Of a stretch of 64,000 nt of DNA, positions 1 to 64,000 are shown one piece after another. Made by a program: the position numbers and the translations under genes. The DNA comes from Arcobacter roscoffensis. Its GTDB lineage: Bacteria; Campylobacterota; Campylobacteria; Campylobacterales; Arcobacteraceae. The stretch's first letter is position 1. Each line of letters opens with the position of its first letter. Location of the stretch: the NCBI RefSeq assembly GCF_024267655.1, contig NZ_CP100595.1, positions 1,240,001 through 1,304,000 of the forward strand. The letters are read 5' to 3'. The notes under the pieces were generated by a model that ran no database searches, had not been told where the DNA came from, and worked only from the letters and a program-made list of their open reading frames with translations.

Positions 1-1
1 A

Positions 2-382
2 AAGTGCTGCACTAAAGTAAATCAAAAGTACAAGTATATGCAAGCTGATTTACATAATCTTGTACCTGCAGTTGGTGAACTAAATGCCGATAGATCAAAC
101 TTTAGATTTTCACAAATCGAAGGTGAAAGAAGATGGTATGGAAAAGATGTGGATTTTGAGGTGGACTTTAAAAGAAGAGTTGTTGAGCCTAGAGATGAGA
201 TAAAAGGAAATATCGCTAGAACATACTTCTATTTTGAAAAGACTTATGGTATGAAAATCTCACAAAAAGATAAGAAGATATTAGAAGTTTGGAACAGACT
301 TGACCCAGTAGATAAGTGGGAAAGTCAAAGAAACAAACTAATAGAGAAAATTCAAGGCAATAAAAATGAGCTCATTGATTAA
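2..382 (+). CDS. Endonuclease I family nuclease (5' truncated by window edge)
   Basis: The reading frame is open to the left edge, so the true start lies outside the window; about 126 C-terminal residues are visible. The stretch DLHNLVPAVGELNADRSN followed by an RxxxRTYFYF segment and a WNRLDPVDKWE segment matches the C-terminal half of the EndA/Dns endonuclease I family, which are secreted or periplasmic non-specific DNases that use a metal held in a His-Asn-rich fold. The end QGNKN is also typical of the family. It ends 83 bp before the methyltransferase gene. Family assignment is firm; export cannot be judged because the N-terminus is missing. Confidence 0.85.
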   Translation, partial: KCCTKVNQKYKYMQADLHNLVPAVGELNADRSNFRFSQIEGERRWYGKDVDFEVDFKRRVVEPRDEIKGNIARTYFYFEKTYGMKISQKDKKILEVWNRLDPVDKWESQRNKLIEKIQGNKNELID

Positions 383-465
383 TATACAAATGAACTCACT
401 TTAGATATTATACGAAAAAATAGTCTTATAAATTAGCAGTAAATTCACAGGAGTTTAAAAATACT

Positions 466-1641
466 ATGGAAAGCATAACTCAATCAATACAAAATATAGT
501 AGATGAAGAAGCGATAATACACTCAGTTTTAAGCGGTATTCAAAAAAATGCCCAAAAAACTTTCAACAAAGTTACAATAAAAAAAGTAATCATTCAAAAT
601 GAAGAAAAATACCAATTTGAATATTTTTATGATAAAAATGTGGAACATAAAAACCTAAATAATGATGAAACAAAAGAAGAGTTATCAAAGCTTATTGAAA
701 CATATTTTAAGCAAGCTATTATTCATACAAGCTCTTGGGATTATCATATTTTAGTAAACAAAAAAGGCGAAGCTAAAATAAACAAAAAGCAAGCCACAAG
801 AAAGTTTGAAGAGATTAGTCACAATAGAAAGAAAAAGTATATTATAAATGAGGGTGAAAAATCAGCTTTTTTAATAGAGCTTGGAATTATGACAAAAGAA
901 GGAAAGGTAATCAAAGCTAAATATGATAAGTTTAAACAAATAAATCGTTATTTAGAGTTGGTTTCTGATTGTATTCCATATTTAGATAAAAACAAAACTA
1001 TTAGAATTATTGATTTTGGTTGTGGAAAGGCATATTTAACTTTTGCTCTTTATGATTATCTTGTATTAAAGATGGGTTACAATGTAGAGATTGTAGGGCT
1101 TGACTTAAAAGAAAATGTTATTAAGTTTTGTTCAAACCTAGCAAAAAAACTAAACTATGATGACTTAAGATTTGAACAAGGTGATATAAAAGGCTTCAAG
1201 CAGTACGGTGAGGTTGATATGGTTATTTCACTTCATGCTTGTAATACTGCTACTGATGAAGCACTAGCTCAAGCTGTAAAGTGGGATGCAAAGGTTATTT
1301 TAGCAGTGCCATGTTGTCAGCATGAATTACTAAAGAAAATCAAAAATGAGAAAATGGCTCCTATTATGAAGTATGGAATCATCAAAGAAAAAGTAGCATC
1401 ACTACTTACTGATGGTTTAAGAGCAAATGTTTTAGAGATTATGGGATATAGAACACAGGTTTTAGAGTTCATAGATATGGAACATACTCCTAAAAACATA
1501 ATGATCAGAGCTTTCTTTGAAGATACAAAAAATATAAGTAAAGTAGTAAATGAATACAAAGAGTTTAAAACCCAATGGCAAATCTCACCATATATAGAAC
1601 AAGCATTTGGTGAAAAGCTAATAAATAGACTAGAAAAATAA
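466..1641 (+). CDS. Class I SAM-dependent methyltransferase
   Basis: This 391-residue cytoplasmic protein has a class I methyltransferase core in its second half. The SAM-binding motif IDFGCGKAYLTF lies at about residues 182-193, followed by an acidic end of strand 2 (GLDLKEN) and a motif-IV-like ISLHACNTATDEAL segment. A later AVPCCQHEL segment resembles the Methyltransf_32 type of proteins (GSTCD/METTL25-like). The first 140 residues are lysine-rich with no recognised domain. The start is ATG with an AGGAG about 12 bases upstream. It probably forms a short unit with the next small gene 18 bp downstream. The substrate cannot be read from sequence; RNA or protein are both possible. Confidence 0.75.
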   Translation: MESITQSIQNIVDEEAIIHSVLSGIQKNAQKTFNKVTIKKVIIQNEEKYQFEYFYDKNVEHKNLNNDETKEELSKLIETYFKQAIIHTSSWDYHILVNKKGEAKINKKQATRKFEEISHNRKKKYIINEGEKSAFLIELGIMTKEGKVIKAKYDKFKQINRYLELVSDCIPYLDKNKTIRIIDFGCGKAYLTFALYDYLVLKMGYNVEIVGLDLKENVIKFCSNLAKKLNYDDLRFEQGDIKGFKQYGEVDMVISLHACNTATDEALAQAVKWDAKVILAVPCCQHELLKKIKNEKMAPIMKYGIIKEKVASLLTDGLRANVLEIMGYRTQVLEFIDMEHTPKNIMIRAFFEDTKNISKVVNEYKEFKTQWQISPYIEQAFGEKLINRLEK

Positions 1642-1659
1642 TAAGTTTTAGGAGAGAAT

Positions 1660-2061
1660 ATGGAAGAAGTTTGGCAACTAAAAGTAACTGATAGTTTAAA
1701 TCAAATGTTACGAATTAGAAATGATATTGATATAAACAGTACTTTAGAAAGCTTTAGTCATTTAGTAACTATAAAACACAAGTATCATGCAAGTGATGAT
1801 ATTATGTTTCCTGATCCTGCTTGTTTGGCTTTTTTTACTGCTTTTGAGCAAAATCATCTAAAAGCTTTAGAAGAAAGTGATAGTTTAAAACTAGTAGCTG
1901 TTGATATTCATGAAGGAATAATGCAGTATTTTCTTCTTACAAATGATGCTATGAAAACTATAAATGACTCTATTTCATTTTTGAAATCAAACTCTTTATA
2001 TGCTTGTGATTTTGAAATAGCTCATGAGAAAAAAAATGAGCTTATAAGTAGTATGTATTAA
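1660..2061 (+). CDS. Uncharacterised 133-residue protein
   Basis: I do not recognise this family. It starts at an ATG 9 bases after an AGGAGAG ribosome-binding site, just after the methyltransferase gene, so the two are likely co-transcribed. It has no signal peptide or membrane segment and looks mostly alpha-helical. Two cysteines (in PACLAF and YACDFE) are its only notable residues. Transcription probably ends in the palindrome that overlaps its stop and that of the converging selD gene. Confidence 0.6.
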   Translation: MEEVWQLKVTDSLNQMLRIRNDIDINSTLESFSHLVTIKHKYHASDDIMFPDPACLAFFTAFEQNHLKALEESDSLKLVAVDIHEGIMQYFLLTNDAMKTINDSISFLKSNSLYACDFEIAHEKKNELISSMY

Positions 2062-2091
2062 GATATTATAGTTAGTGAACTATAATATCTT
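2060..2091. terminator. Bidirectional hairpin between converging genes
   Basis: A perfect 14-bp inverted repeat (AAGATATTATAGTT / AACTATAATATCTT) with a 4-base AGTG loop lies between the end of the plus-strand unknown gene and the end of selD. Both arms end in A/T runs, so it could terminate transcription both ways. The selD stop codon and its last codons lie inside the hairpin. Confidence 0.65.
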
Positions 2092-3109
2092 TAACACCTT
2101 TAGGAATAACTTCCCCAATAATTGAAGCATAACCAAAGCTTAATTCTTCAAGCTCTTTTATATACTCAACTGCGTCTTCTTTTGGCATAGCAATTAGTAA
2201 GCCACCTGATGTCTGAGCATCACAAAGTAGTGTTTTACAATGTTGTGATAAACCACTCATATAAGATACTTTATCTTCTAAGTATTTCATATTTTTCTTT
2301 GTTCCACCAGGAACTACACCATCACTAGCTAAAGCAATAGCTTCTTCAACTACAGGTACACTTGAACACTCTATCATAAATGAAGTAGTTTCATTTACAG
2401 ACTCTAAAGCATGACCTAATAGTCCAAAACCTGTAATATCAGTACAAGAGCTAACTTTGTACTTTCTCATGATTTTAGAAGGAAGATAGTTTAAACTAGC
2501 CATAATATCTGCACATTTTCTAATAAGAGAGTTTTCTATCAAATCTCTTTTTATAGCTGTTGTTAAAACACCCATTCCTATAGGTTTTGTAAGAACTAAA
2601 ACATCACCAATTCTTGCTGTATTGTTTCTTACTATTTCATTTGGATGTATCATACCTGTAACTGATAGACCATAATACATCTCAGGTGATTCAATAGTAT
2701 GACCACCAAGTAAAAGTCCACCACACTCTTTAATCTTTTCATTTCCGCCATTTAGAATCTCTCCTAAGGCTTCATATGATAGATTAGCTTTATCAAATCC
2801 TACGATGTTTAAAGCAGTTTTAACCTCTGCTCCCATAGCAAATACATCTGATAGAGAGTTAGCTGCTGCTATTTGTCCATAAATATATGGATCATCAATT
2901 ACAGGAGTAATAAAATCTAGTGTTTGAACTATAGCTTGATCATCATTTATTTGATAAACACTAGCATCTTCGCTTGTATCAAAGCCCACTAAAATTCTGC
3001 TGTCATTTGGTTTTAAGTTGCAAATTGTTTGTTTAAGATCCCCCGGACCCATCTTTGCAGCTCACCCAGCAGCTTTAACGAACTTAGTTAATTTATATTC
3101 ATTGTTCAT
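2072..3109 (-). CDS. selD: Selenide, water dikinase, itself a selenoprotein (Sec16)
   Basis: SelD makes selenophosphate from selenide and ATP, the selenium donor for selenocysteine synthesis. Reading from the ATG at 3109 (AAAGGAG five bases upstream) gives 345 codons with one in-frame TGA at 3062-3064. The TGA falls exactly at the catalytic Cys/Sec position, giving the motif K-A-A-G-U-A-A-K-M-G-P-G-D-L. SelD proteins are known with either Cys or Sec here. The rest matches SelD: a GFDTSEDASVY segment, the DFITPV segment and GGLLLGGHTIES. Without recoding the gene would appear to start at 3052 and lose its glycine-rich loop and catalytic residue. A short hairpin follows the TGA. SelD therefore needs its own product to be made fully. 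No other sel genes are in the window. Confidence 0.95.
3035..3055 (-). promoter_or_regulatory. Candidate SECIS hairpin in selD
   Basis: On the coding strand, the sequence starting six bases after the TGA can fold as AAGAT / ATCTT enclosing an 11-base G-rich loop (GGGTCCGGGGG). Bacterial SECIS elements sit just downstream of the UGA inside the coding sequence and present a G/U-containing apical loop to SelB. Position and loop composition fit; the stem is short and pairing within the loop is uncertain. Confidence 0.5.
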
Positions 3110-3306
3110 AAAACTCCTTTCAAAACACATGTTTTACACATAATTGTAATATAATATAAATAAAATCCGTAATTGTACAAGGTTTTTTTCAAAAAAGACT
3201 TAAAAAGTAAAGTAAAATTTACTTTTTGATATAAGTAACTTTGAACATTTAAGTTTAAAGAATATAGAATAACTAAATATATACTTAGGTATAACAAAGG
3301 TGAAAA

Positions 3307-6300
3307 ATGAAAACCTTATTAAAAATACTAATTTTTTTTGTCTTACTTTTTAATTTTTTACATGCAGAAGAAAAAAAACAAATTGATATTGCAATAATAA
3401 AAGATATGGTTCCTTATTCCTTTTTAAACAAAAATGGCAAGCCAGATGGTATTTTTGTAGATTATTGGAAGCTTTGGGCACAAAAACAAAATGTAAAGAT
3501 AAACTTTAAAGCTTATAGTTGGAGTAAAAGTTTAGAAGCTATAAAAAACAAAGAAGTAGATATTCACTCTGGGCTTTTTGAAAATGAACAAAGAAAAGAG
3601 TTTGTAACTTATATTGATAAAATATATCCTTCCCAAGGATATATTTATATAAAAAGAGAGAAAAAAGAAGATTTTAAAACAATAAAAGATTTTAAAAATC
3701 AAAAAATAAGTGTTTTAAAAGGAAGTTTTTTTGAAGGCTATTTAAAAGAAAACTATCCTTTTTTAGATTTAGATGAAAAGGAAAGTTTTAAGGAAAGTTT
3801 TGATGATATAAGAAGTTCTAAAACAGAATTTTTTATAGATGATGCTTTAATCTCTTGGTTTCAACTAGTAGGTTCACTAGATCATAAAAACTTTACTACA
3901 TTAGATGATTTTAAAATAAATAAGTGGTTTTATAGTGCAGTTAAAAAAGATGATATAACTTTAAAAAATCTTGTTCAAGAAGGAATAAAAAAAATCTCTT
4001 ATGATGAACTAGTTGAACTTGAAAAAAAATGGATTATTCAAAATGAATATAGATATTTTGAACAAAAAAAACAAATTGATTTACTAAACTTTGAAGAGAG
4101 ACTTTGGCTTTTAAGAAACCAAGATATAAAGTTTGCTCTTGTGAAAGATTGGGAAAGATATAGCTTTCTTAATAAGTTTGGTGAAGTAAAGGGCTATCAT
4201 TTAGATTTATTAAAACTTTTAAATAAGAAGTTAAAAACAGATTTTAAATATAAGGTTTTTGATAGTTGGTCTGATGCTTACAATAGTGTAAAAAATGGTA
4301 AAAATGAAGCTATTTTTGGTCTTTCTTGGTCACAAAGTAGAGAAAAGATATTTAGTTTTTCTCCTTCTTATAACTATAGCCCTTATTATATAGTTACTCA
4401 TAAAGATGATAACTCAATAAAAACTTTAAGCGATTATGAAAATAAAACAGTTGTTACTTTAGAAAACTCTATTACAAATGAAATTATAAATGAGGAAGTT
4501 AATGATGCAAATATAATATATGCCAAATCTATTAATGATATTTTATATAAACTTCAAACAAAAAAAGCAAAAAGTGCAATATTAGAAAATGCAAAAGATT
4601 TAGATTTAGATAGTTACAATCTAAAAATAGTAGCACCTATTTATTCTAAGTATGGAAAACTTCATATAGGAATAAATAAAAAATTAAAAACATTTACTTC
4701 AATTTTAGAAAAAGGAATAAATTCTATTTCTATTGAAGAATCAAAAGTTTTACAGGATAAATGGCTTAAAAATATTATTGAGTTTTCAAATGAAGAATTA
4801 GATTACATAAAAAATAAAAAGATATTAAAAGTTGGTGTTGAAAACTGGACAGCTATTAGTGAGTTTAAAAATGAATATGAAATGGATGGAATTGGAGGAA
4901 GAGTAGTTCAAAAAGCTTTAGATATTTCAGGAATAAATTATGAGTTAGTAAAAGGTGAATGGAGTAACTTACTTGAAAGTTTTAAAGAAGGTGAAATTGA
5001 TATTTTACCAACAACTTTATATTCTGAAAATAGAGCCTCTTATGGTGAGTTTTCAAATAGCTATTTATGGGTAAAAAACTTTTTATATGTAAAAGATAAT
5101 AATTCTGAAATAAAAACCTTTGAAGATTTAAAGGGTAAAAGATTAGCAATTCAAAAAAGCTATGCAACTATAGAATTAGTAAAACAAAAATATCCTGATA
5201 TTGAAATAGTAGAAACAAAAAACTTAGAAGATTCAATTACAAGGGTTTTAAATGGTTCCGTTGATGCTTTATTTGAATTACAAATATCAGTTGAGAGCAA
5301 ATTAAAAGAGCTATTAATTACTAGTTTAAAAGCTGTTTCTCAAAATAGTATTAAAGCTCAAGAATTACATGTATTATCAAAGTATGAAGACTATAATTTA
5401 GTAAATATTATCAATAAATCTTTATCTTCAATAGATCAAAAAACAAAAGAGACTATTATTTCAAGTTGGACTAATAATTTAAAAGTTAAAAAAGAGGTGA
5501 AAATAGCTTTTGCTAAAGATAGAGAACCTTATACTATTAGTCAAGGTCAAGTAAAGGGAATAGAGTATGACTTATTAAAAGAGATATTAATTCTAAGTGA
5601 TATAAATATTGTTGAATCTAAGAACGTAAGTGTAGATAAACTTAGTTCAATATTAGTAAAAAATGACAATTTTGATATAGCTGTAAATAGAAAACTAAAT
5701 GAGGGTGATAATCTTTTTTATTCAGATAAATTTTTAAGTTTTGAAAATGTTGTAGTTTCAAAAAAATATAGATTTAATGCTATTAAGAGTTTAGAAGAGT
5801 TAAAAGATAAAAAAGTTTTAGCTTTTTATAATGCTAAAAAATATTTAGGTGAAACTTACAATAGTGTATTAAAACCAAAAACTAATAAAAACTATATGGA
5901 AACAGCAAATCAATTTGAGCAAGTAAAAGCATTGGTAAATGATGAGGTTGATTTTATTGTTTTAGACAAAAATATATTTAAATGGTATTTAAATAAACTT
6001 GATAGAAGTATTGAAAATAAATATAATATTGATTTTGTATTTTCAAGTAAAAACCCAAGATATGTTGCTTTTAAAAACAAAGCATTAAGAGATTTATTTA
6101 ATAAGAATTTAGAAATTATTAAAACTAATGGTATTTATGAAGAGATATTTTTAGATTATACAAATGCTTATATTTTACCAAAGGTAAAAATAAACTCTTT
6201 AATAGCAGCGGTTGCTTCAAACTATATATTCATAGAGAATATTCAAGAACTATCAAGGGTAATGGATGTTTTTTCAAGATTGCCATATATAGAAAAAATA

Positions 6301-8598
6301 GAAATTTTTAATAACTCATCAAATATATTGTATTCATCAAATGAAAAGCCTTTAATAAAACATAGAGCTCAAAACAGTTTTCACTATATAGTAAATGTAC
6401 CTCAGAAAGTAGGTTTTATAAAAGTATATTTTGATAATAATTTACTAAAAACCTATGAACAAAGTGATGATTTTATTCCTAAGTTATCACTTTTTGAAAA
6501 CTTTAAAAGCTTTGAATATATAAAAACAGTTTATAAAAAATATGGCTATATAAATAAAGGCCTAAACTTAAATAGTAAAGAAAAAGAATTTATTAAGAAA
6601 AATAATACAATATACTTTTCAGAGATTGATTGGAAACCAATAGTACTAATTGAAGATGATAAGTTTAGTGGTTTAGCAAAAGATTATTTAGATTTAATAA
6701 AAAAAACAACAGGCTTAAATTTTGAGTTTAAGAAGTATAAAAATTGGCAAGAAACTGTATTAGCTTTTGAAAATGGTAAAATTGATATGATACCAGCTTT
6801 AGGAGATGTGGCATTTTCTATAAAAGGCTCATTTGTAAGTAATAGTATGGCAGATTTTAAATATGCAATAGTAACAAATAATGAAGGAAGATTTCTAGAT
6901 GGAATAAAAGACTTAAAAGGAAAAACTGTTGCTCTACCAAAAGGCTTTAGTTCACATGCACTTATAGAAAATAGGTATCCAGATATTAATATTAGGGAAA
7001 CAAAATCAATTGATGAGGCTTTAAGTTTGGTTTCAAAAGGTGAGGTTGATGCTTTTATAGGTCATAGTGCAGTTGTAGTTTATAAACTACAAAATAGTTT
7101 TTCAGATTTAAAAATTTCAGGATTAAGTGAAGAGAGATTTAACCATTATATATTAATACAAGATAAGTATCCAGAACTTTTAAGTATCTTGAACAAAGCA
7201 ATATTTAATATTACTCCAAATCAAAAATTTGAGATAAAAAATAAATGGATTAAATCAGAAATTAAAACAGAAATTAATTATGAACTCTTATATAGAGTAA
7301 TAACTATTTTTATAATCATACTTTTGATTGTTTTATACTTTACAAAAAAATTATCAGATACAAAAAGTTTGGTACTACAAAAATCTAAAGATTTAGAAGA
7401 GCAAAGAAACGTATTTCAAACACTATTTAATGATTCAAGTGATGGTTTGTCCTTGATGAAAAATGGAAGATTCATTGAGTGTAATGATGCTGTATTAAAA
7501 ATGCTTGATTATAAGAGCAAAGAAGAGTTTTTAAATCTAAAACACACTGAACTCTCTCCTTTATACCAATTTGATGGACAAAAGTCAGAAGATAAAGCAA
7601 AGGTCATTGTTCAAGAGTGTCTAAAAACAGGTCATGCAAGATTTGAGTGGTTACATTTAACATCAAAAGGTAAAGAAATTTGGTTTGAAATAGTACTAAC
7701 CAAACTTATTCTTAACGATGAAGAAGTAATTCATGCTGTATGGAGAGATATTGAAGATAAAAAGACATTAGAAGAACAAAACTTAAGAAGAACTATGGAA
7801 CTTGAAGATACAAATAATGAATTAGAACACTCAATAGATAATCTAAAAAAGACACAAAAACAGTTAATTGAATCAGAAAAAATGGCTAGTTTAGGTGGAT
7901 TAGTTGCAGGTGTTGCCCATGAGATAAATACCCCTATTGGAGTAGCCTATACAGGAATTACTCATTTTAAAGAAATAACTGATAAGGTTAAAAGTTTATA
8001 TGAAAAAGATATGATGAGTCAAGAGGAGTTTGAAGAGTATTTAAATACTTCACTTGAGCTTTCAACATTACTTAATACAAATATAAAAAGAGCTGCAAAT
8101 CTAGTGAAGAGTTTTAAACAAGTAGCAGTGGATCAAACTAGTGAAGAAAAAAGAGTATTTAACATAAGAAAATACTTACAAGAGATTCTTTTCTCAATTC
8201 ATAGTGTTACTAAAAAAACTAATTTAGATTTTAAAATTACATGTGAGAGTAGTTTAGAAATCAATAGTTTCCCTGGAGCTATTTCTCAAATTATAACAAA
8301 TCTAATCATGAATTCTATTATTCATGCTTATGAACCTAAGCAAAAAGGTGTAGTTTCAATAGAAGTAATAAAAGAAGATGATAATATAAAATTAATATAT
8401 AAAGATGATGGAAAAGGAATTCCAAAAGAGAACCTAACAAAAATATTTGATCCATTTTTTACTACTAATAGAGAAAAAGGTGGTAGTGGTTTAGGTTTAA
8501 ATATAATTTATAATATTGTTACAAGTAAATTAAATGGAAAGATAAATTGTCAAAATAATGAAAATGGAGTAGAGTTTATTATACTTTTTAAAGTATAA
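3307..8598 (+). CDS. Giant sensor histidine kinase with five tandem periplasmic substrate-binding domains
   Basis: A 1763-residue membrane kinase. After a signal peptide (about residues 1-20) come repeated SBP_bac_3-type Venus-flytrap domains at about 22-250, 257-495, 508-725, 730-955 and 1099-1320. Recurring features are 'xxDREPYSF...G...DLLK' openings, 'SLEELKDKKVAV' hinge segments and 'VDAFI' segments, with a separate linker of about 140 residues before the fifth. One membrane helix follows (about 1326-1348), then a PAS domain (about 1365-1480), a coiled coil, a dimerisation helix with phospho-acceptor His1538 in AGVAHEINTP, and an HATPase domain (N box near Asn1669, DDGKGIP near 1701). 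BvgS/EvgS-type kinases normally have two such binding domains, so five is unusual. It likely phosphorylates the regulator encoded 21 bp downstream. The ligands are probably amino acids or small polar solutes, but this is inferred. Confidence 0.88.
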   Translation: MKTLLKILIFFVLLFNFLHAEEKKQIDIAIIKDMVPYSFLNKNGKPDGIFVDYWKLWAQKQNVKINFKAYSWSKSLEAIKNKEVDIHSGLFENEQRKEFVTYIDKIYPSQGYIYIKREKKEDFKTIKDFKNQKISVLKGSFFEGYLKENYPFLDLDEKESFKESFDDIRSSKTEFFIDDALISWFQLVGSLDHKNFTTLDDFKINKWFYSAVKKDDITLKNLVQEGIKKISYDELVELEKKWIIQNEYRYFEQKKQIDLLNFEERLWLLRNQDIKFALVKDWERYSFLNKFGEVKGYHLDLLKLLNKKLKTDFKYKVFDSWSDAYNSVKNGKNEAIFGLSWSQSREKIFSFSPSYNYSPYYIVTHKDDNSIKTLSDYENKTVVTLENSITNEIINEEVNDANIIYAKSINDILYKLQTKKAKSAILENAKDLDLDSYNLKIVAPIYSKYGKLHIGINKKLKTFTSILEKGINSISIEESKVLQDKWLKNIIEFSNEELDYIKNKKILKVGVENWTAISEFKNEYEMDGIGGRVVQKALDISGINYELVKGEWSNLLESFKEGEIDILPTTLYSENRASYGEFSNSYLWVKNFLYVKDNNSEIKTFEDLKGKRLAIQKSYATIELVKQKYPDIEIVETKNLEDSITRVLNGSVDALFELQISVESKLKELLITSLKAVSQNSIKAQELHVLSKYEDYNLVNIINKSLSSIDQKTKETIISSWTNNLKVKKEVKIAFAKDREPYTISQGQVKGIEYDLLKEILILSDINIVESKNVSVDKLSSILVKNDNFDIAVNRKLNEGDNLFYSDKFLSFENVVVSKKYRFNAIKSLEELKDKKVLAFYNAKKYLGETYNSVLKPKTNKNYMETANQFEQVKALVNDEVDFIVLDKNIFKWYLNKLDRSIENKYNIDFVFSSKNPRYVAFKNKALRDLFNKNLEIIKTNGIYEEIFLDYTNAYILPKVKINSLIAAVASNYIFIENIQELSRVMDVFSRLPYIEKIEIFNNSSNILYSSNEKPLIKHRAQNSFHYIVNVPQKVGFIKVYFDNNLLKTYEQSDDFIPKLSLFENFKSFEYIKTVYKKYGYINKGLNLNSKEKEFIKKNNTIYFSEIDWKPIVLIEDDKFSGLAKDYLDLIKKTTGLNFEFKKYKNWQETVLAFENGKIDMIPALGDVAFSIKGSFVSNSMADFKYAIVTNNEGRFLDGIKDLKGKTVALPKGFSSHALIENRYPDINIRETKSIDEALSLVSKGEVDAFIGHSAVVVYKLQNSFSDLKISGLSEERFNHYILIQDKYPELLSILNKAIFNITPNQKFEIKNKWIKSEIKTEINYELLYRVITIFIIILLIVLYFTKKLSDTKSLVLQKSKDLEEQRNVFQTLFNDSSDGLSLMKNGRFIECNDAVLKMLDYKSKEEFLNLKHTELSPLYQFDGQKSEDKAKVIVQECLKTGHARFEWLHLTSKGKEIWFEIVLTKLILNDEEVIHAVWRDIEDKKTLEEQNLRRTMELEDTNNELEHSIDNLKKTQKQLIESEKMASLGGLVAGVAHEINTPIGVAYTGITHFKEITDKVKSLYEKDMMSQEEFEEYLNTSLELSTLLNTNIKRAANLVKSFKQVAVDQTSEEKRVFNIRKYLQEILFSIHSVTKKTNLDFKITCESSLEINSFPGAISQIITNLIMNSIIHAYEPKQKGVVSIEVIKEDDNIKLIYKDDGKGIPKENLTKIFDPFFTTNREKGGSGLGLNIIYNIVTSKLNGKINCQNNENGVEFIILFKV

Positions 8599-8619
8599 TA
8601 ATTCTAATAGGATTAAAAA

Positions 8620-10116
8620 ATGGGTAAATTAAATTTTTATAAGTCAAAAGATAAAAAAAATGAAATTTTAGACACATGGAAAATACTTATTTCAGATGAT
8701 GAGTTAGATGTGCATACTTTAACTAAAACTGTTTTAAAAAACTTTGTTTATAAGGGTAAGGGTTTAGAGTTTATTAGTACTTTTAGTGGTGAAGAAACTA
8801 TTGAAGTTGTTAAAAATAATGATGATATAGTTTTATTACTTCTTGATGTAATCATGGAAAGTGATGATGCAGGACTTCAAGTAGTAAAAACAATCAGAGA
8901 TGATTTAAATAACCATGACTTACAAATAGTTTTAAGAACAGGTCAATCAGGACTAGTTCCTGAGAGTGAAGTTGTTATGGATTATGCAATAAATGACTAT
9001 AAAGAAAAAACTGAACTTACTTCAAAAAAATTAATTACCACAATTATTACAGCAATTAGGTCTTTTGAGAATATAAAAGCTTTAAATAAAAGTAATGAAG
9101 ATATTAAAAAATTAAACTACGACCTAAATGGTATTTTAGATTCATTTGATAAATATGTAATAGCTTCAAGGGCAAATAAAGATGGTGAAATCATATACGT
9201 AAGTGAAGCTTTTTGTAATTTAACGGGGTATAGAAAAGATGAATTATTGGGAAATAATCATAATATCTTAAAAGATATGTTTACACCAAATGAAATTTAT
9301 GATGATTTATGGAAAACAATTACCTCAAACAAAGTTTGGAGGGGTCAAATAAGAAACCAAAAGAAAAATGGTGAGTATTATTGGTTAAAAACTGTAATTA
9401 GTCCTGAATATGATGTCCATGGGGAGTTTGTTTGTTATACTGCAATTTCCCAAAATATCACAGCTCAAAAAGAAGTTGAAAAAGCAAATGTAGAAATTGA
9501 GCAGTTAAATGAAGATATTATAGAAACACAAAGAGAAGTAGTCTTTAGACTTGGTGCTATTGCAGAAGCTAGAGATAAAGAAACAGGTATGCATGTAAAA
9601 AGAGTAGCTGAATACTCTAAGCTTTTAGCCTTATATTACGGACTTCCTGCAAATGAAGCTGAAATAGTAAAAATGGCAAGTCCAATGCATGACATAGGTA
9701 AAGTTGCAATTCCTGATGATATCTTAAAGAAACCAGGTAGATATACTCCCGAAGAGTTTGAGATTATGAAAACCCATGCTCAAATTGGTTATGATATGTT
9801 GAAATCTTCAAATAAACCTATTTTAAAAGCAGCAGCAATTATTGCTCACCAACATCAAGAAAAATATGATGGTTCGGGTTATCCACAAGGTTTAAGTGGA
9901 GAAGATATTCATATATATGGAAGAATAACTGCTATTGCTGATGTATTTGATGCCCTTGGAAGTGATAGGGTTTATAAAAAAGCTTGGGATGATGATAGAA
10001 TTTTTAATCTTTTTAAAGAAGAAAGAGCCAAGCATTTTGATCCAGTTCTAATAGACTTATTCTTTAAAAATTTAGACAACTTTTTAGAGATTAGAGACAA
10101 ATTTAAGGATGTATAG
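8620..10116 (+). CDS. Response regulator with PAS and HD-GYP phosphodiesterase domains
   Basis: 498 residues. The N-terminal receiver domain has phospho-acceptor Asp76 in LLLLDVIM. A PAS domain follows (about 180-285; NLTGYRKDELLG, WRGQIRNQKKNGEYYW), then an HD-GYP domain with His357-Asp358 in HDIGKVAIPD, an HQHQEKYDGSGYP segment (GYP at 420-422) and GRITAIADVFDAL. HD-GYP proteins hydrolyse cyclic di-GMP. It lies 21 bp after the giant kinase and is its obvious partner, so the pair should connect extracellular solutes to c-di-GMP breakdown. All catalytic residues I can identify are present. A weak A/T-rich inverted repeat after the stop may end the transcript. Confidence 0.9.
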   Translation: MGKLNFYKSKDKKNEILDTWKILISDDELDVHTLTKTVLKNFVYKGKGLEFISTFSGEETIEVVKNNDDIVLLLLDVIMESDDAGLQVVKTIRDDLNNHDLQIVLRTGQSGLVPESEVVMDYAINDYKEKTELTSKKLITTIITAIRSFENIKALNKSNEDIKKLNYDLNGILDSFDKYVIASRANKDGEIIYVSEAFCNLTGYRKDELLGNNHNILKDMFTPNEIYDDLWKTITSNKVWRGQIRNQKKNGEYYWLKTVISPEYDVHGEFVCYTAISQNITAQKEVEKANVEIEQLNEDIIETQREVVFRLGAIAEARDKETGMHVKRVAEYSKLLALYYGLPANEAEIVKMASPMHDIGKVAIPDDILKKPGRYTPEEFEIMKTHAQIGYDMLKSSNKPILKAAAIIAHQHQEKYDGSGYPQGLSGEDIHIYGRITAIADVFDALGSDRVYKKAWDDDRIFNLFKEERAKHFDPVLIDLFFKNLDNFLEIRDKFKDV

Positions 10117-10200
10117 TAAAATGGTAAAGTTTTTTTTACTTTTCCTTAAGTTTTATTTTATACAAGATATTATAGTATTTCGACATAAATTAGCATACAG

Positions 10201-10232
10201 ACCTAAGGTTTAGGTTGGACATAAAGTATAAT
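10201..10232 (+). promoter_or_regulatory. Promoter with upstream palindrome for the selenate-type ABC operon
   Basis: A perfect 6-bp inverted repeat with a 3-base centre (ACCTAA-GGT-TTAGGT, 10201-10215) lies 11 bp upstream of a consensus -10 box TATAAT (10227-10232). The gene start is 50 bp downstream. The palindrome occupies the -35 region of this promoter, where a regulator could act. No known consensus is matched. Confidence 0.45.
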
Positions 10233-10281
10233 TTTCTATCTTTATTTCTTCATTAATGCTTCAAAAAATTGAGGTTTTTTT

Positions 10282-11127
10282 ATGAAAAAAATTCTTTTCG
10301 CAGTTGCATTTTTAGCAACTACACTATTTTCACAAACATTTACGTTTACAGCAATTCCTGATCAGGATGAAACAAAGTTAAAAGAGAGATTCTCTAAATT
10401 AGCAGTTTACTTAACAAAAGAGTTAGGTGTTGATGTTAAGTTTGTTCCAGTTAAGTCTTATTCTGCATCTGTTGCTGCATTTAGAAATAATCAAGTTCAA
10501 TTAGCATGGTTTGGTGGTTTTTCAGGTGTTAAAGCAAGACTTTTAGTTAAAGATTCACAAGCAATCGCTCAAGGTGTTGAAGATCCAAAGTTCTACTCTT
10601 ATATTATTGCTCATAAAAGTACTGGATTAGATAAAGCTAAAACTTTACCAGAAGCTGTTAAAGGTAAGACTTTTACATTTGGTTCAAAAGGTTCTACTTC
10701 TGGTAGATTAATGCCTGAATACTTTATTAGAGAGACTTTTAATGCAGCTCCTGCTGATGTATTTAAAAAAGTTGGTTTCTCAGGAAATCACTCTAAAACT
10801 ATCTCTTTAGTTCAAAGCGGTGCTTATGAATTAGGTGCTGTTAACTATAAAGTATGGGATAGAGAGTTAAAAGCTGGAAATATTGATACTTCAAAAGTTA
10901 AAGTTATCTATAAAACTCCAGATTACTATGACTACAACTTTACAATTAGAGCTGATGTAGATAAAAATTATGGTGAAGGTTTCATCAAAAAAGTTCAAGC
11001 TGCATTATTAAAGCTTGATGATAGAGATATCCTAGATGCATTCCCAAGAGCTAAGTTTATCGAAGCTAAAAACTCTGATTATGATAAGGTTTTAGAAACT
11101 GGTAGAAAAATCGGACTTATTGACTAA
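10282..11127 (+). CDS. PhnD-like ABC substrate-binding protein, putative selenate transporter type
   Basis: 281 residues with a signal peptide (MKKILFAVAFLATTLFS). It begins TFTAIPDQDETKLKERF and contains WFGGFSGVKARL, FTFGSKGSTSGRLMPEYF, GFSGNHSKTISLVQSGAYE and GAVNYKVWD. This pattern fits the PhnD-related family named 'putative selenate ABC transporter substrate-binding protein', usually found near selenium genes. The protein would bind an oxyanion in the periplasm and hand it to the permease encoded downstream. The assignment to selenate rests on family resemblance and on the nearby selD and selenoprotein genes; phosphonate or phosphite is the alternative. Its coding strand is richer in C/G-ending codons than its neighbours, typical of abundant binding proteins. 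Confidence 0.8.
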   Translation: MKKILFAVAFLATTLFSQTFTFTAIPDQDETKLKERFSKLAVYLTKELGVDVKFVPVKSYSASVAAFRNNQVQLAWFGGFSGVKARLLVKDSQAIAQGVEDPKFYSYIIAHKSTGLDKAKTLPEAVKGKTFTFGSKGSTSGRLMPEYFIRETFNAAPADVFKKVGFSGNHSKTISLVQSGAYELGAVNYKVWDRELKAGNIDTSKVKVIYKTPDYYDYNFTIRADVDKNYGEGFIKKVQAALLKLDDRDILDAFPRAKFIEAKNSDYDKVLETGRKIGLID

Positions 11128-11786
11128 TGATTTTTAATTTAGAAAATGAAACAATCTCTTATGAAAATAAAAAAGTTTTAGATTCTATTAATTTGTCAAT
11201 AAAGAAGGGCGAAAAAATCGCTCTTCTTGGTTCAAGTGGAAGCGGGAAGTCAACACTTTTAAAAAGATTATATGAAATAAAAAGCGAAGAAGTTTCATAT
11301 TTACCACAAGATTTAGGTTTAGTAAACAACCTTACTTCTTATCACAATGTTTATACAGCAACACTTGAAAAAAAATCAACAATTTATAATTTAATAAATC
11401 TAATTAGACCTTTTAAAAAGGACTTATATGAGGTGTCAAAGATTTTAAAAGAGCTTGAATGTGAAAGTAAGCTTTTAACAAAGTCTTTAAATCTATCAGG
11501 TGGGCAAAAACAAAGAGTAGCAATTGCTAAATCTATTTATTCAGGTAAAAATATTCTTTTAGCAGATGAACCAATATCTGCTCTTGATGAATATATATGT
11601 AAAAAGTCAATTGATATTATGCATAAATCCTTTGAAACAATTATTTGTGCGATGCATAATGTGGATTTAGCAATTGAAAACTTTGATAGAATAATTGGTA
11701 TAAAAAATGGAAAGATACTTCTAGATAAACAAACTACATCTATTTCAAAAGAGGATACAAATAGGCTTTATTATGTTGTTGAGTAG
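11127..11786 (+). CDS. ABC transporter ATP-binding protein (selenate/phosphonate type)
   Basis: 219 residues, starting at an ATG that overlaps the stop of the binding-protein gene. Walker A is GSSGSGKST, the signature is LSGGQKQRVA, and Walker B is ILLADEP. The switch histidine lies in CAMHNVD. It resembles PhnC-type ATPases but is somewhat short. It drives the fused permease encoded next, and translation is probably coupled through both overlaps. Confidence 0.88.
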   Translation: MIFNLENETISYENKKVLDSINLSIKKGEKIALLGSSGSGKSTLLKRLYEIKSEEVSYLPQDLGLVNNLTSYHNVYTATLEKKSTIYNLINLIRPFKKDLYEVSKILKELECESKLLTKSLNLSGGQKQRVAIAKSIYSGKNILLADEPISALDEYICKKSIDIMHKSFETIICAMHNVDLAIENFDRIIGIKNGKILLDKQTTSISKEDTNRLYYVVE

Positions 11787-13269
11787 TAAATCAAGAGAAT
11801 TAAATGTAAGTTTGATTTTTCTTGCTGTATTTGTAATATCTCTATTTTTTGCAGATTTAGAGATCTCTGCTTATGAACCTTTTTTAGAATTAAGTAAATT
11901 TATATCAGGAATAAAAGATATAAATTTTTCTTCAATTGATACTTTACTTGAAGCAGTTTTACAAACTATTTATATTGCAACAATCTCTATAGTTTTATCA
12001 GCTGTATTTGGTTTTATACTATCATTTTATTTTAAATATATGCTAGTTAGAGTTACTTTAGCTTATATAAGAGCAATTCATGAAATATTTTGGGCATTAA
12101 TTTTTCTTCAAATTTTTGGTTTAAATACAATAACAGCTATTTTGGCAATTTCCTTACCTTATAGTGCTATACTTGCAAAAGTTTATGCTGAAATCCTTGA
12201 AGAGTATGATACTTTTGATGAAAAAACTATTTCTCAAAAAGTATCAAAAATATCAGCATTTTTTTATACAAAGTTACCAAATGCTATGCCTCATTTAATC
12301 TCATATACACTATATAGATTTGAGTGTGCTATGAAATCTTCTGCAATTTTGGGTTTTGTAGGAATTGCAACTTTAGGATACTACTTATCTTCATCTTTTA
12401 ATGAAGGTCATTATAATGATGTATGGCTTATGTTAATCATCTTTTATATACTTATTGCAACTATTAAATTTTGGTTTAATAAGTTTACTGTATTGATTTT
12501 ATTTGTAATATCATTTATTCAAATGCCTATGAGTATAAATTCTTTTTCTTATGATAATTTAGTGCGATTTTTAACAGAAGATATTATTCCAAGTCCAATA
12601 AAAAATGATTATACTTTAATAGAAGGCTTTAATTGGTTCTCTAAAATTTTTGTAAATGAAATAGTTCCAGGAGTTTTTAATACTGTAGTTTTAACTCAGA
12701 TTTCTTTAGTAACTACAGCTATTTTAGCACTTATTTTATTCCCAATGATTTCATATAGGTTTGTAAGTAAAACAGGTAGGTTCTTTTCACATATACTCTT
12801 AGTAGTTTTAAGATCAACTCCTGAGTATATTTTAGCTTTCTTATTTTTATCTATTTTTGGTGCTTCTATGCTTCCAGCAGTTCTAGCTTTAATGCTTCAT
12901 AATGGAGCAATTATAGCATTTATAATTGGTAAACAATCAAATGAAATGCAGTATGTATTAGATAAGTCAAGTCATTTAAATCTATATGCTTATGAAGTAC
13001 TACCAAGGCTTTATAGTTCATTTTTAGCTTTTTTATTTTATAGATGGGAAGTAATCATGAGAGAGTCTGCAATACTTGGTATTTTAGGGGTTGCGACTTT
13101 AGGTTTTTATATAGATTCAGCCCTAGCAGATATTAGATTAGATAAAGTTGTAATACTTCTATTTTTCACAGCACTTTTAAATATTTCTATTGATTTAATC
13201 TCAAAAAAAGTAAGGGATTATCTAAAAGCAGATGAAAAACTTATAGGATGTGGCTGCGATTTAAAGTAG
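11773..13269 (+). CDS. Fused double PhnE-type ABC permease
   Basis: 498 residues made of two homologous membrane halves (about 1-245 and 246-490), each with roughly six hydrophobic segments. Each half carries the EAA-loop-like ending: 'RFECAMKSSAILGFVGIATLGYYL' in the first and 'RWEVIMRESAILGILGVATLGFYI' in the second (given here as the matching segments near residues 180-203 and 415-438). PhnE permeases are usually single-domain homodimers of about 270 residues, so this is a tandem fusion making a pseudo-dimer. It overlaps the ATPase gene by 14 bp. The C-terminus ends in CGCDLK. Its 3' end overlaps the converging phosphatase gene by 9 bp. Confidence 0.85.
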   Translation: MLLSSKSRELNVSLIFLAVFVISLFFADLEISAYEPFLELSKFISGIKDINFSSIDTLLEAVLQTIYIATISIVLSAVFGFILSFYFKYMLVRVTLAYIRAIHEIFWALIFLQIFGLNTITAILAISLPYSAILAKVYAEILEEYDTFDEKTISQKVSKISAFFYTKLPNAMPHLISYTLYRFECAMKSSAILGFVGIATLGYYLSSSFNEGHYNDVWLMLIIFYILIATIKFWFNKFTVLILFVISFIQMPMSINSFSYDNLVRFLTEDIIPSPIKNDYTLIEGFNWFSKIFVNEIVPGVFNTVVLTQISLVTTAILALILFPMISYRFVSKTGRFFSHILLVVLRSTPEYILAFLFLSIFGASMLPAVLALMLHNGAIIAFIIGKQSNEMQYVLDKSSHLNLYAYEVLPRLYSSFLAFLFYRWEVIMRESAILGILGVATLGFYIDSALADIRLDKVVILLFFTALLNISIDLISKKVRDYLKADEKLIGCGCDLK

Positions 13270-13944
13270 CACATCTTTTTTTATTAAGTCTTGTTGTATT
13301 ACTTCTAAACTATCTAAATTTAAAGCACTAAGTTTTCCACCATAAACACAAGCTGTATCAATACAAATATAGTTATGTTTTCTTACTATATTTTTTGAAG
13401 ACTCATGACCATATATATTTATATACTCATACTTCTTCCAATCTTTTTCCCAATCCCAATCCCATTCGTCTTTATCTGAAATTCGATTTGTCATCATAGC
13501 ATGAGTTTTTGATTTATCATTTCTTCTTTTAAAGTAGGGCATGCAAAAAGCATGAGTAATAAAATAGTTTTCTATTATTAGGTATTGAGGTAGAGTTTTA
13601 ATCCATTCTAAATGCTCTTTTAGCGTATCTAAATCGTTTTTATAGTTATCAATAGTTACAAGTCCACCCATATACTCTTTTGTATTCCATCTAACCTTAG
13701 CACCATTTAAACAATCTTCTATATTATCTAAAAGATAAAAGTCGTGATTTCCTAAAATACATGGATAATTATTGTTTTTTACAAACTCTATTACTTTTTT
13801 AGAGTAAAGTCCTCTATCACATAAATCTCCCACAAAAATTAAATTAGCATTTGATGGAAGCTTCTTTATCAAAGCTAGCATAGTATAATAACAGCCATGT
13901 ATGTCAGAGATAACATAGGTGTTTTTTAAATCAACCTTTTGCAT
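13261..13944 (-). CDS. PP2A-like serine/threonine protein phosphatase (metallophosphoesterase)
   Basis: 227 residues with the metallophosphoesterase signature: SDIHGCYYTM near the start, GDLCDRG around residue 40, and GNHDFYLL around residue 66; two further histidines (THAF, YGHES) complete the two-metal site. This matches PrpA/PrpB-type bacterial phosphatases that act on phosphoproteins or diadenosine tetraphosphate. It is the last gene of a minus-strand unit and abuts the response-regulator gene at 13944, suggesting co-transcription with the three-component system. Confidence 0.82.
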   Translation of the reverse strand: MQKVDLKNTYVISDIHGCYYTMLALIKKLPSNANLIFVGDLCDRGLYSKKVIEFVKNNNYPCILGNHDFYLLDNIEDCLNGAKVRWNTKEYMGGLVTIDNYKNDLDTLKEHLEWIKTLPQYLIIENYFITHAFCMPYFKRRNDKSKTHAMMTNRISDKDEWDWDWEKDWKKYEYINIYGHESSKNIVRKHNYICIDTACVYGGKLSALNLDSLEVIQQDLIKKDVLL

Positions 13945-14606
13945 TAAATATGCTCTAGGGCAGACTCATTAAATCTATATGTTTTATGTTGTACTTTAAC
14001 TAAAATATTTTTTTCAGCAAGTTCTTTAAAAAGTTTTATAAGTGTTGGTTTTGAAATAGAAATCTCTTCCATAATATCACTGTATGAAGCTGTAAATTGG
14101 TTTTCATTGTCTAGGTTATTGATGATAAATTTTACAATATCAACTTGCTTACTATCTGTGATAGCTGAAATAGTTCTAATTACATTTGAGTTCTTTTGAA
14201 TCTCTTTTTGTTGAACTATAGGAAGCAATACATCATGTAAGCTATTTAGTAACTCTTTTATATTTATTGGTTTTACTATATAGTTTTCTACTTTTAATTT
14301 TATGGCTTCAAGTAAATATTTTGTATCCGTATGAGCTGTTGTTAAAATAGTTGGAATAGTGATATTTTTTTGTTTAATGTGTTTTAAAAAATCAATTCCA
14401 TTTTCATCTTCAAGTAGAATATCAGAGATAATAATATCAACTTTTTTATTTAATAATATATCCATAGCTTCATTAGAAGTTTTTACTGCGTAGATATTGT
14501 TTACAAAGTCTTCTAAAACATCTTTTGTATGTTTCAATAGACTTACATCATCTTCTAAGTATAAAATATTAAATTGTTGTAAGATATTTAAATCTCTGTT
14601 ATTCAT
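13944..14606 (-). CDS. Response regulator with unusual C-terminal helix-turn-helix output
   Basis: 220 residues. The receiver domain (about 8-125) keeps the acidic LEDD pocket, an Asp in IIISDILLEDENG and the Lys in IVKPI. The C-terminal part (about 150-220) reads as a winged helix: FTASYSDIMEEISISKPTLIKLFKELAEKNIL. It resembles HTH domains of replication-initiator or Rep/Crp-like wings rather than OmpR, NarL or NtrC outputs. The gene overlaps the kinase gene upstream by 8 bp, so the two form a pair. Confidence 0.82.
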   Translation of the reverse strand: MNNRDLNILQQFNILYLEDDVSLLKHTKDVLEDFVNNIYAVKTSNEAMDILLNKKVDIIISDILLEDENGIDFLKHIKQKNITIPTILTTAHTDTKYLLEAIKLKVENYIVKPINIKELLNSLHDVLLPIVQQKEIQKNSNVIRTISAITDSKQVDIVKFIINNLDNENQFTASYSDIMEEISISKPTLIKLFKELAEKNILVKVQHKTYRFNESALEHI

Positions 14607-16197
14607 TTATAGCCTCTTTATTATTTGAAATTGGGATTTTTATTGTAAATAAGGAACATTTAAAATTTGTATTATCATTTGGTTTTATTTTATGTACAAT
14701 ATTTTTATATGAAATAGAGCCATTCATATGTTTTTCAATTATTTGCTTTGACATATATAAACCAATACCAGTTCCGGCACTTTTATATTTTGTAGTGTAA
14801 TATGGTTCAAAGATTTTAGGAACAATCTCTTCATTGATTCCTCCACCATTATCTATTAGATTTACTACTACATTATGCTTATATTTATTTACAATTATTT
14901 TTATAATTCTATCATTTTTATTAATAGTACTACATAAAGCATCCTTTGAATTGGAAATGATATTTAAAAATACATGAGATAGTTCATTATAGAAAGTATG
15001 AAGTTCTACATTTTGTTTGATTTCAAATTTTATTTGAATACTTTGTTTTTCTAAAGAGTATTTTGAAAGCTCAATAGAGTGTTCAATACAATCTTTGATT
15101 AAAAACTTACTTCTTTGTTTATTGGGGCTAAAAAAGTTTTTAAAATCATCTAAGGTTTGAGACATGTTATTTGCTAAAAGCAAAGCATCATTTACTTTTT
15201 CATCAACAAAGGTATCAGTTAATTTTCCCATTAACATTTTTGTTTGGAAGCTTTGAACAATCATAGTAATAGATCCTAGTGGTTGTCTCCATTGATGGGC
15301 TATGTTATTTAGCATTTCACCTAAACTTGCAAGTCTAGCTTGTTGAAACATAATTATATCTTTCTTTCTATTTTGAGCAACCTCTTTTGATACTTTTATC
15401 TCTAGGTAAGCATTCAGTTCTGTTAGCTCTTTTGTTTTCTCTTCTACTTTTTGCTCTAAGGTATTATGTAAAGTTTTAAAATTATTGATTATATAAACTG
15501 ACAAGATAATAGAAAATAAAAACACTAAAATAATAGATATAATTGAAAAAATCATGATTATATTGAAAATCTTTTGGGTATTTCTCTTTTCATTTATAGC
15601 AAGGGATAAATCATAATTAATCAAACTTGTAATATAAATAGAAATGGCATTTATTTCTAGATTTAAATTTGCATAATCATAGTCTATTTTATTTTCAATC
15701 ATATAGTTTAAATCATACTTTATTTGAAACATTTTTTTATCAACATTTCTCATAATATTTTTCTTTAGAACTTCATTTTCAAAATAGTTCTCTTCATTTA
15801 TGAAAAACTTTTTTATAAATGAAATTATATAAAATCTATCAGCTTTTTTTTCTAACTCTTCTTTATATGAATTCCAGTTTTTATTTATAAGTTGTTGAGC
15901 TAAAAGTAAAACATCTTTTGCTTGATTTAGTGTTAGTTCATCATTCTCCAAGTCTTTAATAGTAGCTTGAATATTTACATTATAGGTATCTTTTATGTTC
16001 TCTAATTTAATTAAACTTTTTGTTCTTTTATCAAAAAGTACGTCAAAATCTTGTTTGATTGTAAAAGTTGAAATCTGAGATAGAATAACTATACAAATCA
16101 TACCACCAGCAATAATAAAAACTAAAAAAGAAGTTTTGTATTTGAAACTTAAATCATCAAAATATGCAATTATTTTTTTTAATTTACTTATTACCAT
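14599..16197 (-). CDS. Membrane sensor histidine kinase of the HxWRQPL type
   Basis: 532 residues. Two membrane helices (about 20-42 and 207-235) flank a helical periplasmic domain of about 165 residues. A coiled coil leads to the phospho-acceptor His in LNNIAHQWRQPLGS, the 'HWRQPL' kinase type common in Campylobacterota. The HATPase domain has an N box (NIISNSKDAL), DNGGGI and TGIGLYMSK. It overlaps the regulator gene by 8 bp and the binding-protein gene by 7 bp, so the three are translated as one unit. The helical sensor domain probably receives its signal through the co-encoded binding protein. Confidence 0.87.
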   Translation of the reverse strand: MVISKLKKIIAYFDDLSFKYKTSFLVFIIAGGMICIVILSQISTFTIKQDFDVLFDKRTKSLIKLENIKDTYNVNIQATIKDLENDELTLNQAKDVLLLAQQLINKNWNSYKEELEKKADRFYIISFIKKFFINEENYFENEVLKKNIMRNVDKKMFQIKYDLNYMIENKIDYDYANLNLEINAISIYITSLINYDLSLAINEKRNTQKIFNIIMIFSIISIILVFLFSIILSVYIINNFKTLHNTLEQKVEEKTKELTELNAYLEIKVSKEVAQNRKKDIIMFQQARLASLGEMLNNIAHQWRQPLGSITMIVQSFQTKMLMGKLTDTFVDEKVNDALLLANNMSQTLDDFKNFFSPNKQRSKFLIKDCIEHSIELSKYSLEKQSIQIKFEIKQNVELHTFYNELSHVFLNIISNSKDALCSTINKNDRIIKIIVNKYKHNVVVNLIDNGGGINEEIVPKIFEPYYTTKYKSAGTGIGLYMSKQIIEKHMNGSISYKNIVHKIKPNDNTNFKCSLFTIKIPISNNKEAINE

Positions 16198-17339
16198 TTT
16201 AACTCTTTAAATTTATTCTCATCATATTCAAATAGATATGTTTTGTTAAATAATTGAGAATTTCTATACTTTAAATGTAAACCTTTTAATAAATCAGAAG
16301 GAGTAGTTTTTAGCATATGTATTAATTTTTCTCTTGTTCTGTCACCTTTTATTCTAGAAATTGCATTTACTAAAATCTTAGAAGCCATAAATGCCTCAAG
16401 GGAAATAAAACCAAACTCTTCATTTGGATAATATTTTTTCATAAGTGTTTGATACTCATTTATAACAGGTATTTTATTATCTAGATAGTTAGGAACGACT
16501 TGTGAGAAAATTAGATTTTTTGAACTGATTTTTAGCTCGTCAAGTTTTTTTACCATTGCATTTGCATCACCAAAAGAAATATTACAAAAAATTGCATCTT
16601 TCAAATTTGGATTTTGTTTAGCTTTTTTGATAAATAAAGCATTTGTTTTATAAGCTCCAACCATCACAATAGCTTGAGGCTGTGCATCTTTTATCTCATT
16701 GAAAGCGTGGTTTATAGACAAGGTGTTTCTTTTATAAGAACCCTCAGCAACTAAAGGGAGTTTTCTTTTCTCTAAGGCTTGTAAAAGGGAAATATAACCT
16801 TCTTCTCCATAATCGTCATTCTGATAAAAAACTGCAATTCTATTTAGCTTTTTTTGTTTATGTAAATATTCAACTATTTTTTCTATTTCTTGTTTATATG
16901 AACTTCTAAAGTTAATAAAATTCTCATCTTTTGTATCTCTTAAAAAAGAAGCCCCAGTAAAAGCACCAAAAAATGGTATATCTTCATCATGTATAATTGG
17001 TAAGATATTTTTAACTGTTGGTGTTCCAACAAATCCAAAAAGAGCATAAATTTTATCTGTAAATATTAATTTGTTTACATTTTCTATTGTAAGTTCTGGT
17101 TCATACTTATCATCATACATTAGCAGTTCAATTTTTTTATTTCCTAAAAGTCTACTTTCATTTACATGCTTAAAGTATGCATTAGTACCTTTTTCAACTG
17201 ATTCTCCCCATGTTTTAATAATTCCAGTTTTAGGAACGGACATACCTATTTTAATAGTATTGCTTGGAAAAATTTCATCTTTGAAATATATATAAAAAAT
17301 GATAAATATAAATAGTAGTATTGGTAATCTTTTAATCAT
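16191..17339 (-). CDS. Periplasmic ligand-binding protein (Peripla_BP_6/LivJ-like) of a three-component system
   Basis: 382 residues with an N-terminal hydrophobic segment (about 5-20) that may be a signal peptide or anchor. The body follows branched-chain amino-acid binding proteins: IKIGMSVPKTGIIKTWGES, 'YALFGFVGTPT', 'FFGAFTGASFLR', 'RIAVFYQNDDYGEEGY' and 'QPQAIVMVGAYK'. No transport permease is nearby; instead the gene overlaps a sensor kinase gene. It is therefore most likely a sensing accessory protein. Ligand unknown; amino acids, amides or urea are typical of this fold. Confidence 0.82.
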   Translation of the reverse strand: MIKRLPILLFIFIIFYIYFKDEIFPSNTIKIGMSVPKTGIIKTWGESVEKGTNAYFKHVNESRLLGNKKIELLMYDDKYEPELTIENVNKLIFTDKIYALFGFVGTPTVKNILPIIHDEDIPFFGAFTGASFLRDTKDENFINFRSSYKQEIEKIVEYLHKQKKLNRIAVFYQNDDYGEEGYISLLQALEKRKLPLVAEGSYKRNTLSINHAFNEIKDAQPQAIVMVGAYKTNALFIKKAKQNPNLKDAIFCNISFGDANAMVKKLDELKISSKNLIFSQVVPNYLDNKIPVINEYQTLMKKYYPNEEFGFISLEAFMASKILVNAISRIKGDRTREKLIHMLKTTPSDLLKGLHLKYRNSQLFNKTYLFEYDENKFKELKW

Positions 17340-17488
17340 ACTTTAGTTTACAAAAATATGTTCAAAATATAGCTTTAATACACTAAATATAAAAGTTTTA
17401 TATCTTTTGTAAAAAACATAGTCCTTATAAGTAACACCCTTTAAAATATAGGTAAAAAGTTTTTTAATATTTAAGGTTCATTTAAAAA

Positions 17489-17522
17489 TATACTATTAGA
17501 ATTAGGTAAAATATTTTTTACC
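17489..17522 (+). promoter_or_regulatory. Promoter and inverted repeat ahead of the formate dehydrogenase operon
   Basis: A -10-like TATACT (17489-17494) is followed by a perfect 7-bp inverted repeat GGTAAAA-TATT-TTTTACC (17505-17522), 19 bp before the first gene. Counting from the -10, the repeat would fall at about +5 to +22, a position suited to an operator or a small leader hairpin. I match it to no known consensus. Confidence 0.4.
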
Positions 17523-17541
17523 ATTGATAAGGGCATAGGTT

Positions 17542-19239
17542 ATGCAAGAATTTATATATTACAACCCAAAAGGTTTAGATTTCCCTGTTAGCGAAGAGAT
17601 ACTAGTATCTACTAACTTAGATGAAATAAAAGAAAAAAGTTTTTTAATCTCTAATACTTCTGAGGTAAATGCAGAAGTAAATGCAGATGAAATCGATTTT
17701 TATATCAAAAATACAAAAGACTCAATGGCAGCTCAAATTGAAAATGTTTATAAATTATATGATATAGCTGCTAATAAGTACGATTTTGCTCAAGATATAT
17801 CTTACTCACAAGAAGTTACAAATCAATTACTTTTAGTTGCAAATACTAAAGAAGAGTATGAAAAATTTGTAGCCTGTATTAAGCCTGATGATTTTGAACT
17901 ATTTTTTGTACAAGAAAATATCATCAAATCTATTTCAGGTCATATTGGAAACTTAAGTGTTATTGTTGATGATGAAGGCAAAGATGTAACTTTAAATGTT
18001 TCTCAGATTGTTTGGTATGATGCCAAAGAAGAGGGAATTAAGCAAAGTGGATGCTTTGATCCAAAAGAATCAAGTGAAGAGGAAGTTGTATCTTTACTAA
18101 AAGAAAATATCAACTCTTACTCTTACAAAAAATTTACAACATATGATAAAACAATCTGTCAATATAATGAAAGAAGAGAAGTTATTTGTTCTAAATGTGA
18201 AGAGGTTTGTCCTAGTGTTGCTATTACAAAAGATGACGAAACAAAAGTATTGTCTTTTTCACAAATAGATTGTCATGGATGTGGTGGATGTATTTCTGTT
18301 TGTCCAAGTGGTGCACTTGATTATGCTCCATCAAATAGAGAGTCTCTTTTTGAAATGAGCAAAGCGTTTGCAAACACTCATCCTTTAATTACACCTCAAA
18401 AAATGAACATTTCTTCTTTAGAAGTTGAATTAAAAGAGGGTGTTTTACCTTTTGCAATTGAGGGTGAAAAGTTTTTAGATGAAACTGCTTTTTTAACTTT
18501 AGCTCAGATTTCAGGTTCTCAACTTGTGTTTTACACTGACTTCATCTCAAAAGGAAGTGGTGATGCAATTAGAATTGTGAATGACATTTACCAAAAGAAA
18601 TACGGTAAAGATGCGATTATAGTTGCTATGAATGAAGAAGAATTAAGTGAAGCTTTAAAAGAAGTTTCATTTATTGAGGGTTCAAACTTTAACTTTAATC
18701 AAGAAGGACTTAAAAAAAGAGAAATCTTTTCTCATAGACTTCAAAAGCTAGTTGGGGATGAAGATTTAGGTGAAGTTAAAACAGGTGAACATGTTCATTA
18801 TGGTCTTGTAAATGTAAATGAAGATAAGTGTACTTTATGTTTAGTTTGTGTTGGAGCTTGTAATGTAGATGCTTTACAAGCAGATGCAAAAGATAATACA
18901 CTAAGACTTAATCCATCTTTATGTACATCATGTGGATATTGTGAAGTTTCATGTCCTGAAACAGATTGTCTAGAAATCGAAAGAGATGTTATAAAACTTC
19001 AACCAATGTGGTTTAAGGAAAATATCTTAGCTCAAGATGAACTTTTTGCATGTGTAGAGTGTGGTGTAGAGTTCGCAACTAAAAAATCAGTTGAAAAAAT
19101 AGCAGCTATTATGGGTCCTGTTTTTGCAAATGATCCTGTAAAAGAGAAATCTTTATATTGTTGTGCAGACTGTAAACCAAAAATTATGATGCAAAACTAT
19201 TATGATCAAAAAAAGCAAGGAATGTCAAATGCAAGATAA
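17542..19239 (+). CDS. Multi-cluster 4Fe-4S ferredoxin-like protein of the fdh locus
   Basis: 565 residues, cytoplasmic (no signal). Two ferredoxin modules are visible: residues about 210-265 (CSKCEEVCPS, CHGCGGCISVCPSG) and about 430-485 (CTLCLVCVGACN, CTSCGYCEVSCPE). Together these can hold about four [4Fe-4S] clusters. Between them is a region resembling the flavoprotein/HdrA-like delta domain often seen in such proteins (VFYTDFISKGSGDA). A C-terminal pair of Cys motifs (CVECG, YCCADCK) looks like a zinc- or iron-binding ribbon. Similar genes head fdh operons in Campylobacterota. It probably moves electrons or helps maturation in the cytoplasm; the exact role is not established from sequence. 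It overlaps the chaperone gene by 11 bp. Confidence 0.8.
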   Translation: MQEFIYYNPKGLDFPVSEEILVSTNLDEIKEKSFLISNTSEVNAEVNADEIDFYIKNTKDSMAAQIENVYKLYDIAANKYDFAQDISYSQEVTNQLLLVANTKEEYEKFVACIKPDDFELFFVQENIIKSISGHIGNLSVIVDDEGKDVTLNVSQIVWYDAKEEGIKQSGCFDPKESSEEEVVSLLKENINSYSYKKFTTYDKTICQYNERREVICSKCEEVCPSVAITKDDETKVLSFSQIDCHGCGGCISVCPSGALDYAPSNRESLFEMSKAFANTHPLITPQKMNISSLEVELKEGVLPFAIEGEKFLDETAFLTLAQISGSQLVFYTDFISKGSGDAIRIVNDIYQKKYGKDAIIVAMNEEELSEALKEVSFIEGSNFNFNQEGLKKREIFSHRLQKLVGDEDLGEVKTGEHVHYGLVNVNEDKCTLCLVCVGACNVDALQADAKDNTLRLNPSLCTSCGYCEVSCPETDCLEIERDVIKLQPMWFKENILAQDELFACVECGVEFATKKSVEKIAAIMGPVFANDPVKEKSLYCCADCKPKIMMQNYYDQKKQGMSNAR

Positions 19240-20002
19240 TCAAGCAATAAACAAAGCAAGAGCACTTTACTACAATCTTTTTGCAAACTTTTTTGTAGCA
19301 TCTCCTGATACTACAACTTATTTAGAGTTAGTAAGACTAGTAAATGTACTAAAAGAAAATCCTTTAGAACCATCATCAGGAAAAGCCTTAGAGTCTATTT
19401 CTTCAAAGTTAGACCCAAGTTCAAATATTGCTTTATTACAAGAGTTTGATGAGTTGTTCCATAATCCAACAAGTGCAACTATTAGAACAACAGCTTCATT
19501 TTATGATGAGGGAATTGAATCAGGTAAAAAAAGAGTTGAAATGATTAATTTTGTTGCAAAAACAAAATTAAGAAGAGATGAAAAAAACTATTATGAGTAT
19601 GAAGACTCAATTGGATTTATTTTTTCATTAATGGCTCAATTAACTGATGAAATTTCTCAAGGTGAAAAAATATATGAAAATACTGTTCATTGTATTTTTG
19701 ATCAAATTCTAAATGAATTTATAGATGAAATAGGAAAAGAAATATATGAACATGAACATGGAAATATTTATAAAGATTTAATGATTGTTTTAAATTCTTT
19801 TGTAGAGTTTGAAAGACTTTATTTAGAAGTTTCAAAACCTGCACCTAAACCAAAACAAGCAAAAGAAGATGCTTCTTGTGCTGTGGAGGAAATATCAGAA
19901 GAAGAAAAGCAAAGAAGAGCTAGAAATAAAGCATTAAAGGCTTTAGGACCAAAAGAAGAAACACCAAAAGACATCCAATATGATGTTGAGGAAGATATCT
20001 AA
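19229..20002 (+). CDS. TorD/DmsD-family redox-enzyme maturation chaperone
   Basis: 257 residues from the ATG at 19229 (AAGGAA ten bases upstream); a longer in-frame start at 19202 has no ribosome-binding site. The all-helical body with ALYYNLFANFF, 'LLQEFDELFHNP' and 'TASFYDEG' resembles TorD-like chaperones that bind twin-arginine signal peptides and the apo-catalytic subunit of molybdo/tungsto-enzymes. The C-terminal 45 residues are a charged, flexible tail. It sits between the ferredoxin-like gene and fdhA and should serve FdhA. Confidence 0.78.
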   Translation: MQDNQAINKARALYYNLFANFFVASPDTTTYLELVRLVNVLKENPLEPSSGKALESISSKLDPSSNIALLQEFDELFHNPTSATIRTTASFYDEGIESGKKRVEMINFVAKTKLRRDEKNYYEYEDSIGFIFSLMAQLTDEISQGEKIYENTVHCIFDQILNEFIDEIGKEIYEHEHGNIYKDLMIVLNSFVEFERLYLEVSKPAPKPKQAKEDASCAVEEISEEEKQRRARNKALKALGPKEETPKDIQYDVEEDI

Positions 20003-20103
20003 AAGAGAATTTCTCTTTTAGGGATTTTATAAAGAAAGCTAAGCTTTTTTTATAAAGTCTCTAAAATAAAGAGTCTTTTAAAAACAATCAGGTTTTTAAA
20101 AGA
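20000..20103 (+). repeat. Run of three stem-loops in the fdh operon spacer
   Basis: Three hairpins follow one another between the chaperone gene and the TAT-target gene: 20000-20020 (TAAAAGAGAA / TTCTCTTTTA, overlapping the stop codon), about 20024-20060 (imperfect, TTTATAAA arms with an AAGCT/AGCTT core), and 20074-20103 (TCTTTTAAAAAC / GTTTTTAAAAGA, 6-base loop). None is followed by a long U-run. They could stabilise the downstream fdhA mRNA, be processing sites, or partly terminate transcription to set different levels for chaperone and enzyme. Confidence 0.5.
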
Positions 20104-20143
20104 TTACTTTTCAGGGGCTTATTTTTCTATAAGGAGGTCAGTC

Positions 20144-20356
20144 ATGGAACAAAGCAGAAGAGAATTCGCTAAGAAAACTGCAATTGTTACTGCTGGTGCT
20201 GCAGTTGCTGCGGGAACTAGTGTATTGGCTGCTACTGGTAATTCATCAGTTCAAGATGATACGAATAATGGTGTTGTAAAAGGGTCTTCTAGAAAGAAAG
20301 AGATTCTTTACAGAAAAACTGCAGCGTGGGAAGAATTCTACAAAGCAGCAAAATAA
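20144..20356 (+). CDS. Twin-arginine target small protein of formate dehydrogenase region
   Basis: 70 residues behind a strong ribosome-binding site (AAGGAGGT). It opens with a twin-arginine signal (SRREFAKKTAIV, then an alanine-rich stretch) and ends with a short mature part, KKEILYRKTAAWEEFYKAAK. This matches the family named 'formate dehydrogenase region TAT target', always found just upstream of fdhA. It is likely exported with, or bound to, the FdhAB complex as a small accessory subunit; no biochemical function is known to me. Confidence 0.85.
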   Translation: MEQSRREFAKKTAIVTAGAAVAAGTSVLAATGNSSVQDDTNNGVVKGSSRKKEILYRKTAAWEEFYKAAK

Positions 20357-20384
20357 CAATAATATAAAAGAGTAGGAGAGGCGT

Positions 20385-23216
20385 ATGTCAGCAAATACAT
20401 ATGAAACTCTAAATGCAAAAGTAGGTAGAAGGTCATTTATGAAAATGGCTGCAGTAGCTACTGCATTTGGTGTTACATCGTCTTTTGCAAGTACTACAGC
20501 AACAAGAAAAGCTACTGAGGAAGAGATTAAAAATCCATTCCCTGGTTCAAAGATGGTTAGATCTATCTGTACAGCTTGTTCAGTTGGTTGTGGTGTAGAA
20601 GCGGAAGTACAAAATGGTGTATGGGTAAGACAAGAAGTAGCTCAAGATCACCCTGTATCACTTGGAGGTCACTGTTGTAAAGGTGCCGATATGATTGATA
20701 TGGTTAGATCGGAAGTTAGAGTTAAACACCCAATGGTTAAAAGAGGTGGAAAATGGCAAAGAATTTCTTGGGATGAAGCATTAGACAATATCGCTAATAA
20801 GCTTGAATCTTTAAGACAAACAGATGGGCCAGATTCAACAATGTTTTTAGGATCAGCGAAATTTAATACTGAGCAATCATATTACTTTAGAAAATTCGCT
20901 GCAATGTTTGGAACTAATAATATAGATCACCAAGCTAGAATTTGACATAGCTCAACAGTTGCCGGGGTGGCAAACACATGGGGTTATGGTGCTATGACAA
21001 ATTCTTTAGGGGATATTCAAAACTCTAAGGCGATCATTATTTTTGGAGCAAATCCAGCGGTTAATCACCCAGTTGGTTTCCAGCACTTCTTAAAAGCAAA
21101 AGAGAGAAACAACGCAAAAATTATTGTTGTTGATCCAAGATTTACTAAAACTGCTGCAAAAGCAGATTTATATGCAGGTTTAAGACCTGGTACAGACATT
21201 CCATTTATGTATGGTATGTTAAATATTATTTTTGAAAACGGATGGCATGACGAAAACTTTATTAAAGATAGAGTTTACGGAATGGAAGACATTAAAAAAG
21301 AGGCTAAAAACTGGCCACTTGATAGAGTTGCTGATGTAACTGGTGTTGATGCTGATTTAATTATGCAAATCACTAAGTTATATGCTCAAAATTCTCCTGG
21401 TACATTAGTATGGGCTATGGGTTTAACGCAACACAATAATGGTTCTTCAAATACAAGAATTGCTCCAATCGTTCAATTAGCTCTTGGTAACATGGGTATT
21501 GAAGGTGGTGGAACAAACATCTTAAGAGGTCACGATAACGTTCAGGGTGCTACTGATATGTGTTGTTTATCACACACATTACCAGGATACTATGGATTAA
21601 GTGATGGTTCATGGAAATATTTCGCAAAAATGTGGAATGTTGATTATGAATGGTTAAAAGGAAGATTTAAAGCTCCTGAATGGATGAATAAAAAAGGTTT
21701 CACACTTGCTAGATGGTGGGCTGGAGTTCTTGGTGGTAATCCAGGAGAAGATGCTATTCATAATGCAGGTACAAACTTAAAAGCTTTATTTGTTATGGCA
21801 AATGGTATTACATCAACTGCACAACAAGTAAAAGTAAAAGAAGCCTTAGATAATTTAGATATCGCAGTATTTGTTGACCCATTTGTAAATGAGGGTGCAA
21901 TTATTACTGATAAGCAAGATGATGTTTATATCTTACCTGCTGCAACTCAATTTGAAACTAGTGGTTCTGTAACTGCTACAAATAGATCAGCACAGTGGAG
22001 AGATAAAATTATTGAGCCAATGTATGAGTCAAAAACTGACCACGACATTATGTTTGAATTAGCTAAAAGACTTGGATTCTATGATGAATTAACAGCAGGT
22101 ATGTTAGTTAGAGAGAATAAAAAAGAGTTTACTTGGCCTGAAGATTGTACAGATGAAATTGCTAGAACAATCAAAACAATTGGTTTAACTGGTTGGACGG
22201 CTGCAAGACTTAAAAAACATCAAAAGAACTGGCATATGTTCGATGAAGTATCTATGAGAGGATACGGAGAAATGGCTGGTGAGTACTATGGTTTACCATG
22301 GCCTTGTTGGACTGAGGATCATTGTGGATCTCCATTATTATACAACATTAACAGAAGTGTTAAAGATGGTGGTATGGGATTCAGAAATAGATTTGGACTT
22401 GAGCACGACGGTGAAGATTTATTAGCAGGAAAAGGTTCAGCACCTAAAAACTCTGTAAATAAAGATGGTTATCCTGAAATTACAAGAGATAACATTGAAG
22501 AAGTACTTAAGATTAAGTTAACAGATGAAGAGAAAAAGAAAATTGGTAAAAACTGGAAAGTTGATACTTCAAATATTATTGCTGAAAAATGTATGGAAAG
22601 AGGAATTGCTCCTTATGGAAATGCAAAAGCAAGAGCAAAAGTATGGACATTCGCAGACCCAATTCCTTTACATAGAGAGCCATTACACTCTCCAAGACAA
22701 GATTTAGTTGGAAAATACCCAACGTTTGCAGATAAGAAAGATCACTATAGAGTTGATACTAGATATATCTCTGAGCAAAATGCAGAAGAATGGGTTAAAG
22801 AATTCCCAATTAACTTAGTTACGGGAAGACTTGTAAATATGAATGGTGCTGGTATGGAAAATAGAGCATCTAAGTATTTAGCTAAATTAACTCCAGAAAT
22901 GTTCTGTGATATTAATCCAGACTTAGCTGGAAGACACGGTATTAGAGATGGTGCTATGATGTGGATTCATTCGCCAAACAATACTAAGATTAAAGTTAAA
23001 GCAAAATACAGCCACAGTGTAGCTGATGATAGAGTATTCTTGCCATTCCACTTCTCGGGTGTAATGCAAGGTGTAGATTTATCTCACAAATACCCTGAGG
23101 GAACACTACCATTTGCAATCGGTGATAATGCAAATATTGTAACTAACTATGGTTATGATATTGTTACGCAGATCCCTGAAACAAAAGGTGGTTTATGTAG
23201 AATTGAAAGAGCCTAG
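20385..23216 (+). CDS. fdhA: Formate dehydrogenase catalytic subunit, selenocysteine-containing (Sec187)
   Basis: 943 residues when the in-frame TGA at 20943-20945 is read as selenocysteine; otherwise two pieces (20385-20945 and 20967-23216) appear. The signal peptide is twin-arginine (GRRSFMKMAAVATAFG), so the enzyme is exported folded. The N-terminal [4Fe-4S] site uses Cys62, Cys65, Cys69 and Cys97 or Cys98. Sec187 is followed by His (U-H-S-S-T), as in other formate dehydrogenases, and ligates Mo or W. The C-terminal dinucleotide-binding domain has VTGRLVNMNGAGME. It oxidises formate to CO2 in the periplasm and passes electrons to FdhB and FdhC. Tungstate uptake genes nearby suggest a W-cofactor is possible. 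A SECIS-like hairpin follows the TGA. Confidence 0.97.
20959..20973 (+). promoter_or_regulatory. Candidate SECIS hairpin in fdhA
   Basis: Starting 13 bases after the TGA, TTGCC pairs with GGCAA around a GGGGT loop. Distance, small stem and a G-rich loop ending in U are what SelB-binding bacterial SECIS elements show in other formate dehydrogenase genes. Confidence 0.65.
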
Positions 23217-23225
23217 GAGAAGCAC

Positions 23226-23852
23226 ATGAGTAGTAATAATTTAAAAGTAGATTTCTCAAGTATGAGGTTTTACTGTGATGAAAACAGATGTATCCATTGT
23301 GATGGTTGTTCTGTTGCTTGTGCCGAAGCTCACGAATTACCAGTAGAAATTTCTAGAAGAAAAGTAATAACAGTAAATGAAGGTAAGCAAGGCGAAGAGT
23401 TCTCTATGTCTGTTGCTTGTATGCATTGTACTGATGCCCCTTGTGAGCAAGTTTGTCCAGTTGATTGTTTCTACATCAGAGAAGACGGAATTGTTTTACA
23501 TGATAAAGATAAGTGTATTGGATGTTCATATTGTCTATACGCTTGTCCTTTTGGAGCTCCTCAGTTCCCTAAAAATGGTGCATTTGGTACAAAGGGAGTT
23601 ATGGACAAATGTACTATGTGTGCAGGTGGTCCTGATGAAACAAACTCTGAGCACGAAAGACATTTATATGGACAAAACAGAATCTCAGAAGGTAAAGTTC
23701 CAGTTTGTGCAGCAATGTGTTCAACAAAAGCTTTACTAGTTGGTGATTCTGAATCTATCTCTAATATTTATAGAGAAAGAGTTCTATCTTTCGGGCACGG
23801 TGTTCAAACAGCTCCTAAACCGTACGGATGGGATAAAGCATATGGAAAATAA
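23226..23852 (+). CDS. fdhB: Formate dehydrogenase iron-sulfur subunit
   Basis: 208 residues with four cysteine clusters for [4Fe-4S] centres: CIHCDGCSVAC, CMHCTDAPCEQVCP, CIGCSYCLYACPFG and CTMC...CAAMC. It has no signal of its own and is expected to be exported with FdhA. It lies nine bases after fdhA and overlaps the start of fdhC by 11 bp. It relays electrons from FdhA to the membrane cytochrome. The protein is shorter than E. coli FdnH and lacks its C-terminal membrane helix. Confidence 0.95.
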   Translation: MSSNNLKVDFSSMRFYCDENRCIHCDGCSVACAEAHELPVEISRRKVITVNEGKQGEEFSMSVACMHCTDAPCEQVCPVDCFYIREDGIVLHDKDKCIGCSYCLYACPFGAPQFPKNGAFGTKGVMDKCTMCAGGPDETNSEHERHLYGQNRISEGKVPVCAAMCSTKALLVGDSESISNIYRERVLSFGHGVQTAPKPYGWDKAYGK

Positions 23853-24801
23853 GAGTTTTCTTAGCGAATATAAAGCCTATTTAATTATAGGCTTACTATT
23901 CGTAGTTCTTACTTATTGGTATTTTTGGTTAGCAACAATTGCGGATATAAACTATGTTTATAACTTCTTGTTGCAAATAGCACAGGGTAATTTTACTGGT
24001 CAAGTAATTCCATATGAGTCATTAACTAAATATGAACAAATGGAAGTTACATTATTTGGTCCAGAGTATGATGCAATCGCACCTGAAGTAGTTAGAGCAT
24101 TTGAAGAAAGACAACATTTACTGCCAATAGTTTTTACTGTGGAGTTTTTCTTATTTTTAACAATGTTCATTGTTGCAAAGGGTAGAAAGCAAGCTAAAAT
24201 TACAAGACATGATGACAAAGTACAAGTTTACTCTGTATTTCAAAGAATTGTAATTTTATTAAATATAGTTATTATGATGTATCTATTTATCACAGGTTTT
24301 TCAATTACATTTGGAAACTGGACAGGTGGTGGAGAGATTGCAAGATTTATGAGAGCAACGCATGAAATAGTTGGTGTTGGTTGGATTCCAGTTTGGTTAC
24401 TGATGACAATTATCGCATTTAAAGATCATAAATTTTTCATAAGACCAAGTGTTAAAATTTGGAATAAAATTTTCTTAAGAGGAAAATACAAGCATATGGA
24501 TAGAATTAACTACTATATGTATGCTGCATTTGGATCAAAACTAGTTATTAGTGGATTTATCATTTGGTGGATGTTCCCCGATGCTGCAAATCATGCTGAA
24601 ACTATTCAGTTCAAAAGATTTATTCTATTTATTCACTTTATGGGAAGTGCGATTATTTCGTTCTTTACATTTGAAACAGTATATTCATACTTTGTATCTG
24701 TAAAAGGATACATCCCTGGAGTAATCACAGGAAAATTACCAGTTGAGTATCTAGAGCAGTTAAGACCTGATGTTCTAGAAGAAGAGAATTTAAGAAAATA
24801 G
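23842..24801 (+). CDS. fdhC: Formate dehydrogenase cytochrome b subunit
   Basis: 319 residues from the ATG at 23842, which overlaps the fdhB stop; an upstream in-frame start at 23740 lies inside fdhB and is unlikely. Several strongly hydrophobic helices are visible, including LIIGLLFVVLTYWYFWL and FIIWWMFP. Histidines within helices (RATHEIVGVGW, LFIHFMGSA) are suitable haem b ligands. It anchors FdhAB in the membrane and reduces menaquinone. It is the last gene of the operon, followed directly by a terminator. Confidence 0.92.
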   Translation: MENKSFLSEYKAYLIIGLLFVVLTYWYFWLATIADINYVYNFLLQIAQGNFTGQVIPYESLTKYEQMEVTLFGPEYDAIAPEVVRAFEERQHLLPIVFTVEFFLFLTMFIVAKGRKQAKITRHDDKVQVYSVFQRIVILLNIVIMMYLFITGFSITFGNWTGGGEIARFMRATHEIVGVGWIPVWLLMTIIAFKDHKFFIRPSVKIWNKIFLRGKYKHMDRINYYMYAAFGSKLVISGFIIWWMFPDAANHAETIQFKRFILFIHFMGSAIISFFTFETVYSYFVSVKGYIPGVITGKLPVEYLEQLRPDVLEEENLRK

Positions 24802-24845
24802 AAAAGCTATCATGTTTCCCCTTTGGGAAACTGATTTGCTTTTTC
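24801..24845 (+). terminator. Terminator of the fdh operon
   Basis: An inner GTTTCCC / GGGAAAC stem (24814-24831) sits inside an outer GAAAAGC / GCTTTTTC stem, and the 3' arm supplies the T-run. It begins at the last base of the fdhC stop codon and separates fdhABC from the fdhD unit. Confidence 0.75.
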
Positions 24846-24858
24846 TATTTATTTACTA

Positions 24859-24877
24859 ATATGCAAAACTAGCATAT
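24859..24877. promoter_or_regulatory. Candidate ModE-like operator 1
   Basis: Inverted repeat ATATGC-AAAACTA-GCATAT, with flanking A and T extending the symmetry to 7 bp per arm. It is one of three near-identical sites and lies 55-73 bp upstream of fdhD, on the upstream side of a -10-like TATTAT. Confidence 0.6.
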
Positions 24878-24883
24878 TAGAAT

Positions 24884-24898
24884 TTTGATATTATCAAA
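24884..24898. promoter_or_regulatory. Promoter-proximal palindrome between operators
   Basis: A perfect 15-bp palindrome TTTGATA-T-TATCAAA lies between the two ATATGC repeats and shares its last base with the second. It contains TATTAT (24889-24894), a plausible -10 box. It resembles an FNR site (TTGAT-N4-ATCAA) but has only three central bases, so FNR binding is doubtful. Confidence 0.35.
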
Positions 24899-24916
24899 TA
24901 TGCAAACTTAGCATAT
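24898..24916. promoter_or_regulatory. Candidate ModE-like operator 2
   Basis: Inverted repeat ATATGC-AAACTTA-GCATAT, again with matching A/T flanks, 39 bp centre-to-centre from the first copy and 16 bp before the fdhD start. If the -10 is TATTAT at 24889-24894, this site covers the transcription start, a repressor position. Confidence 0.6.
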
Positions 24917-24931
24917 TAAGAGAGAAGAGAT

Positions 24932-25720
24932 ATGGACAACACTAAATATTTAAAAACAGTAGTAATAGACAAACTTATAGAAAATGAAGCAACTGAAATC
25001 GAAGATGTGACGATTGATGAGTCACGATTAAACTTATATTTAAATGGAGAAAAAACCATATCAATGATGACAATTCCAAAAGATCAAGATGCACACGCCA
25101 TTGGCTTCTTGATGAGTGAGAATGTAATTTCTTCTATTGATGATATTGAAGATATAAAAATAAGTGAAGAGGGATTAAGAGTTGATGTAAAAGCGAAAAT
25201 CAATGAAGAATCACTTCAAAATTTATATAAAGAAAAAACACTTACTTCTGGTTGCGGTGGGGGAGTTACAGGTACAGAAGCTACTGAGCTTGTAATTCCT
25301 TTTAATCAAACGGCATTTAAAATTAAACCCCAAACAATTTCAGATGAAATTAGAATATTTTACAGAGAAAGTGAACTATATAATCTAACAGGTTGTGTTC
25401 ATAAAGCAATGATTTACTTACTTGATGGAACAACAGTAACAGCAGAAGATATAGGAAGACACAATGCAATTGATAAAGCAATTGGTAAGTGTAAATTACA
25501 AAAACTTGACACTATAAAGTCAGTTTTATTTGTATCTGGAAGATTAAGTTCAGAGATGGTTACAAAAGCAGTAATGCACAGAATTCCTATAATTGTTTCA
25601 AGAACAGCACCTACTTATCTTGGTGTTCAAACAGCACATAAACATGGAATAACACTTATTGGTTTTGCAAGGGGTAAAAAGATGAATCTTTATACTCACC
25701 AAGGAAGAATTGATGTCTAG
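24932..25720 (+). CDS. fdhD: FdhD, sulfurtransferase for formate dehydrogenase
   Basis: 262 residues. FdhD carries sulfur from a cysteine desulfurase to the Mo/W cofactor of formate dehydrogenase. Family marks are HAIGFLMSENVI, 'TSGCGGGVTG', 'TGCVHKAMI', 'AEDIGRHNAIDKAIG' and 'SGRLSSEMVTKA'. Cys108 in SGCGGG matches the first cysteine of the E. coli CxxC pair; the second is a glycine here. The gene starts a separate unit after the fdh terminator, under the two ATATGC-type operators. It overlaps the next gene by 8 bp. Confidence 0.95.
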   Translation: MDNTKYLKTVVIDKLIENEATEIEDVTIDESRLNLYLNGEKTISMMTIPKDQDAHAIGFLMSENVISSIDDIEDIKISEEGLRVDVKAKINEESLQNLYKEKTLTSGCGGGVTGTEATELVIPFNQTAFKIKPQTISDEIRIFYRESELYNLTGCVHKAMIYLLDGTTVTAEDIGRHNAIDKAIGKCKLQKLDTIKSVLFVSGRLSSEMVTKAVMHRIPIIVSRTAPTYLGVQTAHKHGITLIGFARGKKMNLYTHQGRIDV

Positions 25721-26114
25721 TTTAGATGAAGTTCAAAAAGAACTTTTATTTACAAATTTAGATGAAGAAGGAAAACTATCTTGTCTAAAGGCTTTTAAGG
25801 TTGCAAGACTTATTGGAAAGCATCCAAAACAAATGGCAAAAATTACAAATGAGTATGGTGTTAAAATCACTAACTGTGAGTTAGGTGTTTTTGGGAAACT
25901 GAGATTTGAAAGTTCTAGTGATAAGGTTTACAATAGATTACAAGAGAATTACATGGGGCATAAAAGATTAGAGTGTAAAGTTTTATGGGATGAAGCACAA
26001 AAATCAACACTTAATACTGTGGGCTCAACTGTAAAAAATTCTGATATTCAAGTAACTCATTGTCAGCTAGGAATATTTAGAGAAAGAAGAGGAAACCATG
26101 GAAGTAAAAGTTAA
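25713..26114 (+). CDS. Uncharacterised four-cysteine, internally duplicated protein
   Basis: 133 residues from the ATG at 25713 (AAGGAAG six bases upstream); a TTG one codon earlier is less likely. I know no function. The protein is two copies of one motif. The first runs from Cys24 (LSCLKAFKVARLIG) to Cys55 (VKITNCELGVFG); the second from Cys88 (LECKVLWDEAQ) to Cys117 (IQVTHCQLGIF). Each half ends in 'CxLGxF'. A paralogue at 56604-57020 keeps all four cysteines and this architecture. The gene overlaps fdhD by 8 bp and the ModE-like gene by 17 bp, so it is tightly tied to Mo/W-cofactor genes. Metal, sulfur or oxyanion binding by the paired cysteines is a reasonable inference only. Confidence 0.75.
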   Translation: MSSLDEVQKELLFTNLDEEGKLSCLKAFKVARLIGKHPKQMAKITNEYGVKITNCELGVFGKLRFESSSDKVYNRLQENYMGHKRLECKVLWDEAQKSTLNTVGSTVKNSDIQVTHCQLGIFRERRGNHGSKS

Positions 26115-26481
26115 AGTTTGGATTGATGATGACGAAAACAACTTGGTTTTTGGTGGTGGTAAAACAGAAGTTTTAAAATATATAGATCAAACTGGTTCTA
26201 TTTCTAAAGCAGCTAAAATCGTAGGTATGAACTATAAAAAAGCATGGACTCATATAAAAATACTTGAAGAGCATATAGAAGATGAACTTGTACATACTAA
26301 AAAAGGTAGGGGTGAGGATAGTGGAAGTTCTCTTACTCCAAAAGCAAGGGAAATTGTTGATACTTATGAAATTCTACAAGAAGATATAAAAGAGTATGCA
26401 AAAAAAAGATTTGATGAGCTGTTTTTGAAAGATAATAAAGAGATTATAAAAGTAAAAGGTGAATGTTGTGATAAAGCTTAA
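26098..26481 (+). CDS. ModE-like molybdate/tungstate-responsive regulator, DNA-binding domain only
   Basis: 127 residues forming a winged helix of the ModE N-terminal type: VLKYIDQTGSISKAAKIVGMNYKKAWTHIK is the helix-turn-helix region (about 24-53), and a basic wing GRGEDSGSSLTP follows. E. coli ModE is about 260 residues with two C-terminal Mop domains for molybdate; these are absent, as in the Campylobacter ModE-like protein. It overlaps the genes on both sides. Three ATATGC-N7-GCATAT sites in this unit are likely its targets, implying autoregulation. The last residues (GECCDKA) carry two adjacent cysteines. Confidence 0.88.
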   Translation: MEVKVKVWIDDDENNLVFGGGKTEVLKYIDQTGSISKAAKIVGMNYKKAWTHIKILEEHIEDELVHTKKGRGEDSGSSLTPKAREIVDTYEILQEDIKEYAKKRFDELFLKDNKEIIKVKGECCDKA

Positions 26482-27457
26482 CTCTTTGCAGTATACAAAT
26501 ATGCAAAATTTGCATATAAATAGTGATTTGTCATTAAGTGTATTAAGTAATAATGAAAGCTATTTAGATTTAAAAAAAGAGTTTATATCTAAATATTCTA
26601 AAACTAATTTAACAACTTTTAGTTTTGATAAAGATGGTTTTTTAGGACTTTTTTTAGAGCTTTCAAAAAAAGGAAAGATAGCTGTTTGTAAAGGTGAAAC
26701 ACATAGTGTTTATGAAGCAGCAAAGACATTTGAGTCTTTAGGTTTTGAACTTTTATGGCTGGATTTATTAAAAAATGGAAAAGTAGATACAAAAAAAATA
26801 GAAAGTGAAAATATTGACTTTTTATTTCTTTCATCATATGTGATGGACACTTTTGTAAAAACAAATTTAGAAGAAATCAAAGAACTTACCAGTGCAAAGA
26901 TTATATCAAATGCAAGTGCAAGTTTTAGTGAACATAGTGATGCTGTATATTTTGACTCTTATAAATTAACTGGTTTTACTACATCTGGTGTTTTACTTTT
27001 TGATGGTGAATTATTTGAAGAAAAGTCTTTTGGTTTTATAGATAGTATTGCTGTAAATACTATATTTGAAGCTTTAAAAGCTCAAAGTTTTGAAAGCTCA
27101 ATAAAACACAGTTTTAAAGATGAACTTGAAAATGCACTTGGAGATAATCTATACTATTTTGTTGATTCAAATGATACTTTAGATTATTCATTTCATTTTG
27201 CATTAAAAGGCATAAAAGCAAGAGAGCTTATAAGAACTCTTAGTTTAGATGAAATACATATTACAAATGGTGAAGGATGTAGCTTAGGTTTATCAAAACC
27301 TTCAAGAATTATCCAAGCTATGGGCTATGATGAAACTACAAGTAGAAATGCTTTGTCTCTTACTTTTTGTGAAAAGTTAGATGCAAATATTATTGAAAAA
27401 GTAGCAAAAATAATTGCTAAAAAATATAGACAAATAAAGGTTTTAAATGAGCAATAA
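26459..27457 (+). CDS. Divergent cysteine desulfurase-like PLP protein
   Basis: 332 residues from a GTG start that overlaps the ModE-like gene by 23 bp; an ATG at 26501 is an alternative. It follows the NifS/IscS fold: a His in KGETHSVYEAAKTFESLGFEL, Lys169 in FDSYKL at the PLP-lysine position, and Cys274 in NGEGCSLGLSKPSRIIQAMG at the persulfide position. It is about 70 residues shorter than IscS. The usual PLP-binding Asp in 'DAxQS' appears as Asn151 (SNASASF), and the residue before Lys is Tyr rather than His. Placed among fdhD and moeA, it could feed sulfur to FdhD or handle selenium; activity is uncertain given the changes. Confidence 0.7.
   Translation: MNVVIKLNSLQYTNMQNLHINSDLSLSVLSNNESYLDLKKEFISKYSKTNLTTFSFDKDGFLGLFLELSKKGKIAVCKGETHSVYEAAKTFESLGFELLWLDLLKNGKVDTKKIESENIDFLFLSSYVMDTFVKTNLEEIKELTSAKIISNASASFSEHSDAVYFDSYKLTGFTTSGVLLFDGELFEEKSFGFIDSIAVNTIFEALKAQSFESSIKHSFKDELENALGDNLYYFVDSNDTLDYSFHFALKGIKARELIRTLSLDEIHITNGEGCSLGLSKPSRIIQAMGYDETTSRNALSLTFCEKLDANIIEKVAKIIAKKYRQIKVLNEQ
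26499..26517. promoter_or_regulatory. Candidate ModE-like operator 3
   Basis: Inverted repeat ATATGC-AAAATTT-GCATAT; this copy is fully palindromic over 19 bp around one central base. It lies within the 5' end of the desulfurase-like gene if the GTG start is used, or spans the alternative ATG at 26501. It suggests a second, internal control point ahead of the desulfurase-moeA-tup genes. Confidence 0.5.
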
Positions 27458-28694
27458 ATTAAGATATTTAGATTTTGAAGAAGCAGTTAAAAGAAGTTTA
27501 GATTTAGCAAAGGCTACAAGTTTTACAGAGATTATTCCTTTAGCAAATGCAATTGGTAGAGTTGTTAGTGAAGATGTACTTTGTGTTAAGAATCTTCCTG
27601 CTTTTAATAACTCAGCAATGGATGGTTTTGCAATTAAAGCAAGTGATGCAGGAAAAACACTAAACATAAATAAAGTGATTTATGCAGGTGATAAGGGTGA
27701 AGCTGTAAAAGAATCACTTTGGGATAATGAATGTTACAAGATTATGACAGGTGCAAAAGTACCTAGTGATGTTGATACGATTATTCCTATTGAAAACTGC
27801 TTTGATGTAACAGATAAAACAGTTAGAGTTCCTGAAAATATAAAAGAGGGTGCAAATTTAAGACTAAAAGGTGAAGAGCAAAAAGAAGGAAATGTTTTAT
27901 TTGAAAAAGGTGAGATTATTACTTCTTCTCATGTGACACTTTTAGCATCACAAGGTCTTACAATGATTAAGGTTTTCAAAAAAATCTCAATTGCTGTTGT
28001 ATCAACTGGAAATGAGTTAAAAGAGCCATGGGAAAGTAGTGATGAAGAAGAGATTTATAACTGTAATTCTTATGCTTTAGTGTCATTACTTACTGAAAAT
28101 GGTTTTGATGCAACTTACAGTGGAGTAATACCTGATAGCTTAGAAGCTTCAAAAGAGTTTATTTCAAATATGAAAAACTATGATGTAATTATTACAACTG
28201 GTGGTATTTCTATGGGAGATGCTGATTTTGTAGGTCAAGCTTTTTTAGATAATGGTTTAGAAACTGCATTTCATGGAGTAAATGTAAAACCTGGACGTCC
28301 AATAATGATGGGAAAAATGGAAAATACTATTGTGATGTGTTTACCAGGTAACCCACTTACTGCGATGGTAAATATGCACTTATTTGCAGTACCTGTTTTA
28401 CATAAACTACAAGGAAGTAGTAGTTTTTATCATGATGTGAATTTTGCTATGAATCATCAAGATTTCAAAACAAAGCAAGGAAGAGTAAATGTAGTACTTG
28501 GAACTTGTGAAAATGGAGGTTTTAAGGTAACAAGAAATAATAAATATGGTTCAGGAATGATAACAGCACTGTATGAGAGTAATTCTATACTTGTGACTAG
28601 GGAAGAGACATCAGGTATAGATGTAGGTCAAGAGGTTTATGTTATTAAATTTAATAACAAATTAGTAAAAAAACAAACAAATATATTTAATTAG
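27447..28694 (+). CDS. moeA: Molybdopterin molybdotransferase MoeA
   Basis: 415 residues. MoeA inserts molybdate or tungstate into adenylylated molybdopterin. Marks are LPAFNNSAMDGFAIKA near residue 50, 'YKIMTGAKVPSDVDTIIPIE', 'GANLRLKGEEQKEGN', the TTGGISMGDADFV segment and LPGNPLTAMV. The ATG overlaps the previous gene by 11 bp. Downstream lies tungstate uptake, so this copy may prefer tungsten. No domain is missing. Confidence 0.93.
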   Translation: MSNKLRYLDFEEAVKRSLDLAKATSFTEIIPLANAIGRVVSEDVLCVKNLPAFNNSAMDGFAIKASDAGKTLNINKVIYAGDKGEAVKESLWDNECYKIMTGAKVPSDVDTIIPIENCFDVTDKTVRVPENIKEGANLRLKGEEQKEGNVLFEKGEIITSSHVTLLASQGLTMIKVFKKISIAVVSTGNELKEPWESSDEEEIYNCNSYALVSLLTENGFDATYSGVIPDSLEASKEFISNMKNYDVIITTGGISMGDADFVGQAFLDNGLETAFHGVNVKPGRPIMMGKMENTIVMCLPGNPLTAMVNMHLFAVPVLHKLQGSSSFYHDVNFAMNHQDFKTKQGRVNVVLGTCENGGFKVTRNNKYGSGMITALYESNSILVTREETSGIDVGQEVYVIKFNNKLVKKQTNIFN

Positions 28695-28717
28695 TTAAAA
28701 CAAAAAGGAAGCAAAAA

Positions 28718-29533
28718 ATGATGAAGAAAACTTTAGTAACTTTAGGATTAAGTGCAGCATTAGTATCTGGATTAAACGCAAAAGATTTAATGATGGCTAC
28801 AACAACAAGTACAGATAATACTGGATTATTAGACTATTTAGCACCAAAATTTGAAAAAGAGACTGGTACAACTTTAAAATGGGTTGCAACAGGAACTGGA
28901 AAAGCTTTAAAAATGGGTGGAAATTGTGATGTAGATATTTTATTTGTACATGCACCTGGTGCTGAAAAGAAATTTGTTGGAACAGGTTACGGTGTAAATA
29001 GAACTCAAGTTATGTATAACGATTTTGTAGTTATTGGACCAAAAGCAGACCCTGCAATGGTAACAGGTATGCAAACAGCAGCAGCACTTAAAAAAATTAA
29101 TGATAAGGAAGCTAAATTCTTCTCAAGAGGTGATAACTCTGGTACAAACAAAAAAGAGATTAAACTTTGGAAAGAAGCTTTAACTAAAGCTCCTGAAAAA
29201 GCATCTTGGTATGTTCAAACTGGTCAAGGTATGTTAAGAACTATTAACATGGCTGCTGAAAAGGGTGGATATACAATGACAGATAGAGGAACTTGGATTA
29301 AATATCAATCACAAAAAGCTGATAAAAATACAATGAAAATTGTAGTTGAAGGTGATAAAACACTATTTAATCAATACTCTGTTGTATCAATTAATAAAGA
29401 AAAATGCTCAAATGTTAAACCAGAATTAGCAGCACAGTTTACAAGCTGGATTATTAAGCCTGAAACTCAAAAAACAATTGCTGATTTTAGATTATTAGGA
29501 AAAGCTTTATTTATTCCTAATGCTGGTAAATAA
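28718..29533 (+). CDS. tupA: Tungstate ABC transporter substrate-binding protein
   Basis: 271 residues with a signal peptide (LVTLGLSAALVSGLNA). The mature protein starts with the TupA hallmark MATTTSTDNTGLLDYL and continues with 'DVDILFVHAPGAEKKFV', 'YNDFVVIGP' and 'SRGDNSGTNKKE', the anion-binding loops of TupA. TupA binds tungstate with very high affinity in the periplasm. Two ATGs stand in tandem at 28718 and 28721 after AAAAAGGAAG. No terminator separates it from moeA. Confidence 0.93.
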   Translation: MMKKTLVTLGLSAALVSGLNAKDLMMATTTSTDNTGLLDYLAPKFEKETGTTLKWVATGTGKALKMGGNCDVDILFVHAPGAEKKFVGTGYGVNRTQVMYNDFVVIGPKADPAMVTGMQTAAALKKINDKEAKFFSRGDNSGTNKKEIKLWKEALTKAPEKASWYVQTGQGMLRTINMAAEKGGYTMTDRGTWIKYQSQKADKNTMKIVVEGDKTLFNQYSVVSINKEKCSNVKPELAAQFTSWIIKPETQKTIADFRLLGKALFIPNAGK

Positions 29534-29563
29534 ATAAAAAATTAAACTTAGGATTAAAACGGG

Positions 29564-30259
29564 ATGAATCTTTTTACTGATGGCTTTAATGAAGCGATAG
29601 AACTACTTGTATCTGGAAATGAGAGTGTTTATTCTGCGATTATTACGACAGTTACTGTATCTTCTTGGTCTTTACTTATAAGCTTACTAATAGGTCTTCC
29701 TTTAGGCTTTGCTTTGGGATATTATAACTTCCCAGGCAAGGCAGTGGTTAGAACTATTGTAGATACACTTCTTGCTTTACCAACTGTTGTTATTGGTTTA
29801 GTTGCTTATACAATGTTATCAAGGGTAGGACCTTTTGGTGAGTATGATTTACTTTTTTCTCAACAAGCAATAATAATAGGACAAATAGTTTTAGGTTTGC
29901 CTATTATTATTGCTTTAACAGCCACGCAAGTTGAAGCAGTTGATAAAAGACTTTATATCTCTTTGAAAGGTTTAGGTGCTACATCTTTTCAGATATTAAA
30001 TGCAACTTTAGTAGAAGCTAGATTTGGAATTATGACAGCGGCAGTTACAGCATATGGACGAATTGTGACTGAAATTGGTATTTCTATGATGGTTGGTGGA
30101 AATATCAAATATCACACAAGAACTGTTACTACTGCAATTGCTTTAGAGACTGGTAAAGGTGAGTTTGTAACTGGAATTGCATTAGGTCTTGTGCTTTTTG
30201 CTGTTGCTCTTATGGTAAATATTGCATTGTCAATGCTTAAAAGGAAATGGACACAATGA
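29564..30259 (+). CDS. tupB: Tungstate ABC transporter permease
   Basis: 231 residues with about five to six membrane helices. The EAA-like loop is at about 140-165 (SLKGLGATSFQILNATLVEARFG). It opens with an amphipathic segment (GFNEAIELLVSG) common to TupB. It lies 30 bp after tupA and overlaps tupC by 13 bp. Confidence 0.92.
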   Translation: MNLFTDGFNEAIELLVSGNESVYSAIITTVTVSSWSLLISLLIGLPLGFALGYYNFPGKAVVRTIVDTLLALPTVVIGLVAYTMLSRVGPFGEYDLLFSQQAIIIGQIVLGLPIIIALTATQVEAVDKRLYISLKGLGATSFQILNATLVEARFGIMTAAVTAYGRIVTEIGISMMVGGNIKYHTRTVTTAIALETGKGEFVTGIALGLVLFAVALMVNIALSMLKRKWTQ

Positions 30260-31275
30260 GTTTATATAAATTAAGTAATGTTGAACAATACTATGATGGA
30301 AGAAGAGTTTTATCAATAGATAATCTAACTTTAGATGAAAATCAAATAATAGGATTTTTTGGTCCAAATGGAAGTGGTAAATCAACACTCTTTTCTCTTT
30401 TATCTTTTATAGATAAACCAAGCTTAGGAAATGTATCCTTTAATGGCTTATGTAATAGCAAACTTGATTTTGAAACAAGACAAAGTGTAGTAATGGTACC
30501 TCAAAATCCATATCTTTTAAAAAGAACAGTTTATGAAAATATAGTTTATGGTTTGAAACTTAGAAAACAAACAGATAATTTAGATGAAAAAGTCTTAGAA
30601 GCTTTGAGTTTAGTAGGACTTGATAACTCTTTTTCAAAAAGAAAATGGAGTCAACTTTCAGGTGGGGAGTCTCAAAGAGTAGCACTTGCTGCAAGACTTA
30701 TATTAAAACCAAAAGTTCTGATACTAGATGAACCAACAACAGGAGTTGATACAAATTCTGCGCAGTTGATAAAAGAAGCAATTTTAACAGCAAAACAAAA
30801 GTACAACACAACTATTTTAATCTCAAGTCATGATCATAACTGGCTTAATCATATCTGTGATAGGAAAGTTGCTTTATTTAATGGAAGTTTAGTTGAAGCA
30901 GGGGGAGTTAATCTTCTTTTTTCACCTTGGCAAAAAAATGAAGATGGAAATTTAGTAAAGCATTTTATAGATGGGCAAAGATTAGAAATAAAAAATAGTA
31001 AAAGTAAAAAAAGAGATGCAGTTGCTATGATAAATTGTGATTCTATAAATATATGTAGAGTAGATTGTGAAGAAATGAAAGATGAAAATACATTAATTGC
31101 AGAAGTAAGCTCTATTCAACAGCTTAATGGTTTAGATGATTTATTAATAGAGTTTACAATTTCAGGAATTAGTTTTAACTGTAAAATTTCAAGAAAACTA
31201 ATGCAAGAACAAAGTTTTCTACCAGGCGATAAAATCAATGTAAATATTGATACTACTAAGGTTTGTTGGATTTAA
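30247..31275 (+). CDS. tupC: Tungstate ABC transporter ATP-binding protein with C-terminal TOBE/Mop-like domain
   Basis: 342 residues. The nucleotide-binding domain (about 1-225) has GPNGSGKST, LSGGESQRVA and VLILDEPT. A C-terminal segment (about 258-342; INICRVDC, 'IAEVSSIQQLNGLDDLLIEF', 'LPGDKINVNIDTTKVCWI') looks like a TOBE/Mop-type oxyanion-binding domain. Such a domain can give feedback inhibition of uptake by cytoplasmic tungstate or molybdate. This is of interest because the local ModE-like regulator lacks such a domain. Confidence 0.9.
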   Translation: MDTMSLYKLSNVEQYYDGRRVLSIDNLTLDENQIIGFFGPNGSGKSTLFSLLSFIDKPSLGNVSFNGLCNSKLDFETRQSVVMVPQNPYLLKRTVYENIVYGLKLRKQTDNLDEKVLEALSLVGLDNSFSKRKWSQLSGGESQRVALAARLILKPKVLILDEPTTGVDTNSAQLIKEAILTAKQKYNTTILISSHDHNWLNHICDRKVALFNGSLVEAGGVNLLFSPWQKNEDGNLVKHFIDGQRLEIKNSKSKKRDAVAMINCDSINICRVDCEEMKDENTLIAEVSSIQQLNGLDDLLIEFTISGISFNCKISRKLMQEQSFLPGDKINVNIDTTKVCWI

Positions 31276-31341
31276 GAAGCTTCTTTTAATTGAATTAATA
31301 AACAGATTAGTATATAGTTATTAAAAATTTTGGAGATAACT

Positions 31342-31734
31342 ATGAATGAACAAATAAAACACTATGAAGATAAGCTAAAGTATGAGATTGATTCATGGGA
31401 TTTAAATATTGCATTAAAAGAAGATAAAAATATTATTGTAATTGATGCAAGATCTAATGAGGCTTATGAGTATGAAAGAATTCCTAATTCTATAAATTTA
31501 CCCCACAGAACAATGACTGAAGAAACTTTAATAAACTTAGATAAAGATATAATTTATATTACTTATTGTGATGGAATAGGATGTAATGCTTCTACTAAAG
31601 GGGCTTTAAATATGGCGAAATTAGGTTTTAAAGTAAAAGAGTTAATAGGTGGACTAGACTGGTGGATTAGAGATGGTTACCAAACAGATGGTAAAAATGC
31701 AAGAAAAGCTAGTAGTATCTCTTGTGGATGTTAA
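31342..31734 (+). CDS. Rhodanese-like protein with CxxxxC active loop
   Basis: 130 residues from the ATG at 31342, preceded by TTGGAGATAAC; a TTG at 31330 would place the ribosome-binding site inside the gene. The rhodanese fold shows IVIDARSNEAYEYERIPNSINLPH and the active-site loop YCDGIGCNAS with the catalytic Cys, then GFKVKELIGGLDWW. The tail ends SISCGC, a CxC that could accept persulfide or bind metal. Rhodaneses move sulfane sulfur, and some handle selenium. It follows tupC by 66 bp and precedes a second rhodanese and a selenoprotein. Confidence 0.82.
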   Translation: MNEQIKHYEDKLKYEIDSWDLNIALKEDKNIIVIDARSNEAYEYERIPNSINLPHRTMTEETLINLDKDIIYITYCDGIGCNASTKGALNMAKLGFKVKELIGGLDWWIRDGYQTDGKNARKASSISCGC

Positions 31735-31779
31735 TCTTATATCAGTATAATAATAAATATTTAATACTAAAGGACTTTG

Positions 31780-32127
31780 ATGAATGAAAATATGATTTAT
31801 ATTCTTATCATATTTATAGCTTACTTTGCTTATAAAAAATACATGCAATATAAAGTCTTAAAACTAGTTCCTGAATTACTTAAAAAAGGTGGACTTATTA
31901 TAGATGTTAGAACAGAAGATGAGTTTAATTTGGCCCATAAAGATGGGAGTATAAATATTCCATTGAATAAACTTAATAGTAGTACTGATAAATTAGATAA
32001 AACTAAACCTATTATCGTTTGTTGTGCTAGTGGAAGTAGAAGTGGTATAGCAAAGCATACTTTAAAAGCTCAAGGTTTCAAAGATGTTCACAATGCAGGA
32101 ACATGGAAAGCACTTAGAAAGTTTTAA
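31780..32127 (+). CDS. Membrane-anchored rhodanese-like protein
   Basis: 115 residues from the ATG at 31780 (AAAGGA six bases upstream). A membrane helix at about 5-18 (MIYILIIFIAYFAYKKY) precedes a rhodanese domain with LIIDVRTEDEFNLAHKDGSINIPLNKL and the catalytic loop VCCASGSRSG, then GFKDVHNAGTWKAL. The active site may face either side of the membrane depending on topology; with a positive tail after the helix the domain is probably cytoplasmic. It precedes the SelW-like gene by 49 bp. Confidence 0.82.
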   Translation: MNENMIYILIIFIAYFAYKKYMQYKVLKLVPELLKKGGLIIDVRTEDEFNLAHKDGSINIPLNKLNSSTDKLDKTKPIIVCCASGSRSGIAKHTLKAQGFKDVHNAGTWKALRKF

Positions 32128-32176
32128 ACATATATATTCTATTATGTAATAAATTAAGTATTAAAAGGTTTTATTT

Positions 32177-32401
32177 ATGAAAGTAGAAATTTTTTATTGT
32201 ACAGCTTGAAACTATTTGCCAAGAGCTTCTAGGGTAGAAGAGGAAATTAGGGAGTCTTTCCCAAGTGTAAATATTAAGTTAATACAAAGTTCTGGTGGTG
32301 ATTTTAGGGTAATTGTTGATGAAAAAACTATTTATGATAAGAAGGAAACTGAGACGTTTCCAAGAATTTTTGAAATTAGTAAGATTATAGAAGAGTTATA
32401 A
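32177..32401 (+). CDS. SelW/Rdx-family selenoprotein (CxxU)
   Basis: A 74-residue protein when the TGA at 32207-32209 is read as selenocysteine. It begins M-K-V-E-I-F-Y-C-T-A-U-N-Y-L-P-R-A, giving the CxxU redox motif (Cys8, Sec11) of Rdx proteins, with a thioredoxin-like fold. The rest fits SelW: EEEIRESFPSVNIKLIQSSGG, then FRVIVDEKTIYDK and a helix ending in EL. Read plainly, the gene would be cut to a 10-residue peptide. The start has AAAAGG ten bases upstream. A SECIS-like hairpin follows the TGA, and a hairpin overlaps the stop. Its role is thiol-dependent redox work on unknown partners. Confidence 0.92.
32226..32240 (+). promoter_or_regulatory. Candidate SECIS hairpin in the SelW-like gene
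   Basis: Sixteen bases after the TGA, CTTCT pairs with AGAAG around an AGGGT loop; the closing A-T of the loop can also pair, leaving GGG. The loop resembles that in fdhA (GGGGT) in size and sequence, supporting a shared SelB recognition signal. Confidence 0.65.
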
Positions 32402-32413
32402 ACTCTTCTATAA
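32385..32413. terminator. Hairpin over the SelW-like stop codon
   Basis: A perfect 13-bp inverted repeat TTATAGAAGAGTT / AACTCTTCTATAA with an ATA loop covers the last codons and the stop. It lies 10 bp from the end of the converging csp gene. The lack of a long T-run makes it a weaker terminator candidate, but it could also protect the 3' end. Confidence 0.5.
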
Positions 32414-32423
32414 CTAATGGCTA

Positions 32424-32642
32424 CTATAAAACAGTTACGTTTACAGCTTGAACACCCTTATCAGTTTGCTCAGTTTCATAAGAAACTTTTTGACCTTCTT
32501 CTAAAGAAACTCTTCCGTAACCAGTGCTATTTACTTGTCTGTAATGTACAAATGCGTCTTTGCTTCCATCTTCAGGTTGAATAAATCCAAAACCTTTTTC
32601 GTCGTTGAACCATTTAATAGTTCCGTTTTTTAAATCTGCCAT
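32424..32642 (-). CDS. Cold-shock-domain protein (CspA family)
   Basis: 72 residues with RNP1 (KGFGFI) and RNP2-like (DAFVHY) motifs and the usual length for a single cold-shock domain. It binds single-stranded RNA or DNA and acts as an RNA chaperone. A long leader upstream is described separately. Confidence 0.93.
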   Translation of the reverse strand: MADLKNGTIKWFNDEKGFGFIQPEDGSKDAFVHYRQVNSTGYGRVSLEEGQKVSYETEQTDKGVQAVNVTVL

Positions 32643-32776
32643 TTTTAATGCCTTATATTAATGTAATCTTGAAAATATAAAGTAAAGTGTTCTTCAGGGT
32701 AGTTCTACTGCAGTTGTGTTCAATAAATCTTAGCTAAAGATGAAACTCTAAACCATCTTTCAATTGATTTATTTTA
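32643..32776 (-). promoter_or_regulatory. Long csp leader with promoter
   Basis: An extended -10 on the minus strand (TGTTAAAAT; core TAAAAT at 32771-32776) lies about 130 bp upstream of the csp start, so the mRNA would have a leader of about 120 nt. The leader can fold an AAAGATG / CATCTTT hairpin (32735-32759). Long structured leaders are typical of cold-shock genes, where they act as RNA thermometers. The rest of the 32643-33028 interval holds the small reading frame and terminator listed next. Confidence 0.5.
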
Positions 32777-32880
32777 ACAAAAAGAAACTTTAATTACATC
32801 ATAAAATGAAGAAATATTAAAAAAATGTGAAAATTTGTCAATGATACTTTTTTAATACACATTTTTTCTATAATATATTC

Positions 32881-32970
32881 ATGAATGAAGATACAAGATT
32901 TTTAATTATATGTTTGGCGTTATATCCGTGTTTGTGTTTTAGTTACTTTGTAGGTTTTTTCTTATTTTAA
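32881..32970 (+). CDS. Possible leaderless 29-residue membrane peptide
   Basis: A short reading frame starting MNEDTRFLIICLALYP and ending in a hydrophobic run SYFVGFFLF. A consensus -10 TATAAT (32869-32874) lies such that transcription would begin at or next to the ATG; there is no ribosome-binding site. A strong terminator follows 16 bp after the stop. The unit could be a leaderless small-protein mRNA or a non-coding RNA of about 130 nt. Confidence 0.35.
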   Translation: MNEDTRFLIICLALYPCLCFSYFVGFFLF

Positions 32971-32985
32971 GTAGCTTTAAATAAG

Positions 32986-33010
32986 AAAAGGGATAATTGT
33001 TATCCCTTTT
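32986..33010. terminator. Bidirectional terminator
   Basis: An 11-bp perfect inverted repeat (AAAAGGGATAA / TTATCCCTTTT) with a TTG loop, followed by T-rich sequence. It lies between the small transcript on the plus strand and the end of the aldolase-like gene on the minus strand and can serve both. Confidence 0.75.
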
Positions 33011-33028
33011 AATTTTAGACTTTTAAAC

Positions 33029-33997
33029 TTATTCTTTTAATAAGTCTCTGTAAAACTCTCTATATTCTGTATTTTTCTCATCTCTTGCTTTCATGGCAGG
33101 TCTTGGATGTTCGTTTAACTGTCCTGTTAGCATATATGGAATTGAGTAACCCCAGTCAAGCTCTTTTTCTAATGGTACAATAAACTCTTCAATAAATTTA
33201 AGAATTGGCATTAGTTTATACTTTGGATTTTTTAGGAAACCAATTAGTAGTTCCATAGGACAGTTTCCTGCACCTCTTCCTAATCCTGATACAGTTACAT
33301 CTAAGAAACTAGCACCATATGTCATAGCTTCAATTGTATTTGCATAGGCTAATTGTAAGTTGTTATGTGCATGAATACCTATTTTTTTACCACTTGCTTC
33401 TGCAATTTTTAAATATTTTTCTGTAAGTTTTACAATTTGTTCAGGGTAGAATGAACCAAAACTATCTGCAATATAGATTACATCTACAGGTGTTTGAGCT
33501 AATTGATTTAAAACTTCAGTTAATTCATCATCAAAAGATTTTGATATAGCCATAACATTTACAGTTGTTTCATAACCTTTAGCATGTGCATCTTCTATTA
33601 ATTCAATTGCAGCTGGTAATTGGTGAATATATGTAGCAATTCTAATCATATCAACAACTGATTCTTCTTTTGGTCTTAACTCTTCTTTTAAAGATCTACC
33701 AATATCAGACATAACAGCTATTTTCATATCAGTATTGTTTTCACCAACAATTCTTCTAATATCCTCTTCTTTACAGAAGTTCCATGGTCCATACTCATCT
33801 TCACTCATAATAGTTGGAGATACATTTTTACCGATTTCCATATAATCAACACCAGAGGCTACACAAGCTTCATAATGTGCTTTTACAAATTCATCTGAAA
33901 ATTGGTAATTATTTACTAGACCACCATCTCTGATAGTACAATCAAAAACTTTAATATCTTCTCTTACTGAAAGTATAGAACCTTTTCTTTCTAACAT
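33029..33997 (-). CDS. HMGL-like aldolase family protein
   Basis: 322 residues from the ATG at 33997 (AGGAAGAG upstream); a start 20 codons earlier at 34057 lacks a ribosome-binding site. The TIM-barrel metal site shows in VFDCTIRDGGLVNNY near the N-terminus and IGIHAHNNLQLAYANT in the middle, the marks of the HMG-CoA lyase/DmpG/isopropylmalate synthase superfamily. The GLGRGAGNCPME segment is also conserved. Proteins of this length include 4-hydroxy-2-oxovalerate-type aldolases and unnamed sugar or polyketide-linked aldolases. It stands alone, so the substrate is open. Confidence 0.75.
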   Translation of the reverse strand: MLERKGSILSVREDIKVFDCTIRDGGLVNNYQFSDEFVKAHYEACVASGVDYMEIGKNVSPTIMSEDEYGPWNFCKEEDIRRIVGENNTDMKIAVMSDIGRSLKEELRPKEESVVDMIRIATYIHQLPAAIELIEDAHAKGYETTVNVMAISKSFDDELTEVLNQLAQTPVDVIYIADSFGSFYPEQIVKLTEKYLKIAEASGKKIGIHAHNNLQLAYANTIEAMTYGASFLDVTVSGLGRGAGNCPMELLIGFLKNPKYKLMPILKFIEEFIVPLEKELDWGYSIPYMLTGQLNEHPRPAMKARDEKNTEYREFYRDLLKE

Positions 33998-34164
33998 AAT
34001 ACTCTTCCTAATTCTTCTTTTTTGAAATTGTTTGTATCTTATCTTAAAATGATTCAAAGTATTATTAATAAGATTGTCTTGTTTGCATTTTTAATAAAAA
34101 ACTATGATTAATTTCATATTTTATGTATAATTGTTATAACAGATATTAAAAATAAGAGTAAGTC

Positions 34165-35340
34165 ATGAAAGCTAAAACACTAGAAGATATACTTATATTA
34201 TATGTAGAAGATGATGAATTCATTAGAAATGAACTTATTTATTTCTTAGAAAAGAAGTTTAAAAATATAAAAGTAGCTTCAAATGGTGAAGAGGGATTAG
34301 AACTTTTTGAAAAATATCAACCTGATATTGTTATTACAGATATAAAAATGCCAAAGATGAGTGGTATTGAATTAAGTAAATATATTAGACAAAAAAATAG
34401 TGACACAATTATAATAGTAAGCTCAGCTCACTCTGAAACAAGTCTTTTAGATGAAGCAATAGAGTTTGGAATAGATACGTTTTTGATAAAACCAATTAGT
34501 TTAGCCCAACTTTATTGTACTGTTCAAATAGCAATTGAAAAAATCATATTAAAAAAACAGAATGAAGATACTCAAAATAAATTAGATGAAACAAAAAAGC
34601 TTTTAATAGAAGCAGATAAAATGGCAATGATAGGAAATCTAGTAGCAGGCGCAACTCATGAAATCAGTTCACCTTTAGGTGTTGGGATTACAAGTATTAG
34701 TCATCTTACAGATATAAGTGAAAAATTAAAAGCAGATTATGAAAATGAGATTATGACTCAAGATAATTTTGAGTCATATTTAAATTCTGCGATTGATTTA
34801 TCAAAGATGACATATATTAACTTGCAAAAAGCAAGTGATTTAATAAAAAGTTTTAAAACAATTGCTGTTGATCAAGCTTTAGATGATAAAAAAGAGTTTG
34901 ATTTACAAAGCTATCTAAATGAAGTAATTTTTAGTTTAAACTATGTATTAAAAAAAGTAAAGGTAAGTGTAAATATAAAAGCTAGTGAAAAAATACAACT
35001 AAACTCTTACCCAGGAGTTTTTTCGCAGATTTTTACAAATCTTATAAACAACTCAATAAATCATGGCTTTGAAAATCTAGAAGAAGGTAATATAAATATA
35101 ACTCTAAGTAAAAATGATAATGAAATAAAAATCATTTATCATGATAATGGAAATGGTATTGATAAAGAAAAATTACCAAATATCTTTGATAAGTTCTATA
35201 CTACTAAAAAAGGTAAAGGCGGTACAGGACTTGGACTTAATATAATAAAAGATTTGGTAGAAAATAGATTAAATGGAAGCATTACTTGTGAAAGTTCAAA
35301 GAAAGAAGGAACTTCTTTTGAAATAATTTTAAAAAAATAA
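34165..35340 (+). CDS. Receiver-histidine kinase hybrid (soluble)
   Basis: 391 residues, no membrane segments. The N-terminal receiver has Asp59 in DIVITDIKMP and Lys in LIKPI. The kinase core has phospho-acceptor His165 in AGATHEISSPLG, an N box (NLINNSINHGFE), DNGNGI and TGLGLNI. The kinase core closely resembles that of the giant kinase at 3307-8598, including the long insert between the two dimerisation helices (EIMTQDNFESYLNSAIDLS versus DMMSQEEFEEYLNTSLELS). It stands alone; a partner regulator is not adjacent. Confidence 0.88.
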   Translation: MKAKTLEDILILYVEDDEFIRNELIYFLEKKFKNIKVASNGEEGLELFEKYQPDIVITDIKMPKMSGIELSKYIRQKNSDTIIIVSSAHSETSLLDEAIEFGIDTFLIKPISLAQLYCTVQIAIEKIILKKQNEDTQNKLDETKKLLIEADKMAMIGNLVAGATHEISSPLGVGITSISHLTDISEKLKADYENEIMTQDNFESYLNSAIDLSKMTYINLQKASDLIKSFKTIAVDQALDDKKEFDLQSYLNEVIFSLNYVLKKVKVSVNIKASEKIQLNSYPGVFSQIFTNLINNSINHGFENLEEGNINITLSKNDNEIKIIYHDNGNGIDKEKLPNIFDKFYTTKKGKGGTGLGLNIIKDLVENRLNGSITCESSKKEGTSFEIILKK

Positions 35341-35470
35341 AATTAAGTTTTTTATTTGATGAACCAAAGCAATTAATATAAAAAAGTAAAAAATTTTAAA
35401 TTAGCAATATTTGGATTGTTTGAATTTAAAGTTTTCGTTATACTTTCAAAAAAACAATAAAAGGCAGACT

Positions 35471-36733
35471 ATGAGCTATATATCAAACGCATCGTTAAAA
35501 GAAGCAGATAAAGAGATATTTGATATCGTTGAGCAAGAATTAGATAGACAAACAACACACTTAGAAATGATTGCAAGTGAAAACTTTACTTCACCTGCTG
35601 TTATGGAAACTATGGGTTCAGTATTTACAAACAAATATGCTGAGGGTTACCCTTATAAAAGATATTATGGTGGATGTGAATTTGCTGATGCTGCTGAGCA
35701 ATTAGCAATTGATAGAGCTTGTGAAATCTTTGGATGTTCTTATGCAAATGTTCAACCACATTCAGGTTCTCAAGCAAATGGTGCAGTTTATGCAGCATTA
35801 TTAAAAGCTGGTGATAAAATCTTAGGTATGGACTTATCTCATGGTGGTCACTTAACTCATGGTTCTAAACCATCATTCTCAGGTAAGAACTACCAAGCAT
35901 TCTACTACGGTGTAGAATTAGATGGTAGAATTAACTATGATAAAGTAATGGAAATTGCTAAAATCACTCAACCAAAAATCATTGTTTGTGGAGCTTCTGC
36001 TTACGCAAGAGAAATTGATTTTTCTAAATTTAGAGAAATTGCTGATGCAGTTGGTGCTATTTTATTTGCTGATATTGCACATATTGCTGGATTAGTTGCA
36101 GCAGGTGAGCATATGAGTCCATTCCCTTATGCTGATGTAGTAACTTCAACAACTCATAAGACTTTAAGAGGTCCAAGAGGTGGTATTATTTTATCAAATG
36201 ATGAAGATATTGCTAAGAAAATTAATTCTGCTATTTTCCCAGGATTACAAGGTGGACCATTAGTTCACGTAATGGCAGCAAAAGCAGTAGCATTTAAAGA
36301 GATTTTAGCACCCCAATGGAAAGATTATGCTAAACAAGTAAAAGCAAATGCAGCAAAACTTGGTGAAGTACTAGTTTCAAGAGGATACGACATTGTATCA
36401 GGTGGAACAGATAATCACTTAGTATTAGTATCTTTCTTAAACAAAGAATTTTCAGGAAAAGATGCAGATGCAGCATTACAAAACGCTGGTATTACTGTAA
36501 ATAAAAACACAGTACCAGGTGAAACAAGATCTCCATTTGTAACATCAGGGGTTAGAATTGGATCACCTGCTTTAACAGCAAGAGGAATGAAAGAGCAAGA
36601 GTTTGAATTAATTGCAAACAAAATTGCTGATATTTTAGACGATATTGAGAACACTGAATTACAAGCAAGTATTAAGGCTGAACTTAAAGATTTAGCTAAT
36701 AACTTTGTTATTTACACTCAGTCTACTTACTAA
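35471..36733 (+). CDS. glyA: Serine hydroxymethyltransferase
   Basis: 420 residues from the ATG at 35471 (AAGGCAG upstream); a more upstream in-frame start adds an unrelated tail. It interconverts serine and glycine with tetrahydrofolate. Conserved parts include [17 protein letters not shown], '[14 protein letters not shown]', '[13 protein letters not shown]' and the PLP-lysine Lys230 in [12 protein letters not shown]. Length and motifs are standard. A palindrome and a strong terminator follow. Confidence 0.97.
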
Positions 36734-36771
36734 GATTTAATCTTAGTCCCATTTATTTAAATCAAAACATT

Positions 36772-36801
36772 GCAAAAGTGGTCTTCCCAAACCACTTTTG
36801 C
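36772..36801 (+). terminator. Terminator after glyA
   Basis: An 11-bp perfect stem GCAAAAGTGGT / ACCACTTTTGC with an 8-base loop, 39 bp after the glyA stop. A smaller palindrome CTAAGAT-TTA-ATCTTAG (36730-36746) overlaps the stop itself. Confidence 0.7.
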
Positions 36802-36883
36802 TTCCCAATTAACTCATAATTTGCTTTTACTAATAAACTTTTCTATATAATACAAAATATAAAAAGAAACATCAGGATATTTT

Positions 36884-37723
36884 ATGCAAGACAAACTTTT
36901 AGAAGAGAATGAAAACTATAAAAAAATTGAAAAAGTTATAAAATATATTGATGAAAACTTCAAAGAACAACCTTCAATTGATACTATTGCTTCATATATT
37001 GGTATGAGTAAATATCATCTGATTCGTGTATTTAAAGAGTATGTGGGAGTAACTCCCATACAGTTTTTACAATCTGTTACTTTGAACTATGCAAAAGAGC
37101 ATTTAAAAGAATCAAAATCTATTTTAGATAGTGCACTTGATATGGGACTTTCAAGCCCAAGTAGACTTCACGATTTATTTGTAAATATTATTGGTGTTAC
37201 ACCAAAAGAGTATAAAGAATCAGGGAAAAATGTAAAAATCACTTATGGTTATGGTTCTACTCCTTTTGGAGAAGCTTTAATTGCTTTTACAAAAAGAGGG
37301 GTTTCCTATCTTGGTTTTGTAGATAATGACAAAGAAGGAATTTTTAATAGGTTCAAGGAAATTTGGGAGAAAGCTGAACTTATAAAAGATGATGAAAAAG
37401 CTCAAGAGTTTTTGAATAATATCTTTGTAGAAAAGAAAAAGTTTGATTTATATGTAAAAGGAACAAATTTTCAAATAAATATTTGGAAAGCCTTACTTAA
37501 TATTCCAAATGGAACAATTGCAACTTATCAAGATATAGCAAATAGTATAAATAAACCAAAAGCAGTAAGAGCAGTTGCTAGTGCAATTGGTTCAAATCAT
37601 ATAGGATATTTAATTCCTTGTCATAGGGTTTTAGCAAAAAGTGGTGCTATGAGTGGTTATAGATGGGGAATTGAAAGAAAGAAAATTTTAGTTGCTTATG
37701 AGGCTTTAAAAAAAGAAAATTAA
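36884..37723 (+). CDS. Ada-type fusion: AraC regulator plus O6-methylguanine-DNA methyltransferase
   Basis: 279 residues. The N-terminal part (about 15-112) is an AraC-type DNA-binding domain (DTIASYIGMSKYHLIRVFKEYVG, 'GVTPKEYKE'). The C-terminal part has the methyltransferase active site IPCHRVLAKSGAMSGYRWG with acceptor Cys246. E. coli Ada has an additional N-terminal zinc domain with Cys38 that repairs phosphotriesters; it is absent here, so the usual methylation switch is missing. The protein probably repairs alkylated guanine and may bind DNA. Its end overlaps the converging methyltransferase gene by 4 bp. Confidence 0.88.
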   Translation: MQDKLLEENENYKKIEKVIKYIDENFKEQPSIDTIASYIGMSKYHLIRVFKEYVGVTPIQFLQSVTLNYAKEHLKESKSILDSALDMGLSSPSRLHDLFVNIIGVTPKEYKESGKNVKITYGYGSTPFGEALIAFTKRGVSYLGFVDNDKEGIFNRFKEIWEKAELIKDDEKAQEFLNNIFVEKKKFDLYVKGTNFQINIWKALLNIPNGTIATYQDIANSINKPKAVRAVASAIGSNHIGYLIPCHRVLAKSGAMSGYRWGIERKKILVAYEALKKEN

Positions 37724-38238
37724 GTTTTATAAAAATAAATAGGGGTTCTGTAAATATCTTTTACTTCTATTTTTTTTCTAAATTTTATATGTCTAAAGGC
37801 AAAGGTACTGCTTATTATTTCTGTATTTATAGTCTCATCAAAAAGTTTATCTTCAAGATTTTGCATTCCTTTTGGAAATAAATAACAAACTAAAAGAGAA
37901 TTTTTTAAATCTTCTTTTAGAAAATCTTTTTTATAAATTTCAAGATTTTTTACTCTTAAAATAGTTTTTAATACTTTTGAAATTATATATGGAAAAAAAG
38001 ATACTTCATAAGCTAGAACTTTTTTATGTGGTATATTTATTGCTAGAAAAATAGCTAAACTTCCAAAACCTGAACCCAAATCTATAATTTCATTTTTAGT
38101 AGAATTTTTAGCTAGTGCTAAAATTTCCATAGCAACTTTTTTAGAAGAGGGCATTGGTGAAATACCAATTTTTAAAGAGCTAATTGCAATTGTAATTGTA
38201 ATAAAAAGTAAAATTATTAGTAAATATAGTTCAAACAT
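37720..38238 (-). CDS. Membrane-anchored small class I methyltransferase-like protein
   Basis: 172 residues. A single N-terminal membrane helix (about 3-22) is followed by a compact SAM-binding core: EIIDLGSGFGSLAIFLA (about 50-66) and YEVSFFPY as the strand-2 end. The rest of the fold is short. Similar proteins occur in Bacteria and Archaea as uncharacterised methyltransferases of the RNA methyltransferase or protein-lysine (FAM173-like) type. Substrate unknown. Confidence 0.65.
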   Translation of the reverse strand: MFELYLLIILLFITITIAISSLKIGISPMPSSKKVAMEILALAKNSTKNEIIDLGSGFGSLAIFLAINIPHKKVLAYEVSFFPYIISKVLKTILRVKNLEIYKKDFLKEDLKNSLLVCYLFPKGMQNLEDKLFDETINTEIISSTFAFRHIKFRKKIEVKDIYRTPIYFYKT

Positions 38239-38258
38239 GAACTATATTATATACAAAT

Positions 38259-38567
38259 TTAGCCACAAAATCCACAGGCTGTTTTATATTGAGCTTCATT
38301 TTTAGGACAAATTACACATCTATCTTGAAATCGTGATAAATCTCTTTTTTCTGAACAAATAGGATTTTTTAAAGCAGCATAAGAAACATTTGCTACAGGG
38401 TCATATGCAAGACTATTAACTATATATGAAGGAGTGTGTCTATTTTTAGCAATACATCTTCTCACATTTGAGAAAGGAGATTTACTTAAAGTAATTATAT
38501 CATTTAACTCTCTTGTATTTTGTGCTTTCAATATCAATATATGTTCTTCTTGTGCAACTTTTATCAT
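38259..38567 (-). CDS. Small LRV-repeat protein with C-terminal cysteine cluster
   Basis: 102 residues. The middle (about 30-70) reads as leucine-rich-variant helical repeats: NVRRCIAKNRHTPSYIVNSLAYDP and NVSYAALKNP. The C-terminus has CVICPKNEAQYKTACGFCG, two CxxC pairs able to bind a [4Fe-4S] cluster or zinc, with an upstream Cys in NPICSEKR. The Azotobacter LRV protein also joins LRV repeats to an iron-sulfur cluster, but there the cluster is N-terminal. Function unknown. Confidence 0.6.
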   Translation of the reverse strand: MIKVAQEEHILILKAQNTRELNDIITLSKSPFSNVRRCIAKNRHTPSYIVNSLAYDPVANVSYAALKNPICSEKRDLSRFQDRCVICPKNEAQYKTACGFCG

Positions 38568-38638
38568 ACTCTTAATCCTTTTTATATTTTAAGAAATTGT
38601 ATTTAAAAAGAGTATGAAAAAAGTATCATTATTTAAAT

Positions 38639-39016
38639 TTATTTAACATTTTCAATTAATTCTAAAACAATACTTTGTACTTCTTGAGCCTCATCTACTA
38701 AGTCAGGATTAATATCATCTATTAATTGAACTATTGAGTTCATTGAAATGTATGTTTGTTTATCTTTTGAATATACTGATATTTTACAAGGCATAATTGT
38801 TGATAAAGTCATATCACTTTCTAAAAAAAGCTTTGCAAAGTTTGGATTACAAATATCTAAGATTTGACACTCTTCATTAAACTCTACACCTTTTGATTCT
38901 AATGTTTGGGCAACATTATGAATATGTAAAACTCCAAATTTATAATCTGATATTTTTTCTTGAATCTCATTTACAAGTTCTTGAACACTTTTATTTGATG
39001 TTTCTGTATAAACCAT
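38639..39016 (-). CDS. DUF302 family protein
   Basis: 125 residues matching the DUF302 pattern: an N-terminal helix, KFGVLHIHNVAQTLESKGV, a cysteine-containing ECQILDICNPNFAKLFL and TLSTIMPCKISVY. DUF302 proteins are small, widespread and uncharacterised; some are linked to redox or metal handling. It lies two bases before the DUF2721 gene end and is likely co-transcribed with it. Confidence 0.78.
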   Translation of the reverse strand: MVYTETSNKSVQELVNEIQEKISDYKFGVLHIHNVAQTLESKGVEFNEECQILDICNPNFAKLFLESDMTLSTIMPCKISVYSKDKQTYISMNSIVQLIDDINPDLVDEAQEVQSIVLELIENVK

Positions 39017-39018
39017 TA

Positions 39019-39498
39019 TTAACCTTTATTTTTTAATGTAGTTTTCTTTTTATTTATAAATGACGTAGTATAGTATATCTCTCTTAGAAATAAAATTAAA
39101 GATAAAATAAAAGACAACATTGCCACTATAAATAAACTTGCAATAAATAAAGAGTCTTCAAACTTAAACATTGCACTTAAAAACATTGTTACAATAACCA
39201 TTGCGATTAAAAGCCCTGTACTTGTACAAAAGAAAATAGAGTAGTTTATATTTCTCATTCTATTAATCAAAAATCTTCTTCTATCTTTAAATTTTTCTTT
39301 TGCTTTTTGTTCATCTTCATTTGTTTTTTGATTACCAATAAAATTATCAATTTTTTCTAATTTATCAATAATTCTAGATAATCTTCCTGTAAAAACATTT
39401 AAAAGACCTGCAACTCCTGCTAATAAAAAAACAGGGGCAACAGCTAACTGTATTAGCTGAGCCACTGTATTTACTGTATTTACACTATCAACTGACAT
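39019..39498 (-). CDS. DUF2721 membrane protein
   Basis: 159 residues with a hydrophobic start (AVAPVFLLAGVAGLLNVFTGRLSRI), a charged middle and two more membrane helices (about 85-135). The order of helix, LxRI-type motif and basic loop fits DUF2721, an uncharacterised family. A second member is encoded at 47727-48209. It is co-directional with DUF302. Confidence 0.75.
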   Translation of the reverse strand: MSVDSVNTVNTVAQLIQLAVAPVFLLAGVAGLLNVFTGRLSRIIDKLEKIDNFIGNQKTNEDEQKAKEKFKDRRRFLINRMRNINYSIFFCTSTGLLIAMVIVTMFLSAMFKFEDSLFIASLFIVAMLSFILSLILFLREIYYTTSFINKKKTTLKNKG

Positions 39499-39590
39499 TT
39501 TTTCACTTTATATTTTATTTACTATTTAAAAATTAATTAGTATTTAATCAAATAATATATATAAATAAAGCTTAAAAATAAGGTACAATT

Positions 39591-39953
39591 ATGAAAAGAA
39601 TAACTTTAGAATATACAGATGTCTTTGATAATAATAAAATAAAAACAATAAGTTTTGAAGAAACAGCGATAAAAGAAAGTTTTAATAAAACATCACTATT
39701 TGCTACATTAGTTGATGGGGAATCAATGCAACCTTTGATTACTCACAAAGCAATTTTAGTTGTTGATATTTCAAAAAAAGATTTATTTCATGAAGAAAAT
39801 TATTTAATATATTATAAAAATAGAATGTGGATAAAAAAGTATGATAATAATATAAAATCATTTGTATCTATAAATCCAAAATATCAGCATTTAATTTATA
39901 GCTTAAATGAGGTTCATACCGTAGGAAAAGTACTTTTGTATAAGAATTGCTAG
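39591..39953 (+). CDS. Stand-alone S24/LexA-like peptidase domain protein
   Basis: 120 residues. The S24 catalytic pattern is visible: VDGESMQPLI contains the nucleophilic Ser, and RMWIKKYD contains the Lys at the expected distance, followed by NPKYQHLIY. There is no N-terminal DNA-binding domain as in LexA or phage repressors. It may be a small processing protease or a repressor relic; there are no phage genes around it. Confidence 0.7.
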   Translation: MKRITLEYTDVFDNNKIKTISFEETAIKESFNKTSLFATLVDGESMQPLITHKAILVVDISKKDLFHEENYLIYYKNRMWIKKYDNNIKSFVSINPKYQHLIYSLNEVHTVGKVLLYKNC

Positions 39954-40047
39954 AAAAAAGTTTATTTTTCTTAATAAAAGGTTATTTCTTAAAAACTAAC
40001 TTAGAGAGTTTATAGTAAGATATTATAATATAAGGGAAAATAAATAT

Positions 40048-41310
40048 ATGCTAGATGAAAATTTTTTAGGTACATTAACTATATTATATGTTGAAAATGA
40101 CAGTGAACTGAAGAAGGAGTTTCTTCAAAAGTTTGAACCACTTTTTAAAACAGTTATTACTTCAAGTAGTGTTAATGAAGCAATAAGTAGTTTTGATAGT
40201 GCAATAAAAAACAATAATGATGTAGATATTATAGTTAGTGAAGCAAATATTTCTGAATGCTCTGGTTTAAGCTTACTTTCTCATGTAAGAAAAGAACATA
40301 AAAATCTTCCTTTTATCTTTTTTACTGATATGCAAAATGCAGATATAGATGTACTTTTAACTTCTTTAAGACAAGATGTAACAGCTTATTTTATGAAACC
40401 TCTAAAAATAGATGATATTTTAATGAAAATAGAGGATGTATGTAAGGTAAAAAAAAGAGAAGATGAAATTGAATCTGAAAGAAATGAAGTAGAAGAATAC
40501 TTAAGAATAATCAATAAAGTTGCTTTAGTATTTATTTTTGATGTAAATGGAACAATAGTTTATGTAAATGACTTTTTGAAAGAAGTAGTTAAATGTAGAG
40601 ATGAAGAAATTTTAGGTCATGATTTCAAAGCGATATATCATCATGAAATGCCTAAAAAAGTTCTACAAGAGCAGTGGGAACTAATAAATGAGGGTGAAAA
40701 ATGGGATGGTAAGATGAAGTATCTTACAAAAGACAGTTCAATTTTTTATACAAATGCTTCAATCATTCCTGTTTTTAGTAAAGATGAAAATGAAAATATA
40801 AGAAAGTTTATAAGTGTTAACTTTCTTACAACAAAAGAAGAAAATGAAAAAAGAGAATATCGAAAAAAAGTTTTATATAATCTTCAAGAAACAAAAAGAG
40901 TTTATCAAGTAGCCCAACAAAAAATAGATGAACTAAATCAATACTTAAAAAGATACGATGGTTATGATAAGGTAGAAGAGTATCTTAATAAGCAAGTAAA
41001 AGAAAATAAAGAAAAATATGATGAGTTACAAGGTTTAGAGAATAGACTAAAGGCTAGTAAACGAAGATTTGAACAATTAACATTTGGTGTGAATGATAAA
41101 ATAAACAAAATTTCAATAATGACTAGTGATATGAAAGATATAGAATTTAAAGCTACAAAAAAGATTGATAAAGTAATAGAAGAAATAAAAGTAAGAGAAG
41201 CTTATATTCATAGAATTAAAGAAGAGATAGAAGAAAAAGCTTCAAAGATTAAAGATTTAGAAGATGTAGTAAAACATAGAACAGAGCAATTAGTAGAAAA
41301 GAAAGGTTAA
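40048..41310 (+). CDS. Pseudo-receiver, PAS and coiled-coil protein (first of tandem pair)
   Basis: 420 residues. The receiver-like domain (about 8-130) has Glu65 (VSEANIS) where the phospho-Asp should be, and the acidic pocket reads VEND instead of EDD; the Thr and Lys (FFTD, MKPL) remain. A PAS domain follows (about 145-260; NKVALVFIFDVNGTIVYVND, WDGKMKYL), then about 150 residues of coiled coil. No output domain is present. It is likely a constitutive or phosphorylation-independent scaffold or sensor. The next gene is its paralogue, 4 bp downstream. Confidence 0.82.
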   Translation: MLDENFLGTLTILYVENDSELKKEFLQKFEPLFKTVITSSSVNEAISSFDSAIKNNNDVDIIVSEANISECSGLSLLSHVRKEHKNLPFIFFTDMQNADIDVLLTSLRQDVTAYFMKPLKIDDILMKIEDVCKVKKREDEIESERNEVEEYLRIINKVALVFIFDVNGTIVYVNDFLKEVVKCRDEEILGHDFKAIYHHEMPKKVLQEQWELINEGEKWDGKMKYLTKDSSIFYTNASIIPVFSKDENENIRKFISVNFLTTKEENEKREYRKKVLYNLQETKRVYQVAQQKIDELNQYLKRYDGYDKVEEYLNKQVKENKEKYDELQGLENRLKASKRRFEQLTFGVNDKINKISIMTSDMKDIEFKATKKIDKVIEEIKVREAYIHRIKEEIEEKASKIKDLEDVVKHRTEQLVEKKG

Positions 41311-41314
41311 GTAA

Positions 41315-42550
41315 GTGTTTAATTATGCATTTTTAAAAAAGCTTGATATTTTATATATTGAAAGTAATGAAAAGGACAATAGTTATTTAACTGAAATGCT
41401 TTGTAAGCAGTTTAGAAATGTAATCTCTGAAAAAAATGGTAAAGATGGATTAGATAAGTTTAAAAAAAACAAAGATGAAGAGTTTGAACTTGACATTGTA
41501 ATTGTTTCTGAAAAACTTGATGACATGTCAGGGCTAGATGTTTTAAAAGGAATAAGAGAACTAAACTCAAATATTCCTGTAATCATTACAACTAATAAAA
41601 TAGAAATTGAACCTCTTTTAGAGGCTATTGATTATCAAGCAACTGACTATTTACAAAAGCCAATAAATGCAAAAGATTTAGTTTTTAGTGTTGAAAATAT
41701 ATGTCAGAATAAATACCATGCGAAACTTAGAATTCAAGCTCAAAAAGATTTAGAAGATATAATTGAAGTTATTAACGAAGTTGCTTTAGTTATCAAAACA
41801 AATGAGCATGGAGAGATTACTTTTGTAAATAGTTTCTTTAGTGAAACTTCAAATTATAGTTTAGATGAATTAGTTGGTAGTAATTATGAAATTCTAAAAG
41901 ATGAAGGTACTAACAAACTTATTTTTGAAGATTTATGGCATAAAGTAAAACAAGGTGAAATATGGGAAGGAAAGCTTAGATTTATTACAAAAAATAAAGA
42001 TTTTTTCTATGTATATTTAACTGTTGTACCTGTTATGGATAAAAAAAATTCAAATATAAAAGAGTATATGTGGGTAAGTTTTCTTGCAACTCAAGATGAG
42101 TTGGAACAAAAAGAGTTTAAGAAAAAAGCTGCACAAAATATCCAAGCAAATAGACGCATAAATACACAAGCTAGAGAAAAAATCGATGAGCTTATAAATA
42201 AGCTTTCATTTTATAGAAATATTGAAACTCAAATAAGAAGTGAAAAAGAAAGAAATGCAAAGTTTTCTAATCAAATAATATTTTATAAAAAAGAGCTAGA
42301 GCAACTTGAAAAGAAGTTAAAAGAAACAAGTGAAAAAGCTAGTGTAAAGATTAAAAAAGTAGTTGCTGATGAAAAGGTAACTAGAGAGAAAAAAGATAAA
42401 GTTGTAAATGAACTAAGAGGACTAACAAAAGAGTTAGATATAAAAAATAAAACCATAAAAGAACTAACAAGTGAACTTGATTTACAAGTAAAAACAATCG
42501 AAAAACTAATGGCATCTATTGAAAGAAAAGAAAATCAAATAGGGATTTAA
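41315..42550 (+). CDS. Pseudo-receiver, PAS and coiled-coil protein (second of tandem pair)
   Basis: 411 residues from a GTG start four bases after the previous stop. It has the same layout as its neighbour: a receiver-like domain with Glu66 (VSEKLDD) in place of Asp and IESN in place of the acidic pocket, a PAS domain (NEVALVIKTNEHGEITFVNSFF, WEGKLRF) and a long C-terminal coiled coil. The pair arose by tandem duplication and may form a hetero-dimer. No catalytic output is seen. Confidence 0.82.
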   Translation: MFNYAFLKKLDILYIESNEKDNSYLTEMLCKQFRNVISEKNGKDGLDKFKKNKDEEFELDIVIVSEKLDDMSGLDVLKGIRELNSNIPVIITTNKIEIEPLLEAIDYQATDYLQKPINAKDLVFSVENICQNKYHAKLRIQAQKDLEDIIEVINEVALVIKTNEHGEITFVNSFFSETSNYSLDELVGSNYEILKDEGTNKLIFEDLWHKVKQGEIWEGKLRFITKNKDFFYVYLTVVPVMDKKNSNIKEYMWVSFLATQDELEQKEFKKKAAQNIQANRRINTQAREKIDELINKLSFYRNIETQIRSEKERNAKFSNQIIFYKKELEQLEKKLKETSEKASVKIKKVVADEKVTREKKDKVVNELRGLTKELDIKNKTIKELTSELDLQVKTIEKLMASIERKENQIGI

Positions 42551-42561
42551 AGTATTGAAAG

Positions 42562-42650
42562 TGGCAGAGAGTGGGGGATTCGAACCCCCGGAGGCGTGAA
42601 CCTCGCCGGTTTTCAAAACCGGTACTTTCGACCAACTCAGTCAACTCTCT
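42562..42650 (-). tRNA. tRNA-Ser (TGA anticodon)
   Basis: Acceptor arms AGAGAGT / ACTCTCT, a TTGAA-type anticodon loop TTTTGAAAA giving UGA, a long variable arm and a T arm GGTTCGAATCC. The 3' CCA is encoded. 89 nt including CCA. Confidence 0.95.
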
Positions 42651-42665
42651 ACTGTTTTTAAAAGA

Positions 42666-42752
42666 TGGTGCGAATGGTGAGAATCGAACTCACACTCCGA
42701 AACCGGAATGGGATTTTAAGTCCCACGCGTCTACCTATTCCGCCACACTCGC
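42666..42752 (-). tRNA. tRNA-Leu (TAA anticodon)
   Basis: Acceptor arms GCGAGTG / CATTCGC, anticodon loop ACTTAAAAT giving UAA, long variable arm and GTTCGATTC T loop. CCA is encoded. It is 15 bp from the tRNA-Ser and 19 bp from the tRNA-Tyr in the same orientation. Confidence 0.95.
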
Positions 42753-42771
42753 ACACAGTATATCTCTAAAG

Positions 42772-42856
42772 TGGTGGTGAGGGAAGGATTCGAACCTTCG
42801 AAGCCGTAGGCGGCGGATTTACAATCCGCAGGATTTGACCACTCTCCAACCTCACC
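42772..42856 (-). tRNA. tRNA-Tyr (GTA anticodon)
   Basis: Acceptor arms GGTGAGG / CCTCACC, anticodon stem-loop CGGATTGTAAATCCG giving GUA, a long variable arm as in bacterial tRNA-Tyr, and encoded CCA. It is the first gene of the three-tRNA unit. Confidence 0.95.
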
Positions 42857-42873
42857 GTTTTAAAGAGGTCGAA

Positions 42874-42879
42874 ATTATA
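42874..42879 (-). promoter_or_regulatory. -10 box of the tRNA cluster
   Basis: Consensus TATAAT on the minus strand, 18 bp upstream of tRNA-Tyr, suitably placed to start a transcript covering all three tRNAs. A divergent TATAAT on the plus strand (42923-42928) would serve the ridA-like gene. Confidence 0.6.
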
Positions 42880-42959
42880 GTTACTTTTTTATTAATTTAA
42901 AATTAAATTTTGTTAACTTTGCTATAATTTTTCAAATTTTATATAAATTAGGAGTTATT

Positions 42960-43310
42960 TTGATTAATAGAGAAGAAGTTAGTGAAAGAATGAGTAGAAT
43001 TGTAGAGCATAATGGTGTAGTGTATCTTGCAGGAATTGTATCAGATGATAAAACTTTAGATATCAAAGGTCAAGCTGCAAGAGCTTTAGAAATAGCTGAG
43101 CAAAGATTAAATCAAATTGGTTCAAATAAAGATAGTGTTTTAAGAGTAGAAATCTTCTTAAAAGATATTTACAGAGATTTTCAAGATTTTAATAGTGTAT
43201 GGGATGAGTGGGTTTCAAAAGAAAATCCTCCAGCTAGAGCTTGTGTTGAAGCAAATATGGCAAGTACTACAACATTAGTTGAGTTAGTAGTAACAGCAGT
43301 TAAAAGTTAA
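42960..43310 (+). CDS. RidA family protein (YjgF/YER057c)
   Basis: 116 residues from a TTG start with AGGAG seven bases upstream. It follows the RidA pattern of the longer 'Rid4-7' kind: VEHNGVVYLAGIVSDD, 'GQAARALEIAEQRL' and 'NPPARACVEANMAS', with the Arg/Glu pair that binds the imine carboxylate (ARACVE). RidA deaminates reactive enamines and imines from PLP enzymes. It ends in a strong hairpin. Confidence 0.88.
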   Translation: MINREEVSERMSRIVEHNGVVYLAGIVSDDKTLDIKGQAARALEIAEQRLNQIGSNKDSVLRVEIFLKDIYRDFQDFNSVWDEWVSKENPPARACVEANMASTTTLVELVVTAVKS

Positions 43311-43330
43311 GTAATTTTACTTAACTTTTA
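43301..43330. terminator. Bidirectional hairpin over the ridA-like stop codon
   Basis: A perfect 14-bp inverted repeat TAAAAGTTAAGTAA / TTACTTAACTTTTA with a TT centre. It covers the stop codon of the ridA-like gene and ends 4 bp from the end of the converging diguanylate cyclase gene. Confidence 0.65.
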
Positions 43331-43334
43331 TCTT

Positions 43335-44798
43335 TTAAAGATGTCTTTGTCTTATGATACAGTTCTTACCATTACTCTTGGCGCTATAAAGTAGTTTATC
43401 TGCTTCATTTAGCATAAAGTCTAAGCTATCTTTATTTTTTCTCTTAGCTAGCCCTGAACTTATAGTATATTTTATTTTATCACCATTATATATTAAAAAG
43501 TCATTTTCTATGGATTCTCTTATTTTTTCACTAAGTTCATATGCCTTTTCTTCATTTAAGTCATAATAAACTATTGCAAACTCTTCTCCACCCAGTCGAC
43601 CAAAAACATATTTACCATCTAATAAATCAGTTACTTTATTTGTAAAGTGTTTTAAAACTTCATCACCTGCTGGATGTCCATATGTATCATTTATAGTTTT
43701 AAAGTTATCAATATCAATCATTAAAACAGCTAAGTCTTTTTGTGTATTAGCTGAAAGATTAAATAGTTTATTTGCCTCATAGAAAAACATTCTTCTATTA
43801 CTTATTTTAGTTAATTCATCAGTTTGTGAAAGGTATTTTAACTTTTCGTTTGATTCTTTCAACTTTTGCGTTTTTAAATCAATCTCTTTTGCTAATCTTT
43901 TATTATATTTTTGTAATATTTTGATATTTACATATATAAGTAAAAGAAGAACAAATAAGAATGTAGTAGTTATAATATTATAAAAAACAATAGTTTCTTT
44001 TCCTTTTTTCATAAAGTCCCTGTTGTTTTTTAATGAAAATGTAACTAAATGTGTTTTATCAAAACTATAATATTCAATATAATTTATGATTGTGTCTGAT
44101 TCTTTTAATGTACTTACTTTTATATCTTTGATATAAATTGATCTTTCATCTTGATACTCTTCTAAGTGATTAGTTTTATCTAAAATATCTATATTTTTAA
44201 ATGATTTATTTAATTTAGATAAACTTTTCTTAGTTATTTCTTTCCCTGAATATAAATAACCATTAGGTTTTGCTCTACTATCACTTGTTGAAATTTCATT
44301 TTTTGTGATGATAAAATATCTATTTTGATACTCTAGGATCTCTTTTTTAAATAAATTAGATATATTCTTTTTATTTAAGAATTTTTTTATTAGTTCTAAT
44401 TCAAAGCTTTTTTTATCTTTTAAAAAATTAGAGTTTATATAGCTTGAGTAAATAGGCGTATTATTAATATTTGTAAATAACATAAAATCAAGATTTAAAT
44501 CTTCTAAAGTATTAGAGCCTTCTCTAAAGTTTTCATTTATATACTCACTATTTTTATCATTTATAAATCTGTATGTAGCATCCCAATAAGCATAATCTAC
44601 TGTTATACTTTCCACTCTTGATAACTCATTATCAATTATAGTTAAAAAAGAGTTGATGTTTTTTTTATTTTGTTCATCTTCAATATTTTCAAACTTAACT
44701 GTAAAAAAACTGTAACTTAAAGTATAGAATACAACTACAAGTATTGTAATAAATAGTACAGCTAAATATGAATTTGTTTTAAGAAGTAATGTTTTCAT
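43335..44798 (-). CDS. Membrane diguanylate cyclase with periplasmic CHASE4-like sensor
   Basis: 487 residues. Membrane helices at about 12-33 and 262-284 bracket a periplasmic region of about 230 residues whose start (VDYAYWDATYRFINDKN, LDFMLFTNINNTPIY) fits CHASE4. A short coiled coil leads to a GGDEF domain with DELTKISNRR, FKTINDTYGHPAGDEVL and the active site GRLGGEEF. The RxxD inhibitory site upstream is not present. It makes cyclic di-GMP. It abuts the small gene at 44798. Confidence 0.88.
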   Translation of the reverse strand: MKTLLLKTNSYLAVLFITILVVVFYTLSYSFFTVKFENIEDEQNKKNINSFLTIIDNELSRVESITVDYAYWDATYRFINDKNSEYINENFREGSNTLEDLNLDFMLFTNINNTPIYSSYINSNFLKDKKSFELELIKKFLNKKNISNLFKKEILEYQNRYFIITKNEISTSDSRAKPNGYLYSGKEITKKSLSKLNKSFKNIDILDKTNHLEEYQDERSIYIKDIKVSTLKESDTIINYIEYYSFDKTHLVTFSLKNNRDFMKKGKETIVFYNIITTTFLFVLLLLIYVNIKILQKYNKRLAKEIDLKTQKLKESNEKLKYLSQTDELTKISNRRMFFYEANKLFNLSANTQKDLAVLMIDIDNFKTINDTYGHPAGDEVLKHFTNKVTDLLDGKYVFGRLGGEEFAIVYYDLNEEKAYELSEKIRESIENDFLIYNGDKIKYTISSGLAKRKNKDSLDFMLNEADKLLYSAKSNGKNCIIRQRHL

Positions 44799-45064
44799 TA
44801 CTGGTGTTCATGCTCTTTTATATTTGAAATAATCTTTTCATAAATTTTTTCATACTCTTCTTGTGGGATGCTATCTTCTTCTATTACAGCTAGAATATTT
44901 TGAAGTTCAACTAAAAATGATTCCATTTCTTTTATTGCATCTATATCATCTTGCGTTTCAACACCTTTTTCAAGTAATGTATGAAGATCTTCCACATAAT
45001 GTTCTACTTCGGGAATCATTCCATTTTCAACTAGGTCTTTTAGCTTATTTTTTATTTCTGACAT
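44798..45064 (-). CDS. Uncharacterised 88-residue acidic helical protein
   Basis: No family recognised. It is acidic, predicted mostly helical and lacks Cys, with segments IPEVEHYVEDLHTLLEKG and SFLVELQNILAVIEED. The stop shares its last base with the start of the diguanylate cyclase gene, so they are co-translated; it may modulate that enzyme. AAAGGATTTTAA precedes the start. Confidence 0.6.
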   Translation of the reverse strand: MSEIKNKLKDLVENGMIPEVEHYVEDLHTLLEKGVETQDDIDAIKEMESFLVELQNILAVIEEDSIPQEEYEKIYEKIISNIKEHEHQ

Positions 45065-45172
45065 TTAAAATCCTTTATTTTACTGATTATATAATATTTT
45101 TTATAAATTGTTATATAACTAGTTTAAGAACAATTACTGTACAATTTTTTTATTATTATTTAAGGTGTTTTT

Positions 45173-47020
45173 GTGAGAAAAAATATTATTTTACAGTTTG
45201 TTGTTATGGTTGTTTTATTAGCAATAGTTATTACCGCATTAAGTCTATATAATTTAAGAAATATTGGTATTAAATCTGCAATTCATAATGCTCAGGCAAT
45301 TTCAGAAGTTGTAAAAAGCGGTTTAACTTCTCATATGTTAAACAACAATATGCATCAAGTGGACACTTTTATAGATTCAGTATCTAATATGAACAATGTA
45401 AAAAACATATGGCTAGTTAGAGGTGAGCCTGTAAATAAACAGTTTGATAGAGTTGATAAGACGAAATTACCTAAAGATGCACTAGACAAAAGTGTATTAT
45501 TAACTGGAAAAATGCAATATAAAATAGAAGAAACTTTTACAACTACCTCAGTTAGAGTTACAATTCCTTATAATGCAATTGCAATTAAAAATGTGGATTG
45601 TTTAAAATGTCATAATGTAGACCCAGGTGAGACTTTGGGTGCAGTATCCTTAGAACTTGATATTAGTGCTTTAAAACAAATTGGGATTGAATCAATTTAT
45701 ATAATAACGTTAGTCGTACTTTTTGCAATTTTGATTATTGTATATCTTTCAAGAAGAATTTTAAAACCATATATAGTTTTATTTGAAAAGTTTAGTGTAA
45801 ATATAAGTAATGCAGTTCAAGGAAAATTTAAAAAAATCAGTACACCAACTGGTCTTACTAAAGATATGCTTTCTTTAACTGATGAATACAATAAATTAAT
45901 GGTAAACTTTAAAGATACATCAATTGATATTGAACAAAAACTACATGGATTTATTGGCTACAAAACAGGTCAACATGGAAAAGATCCATTAAATGAATCA
46001 AAAGAGATTATTGATAATTTATCAAATCTTTATCAGTTTAAAAAAGAGATTGAACTTGATGACTCAAGGGATGAAATATATCAAAGGCTATCACAAGTAT
46101 TCTCAAATAAGTTTAATCTAAAAGCTTTTAACTTTATAGAAATAGAAATGACTAAAAATAAAATGACTACTGTTGTTGAAAAAGGTGATATGTTTTGTTG
46201 TAAAACTACTTTAGAAGAAACTCCTGAGGTTTGTAGGGCAGCAAGAACTAAAAATGATGTAATATCAATGGATTTTCATAACACTTGTCCGTACTTTGAA
46301 AAAGAGGATCTTTTTTATTATTGTACAAATGTTGCAATTAGTAAAAATGTTAATCTTATTATAAACTTTGTATTTGAAAATAAAGAAGATTTAGAAGAAT
46401 TAAAATCTCAAATTACATTTATTAAAAGTTATATAAATGAAGCTGCACCTTCACTTGAAGTTAAACTTCTTATGAAAGCATTACAAGAATCAGCATTTAC
46501 AGATGGTCTAACAGGGCTTTATAATAGAAAATTCTTAGAAGAACATACTAAAAAACTTATTCCACATGCAAAAAGAGAAGATATTAATATTGGTGTTTTA
46601 ATGCTAGACATGGATCACTTTAAAGCTGTAAATGATGAATATGGACATGATATAGGTGATAAAGTATTAAAAGAGTTAGCTATTATTTTAGATGAAAATG
46701 TAAGAGAATCAGATTTAGTTATTAGATATGGTGGTGAAGAGTTTATTGTTCTTTTAGTTGGAGTTAATAGTGAAGAAGATGCTTTAAGTGTTGCAAATAA
46801 AATTTCTAAAAAAGTTAGAGAAAATGAAATAGATGTATACGCAGGAGCTAAGCTTAAAAAGACAATCAGTACAGGATTATCAATGTTCCCACAAGACTCA
46901 TCAAACTTTAATTCAGTTATTAAAAATGCAGATATTGCATTATATGAAGCAAAAAGTACAGGTAGAGATAAAGTTGTAAGATTTAAAGAAGAGCAGGTAT
47001 CTAGTGTAGATTTATTTTAG
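45173..47020 (+). CDS. Diguanylate cyclase with periplasmic haem-c motif and Cys-rich cytoplasmic domain
   Basis: 615 residues from a GTG start (AAGGTG nine bases upstream). Helices at about 4-24 and 170-193 enclose a periplasmic domain carrying Cys143-Leu-Lys-Cys146-His147, a CxxCH site for covalent haem c. A region (about 270-430) contains many cysteines: FCCKTTLEETPEVC, NTCPYF and YYCTN, possibly a metal or redox site. The GGDEF domain has GGEEF as active site and an RESD inhibitory site before it. It probably makes cyclic di-GMP in answer to a redox or gas signal sensed by the haem. Confidence 0.86.
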   Translation: MRKNIILQFVVMVVLLAIVITALSLYNLRNIGIKSAIHNAQAISEVVKSGLTSHMLNNNMHQVDTFIDSVSNMNNVKNIWLVRGEPVNKQFDRVDKTKLPKDALDKSVLLTGKMQYKIEETFTTTSVRVTIPYNAIAIKNVDCLKCHNVDPGETLGAVSLELDISALKQIGIESIYIITLVVLFAILIIVYLSRRILKPYIVLFEKFSVNISNAVQGKFKKISTPTGLTKDMLSLTDEYNKLMVNFKDTSIDIEQKLHGFIGYKTGQHGKDPLNESKEIIDNLSNLYQFKKEIELDDSRDEIYQRLSQVFSNKFNLKAFNFIEIEMTKNKMTTVVEKGDMFCCKTTLEETPEVCRAARTKNDVISMDFHNTCPYFEKEDLFYYCTNVAISKNVNLIINFVFENKEDLEELKSQITFIKSYINEAAPSLEVKLLMKALQESAFTDGLTGLYNRKFLEEHTKKLIPHAKREDINIGVLMLDMDHFKAVNDEYGHDIGDKVLKELAIILDENVRESDLVIRYGGEEFIVLLVGVNSEEDALSVANKISKKVRENEIDVYAGAKLKKTISTGLSMFPQDSSNFNSVIKNADIALYEAKSTGRDKVVRFKEEQVSSVDLF

Positions 47021-47024
47021 TATA

Positions 47025-47046
47025 AACTAAGGGTAAAACCTTAGTT
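47025..47046. terminator. Bidirectional hairpin
   Basis: AACTAAGG / CCTTAGTT with a GTAAAA loop between the ends of the converging cyclase and RraA-like genes; it touches the stop codon of the latter. Confidence 0.55.
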
Positions 47047-47527
47047 ACACTAACTTTTCTTTTGAGATAACTATACCGTCATTATCAGCATAAATATAAT
47101 CACCTCTATTAAAAGTTAAACCCTCGAAGCTTATTTCTTCACCTCTTGAAGATTCAGTCTTATCAAAGTTTCTTAAAGGACAAGTACCGATTGCGAATAA
47201 TCCAACATTAATATTTTTAGTTTCATCAGTATCTCTTACATATCCATTTAAAATGATAGCTTGCCAGTTGTTTTTTGCTGCAAAAGCCATAAGTTTATCA
47301 CCTACAACTCCAAAAAATTCTTGTGCATTATCAACAACTACAATTCTACCTTCACCATCTTCATCTCTTAGCATTTCTAAAAGTCTAAAGTTACTTTTAT
47401 CAAGTTTTACTGTTTCAATTTGTCCATAAAATCTTTTTAAACCACCATAATTTTTAAATTTTGGTGATAAAATCTGTAATTTTTTATCTTGGTTTTCATC
47501 ACATAAATCAGCTGTGTGTATATTCAT
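47045..47527 (-). CDS. RraA family protein
   Basis: 160 residues with the RraA signature: FYGQIETVKL, 'GRIVVVDNAQEFFGVVGDKLMAFAAKNNWQAIILNGYVRD' across the middle (about 75-115), and NRGDYIYADNDGIVIS. RraA proteins bind and inhibit RNase E in enterics; members with the GxxRD-like motif (GYVRD) can act as hydroxy-oxo-glutarate aldolases. Campylobacterota lack a classical RNase E, so the role here is uncertain. Ribosome-binding site AAGGAG precedes the ATG. Confidence 0.85.
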   Translation of the reverse strand: MNIHTADLCDENQDKKLQILSPKFKNYGGLKRFYGQIETVKLDKSNFRLLEMLRDEDGEGRIVVVDNAQEFFGVVGDKLMAFAAKNNWQAIILNGYVRDTDETKNINVGLFAIGTCPLRNFDKTESSRGEEISFEGLTFNRGDYIYADNDGIVISKEKLV

Positions 47528-47726
47528 ATATTCTCCTTAATAGTTTCTTCCCATAGGTGCAATAGTAGTAGAAAAAAATGTATAAAAAGTGTAAACATTA
47601 AAAAAACATTAAAAAAAAATATTAATTTAAAAGAATAAGTAAAATAGTAACACTTGTGATAAAAAATATCATATACTTTACAGATAAATAAGTTATAATT
47701 TCAAAAATCTTAATCAAGGGTATTAT

Positions 47727-48209
47727 ATGGATATTGCTTTAACTACACCAGCACTATTATTTCCAGCTATTTCATTATTGTTATTAGCTTATACAAGTAG
47801 GTTTTTAACAACAGCTCAGCTTATCAGAGGACTTAGTGCAAATGCAAGAGATGGGAAAGTACCAAAAGCATCAAAACAAATAAAGAATTTAAAAAAAAGA
47901 GTTGACTTAATCAAATTAATGCAAATACTTGGCGTTTTATCTCTTCTTCTTTGTACCTTTTCAATGTTTTTACTTTTTTTAGAGTTTAAGACATTTGGGA
48001 ATATTATTTTTGGAGTTAGTTTAATTTTGATGTGTGCTTCTTTAATTACTGCTATTTTTGAAATATCTATTTCAACAGGTGCAATCGAAATAGAACTTGA
48101 AGGTATTAAAAAATATTCAAAGGAGCATAAGAAAACTAAAGATGCTGATCTTGATATAAAAGAAGTACAAGAAGAAATTCAAACACAGCTAAAGAAAGAA
48201 GAAAAGTAA
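47727..48209 (+). CDS. DUF2721 membrane protein (second copy)
   Basis: 160 residues: hydrophobic N-terminus (TTPALLFPAISLLLLAYTSRFLTTAQLIR), a basic loop (KQIKNLKKRVDLIK), two membrane helices (about 70-120) and a charged tail. Same architecture as the protein at 39019-39498 but more divergent. It starts a unit with the methyltransferase gene 2 bp downstream. Confidence 0.75.
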   Translation: MDIALTTPALLFPAISLLLLAYTSRFLTTAQLIRGLSANARDGKVPKASKQIKNLKKRVDLIKLMQILGVLSLLLCTFSMFLLFLEFKTFGNIIFGVSLILMCASLITAIFEISISTGAIEIELEGIKKYSKEHKKTKDADLDIKEVQEEIQTQLKKEEK

Positions 48210-48211
48210 TT

Positions 48212-49144
48212 ATGAAAAAATTCACAAGAAATGCTATGTTTGAAATCTTAGAGTATTTACAAGATATTTTAAAAAAAAGCAGTGAGGCACAAATAGAAGT
48301 TTTAAACCCTGATTATGGAGTTGATTTATATGCAGGCGAGATAATAAAACTTGATGAAGAGTATATTTATCATTCATATAAAGCTTGGAGTGATTTAAGT
48401 GAGCTTTTGTATTGTAAACTTTTAACACCAAGTATTAAATCTAAATACACAGTAGTATTAACTTTTGTAAAGATAAATAAAAAAGAGTCTTTTCATAATA
48501 CAAAAATTAATGATATAAGTGAAAAGTATGGGGAAGACTCTATTTTTTTTAGAATAAATAAAAATGAAGAACCAGCATTTTTATACTATTATAAACAAGC
48601 ACTTTTAAATGCAAAAATACAAGAGAAAAAAAACATATTAAATTTAGGTATAAATAAAGCAGATGAGTTTGCTTTGATAAGTAAACTTTTATCAAAAGAT
48701 GAACTATCACAAAAACAGTTTTTTGGGATTGATTTTTCAAAAACAGCAATAAACTACTCAAAACAAAGATTTCCCCAAGAAAATTTTAAATTTTATGCCC
48801 ATGATATAAATGATTTAAAAAGTTTAAATCTAAAAAAAGCTGATTTGATTATTTCTATTGGAACATTGCAAAGTACAACACTTAATTTTAAAGAGTTATT
48901 TATGGATATTTTCCAAAATCATCTTGAAGAAAATGGGGCTATAATTTTAGGCTTTCCAAATTGTAGATGGCACGACACACAGATGATTTATGGTGCAAAA
49001 GCTGCAAATTATTCATTTTCCGAACAATCAGTGTTATATAAAGATGTATATTTCTGTAAAAAATATTTACAACAAAAAAAATATAGAGTTACACTTACTG
49101 GAAAGAATTATCTTTTCTTAACTGCAACATCAATAAAGAAATAA
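48212..49144 (+). CDS. Class I SAM-dependent methyltransferase-like protein
   Basis: 310 residues. The SAM-binding region is in the middle: NILNLGINKADEF (degenerate motif I), FFGIDFSKTAINYSKQRF (motif II) and ADLIISIGTLQST (motif IV). The glycine-rich loop is weak (LGIN). The N-terminal 120 residues have no recognised domain. The C-terminal part (FCKKYLQQKKYRVTLTG) fits the end of the fold. Activity cannot be predicted with confidence. Confidence 0.65.
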   Translation: MKKFTRNAMFEILEYLQDILKKSSEAQIEVLNPDYGVDLYAGEIIKLDEEYIYHSYKAWSDLSELLYCKLLTPSIKSKYTVVLTFVKINKKESFHNTKINDISEKYGEDSIFFRINKNEEPAFLYYYKQALLNAKIQEKKNILNLGINKADEFALISKLLSKDELSQKQFFGIDFSKTAINYSKQRFPQENFKFYAHDINDLKSLNLKKADLIISIGTLQSTTLNFKELFMDIFQNHLEENGAIILGFPNCRWHDTQMIYGAKAANYSFSEQSVLYKDVYFCKKYLQQKKYRVTLTGKNYLFLTATSIKK

Positions 49145-49206
49145 AATGTTTGTTTATTGCTACGCTTTTATGTTACAATTTATGAAATTTAACCAAGGAG
49201 TGTATT

Positions 49207-49491
49207 ATGCCTAGTAAACACATTGAAATAAAAACATTTAAATTAGCTCACAGTTCTGATGATACTGTAAAAATTGAGCACGTTGAAAAACCATACGGTG
49301 AGTATAGTAGTCCTGTTGTTAGTATTGCAATTTATTCTCACGGTAAAGAAAAAACAGCAGAAGTTGAAATTCCTTATGAAAATATTGAAGAGTTTTTTAA
49401 AGCTTTAAATGAGTCAGTTGCTATGTGTGATTCTATTCCTAGAAGTGAACTTCATGGTGAACTAAATGCCAATGTAGGTGGCGGAGCTTAA
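49207..49491 (+). CDS. Uncharacterised 94-residue protein
   Basis: I do not recognise the family. It is a soluble alpha/beta protein with KHIEIKTFKLAHSSDDTVKIEHVEKP and a helix EEFFKALNESVAMCDS, ending in a glycine-rich NVGGGA tail. It has its own promoter region (TACAAT-like -10) and a good AAGGAG site. It is followed by a promoter and the Dsb genes. Confidence 0.6.
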   Translation: MPSKHIEIKTFKLAHSSDDTVKIEHVEKPYGEYSSPVVSIAIYSHGKEKTAEVEIPYENIEEFFKALNESVAMCDSIPRSELHGELNANVGGGA

Positions 49492-49583
49492 AACTTTATA
49501 AATTCTACTTATAACAATTATAATAAATTTATTGTTAACTAATCTTAGATATAATTTTCGAAAAATTATATCTAGGAGCTAAT

Positions 49584-50006
49584 TTGACTAAGTCAAACTT
49601 TTTAATTTTACTCTCTTTTATCACAGCCTGCATCGCAACAATGGGAAGCCTTTTTTTCTCAGAAGTTATGCAATTTGTACCGTGTAGTATGTGTTGGTAT
49701 CAAAGAATTTTTATGTATCCTCTTGTTTTAATATTTTTAGTAAACACACTTTATCCTGATAATAAAGTCTTCAAATATGCTATGCCAATAGTGGTAGTTG
49801 GTTTATTGTTTGCTATTTATCACAATTTACTAATGTTTGGGATTATTCCTGAAAGTGTAGTTCCTTGTGTTCAAGGTGTACCTTGCTCAACTGAGTATAT
49901 TAATTGGTTAGGTTTTATAACTATTCCATTTTTATCACTTAGTGCTTATTCTATAATATTTATCTTACTTTTAATGTATAAAAAGGAATTAAAAAATGAA
50001 AAATAA
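49584..50006 (+). CDS. DsbB/BdbC-type disulfide oxidoreductase
   Basis: 140 residues with four membrane helices from a TTG start (TAGGAG upstream). First cysteine pair Cys34-Ser-Met-Cys37 follows FVP and precedes WYQR, as in DsbB; second pair Cys95 and Cys101 (PCVQGVPC) lies in the second periplasmic loop. It reoxidises the DsbA-like partner with quinone. It overlaps that partner's gene by 11 bp. Confidence 0.88.
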   Translation: MTKSNFLILLSFITACIATMGSLFFSEVMQFVPCSMCWYQRIFMYPLVLIFLVNTLYPDNKVFKYAMPIVVVGLLFAIYHNLLMFGIIPESVVPCVQGVPCSTEYINWLGFITIPFLSLSAYSIIFILLLMYKKELKNEK

Positions 50007-50640
50007 ATCAGTAGTATTTATATCAATTTTCGTAATAGTAGCAGCTTTTATAGCAATGGTGTTTTTTTATCAACAAAAAACAACAAGTAGTATTGAAAAA
50101 CTATCTCATACAGATGCTCCTTTTATTAGAGATCATTCTACAAAATTTGGGGATAATAAAAAAGGCGTGTATGTAGTAGAATTTATTGATCCTGAATGTG
50201 AATCATGTGCTTTATATCATAAAGTAGTAAAAGAACTTTATCGAACTTACTATGAGGATATTCAACTGGTTGTAAGATATTTAGATAATCATACTAATTC
50301 AAAATTTGCAATTAGAGTTTTAGAGGCTTCAAAAAATCAAAACATGTATCAAGCAGTACTTGATAAGATTTATGAAACACAAAGAATTTGGGCGCAACAT
50401 AATAATGAAAAACCAGAACTTTTATGGGAAGAATTAAAAAGTGTTCCTTCTTTAGATGTGGAAAAATTAAAAGCAGATTTTGAAAATACAAATGTAGATA
50501 AAATCGTAAAAATTGATAGAGAAGATGCGACAAAATTGGGTGTTAGAGGAACTCCAACACTATTTGTAAATGGTGAAAAACTTCAAAGGTTATCATATCA
50601 AGATTTATTTGACTTAGTAGAATCAAAACTTTTTAAATAA
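49996..50640 (+). CDS. DsbA/BdbD-like thioredoxin-fold protein
   Basis: 214 residues, anchored by an N-terminal helix (about 6-25). The active site is Cys68-Glu-Ser-Cys71 in IDPECESCALYHK rather than the usual CPHC. A cis-Pro follows in GVRGTPTLFVNG. With DsbB-like it forms a disulfide relay; the Glu-Ser dipeptide should change its redox potential. The gene overlaps the DsbB-like gene, and a PhnD-like gene follows by 3 bp. Confidence 0.87.
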   Translation: MKNKSVVFISIFVIVAAFIAMVFFYQQKTTSSIEKLSHTDAPFIRDHSTKFGDNKKGVYVVEFIDPECESCALYHKVVKELYRTYYEDIQLVVRYLDNHTNSKFAIRVLEASKNQNMYQAVLDKIYETQRIWAQHNNEKPELLWEELKSVPSLDVEKLKADFENTNVDKIVKIDREDATKLGVRGTPTLFVNGEKLQRLSYQDLFDLVESKLFK

Positions 50641-50643
50641 AAA

Positions 50644-51504
50644 ATGATTAAAGTATTATTCTTTATATTTATTACCTCATTATTTATAAAGGCTGATAGT
50701 ATAAATATCGGTCTTTATGGTCTTGATAAAAAAGTAGCAAATGAAAAAACAGTAAAAAGACTTATGGAGAAGTTTCTAAGTGATATAAAAGGCTTAGAAA
50801 ACTTAGAAGTAAGTGTTACAACTTATTATGATGAGAAAATTTTAAAAGAAGATTACTTATTAAATAAACTTAATCTTTTTTATTTGACTCCAAGTTTATA
50901 TATAAAATATTTTAAATTTTTTAATGAAAATACAAAAGATTTGATTATTTTAAAAGACTCTGCAGATAATCATACTCAATATTTAAGTTTAGTAAATAAA
51001 ACTTCAAAAATAGAATCCTATAAACACTTAAATGATAAAAATGTAAGTTTTTATACTAATCATAATCTATCAAAACTCTGGTTTATAAAAAGATATTATG
51101 AGGAAACAAATAATAAGAATATAAGTTTTCATATAAAAGATTATGCAAATTTTAATCAACACAAAAAAATCTTAGATGTATATTTTAACAAATTAGATTT
51201 AGCTGTTGTTCCTTCTCATGTTTGGGAAATTGCAAAAAGTTTAAATCCTAAAATAGTGCAAAGAGTAGAAATATTTGATAAGTCTGAAAAGATCTTTCCT
51301 TCTGTAGTTGGACTTTTTAATAAAAACTATAATCAATCTATAATCAAAACTCATAAAGAGTATATCAATAATGAAAAAAATAAAGATAGAATTAAAAAGA
51401 TTTTAAGTCTGGTTCGTTATCAAACAGTAGAATCAATTGATAAAACAACATATAAGCAAGCCCATGAATTTTACAAAAAGTATGAAAAGTATTTTTATGA
51501 ATAA
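50644..51504 (+). CDS. PhnD-like periplasmic binding protein
   Basis: 286 residues with a signal peptide (IKVLFFIFITSLFIKA). It resembles the PhnD-type phosphonate/phosphite-binding fold: INIGLYGLDKKVANEKTV, 'LNLFYLTPSLYIKYF' and 'LDLAVVPSHVWEIAKSLNP'. It is divergent and has no adjacent ABC genes, so it may be a sensor or a helper of the disulfide pair encoded just upstream (3 bp away). The selenate-type binding protein at 10282 is a more typical relative. Confidence 0.68.
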   Translation: MIKVLFFIFITSLFIKADSINIGLYGLDKKVANEKTVKRLMEKFLSDIKGLENLEVSVTTYYDEKILKEDYLLNKLNLFYLTPSLYIKYFKFFNENTKDLIILKDSADNHTQYLSLVNKTSKIESYKHLNDKNVSFYTNHNLSKLWFIKRYYEETNNKNISFHIKDYANFNQHKKILDVYFNKLDLAVVPSHVWEIAKSLNPKIVQRVEIFDKSEKIFPSVVGLFNKNYNQSIIKTHKEYINNEKNKDRIKKILSLVRYQTVESIDKTTYKQAHEFYKKYEKYFYE

Positions 51505-51631
51505 ATAGAAGTTTATTTTTGTATCAGTTAATAACTTATACCTTTTAAGTATAGATTATATAGTAAAAAGATTAAGAAAAAGAGTGTATACTAATAAAAG
51601 TAATAAAGTTAAATATTAAAGGAAGCAGGGG

Positions 51632-52810
51632 ATGTCATTTTTAGAAAACCTAAAAGAGTTTTTTACTATTGCAAAGCAAACGAATTTTGATTTAGCACAA
51701 GTTTATGCACAAACACCAAATGGAGTTTATAGTACAGGTTTAGTTTTACTAGTGATTTTATTAGTTGTTCTATTTTTTATTAGAAGATCTATTAAAATCT
51801 CTTCAGCTGTTAAGTTAGCCTCACAAATTCAAAACTCAAAAGATATAAATGAGTATAATGAAAAGCTTGATAAGCTAGCAGCTGAGTTGCCTAAAAGAGG
51901 TCTTAAAGTTGCTCAAACTTTAAATGCTCAAAAAAATGAGATTTTAGAAAAAGAGTTAGAGCTTTTAGAAGAGTTAAATATCAAAGAAAAGATTGATAAG
52001 TATACACAAATAGCTTCAAAATATGAGTTAATAGCTAAAAACTCAAAGAAATATGCTATGAATGAATTAACTTCTTATTATGATCAAACAGCAAAAAAAC
52101 TACTTGAAGTAAATCTTATAGAAGATATTAATACTTATAGTAAAAATGCTGCTTTCAATGAAAATGATCTTGAATTTGTAAATAGTATAGTTAAGTATGC
52201 AAATACTACACCAAATCCTGATGAAATTTTAAATTCAGTAATAAAAGAGATAAACTCTTATAGTTATGCATATAATTTAGATTTAGTAAAGTTTACAAAA
52301 GCTTTAACTAAAGATGAATCAAAGCAAGTTTATGAGAACTGTACTAATAACTTAGAATTAGTTTTAACATCAGGTGAACATAAAGTATCAGAAATAGTTT
52401 TATCATATCTTTTAGAAGAAAATAAAGAAGATGTTTATAACTATATTTCTACTTTAGAAAATAAAACTTACCTAGAAGATTTATATCATAACTTATTTGC
52501 AAAAAAAGATGATATTGATTTAGATCTAGCTTTTGTTGCAAATGAGACAAAAACTAATGTAGATTATGCAAGTTTTATTGATAAAAAAATCACTGATAAC
52601 TGGAAAGATTTAAAACTTATGAAGCATATAATAAAAGCTCCACGAGTCTTAGAAACAATTGGACATGTAAGCTATAGATCTGTTTTAGAAAGAATTGAAA
52701 AACTTGAAACACAAGAAGAGAACAATAAAACAATTTTAGAGGCACTGCAAACTGCTAGAAGAGCTGAAGCTTTAGCTAAAGAAGCAAAAGATATAGCAAG
52801 GTCTAAATAG
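51632..52810 (+). CDS. Uncharacterised membrane-anchored helical protein
   Basis: 392 residues. A single membrane helix (about 34-55, VYSTGLVLLVILLVVLFFIRR) is followed by a long cytoplasmic helical region rich in Leu, Glu and Lys, with heptad-like stretches (EILEKELELLEELNIKEKI; ERIEKLETQEENNKTILEAL). No family recognised. It shares an operon (1-bp spacing) with a second small membrane/coiled-coil protein, suggesting a structural or scaffold pair. Confidence 0.62.
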   Translation: MSFLENLKEFFTIAKQTNFDLAQVYAQTPNGVYSTGLVLLVILLVVLFFIRRSIKISSAVKLASQIQNSKDINEYNEKLDKLAAELPKRGLKVAQTLNAQKNEILEKELELLEELNIKEKIDKYTQIASKYELIAKNSKKYAMNELTSYYDQTAKKLLEVNLIEDINTYSKNAAFNENDLEFVNSIVKYANTTPNPDEILNSVIKEINSYSYAYNLDLVKFTKALTKDESKQVYENCTNNLELVLTSGEHKVSEIVLSYLLEENKEDVYNYISTLENKTYLEDLYHNLFAKKDDIDLDLAFVANETKTNVDYASFIDKKITDNWKDLKLMKHIIKAPRVLETIGHVSYRSVLERIEKLETQEENNKTILEALQTARRAEALAKEAKDIARSK

Positions 52811-52811
52811 T

Positions 52812-53102
52812 ATGGATGCTCTAACTTTAGTTTTAATACTTTTAATTATTTTTGCTACTTATTTAATTTACAAGCAATTTTCTCAAAAAATAGCAGTGAA
52901 ACCAAGTGCTGTAAAGAAAGATGAAATAATTGAAGAGTATAAACAAAAGTTAGAGCAAATCAAAACTAATTATAAAGATGATGAATCAAAATTAAAAATA
53001 GAGAAAATGAAGTTTATAAAACAAGTTAATACTGAGCTTTCAATGAATCTATTTTTTGATGAACATGAAGCAAAAAAGATAATACAAGATTTACTTAAAT
53101 AA
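52812..53102 (+). CDS. Small membrane-anchored coiled-coil protein
   Basis: 96 residues: membrane helix at about 4-20 (LTLVLILLIIFATYLIY), then a basic coiled coil (EEYKQKLEQIKTNYKDDES). It ends with FFDEHEAKKIIQDLLK. It starts one base after the preceding stop. Not recognised. Confidence 0.6.
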   Translation: MDALTLVLILLIIFATYLIYKQFSQKIAVKPSAVKKDEIIEEYKQKLEQIKTNYKDDESKLKIEKMKFIKQVNTELSMNLFFDEHEAKKIIQDLLK

Positions 53103-53208
53103 TCTTTGTATTATTAACAAACTGATATAATTCCACTTTTATTTTAGCATTTATGATTTATTAATCATTCTTAATTATAATTTTAAAAATCAAATTTCTA
53201 GGACTAAT

Positions 53209-53784
53209 ATGAAAAAAAACTTTTTAATTGCAGGAGCAATAACTTCGTTATTACTTTTCACAGGATGTGATACAAAAAGCTCAATCGATGAGAGTATGGT
53301 AGCAAAGCCAACAAAAGATAAAAAAGTAGGTGAGAATTTCGATTCTAAAGAATTTAAATTAACAACAGTTGATGGCAAAACAATAGAAGCAAGAACAACA
53401 CTTACAGGGATTGATTTCAAGGATTATAAAGGAAAGGTTGTGTTAGTAGATATTTTTGCTACATGGTGTCCTCCTTGTATTAAAGGGCTTCCTGATATGA
53501 ACAAGTTAAAAGAAAAGTATGATGGAAAGTTTGAGATTATTTCTGTTTTATTCCAAGATAATAAAACTATAGAAGAGATGCAAGCTTTTAAAAAAGAACA
53601 TAATATAAAATATCCTATTGCAATTGGTGATGTAAATGCAAAATTTGCTAAAGAGTTAGGAGAGGTTACAAAAGTTCCTGAATACTACCTATATGATAAA
53701 GATGGAAATTATATTAAAAAGTTTGTTGGTGAAACTGACAAATCTTTATTTGAAAGATATATAGATAAGGCTATAAACAACTAA
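53209..53784 (+). CDS. TlpA-like thioredoxin lipoprotein
   Basis: 191 residues. Lipoprotein signal with Cys20 in LFTGC. The thioredoxin domain has VVLVDIFATWCPPC, Cys87 and Cys90, and VPEYYLYDKDGN with the expected cis-Pro. It is a periplasmic membrane-attached reductase, typical for cytochrome c maturation or for reducing protein disulfides. It stands 16 bp before the aminotransferase gene. Confidence 0.88.
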   Translation: MKKNFLIAGAITSLLLFTGCDTKSSIDESMVAKPTKDKKVGENFDSKEFKLTTVDGKTIEARTTLTGIDFKDYKGKVVLVDIFATWCPPCIKGLPDMNKLKEKYDGKFEIISVLFQDNKTIEEMQAFKKEHNIKYPIAIGDVNAKFAKELGEVTKVPEYYLYDKDGNYIKKFVGETDKSLFERYIDKAINN

Positions 53785-53800
53785 ATTGGAGAGTTTTTAA

Positions 53801-54916
53801 TTGAGATATGAAAATATGAGTTCATTTATTGTGATGGACATAGTAAGGGATGCTGCTGCATTTGAAGATACAATACATTTTGAAATAGGGCAGCCAGATT
53901 TAAAACCTAGTGCAAAGGTTAAGAAAAAGCTTTTAGAAGCTGTGGAAAATGATGAGTTTTCTTATACTGAATCAAAAGGTCTTGTAGAACTAAGACAAGA
54001 AATAGTTTCAATGTATAAAAGAAATTATAATGTGAATATAGATAAGGAACAAGTTATTTTAACTCCTGGAACATCAGGAGCTTTTTTGGTTGCTTATACC
54101 TTAACATTGAAGCATAACCATGTACTGGGATTATCAGATCCTTCATATCCTTGTTATAAAAACTTTGCAAGTATGTTAGATATAAAGCCTTGTTTTATGC
54201 CTATAGACAAATCAAGTGATTATGAGTTAACAGTTGAGCATCTAAAGAATAAAAAATTGGATGCCCTTCAAATATCTTCTCCTTGTAATCCAACAGGAAA
54301 TATTTATAAAAAGAAGAATTTAAAAGAGCTTATAGAGTATTGTGAACACAATAATATAGCTTTTATTTCTGATGAGTTATATCATGGTTTAACATATGAA
54401 AAAGATGCAAACACAGCTTTAGAGTTTAGCGATAAAGCTTTTGTAATAAATGGTTTTTCAAAATACTATTGTATGCCAGGATTAAGACTTGGATGGATTA
54501 TAGTTCCAAAAGAGCTTTCTAGACAAGCTGAAATTATTGCTCAAAATATATTTATTTCAGCACCTACTTTATCGCAATATGCAGCACTTGAGGCTTTTGA
54601 TGAAGAGTATCTACAAGAAGTAAAGTCTATCTTTAAAGAAAGAAGAGATTATTTATATAATGAATTAAGTGATATTTTTGAAATAGATGCTAAGCCTGAC
54701 GGAGCTTTTTATCTTTGGGCAAATGTATCAAAATATACAGATGATAGTTTTGCTTTTGCAAAAGAGCTTCTTGACTCTATTCATATTGCTACAACTCCTG
54801 GTATTGATTTTGGAGCAAATAAAACAAATCAATACTTAAGATTTGCATACACAAGAGATATAGAACATATGAAAGAGGGAGTTCAAAGATTAAAAGAGTA
54901 CTTAAAAACTAGATAG
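53801..54916 (+). CDS. Pyridoxal-phosphate aminotransferase, class I/II
   Basis: 371 residues from a TTG start (TTGGAGAG upstream). Fold type I features: EIGQPDLKPS, TPGTSGAF, 'ISSPCNPTGNIY', SDELYHGLTY and the PLP Lys221 in NGFSKYYCMPGLRLGW. It resembles aspartate or MalY/PatB-like aminotransferases. Substrate not fixed by sequence. Its end is 2 bp from that of a converging gene. Confidence 0.85.
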   Translation: MRYENMSSFIVMDIVRDAAAFEDTIHFEIGQPDLKPSAKVKKKLLEAVENDEFSYTESKGLVELRQEIVSMYKRNYNVNIDKEQVILTPGTSGAFLVAYTLTLKHNHVLGLSDPSYPCYKNFASMLDIKPCFMPIDKSSDYELTVEHLKNKKLDALQISSPCNPTGNIYKKKNLKELIEYCEHNNIAFISDELYHGLTYEKDANTALEFSDKAFVINGFSKYYCMPGLRLGWIIVPKELSRQAEIIAQNIFISAPTLSQYAALEAFDEEYLQEVKSIFKERRDYLYNELSDIFEIDAKPDGAFYLWANVSKYTDDSFAFAKELLDSIHIATTPGIDFGANKTNQYLRFAYTRDIEHMKEGVQRLKEYLKTR

Positions 54917-54918
54917 TT

Positions 54919-55896
54919 TTAAATTATAAAATCTACTCCATTTATAAGTCCTGTCTTACCATTCTCTTTTATAAAAAAACTAGATTGTTTAAGATGGGCA
55001 AATCTATTTTCAATAGATTGATGATAATCAAAAGATGTTTTAGAATCACCTAAATAAATAGCTCCAACTCCTGCTTGAGTTAAAGAGATTAGTCTATCAT
55101 CTCCTTTATCATTTTTTTCCCAAATCACCAAATCTTTGAAAATTGAATCATTTTCATCAATCCAGTTATTACTGTCTTTATCATAAGCTTTTAAATCTTT
55201 AAAACCATCACCACTTTTAGTTCCAAATAGTTCATTTGCACTATCTATTGCTTGATTACTATTTTTATCTATTGCTAAAAAACCTGCTCCATCTCTTAGA
55301 AGAGGTATTCTTTCAACTTTTCCATCATTATTTAAATCAAAAGCAAATTTTAAAGTAGGGTTTATATTATCAAAACTATTTAAAGTATCCTTATAGTTTA
55401 TAATAAGTGGGTCTATAAATTTTTCATTTCCTAGATTTAGTTTTTCCTCATGAACTTCATAAAAGCTTTTTGAAAAAAATATTGATAGGTCTATTTCAAA
55501 CTCTTTATTTGAAGTTTTTATTACAGCTTTTGTATTAAACTCAATACTATTTTCAAGTTGATATTGTGTTTTTGTATGTAGTCTAAAGCCCCAATTTACT
55601 TCATCATTTTTAAATTTATCTTTGTTATTAGGAAAAAAGCTAGTTTGTTTATCATTATTTACTTTAGAAGTAATCTCTTCTAATATTTGTTTTTTGATTT
55701 TATCTTCATTTGAGAGTTTTGATTCATCATTTGAGGCTAGATATATACCATTTAAATCTGCAACTACTGTAGTTTTTACAGCCTTTGTTTCTCTTGCACT
55801 TTTGAGTTCATTCATCCAAGAAGCAGAGCTTACTGAGCTACTTGTAAGTGAGTTTGAAACAGTATTTATTGTAATCTCTGATGATTCTATTTTCAT
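54919..55896 (-). CDS. Calcium-binding repeat (EF-hand-like) protein of unknown function
   Basis: 325 residues with no signal peptide. The C-terminal half has EF-hand-like acidic loops: FDLNNDGKVE, IDKNSNQAIDSANELFG and YDKDSNNWIDENDSIF, followed by LVIWEKNDKGDDRLISL and GVGAIYLG. This module is common in large secreted or adhesin-type proteins; here it stands in a shorter protein. The N-terminal half is rich in Ser/Thr and Lys. Function unknown; calcium binding likely. Confidence 0.7.
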   Translation of the reverse strand: MKIESSEITINTVSNSLTSSSVSSASWMNELKSARETKAVKTTVVADLNGIYLASNDESKLSNEDKIKKQILEEITSKVNNDKQTSFFPNNKDKFKNDEVNWGFRLHTKTQYQLENSIEFNTKAVIKTSNKEFEIDLSIFFSKSFYEVHEEKLNLGNEKFIDPLIINYKDTLNSFDNINPTLKFAFDLNNDGKVERIPLLRDGAGFLAIDKNSNQAIDSANELFGTKSGDGFKDLKAYDKDSNNWIDENDSIFKDLVIWEKNDKGDDRLISLTQAGVGAIYLGDSKTSFDYHQSIENRFAHLKQSSFFIKENGKTGLINGVDFII

Positions 55897-55961
55897 AATA
55901 AAGCCTTTTTTCTTTATATAAAAATTTTATGATAGCTTTATAAAAAGGAAGCTTAAGAGTT

Positions 55962-56600
55962 TTATATAGTTTCTAGTAAGCTTTCAAGTTCATCTAGTTT
56001 GTTTATAAAGAAATCAGCCTTTGAAAAATCATGTTTTACTGTAAAGTCATTGTGTACTATAGCACATTGAATATTAGCATTAACAGCAGAGTTTAGACCT
56101 CTTTGTGAATCTTCTACCACTATAGCTTCTTCTTTTTTTGCCTTAAATTTTTTAAGACCTGCTAGGTATGGGTCAGGGTAGGGTTTAGCTCTTTTATACT
56201 CTTCAACGCAAAGACTAAATTCCATGTAATCAATAATACCTCTATTTTTATGAATAAGATCAAAGTCAACTCTTCTCGAAGTTGTAACTATTCCCATTTT
56301 ATATTTTTTTGATAGTTTTTCTAAAGTTTTTTTAACATTTGGAATTTCAATATTTTTAGTTTTCAAGAAATCTTGATAATAATCGTCTCTTTGAAATCTT
56401 TTATTATCAACTATTTTTTTTGAAAAGCCTTTTTCAAAAGCTAATTCCCAAGCTGTACCACCTCTTGCCATGATTTCTAGGTATACATCAAGTCCTAAAG
56501 TAATTCCCAGTTCTTTTAAAGCTATTCTATTAGCTTCATAGTACCACTTTTCTGTTTCTACTAATACTCCATCGTTATCAAATAGTATATATTTTTTCAT
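55962..56600 (-). CDS. HAD-superfamily phosphatase (beta-phosphoglucomutase-like)
   Basis: 212 residues with motif I FDNDGVLVETE (the second aspartate of DxD present), a helical cap with YEANRIALKELGI, motif II TTSRR and motif IV VVEDSQRGLNSA. It fits sugar-phosphate phosphatases or mutases; lack of the classical DxDGxx(T/V) with D-D spacing variation does not exclude activity. It is 3 bp downstream of the four-cysteine paralogue, so both may share a transcript. Confidence 0.8.
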   Translation of the reverse strand: MKKYILFDNDGVLVETEKWYYEANRIALKELGITLGLDVYLEIMARGGTAWELAFEKGFSKKIVDNKRFQRDDYYQDFLKTKNIEIPNVKKTLEKLSKKYKMGIVTTSRRVDFDLIHKNRGIIDYMEFSLCVEEYKRAKPYPDPYLAGLKKFKAKKEEAIVVEDSQRGLNSAVNANIQCAIVHNDFTVKHDFSKADFFINKLDELESLLETI

Positions 56601-56603
56601 ATA

Positions 56604-57020
56604 CTACTTTTTTCTCACCTTATCAAATTTGTCAAACTCTTCATCATAAAAAACACCTAATTGACAATGAGTTACTTTAATATCAGAATTTTTAATAGAT
56701 GAGCCAACTTTTTTTAGAGTTGAACCTTTCTCTTGTGCTAATTTCCAAGCAATCTCACACTGAACTTTTTTGTTGTTTGCAGAGTTTTTAGCTAATGTAT
56801 TATAAATATCATCATTCATTTGTGAGAATTTTAGTTTACCAAATACACCTAGTTCACAATTTGTAATTTTAATATTCATGTCTTTTGCAATTTGGGCCAT
56901 ATTTTTAGGTTTTATACCCATAAGTTTTGCAGCTTTAAAAGCTCTTATACACGATAATTCACCGTTTTCATTTAGATTGTTTAAAACTAACTGTTTTTGT
57001 GTAGAATCAAGTTTTATCAT
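56604..57020 (-). CDS. Four-cysteine duplicated protein, paralogue of the fdh-locus member
   Basis: 138 residues. It matches the protein at 25713-26114 along its whole length: ELSCIRAFKAAKLMG with Cys24, KITNCELGVFGKLKF with Cys55, VQCEIAWKLAQ with Cys88, and KVTHCQLGVF with Cys119. The same two-fold repeat is present. It differs by a lysine-rich tail (KFDKVRKK). It sits with a HAD phosphatase rather than with fdhD, showing that the family is not restricted to one operon. Confidence 0.75.
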   Translation of the reverse strand: MIKLDSTQKQLVLNNLNENGELSCIRAFKAAKLMGIKPKNMAQIAKDMNIKITNCELGVFGKLKFSQMNDDIYNTLAKNSANNKKVQCEIAWKLAQEKGSTLKKVGSSIKNSDIKVTHCQLGVFYDEEFDKFDKVRKK

Positions 57021-57135
57021 TATATTATTAAAAATCCTTATATTTATTAAAATTGTAATTATAGTTAAAAAATATTAATTTTGTTGTTATTTTTAATTCA
57101 AATATTATACAGTTTTATAAATTAAATCTAAGCAT

Positions 57136-57248
57136 AAAAAAAACAGAACGCCTAGGGGGTAGCGTTCTGTTATTGACTTGTATATTATTTGTAGGAGAGT
57201 CAAGTTGAAAAACTTGTGTATCAAAATTAAGTCTTTTGCTTAATTGAT
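57136..57248 (-). ncRNA. Candidate small RNA with anti-ribosome-binding-site segment
   Basis: Minus-strand reading of the 304-bp gap 57021-57324. Two overlapping TATAAT boxes (57249-57254 and 57255-57260) start a possible transcript. It can fold a 5' hairpin ATCAATTAAG.../CTTAATTTTGAT (57248-57220), a second hairpin CAAGTT-TTTC-AACTTG (57216-57201), a single-stranded stretch containing ACTCTCCT (complementary to AGGAGAGT), and a terminator AACAGAACGC / GCGTTCTGTT (57171-57142) with a C-rich loop followed by eight T. This is the usual layout of a base-pairing small RNA. It might instead be the 3' end of the kinase transcript upstream, whose stop is 150 bp away. Confidence 0.5.
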
Positions 57249-57324
57249 ATTATAATTATAGATTATGAAGATTAATATATTTTAAATAAATAGTTAACCA
57301 TGAGTAAATAAGATAAAAAATATC

Positions 57325-58953
57325 TTAATTTATTTGAATAGGTAAAATCAATTTAACCTCTAATCCTTTGTAAGGTTTGTCTTGGTAGTTGAACTCTGTA
57401 TTAGTAACTTCTATAGTACCTTTTAAGTGTCTTTTGATTAAATCATGAACTATAAATAAACTAAGACCAACTCCCGATGATTTGTCATCTTTTGTTGTAA
57501 AATATGGTTCAAAAATTTTATCTAATAAATTCTCATCAATCCCAAGAGCATTATCCTTGATTCTTACAATGCAGTTCTTGTTAGCTTCTTGTTTAACATC
57601 AATAATAATAAGCGGATTTGAAATATTTTTGTTTTCAAAGGCATCAATTGAATTGTTTATAATATTTATTAGGATGTGAATTAGTTCTGTTTCATATGTA
57701 TATAAAGAAACATCTTCAAGGTTTTGTTTTACTATTATATTTGAGCTCGCAAATTTCTTATTTAAAACTTCGTTAATTTTCTCAAAAGTTTCTTTTATTT
57801 TGAGCTCTTTTTTTTGTGTATTTTTAAGAAAATATTCTCTAAACTCATCTATTGTTTTTGATAGATTTTGAGTTGTTTTTACAACTTTATCTAAGGCTTG
57901 ATCATATAGTTTTTTATCTTCCATATAAATATCATAATCTATTTTCATAGCACTTGTAATAGTAGAGATTAAAGATAATGGCTGTCTCCAGTGATGTGCT
58001 ATATTTTCAAGCACATTACTTAATGATACTAACTTTGCTTGGTGAGTTATAAGATTTTCTTGTTTTTTTATCTCTTCTTGTCTTAAATATCTATTTACTG
58101 CAAGGGATACTAAATAAGAAAAAGAGTCAATTAACTCAAGCTCAAAACTTGTTGGTTGCTTGGGTTTTTTATAATAAATGGCAAAAGTTCCTAAAACTTC
58201 ATTGTTCTTTGAAAAGAAAGGTTGAGACCAACAAGCGTTTAGGCCAATTGGTTTTGTAAGGCTTACAAAGTCAGCCCAAAAAGGGTGTGTATTTATGTCT
58301 TCAACTATAACTCTTTGTTTTGTAAAAGCAGCAGTTCCACAAGAACCAACACCCTCTCCAATTACTAAGGTTTTAACAGCATCATTATAGTAATCTGGAA
58401 GACTTTTAGTAAAGCTTTTATTGAACATTTGTTTTTTTTCATCTAAAAGAAGAATAGAACATATCATATTATTATTTATTTTTTCAGCTTCATTGATTAT
58501 GAAAAGTAAAGTTTCTTTTAGTTTATTGTCTTTTAGAGTATATTCAAGAATTTTTTGTGTTGTAGTATGTAGAGTTTCATACTCTTTTTCTTTTGTAATA
58601 TCTTTTGAAATACCAATAATTGCTACAGCATTATTTTGTTCATCTAAAATCACATCCTTTTTAGATTCAAAGTAGATTTTACTATCATCGTTTAAAGTTA
58701 ATACTTCGCAAAAACTTTTTTCTTCTTTTTGATTTATAACGCTTTGGTCGTTTGTAGTAAATGCTTTTGCATCTTCTTCATTAAAAAGTTCATAATCTGT
58801 TTTCCCTATGACTTCTTCTTTTGTATAGTTTGTATATTTACAAAAAGAGTCATTACATAGTATATATTTACCCTCTAGGTCTTTAAAGTATACTAGATTT
58901 TCTAACAGATCAAAAGTTTTTTCTTGGTATAGATATGTTTTTAATGTATTCAT
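57325..58953 (-). CDS. PAS-GAF sensor histidine kinase (HxWRQPL type), soluble
   Basis: 542 residues without membrane helices. A PAS domain (about 12-125; NLVYFKDLEGKYILCNDSFCKYTNYTKEEV), a GAF domain (about 140-290; MICSILLLDEK, GSCGTAAFTKQRVIVEDINTHPFW) and a kinase core with His in ENIAHHWRQPLS, an N box (NIINNSIDAF) and DNALGIDE. The order and His motif are the same as in the kinase at 14599. The DxGxG motif reads DNALG with one Gly changed to Ala, while SSGVGLSL remains. No partner regulator is adjacent. Confidence 0.87.
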   Translation of the reverse strand: MNTLKTYLYQEKTFDLLENLVYFKDLEGKYILCNDSFCKYTNYTKEEVIGKTDYELFNEEDAKAFTTNDQSVINQKEEKSFCEVLTLNDDSKIYFESKKDVILDEQNNAVAIIGISKDITKEKEYETLHTTTQKILEYTLKDNKLKETLLFIINEAEKINNNMICSILLLDEKKQMFNKSFTKSLPDYYNDAVKTLVIGEGVGSCGTAAFTKQRVIVEDINTHPFWADFVSLTKPIGLNACWSQPFFSKNNEVLGTFAIYYKKPKQPTSFELELIDSFSYLVSLAVNRYLRQEEIKKQENLITHQAKLVSLSNVLENIAHHWRQPLSLISTITSAMKIDYDIYMEDKKLYDQALDKVVKTTQNLSKTIDEFREYFLKNTQKKELKIKETFEKINEVLNKKFASSNIIVKQNLEDVSLYTYETELIHILINIINNSIDAFENKNISNPLIIIDVKQEANKNCIVRIKDNALGIDENLLDKIFEPYFTTKDDKSSGVGLSLFIVHDLIKRHLKGTIEVTNTEFNYQDKPYKGLEVKLILPIQIN

Positions 58954-59010
58954 AACTATAAATATAACATATTTTAGTTATATAAGAGATATAAATATTG
59001 GAAAAAGTTA

Positions 59011-59038
59011 AAAAAAGTAGCTGTTATGCTACTTTTTT
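59011..59038 (-). terminator. Terminator of the lipid-transport operon
   Basis: AAAAAAGTAGC / GCTACTTTTTT with a 6-base loop that contains the stop codon of the RND gene. On the minus strand the 3' arm gives a T-run. It ends the mlaA-mlaC-RND unit. Confidence 0.7.
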
Positions 59039-61522
59039 AAATGGTTTAAATAGGATAATAAGTTTTGGAAGTAAAAGTAAAGCAGATGCTAAAATAGTTG
59101 CCATTACTACTACTGTTAATAGACCAAAATAAATTGTTGGAATTAGATTTGATAAAACTAAAATAGAAAAACCAACTATTACAACTAAAGATGTGTAATA
59201 CATAGCATAACCTATAGTTTCATGAGCTCTTTTCATACTATTTAAATAATTATGATCATGTTTGAACTCTTCTTTAAATCTATGAATATAGTGAATTGTA
59301 TCGTCAACTCCAATACCTATAGAAATAGCTGCAATTGTAATAGTCATAATATCTAAAGGAATGTTTAACCAACCCATAATTCCAAAAATTGCAGAAATAG
59401 GAATAATATTTGCGAGTATTGCAACTGTTGCTATTTTTATTGATCTAAATAGAATTAAAAACATTATAAATAGAATAACTACTACAAATCCTAAAGTATT
59501 GATTTGAGAATCAAATAAAGATTGAAGCATATTATTATATAAAATCATTAGATTTGATAATCTAAATGAAGTGTGTTCACTAGCAATTAGTTCTTCTAAA
59601 TCATGATTGATTTTCTTTATAAGTTCATTTCTTCTAAGCTCTGGGTTTGAATCCATAATTCTTACTGTAACTCTTGCTTCATTATTTTCAATATTAATAT
59701 ATGGATTTAAAATAATATCTTTATATTTATTTGGTAGTTCATTATAAAGTAGGGCTAGCGTTACACCATCTAAAGGCTCCCCTTCATTTAAAAGTTTCCC
59801 AAGTCTAAGTAAAGTCTCTAAAGATTGAACCTTACCAACTTCATCAAGTGATTCTAAATATGAATGAACTTTTTTAATAACTTCAAGTTTATCTGCTGTA
59901 AACCAGTATTGTTCATCATTTGCACTCTCTTGGAATTCACTTTCAAAGTCATCAAAAGCACTAAATTCATCACTAGTATCTTCTTTAATAGCCACTGCTA
60001 CTTCTTTTTTATCTTCTTTAAATTTGATGATTACATCTAAGGGAGTTGTTCCTCCTAGTTGCTCATCAATTACTTTCATTCCTTTATAAATTTCAGTATC
60101 TTTTTTAAAGTAGTTAATAAAACTATTTTCAACAATAAGTTTTGAAGCACCACTTAATGAAAATATTACTAGAAGTATACTTGCTATTATAATAGTATTT
60201 CCTCTTTTCTCAACTAATTTTGTACAAGTTGGGATAAGTGAGAAACTGTCTTGTTTTTTCTTTGCATTTTTTTCTTCTTTTCTTTTTAAGAAAATTAAAA
60301 TAATAGGAAAAACTATAAAAGCAATAATAAGAGAGATTGCAATACCTGCACTCATCATTAAACCTAAGTTTTTAACAGGCTCAATTTTTGATAAAACAAG
60401 TGAAGCAAAACCTGTTATTGTTGTAAGTATAGCAAAGAATGATGGGTTTAATTTTGATAATACAGTATTGATTACAAGTTTGTATTGACTTGCATGTTTG
60501 TATCGATTGTTAAGCTCTCTATATCTTACGATTAAGTGAAGTACTATTGATAATGTAATTATTAATTGTAAAGATATAAAGTTTGATGATATAACAGTAA
60601 CTTCTAAAGCAAATAAACCTAAAACACCAGCTGTTGATACTACAGAAAGTAAACAAATAGTAATAGGTAAAACTACCCATCTTAAGTTTTTAAAAATAAT
60701 CCAAAGAATAGTAATAAGTAAGAAAATTAGAGTTGAACCATAAATCAAAAGGTCACTTTTTACATAGCCAACAATATCATTAGCTATCATATTTACTCCA
60801 CCTAAGAAAATAGTTCCAGTATTTTCATATCTTTTTATAATATTTCTAATAGCTTGAATGTTTTGGCTATCTTCTTCTCTTACAAAATCCCTATGTTTTT
60901 TGAATTCAATTATTATTTCATCAAGCTCTTTTTTTTCTTTAGAAGTTATACTACCTTCTCTTTCAAGCTTAAGTAAAGAGTTTCTTTTTTCAAGTAATGC
61001 TCTATACTTTTCATCATCTTTTAAACTTAAAACTAAAGCTGTTGTTTTAAAATCTTTGCTAACTAAACTATTACTATAAAGCTCAGAGTTTAAGAACTCT
61101 TTTTTTACTAAGTCTTTATCATAGTTCCCATCTTCAATTGTATTTACTCCATCAACTAAGCTTGCTATAGGTTTTATAGGTGATTGAAGTAAAGGAGCAT
61201 TTATTATTGAAGTAACTTTTGTAATTGAGTCAACTTCTAAAAAGTCATTACTTATTTTTTTGATAGTATCAATACTTTCTTGTGATAATAAATCATTATT
61301 GGGAGTAAATGTTACAAGTAAAAAGTTTGGATTATGGTATCTTTTACTAACTTCTCTTACGAATTTTAAATCTTTATCGTCATCTAAAAGCAAAGTTTCA
61401 GCAGAAGCATCTATTTCAAGTTTTGTAGCGTAGTATCCCAAAGCTCCTACAGAAAGTAATAAGGCAATTATTACAGCTGTTGGAAACTTGAAAATTATAT
61501 TGTCATAGAATTTTTTAATCAT
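59024..61522 (-). CDS. RND/MMPL-family exporter of a Mla-like operon
   Basis: 832 residues with the RND layout: one N-terminal helix, a large periplasmic domain, six helices (about 225-415), a second helix and periplasmic domain, and six C-terminal helices (about 640-825). Motifs such as AISIGIGVDDTIHYIHRFKEE and GVLGLFALEVTVIS are typical of HpnN/MMPL lipid transporters. In Campylobacter, the equivalent genes form an operon with MlaA- and MlaC-like genes (Cj1371-Cj1373). It probably moves phospholipids between membranes with those partners. It lies one base after the MlaC-like gene. Confidence 0.88.
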   Translation of the reverse strand: MIKKFYDNIIFKFPTAVIIALLLSVGALGYYATKLEIDASAETLLLDDDKDLKFVREVSKRYHNPNFLLVTFTPNNDLLSQESIDTIKKISNDFLEVDSITKVTSIINAPLLQSPIKPIASLVDGVNTIEDGNYDKDLVKKEFLNSELYSNSLVSKDFKTTALVLSLKDDEKYRALLEKRNSLLKLEREGSITSKEKKELDEIIIEFKKHRDFVREEDSQNIQAIRNIIKRYENTGTIFLGGVNMIANDIVGYVKSDLLIYGSTLIFLLITILWIIFKNLRWVVLPITICLLSVVSTAGVLGLFALEVTVISSNFISLQLIITLSIVLHLIVRYRELNNRYKHASQYKLVINTVLSKLNPSFFAILTTITGFASLVLSKIEPVKNLGLMMSAGIAISLIIAFIVFPIILIFLKRKEEKNAKKKQDSFSLIPTCTKLVEKRGNTIIIASILLVIFSLSGASKLIVENSFINYFKKDTEIYKGMKVIDEQLGGTTPLDVIIKFKEDKKEVAVAIKEDTSDEFSAFDDFESEFQESANDEQYWFTADKLEVIKKVHSYLESLDEVGKVQSLETLLRLGKLLNEGEPLDGVTLALLYNELPNKYKDIILNPYINIENNEARVTVRIMDSNPELRRNELIKKINHDLEELIASEHTSFRLSNLMILYNNMLQSLFDSQINTLGFVVVILFIMFLILFRSIKIATVAILANIIPISAIFGIMGWLNIPLDIMTITIAAISIGIGVDDTIHYIHRFKEEFKHDHNYLNSMKRAHETIGYAMYYTSLVVIVGFSILVLSNLIPTIYFGLLTVVVMATILASALLLLPKLIILFKPFKKVA

Positions 61523-62110
61523 CTATTTTTTTGTATCTTTTAAAATCACAAGTAATTCATCAAAACTTTTTTCTTTTAAAAGTCCAGCAAATTGTTTTCT
61601 ATAAGTTTGAACAATACTAACTCCTAGTAAATCTACATCATAGATAAGCCATTGACTTTTCTTTTTATTGTTATAGAAATTGTAATTAATTTTATAAACT
61701 TCATCTTTTCCTACAACTTCTGTTTTTAACTGAAGTCTTGTTTTCTTATACGGAGAAAGTTCTATGATTTTCACTTTTTGGTCTGTATAAAGCTCTAATT
61801 TATCAACATAAGAGTTTTTAAGTTTAGTCTCAAAGGCTTTTATAAACTCTTCTCTTTGAGTGTCATTTATACTTAACCAAGTTTTTTTACCAAGTGAGAT
61901 TTTTCCCATAAGTTCATAATCAAAAATTTCATCTATTAAAGCAAAGATTTTATTTGCCTTATCTTTTGTTTCTAAATCTTTTTGTTTTAAAACCTCTAAG
62001 GCATTATCAACTTTAGCTGTCATTACATTTATAATTTCATCTTTTTGAAGCGCATTTGCACCAGTGATTAAAAATGTTAATAGAAGTAAAACTTTTAATA
62101 TATTTTTCAT
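61523..62110 (-). CDS. MlaC-like periplasmic phospholipid-binding protein
   Basis: 195 residues with a signal peptide (ILKVLLLLTFLITGANA). The MlaC/Ttg2D fold is shown by FDYELMGKISLGKKTWLSINDTQREEFIKAF and the YRKQFAGLLKEKSFDELL end. MlaC carries a phospholipid across the periplasm. It lies 5 bp after mlaA and is contiguous with the RND gene. Confidence 0.88.
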   Translation of the reverse strand: MKNILKVLLLLTFLITGANALQKDEIINVMTAKVDNALEVLKQKDLETKDKANKIFALIDEIFDYELMGKISLGKKTWLSINDTQREEFIKAFETKLKNSYVDKLELYTDQKVKIIELSPYKKTRLQLKTEVVGKDEVYKINYNFYNNKKKSQWLIYDVDLLGVSIVQTYRKQFAGLLKEKSFDELLVILKDTKK

Positions 62111-62115
62111 TTAAT

Positions 62116-62934
62116 TTATTCCTTTATTTGTTGATTTCTTCTTTGCTCATAAATATCCCTTAAAAATGGATATAAATCTAAAGCATCTTTTTTGATATTT
62201 TCATATTGACCTAGTTTTAAAGAAACACTATTTACAGTGTTTACTCCTGTAATAGCCATAGCTTCGATACTATTATTTGGTATTTTATATCCTATATCAC
62301 TTGAACCTGTTACAGATATAGGACTTACATATCCATCTGGAATCATACTAAATACATCTCTTAGGTTTGAAGGTCCAAGTAGTGGTAAAACTATATGAAA
62401 GCCATTTCCTACACCATAGTGCCCAAGTGTTTGTCCAAAGTCTTCATCATATTGTTTCCAGTTAAGCTCAGAAGTAGCTGGATCCATAAATCCGCCTAAT
62501 CCCCAAATTGTATTTACTACAAATCTTCCTACCTCAACACCTGCATTTTCAAATTTAAGTTGTAAAACATTGTTTGTAAACCTAATTGGAAATAATAAGT
62601 TATCAAAAAAGTTTGATACTCCAACTCTTACATCTTGAGGTAAAACATAAGCATAACCTTTGGCAATAGGATTCATAACATATATAAATGCATAATCATT
62701 AAAAGTTGTCATAACTCTGTTGTAGCCACTTAATGGATCAAAAACTTCAGCTTTTGAGTCTTCACTAAACTCATCTGCAAATTCATCACTGAACTCATCA
62801 TTAAAACTATCATCGTTTTTTGATAAAGTTGTAGATTTTTCTTGGGGCGCAGTTTTTTCTATATTGCTATTATCTTTACTTGCACAGGCATTAAAAGAAA
62901 AAGCAATAAAAAGTACAAAAATAAGATTTTTCAA
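62116..62934 (-). CDS. MlaA-like outer-membrane lipoprotein (VacJ)
   Basis: 272 residues. Lipobox FNAC with the lipidated Cys at about residue 18, then a 45-residue acidic Asp/Glu/Phe-rich linker (DDSFNDEFSDEFADEFSED) and the MlaA domain: DPLSGYNRVMTTFNDYAFIYVMNPIAKGY, 'FFDNLLFPIRFTNNVLQ', 'RFVVNTIWGLGGFMDPA'. MlaA takes mislocated phospholipid from the outer membrane. It is the first gene of the unit, with the promoter probably in the 67-bp gap before the M23 gene. Confidence 0.9.
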   Translation of the reverse strand: MKNLIFVLFIAFSFNACASKDNSNIEKTAPQEKSTTLSKNDDSFNDEFSDEFADEFSEDSKAEVFDPLSGYNRVMTTFNDYAFIYVMNPIAKGYAYVLPQDVRVGVSNFFDNLLFPIRFTNNVLQLKFENAGVEVGRFVVNTIWGLGGFMDPATSELNWKQYDEDFGQTLGHYGVGNGFHIVLPLLGPSNLRDVFSMIPDGYVSPISVTGSSDIGYKIPNNSIEAMAITGVNTVNSVSLKLGQYENIKKDALDLYPFLRDIYEQRRNQQIKE

Positions 62935-63001
62935 ATTAGTTCCTCATAATTTTATTAAATATTATATAAAAAAAATGTGAAATATATGTTGAAAGAGTTT
63001 T

Positions 63002-63874
63002 TTAGTTATTTAATTTATTTAAAATTTTTATTGCTTGAAGTGGGTCTACTTGAATACCATTTATTCTAAAAGCATAGTGTAAGTGTGGTCCTGTGATTCT
63101 TCCTGTTGCTCCACTAAGTCCTATTGTTTCACCTTTTTTTACAAAATCACCAACTTTAAAATTCATTTTACTTAAGTGATAATAACAAGAATAAACCCCA
63201 TGTCCATGATCAATTACTATTGAGTTTCCTGCATAAAATCTATTTTGTGCAATTCTTACAATTCCTGAGTTTGAAGCAATTATAGGTGTACCTACTTTTG
63301 CTCTAAAATCTGTACCACTATGATAAGATTTTAGTTGATTATTATAAACTCTTTTTGTTCCAAAGGCACTTGTGATTTTTGAGTTCATAGGATAGATAAA
63401 GTCCTCGTTCCACAAAATCTTTTCACTTATACTTCTGTAAACACTCATAGCATCTTTATACTCTTGTTTTGTTCTTTTTATTCTTTGTTTATTTGGTTTA
63501 AACTTTGACTTTGAAACAGTAATAGTTTCACTTTTATATTTCCCATCTATTACATTTAGTTTTATTGATTTGAAATATTTTTTGTCATTTTTAAAATATG
63601 AAATAATAACTTTATACTTTTTTGGCTTTTTATAATAAGAAATAGGTATTAAAGCATAGTATTCATTTTTTTTGAAACTATTTTTTTTAAAATTTAAATT
63701 TAGTGTTTCTTTATCTAGTAGCGTTAATTTTGCATTGGAAATATCCTTTGCTTGAAGCCTTAAAAGTGCTGTTTGTGCATTTTTTATAGTGTTTTCTTCA
63801 AAGAAAAGCTTTAACTCTTGAGCGTATGTAAAATTGAATAATAAAGTAAGTAGTATAAGTTTTTTAATCATCAT
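63002..63874 (-). CDS. M23-family peptidoglycan endopeptidase
   Basis: About 290 residues; the start is unclear. An ATG at 63874 or 63871 gives a standard signal peptide (MIKKLILLTLLFNFTYA); a TTG at 63889 has AAAGAG close by. The C-terminal M23 domain has the metal site HSGTDFRA near residue 190, the HGHGVYSCYYHLS segment and HLHYAFRI. It cleaves peptide cross-links in the cell wall and, like Csd proteins in related bacteria, may affect cell shape. The N-terminal 140 residues form a separate, lysine-rich, beta-type region. It may share a promoter region with the MlaA unit. Confidence 0.88.
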   Translation of the reverse strand: MMIKKLILLTLLFNFTYAQELKLFFEENTIKNAQTALLRLQAKDISNAKLTLLDKETLNLNFKKNSFKKNEYYALIPISYYKKPKKYKVIISYFKNDKKYFKSIKLNVIDGKYKSETITVSKSKFKPNKQRIKRTKQEYKDAMSVYRSISEKILWNEDFIYPMNSKITSAFGTKRVYNNQLKSYHSGTDFRAKVGTPIIASNSGIVRIAQNRFYAGNSIVIDHGHGVYSCYYHLSKMNFKVGDFVKKGETIGLSGATGRITGPHLHYAFRINGIQVDPLQAIKILNKLNN

Positions 63875-63967
63875 ACGAAATTGTAACAAAATCTCTTTAA
63901 AGTTTAAACAAACTAATATAAAAACACAGTAGAATTAATGATAATAAAAATATTGCTGAGGTTATTT

Positions 63968-64000
63968 ATGAAAAAAAAGTACAGAATAGAGTGTGATTTA
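63968..64000 (+). CDS. Start of an unidentified gene (3' end beyond window)
   Basis: An ATG preceded by GAGG at 63958-63961 opens a frame encoding M-K-K-K-Y-R-I-E-C-D-L up to the window edge. It lies on the strand opposite the M23 gene, about 95 bp away, so the region between holds divergent promoters. Too short to identify. Confidence 0.45.
   Translation, partial: MKKKYRIECDL

Follow-up and report, generated by a model that had tools for sequence, protein, structure and literature searches.

A four-cysteine protein with an internal duplication, encoded between fdhD and a ModE-like gene in Arcobacter roscoffensis: candidate input subunit of a split Mo/W regulator

A formate dehydrogenase gene cluster and its four-cysteine protein

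The window considered here, a stretch of 64 000 nucleotides from contig NZ_CP100595.1 of A. roscoffensis, holds a formate dehydrogenase (FDH) gene cluster (Table 1). The fdhA frame is interrupted by a TGA codon followed by HSSTVAGVANTWG; since the genome also carries a tRNA-Sec, the product is a selenocysteine FDH. The terminator-like hairpin situated after fdhC suggests that fdhD begins a new transcription unit. It is followed by the gene of the four-cysteine protein, by a gene for a ModE-like winged helix-turn-helix (wHTH) protein, by a NifS/IscS-like gene, by a gene which, from sequence knowledge, we take to be moeA-like, and by genes presumed on the same grounds to be tupABC-like. The NifS-like protein keeps a cysteine loop, GEGCSLG. 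Beyond the tup genes lie two further ORFs (31330-32127), one with a rhodanese domain and the other rhodanese-like.

Table 1. Features of the FDH region and of the second domain copy, in window coordinates
Feature	Coordinates	Strand	Remark
fdhA, selenocysteine FDH	20385..23216	+	read through in-frame TGA 20943-20945
Terminator-like hairpin after fdhC	24814..24831	+	2 terminator-like sites found vs 0.3 expected
Palindrome AATATGCAAAACTAGCATATT, proposed operator 1	24858..24878	.	conserved in relatives with wHTH
Palindrome AATATGCAAACTTAGCATATT, proposed operator 2	24897..24917	.	conserved in relatives with wHTH
fdhD, FDH accessory sulfurtransferase	24932..25720	+	
Stand-alone, duplicated four-cysteine domain protein, proposed input subunit	25713..26114	+	133 aa, ATG start
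ModE-like wHTH protein, proposed DNA-binding subunit	26098..26481	+	127 aa, no TOBE/Mop domain
NifS/IscS-like PLP protein, divergent	26459..27457	+	after split domain and wHTH genes
Palindrome AATATGCAAAATTTGCATATA, proposed operator 3	26498..26518	.	near start of NifS-like gene; one mismatch
moeA-like gene (presumed), same cluster	27447..28694	+	order conserved in relatives
tupABC-like tungstate/anion ABC transporter genes (presumed)	28718..31275	+	ABC_tran domain in third ORF
Paralog of four-cysteine protein	56604..57020	-	51-53% identical; adjoins HAD hydrolase gene

The four-cysteine ORF shares 8 nt with fdhD and 17 nt with the ModE-like gene. Its cysteines occupy positions 24, 55, 88 and 117, the members of the first pair lying 31 residues apart and those of the second 29, and each half of the protein carries a CxLGxF box (C55ELGVF60 and C117QLGIF122). 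A profile-to-profile comparison showed the halves to be homologous (Prob 98.3, E 1.2e-14, score 65.8; the best score among 20 column-shuffled control profiles was 15.9). We collected 119 distinct frames from fetched loci as a set of relatives; the sequence numbers given below should not be read as numbers of independent events. Equivalents of all four cysteines were invariant (119/119), and deviations from the CxLGxF boxes were confined to single sequences; a fifth cysteine (CxLGC), present in 109 of the 119, is missing from the window copy. The ORF itself, the two-fold repeat, the cysteine spacing, the boxes and both gene overlaps had been described in the initial annotation, and all of them are borne out.

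The same annotation had found no match to a known family, and this agrees with searches of Pfam, NCBIfam and PDB sequences, made with single proteins as well as with alignments, which returned sub-threshold matches only. Two candidate families were considered and rejected, KH_1 (14.0 bits against a gathering cut-off of 21.5) and XRN1_D2_D3 (19.6 bits against 21.8).

The AlphaFold2 model of the four-cysteine domain alone is a confident one (pLDDT 89.4, pTM 0.78). Each half is built as helix-strand-helix-helix-strand; in the model the first cysteine of a half opens the second helix, and the second cysteine falls just past the last strand. Foldseek and VIA found for the domain weak homeodomain-like three-helix matches only (VIA Z ≤5.5; Foldseek E ≥0.2); the lack of a clear match does not by itself establish a new fold.

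Relatives of the domain and fusion to a ModE-type partner

By profile search, the domain was present in 145 of 397 Campylobacterota genomes. A shallow scan of genome contigs found three close Arcobacter-type relatives only, and no relatives were found in the plasmids and viral contigs searched. As far as was searched, with the deep search directed at Campylobacterota alone, a regulator with this domain provisionally appears to be particular to this phylum.

Fusion was seen in 75 of the 119 frames: here the domain occupies the N-terminal half of a ~240-310 aa protein, and the ModE-like wHTH known from the window occupies the C-terminal half; in 27 further frames the wHTH is encoded by the next gene. 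The fused form is found in most other Campylobacterota families possessing the domain (Campylobacteraceae, f20, f6, f9 and f15), and the split form in Arcobacteraceae and in one f16 genome. The wHTH protein of the window matched NCBIfam model TIGR00637 with an E-value of 1.5e-19, at a score below the curated cut-off, and among the TOBE and HTH families of Pfam it matched HTH only. We characterized the wHTH as ModE-type on the basis of matches to TIGR00637 or to structures of ModE, obtained for the neighbouring protein and its fused relatives. No TOBE domain was found in the window wHTH or in the 40 fused proteins scanned; as a positive control, the separate canonical ModE of the host genome did match TOBE. 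In a model of a fused protein, known structures were matched by the wHTH part only, ModE first, and with a pTM of 0.48 the arrangement of the domains is uncertain.

Fused and split forms made two separate groups in a FastTree phylogeny, consistent with one fission or fusion. Copies with no adjacent wHTH gene were scattered through the split group; thus, on more than one occasion, the wHTH probably disappeared or the domain was copied to a place away from it. Nine such copies have a NifS-like gene alongside. Another set is represented by the second of the two domain copies of the host genome, also located in the window: paired with a HAD hydrolase gene (55962-57020), it belongs to an arrangement that recurs in several Arcobacteraceae genera, apart from fdhD and modE. 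These HAD-linked paralogs form one clade within the split group and have neither a wHTH nor a NifS-like gene alongside. As the nine NifS-like-linked copies and the HAD-linked paralogs lack an adjacent wHTH gene, the domain can apparently act without this partner.

The usual gene order is fdhA-fdhB-fdhC-fdhD-domain/wHTH, to which split loci add NifS-like and moeA genes and often tup or mod genes. The tie to fdhD, on which the initial annotation had relied, extends to other genomes, with fdhD immediately upstream of the domain in 96 of 119 loci. Among the 397 genomes, 124 had both the domain and fdhD, 21 had the domain only, 68 had fdhD only and ~184 had neither (Fisher p 3.5e-31, relatedness uncorrected). 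Fourteen fused copies do not adjoin fdhD; moreover, some fused copies occur in genomes where fdhD was not detected, and at three such loci (L156-L158) no FDH gene was seen nearby. Among the loci examined, the NifS-like gene accompanies the split four-cysteine gene or comes immediately after fdhD, and never adjoins the fused form. In a Campylobacteraceae subgroup (L069, L130-L139), fdhA/fdhB-type genes are followed directly by the fused regulator, and no adjoining fdhD was found.

The fused form includes a protein already studied in Campylobacter jejuni. Both published primers for Cj1507c (PMC7011364) match locus L122 exactly, 200 bp apart as published, and the matches fall within the N-terminal part of the fused frame found there, in which none of the four cysteines is missing. 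As in the window, fdhD lies upstream; the N-terminal half of Cj1507c is the four-cysteine domain, and the C-terminal half corresponds to the wHTH of the window. The make-up of Cj1507c, a duplicated CxLGxF domain plus a wHTH, is therefore present in the window, spread over two overlapping genes; unlike in C. jejuni, the two halves are separate genes, followed by NifS-like, moeA and tup genes. In the account given in PMC7011364, with reference to Taveirne 2009, Cj1507c represses the operons of the Mo and W transporters and has no metal-binding domain, a protein-protein binding site being named instead. Deletion of cj1507c abolishes FDH activity, which is brought back by complementation, and a role for Cj1507c beyond repression was proposed by the authors (PMC11237541).

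Candidate operator palindromes

Two copies of the palindrome AATATGC-N7-GCATATT are located in the window between the terminator-like hairpin and fdhD. We counted occurrences within 1.4 kb, allowing up to one mismatch. Where a wHTH gene is present, the palindrome was found at 25 of 27 split loci, at 24 of them just upstream of fdhD; it was found at none of the eight fdhD-adjacent loci with no neighbouring wHTH gene, one of which (L143) is a frame-disrupted fused gene. For palindromes just upstream of fdhD, the association has a Fisher p of 7e-6, relatedness uncorrected. In other genomes the palindromes are also found in front of torD/fdhA and of a second FdhA-like gene. In the fused clade the exact palindrome occurs at only 8 of 61 fdhD-adjacent loci; hence, the operator in this clade may have changed or may lie elsewhere. 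We propose that the palindrome is the site of the split regulator, an assignment made from its co-occurrence with the wHTH gene.

One more palindrome of the host genome, ATATGCAACTATTGCATAT, was set aside: it precedes a MarR-type gene and is also found in genomes with no adjacent wHTH, which points to the site of another regulator.

Two observations concern FDH genes located behind palindromes elsewhere. At locus L188, the gene of a second FdhA-like molybdoenzyme (12885-15143) has a palindrome ahead and an in-frame stop, possibly marking a second selenoprotein. At L190 and L191, two or more FDH gene sets lie side by side, one of them behind two palindromes, an arrangement that may reflect separate control of FDH isoenzymes.

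A split Mo/W regulator and its alternatives

Three lines of evidence favour one reading over the others: the domain is fused to the wHTH, palindrome and wHTH occur together, and Cj1507c has the reported role described above. On this reading, the four-cysteine protein is probably the input subunit of a split Mo/W regulator that governs FDH and the uptake of tungstate. In such a Mo/W-responsive regulator the four-cysteine domain would be the input half and the TOBE-less wHTH the DNA-binding half. In Arcobacteraceae, both subunits together would bind the AATATGC-N7-GCATATT sites that precede fdhD and, in relatives, also those in front of other FDH genes, thereby controlling FDH, cofactor sulfuration and tungstate uptake according to metal or cofactor status. 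This status would be detected by the duplicated domain; most simply, the four invariant thiolates could ligate a metal, a cluster or a thio-ligand, and detection would shift the DNA affinity of the wHTH. We infer the binding of one subunit to the other, the use of the operator, the ligand and the direction of the switch. The initial annotation had suggested that the protein might be the sensor which the truncated ModE-like regulator lacks. The partnership half of this idea holds well, given the fusions, the missing TOBE domain and the reported action of Cj1507c on Mo/W uptake; the sensing of a metal oxyanion is a putative function.

One could also think of the domain as an FDH maturation factor, with its cysteines passing persulfide from the NifS-like protein to FdhD, or with the domain handling bis-MGD on FdhD; the fused form would then couple maturation to transcription. 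Its frequent adjacency to fdhD fits this idea, as does the presence of a NifS-like gene with split copies outside the HAD-linked clade and not with fused ones. The same can be said of the loci where the domain is retained with fdhD and a NifS-like gene while wHTH and palindrome are absent, and of the loss of FDH activity without Cj1507c, for which, as noted, a role beyond repression was proposed (PMC11237541). However, FdhD/NifS-like pairs exist together with an FDH operon and no domain (L145-L147, L152, L153, L163), the f13 FDH operons examined have neither the domain nor a NifS-like gene, and the domain is found in the 21 genomes with fdhD undetected, including the three loci with no FDH gene nearby. 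We regard this explanation as unlikely, though worth keeping in mind. A sulfur-relay partnership with FdhD was the second guess of the initial annotation and is the weaker one; it gains from the loci that keep the domain with fdhD and NifS-like genes but no wHTH, and it loses from pairs without the domain and from the 14 fused copies that do not adjoin fdhD and the 21 genomes with fdhD undetected. A double role of the domain, in regulation and in sulfur relay, is possible.

The cysteines might instead hold a structural zinc, with the domain serving as an extra HTH-like unit for DNA binding or protein docking and some other partner doing the sensing. The confident model (pLDDT 89) does show an HTH-like three-helix unit in each half, with a weak likeness to homeodomains, and the protein-protein binding site attributed to Cj1507c by Taveirne et al., as cited in PMC7011364, would suit docking. 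Yet the domain is retained where there is no adjacent wHTH, and no other sensor gene is constantly linked to it; furthermore, L, G and F of the boxes show almost the same invariance as the cysteines, and this could point to something beyond a structural staple. All this makes a purely structural site rather improbable. That the frame is an accidental or ordinary conserved ORF with no regulatory or maturation meaning, as its lack of a database family might suggest, is hardly credible in view of the invariant residues, the conserved duplication and the gene context that stays constant across the phylum.

Canonical ModE controls Mo uptake. The split regulator shares with ModE of Escherichia coli (PDB 1b9m, 1o7l) a related N-terminal wHTH (Foldseek E 3e-6). 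Unlike ModE, the split and fused regulators have no TOBE/Mop domain, the unrelated cysteine domain stands N-terminal and not C-terminal to the wHTH, and the candidate operator differs. The sulfur transfer from IscS to FdhD in E. coli resembles the present locus in that a cysteine-desulfurase-like gene is found beside fdhD; to our knowledge, the E. coli system has no counterpart of the four-cysteine protein, and the FdhD/NifS-like pair also occurs without it.

If the split-regulator reading is true, ModE-type regulators would include a second, unrelated solution to Mo/W sensing. One could speculate, more tentatively, that the domain senses Mo/W or cofactor-sulfur status through its thiolates: a duplicated four-cysteine HTH-like unit that might have replaced the Mop/TOBE sensor of ModE across one phylum, would work as a separable subunit and, in some lineages, would act with FdhD and a NifS-like protein and no adjacent DNA-binding partner. 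For metal sensing by Cj1507c, a domain with invariant residues can now be put forward as the candidate sensor, together with a candidate operator. The split form of Arcobacteraceae, where the sensor candidate and the DNA-binding part are distinct proteins, allows the two to be purified and mixed.
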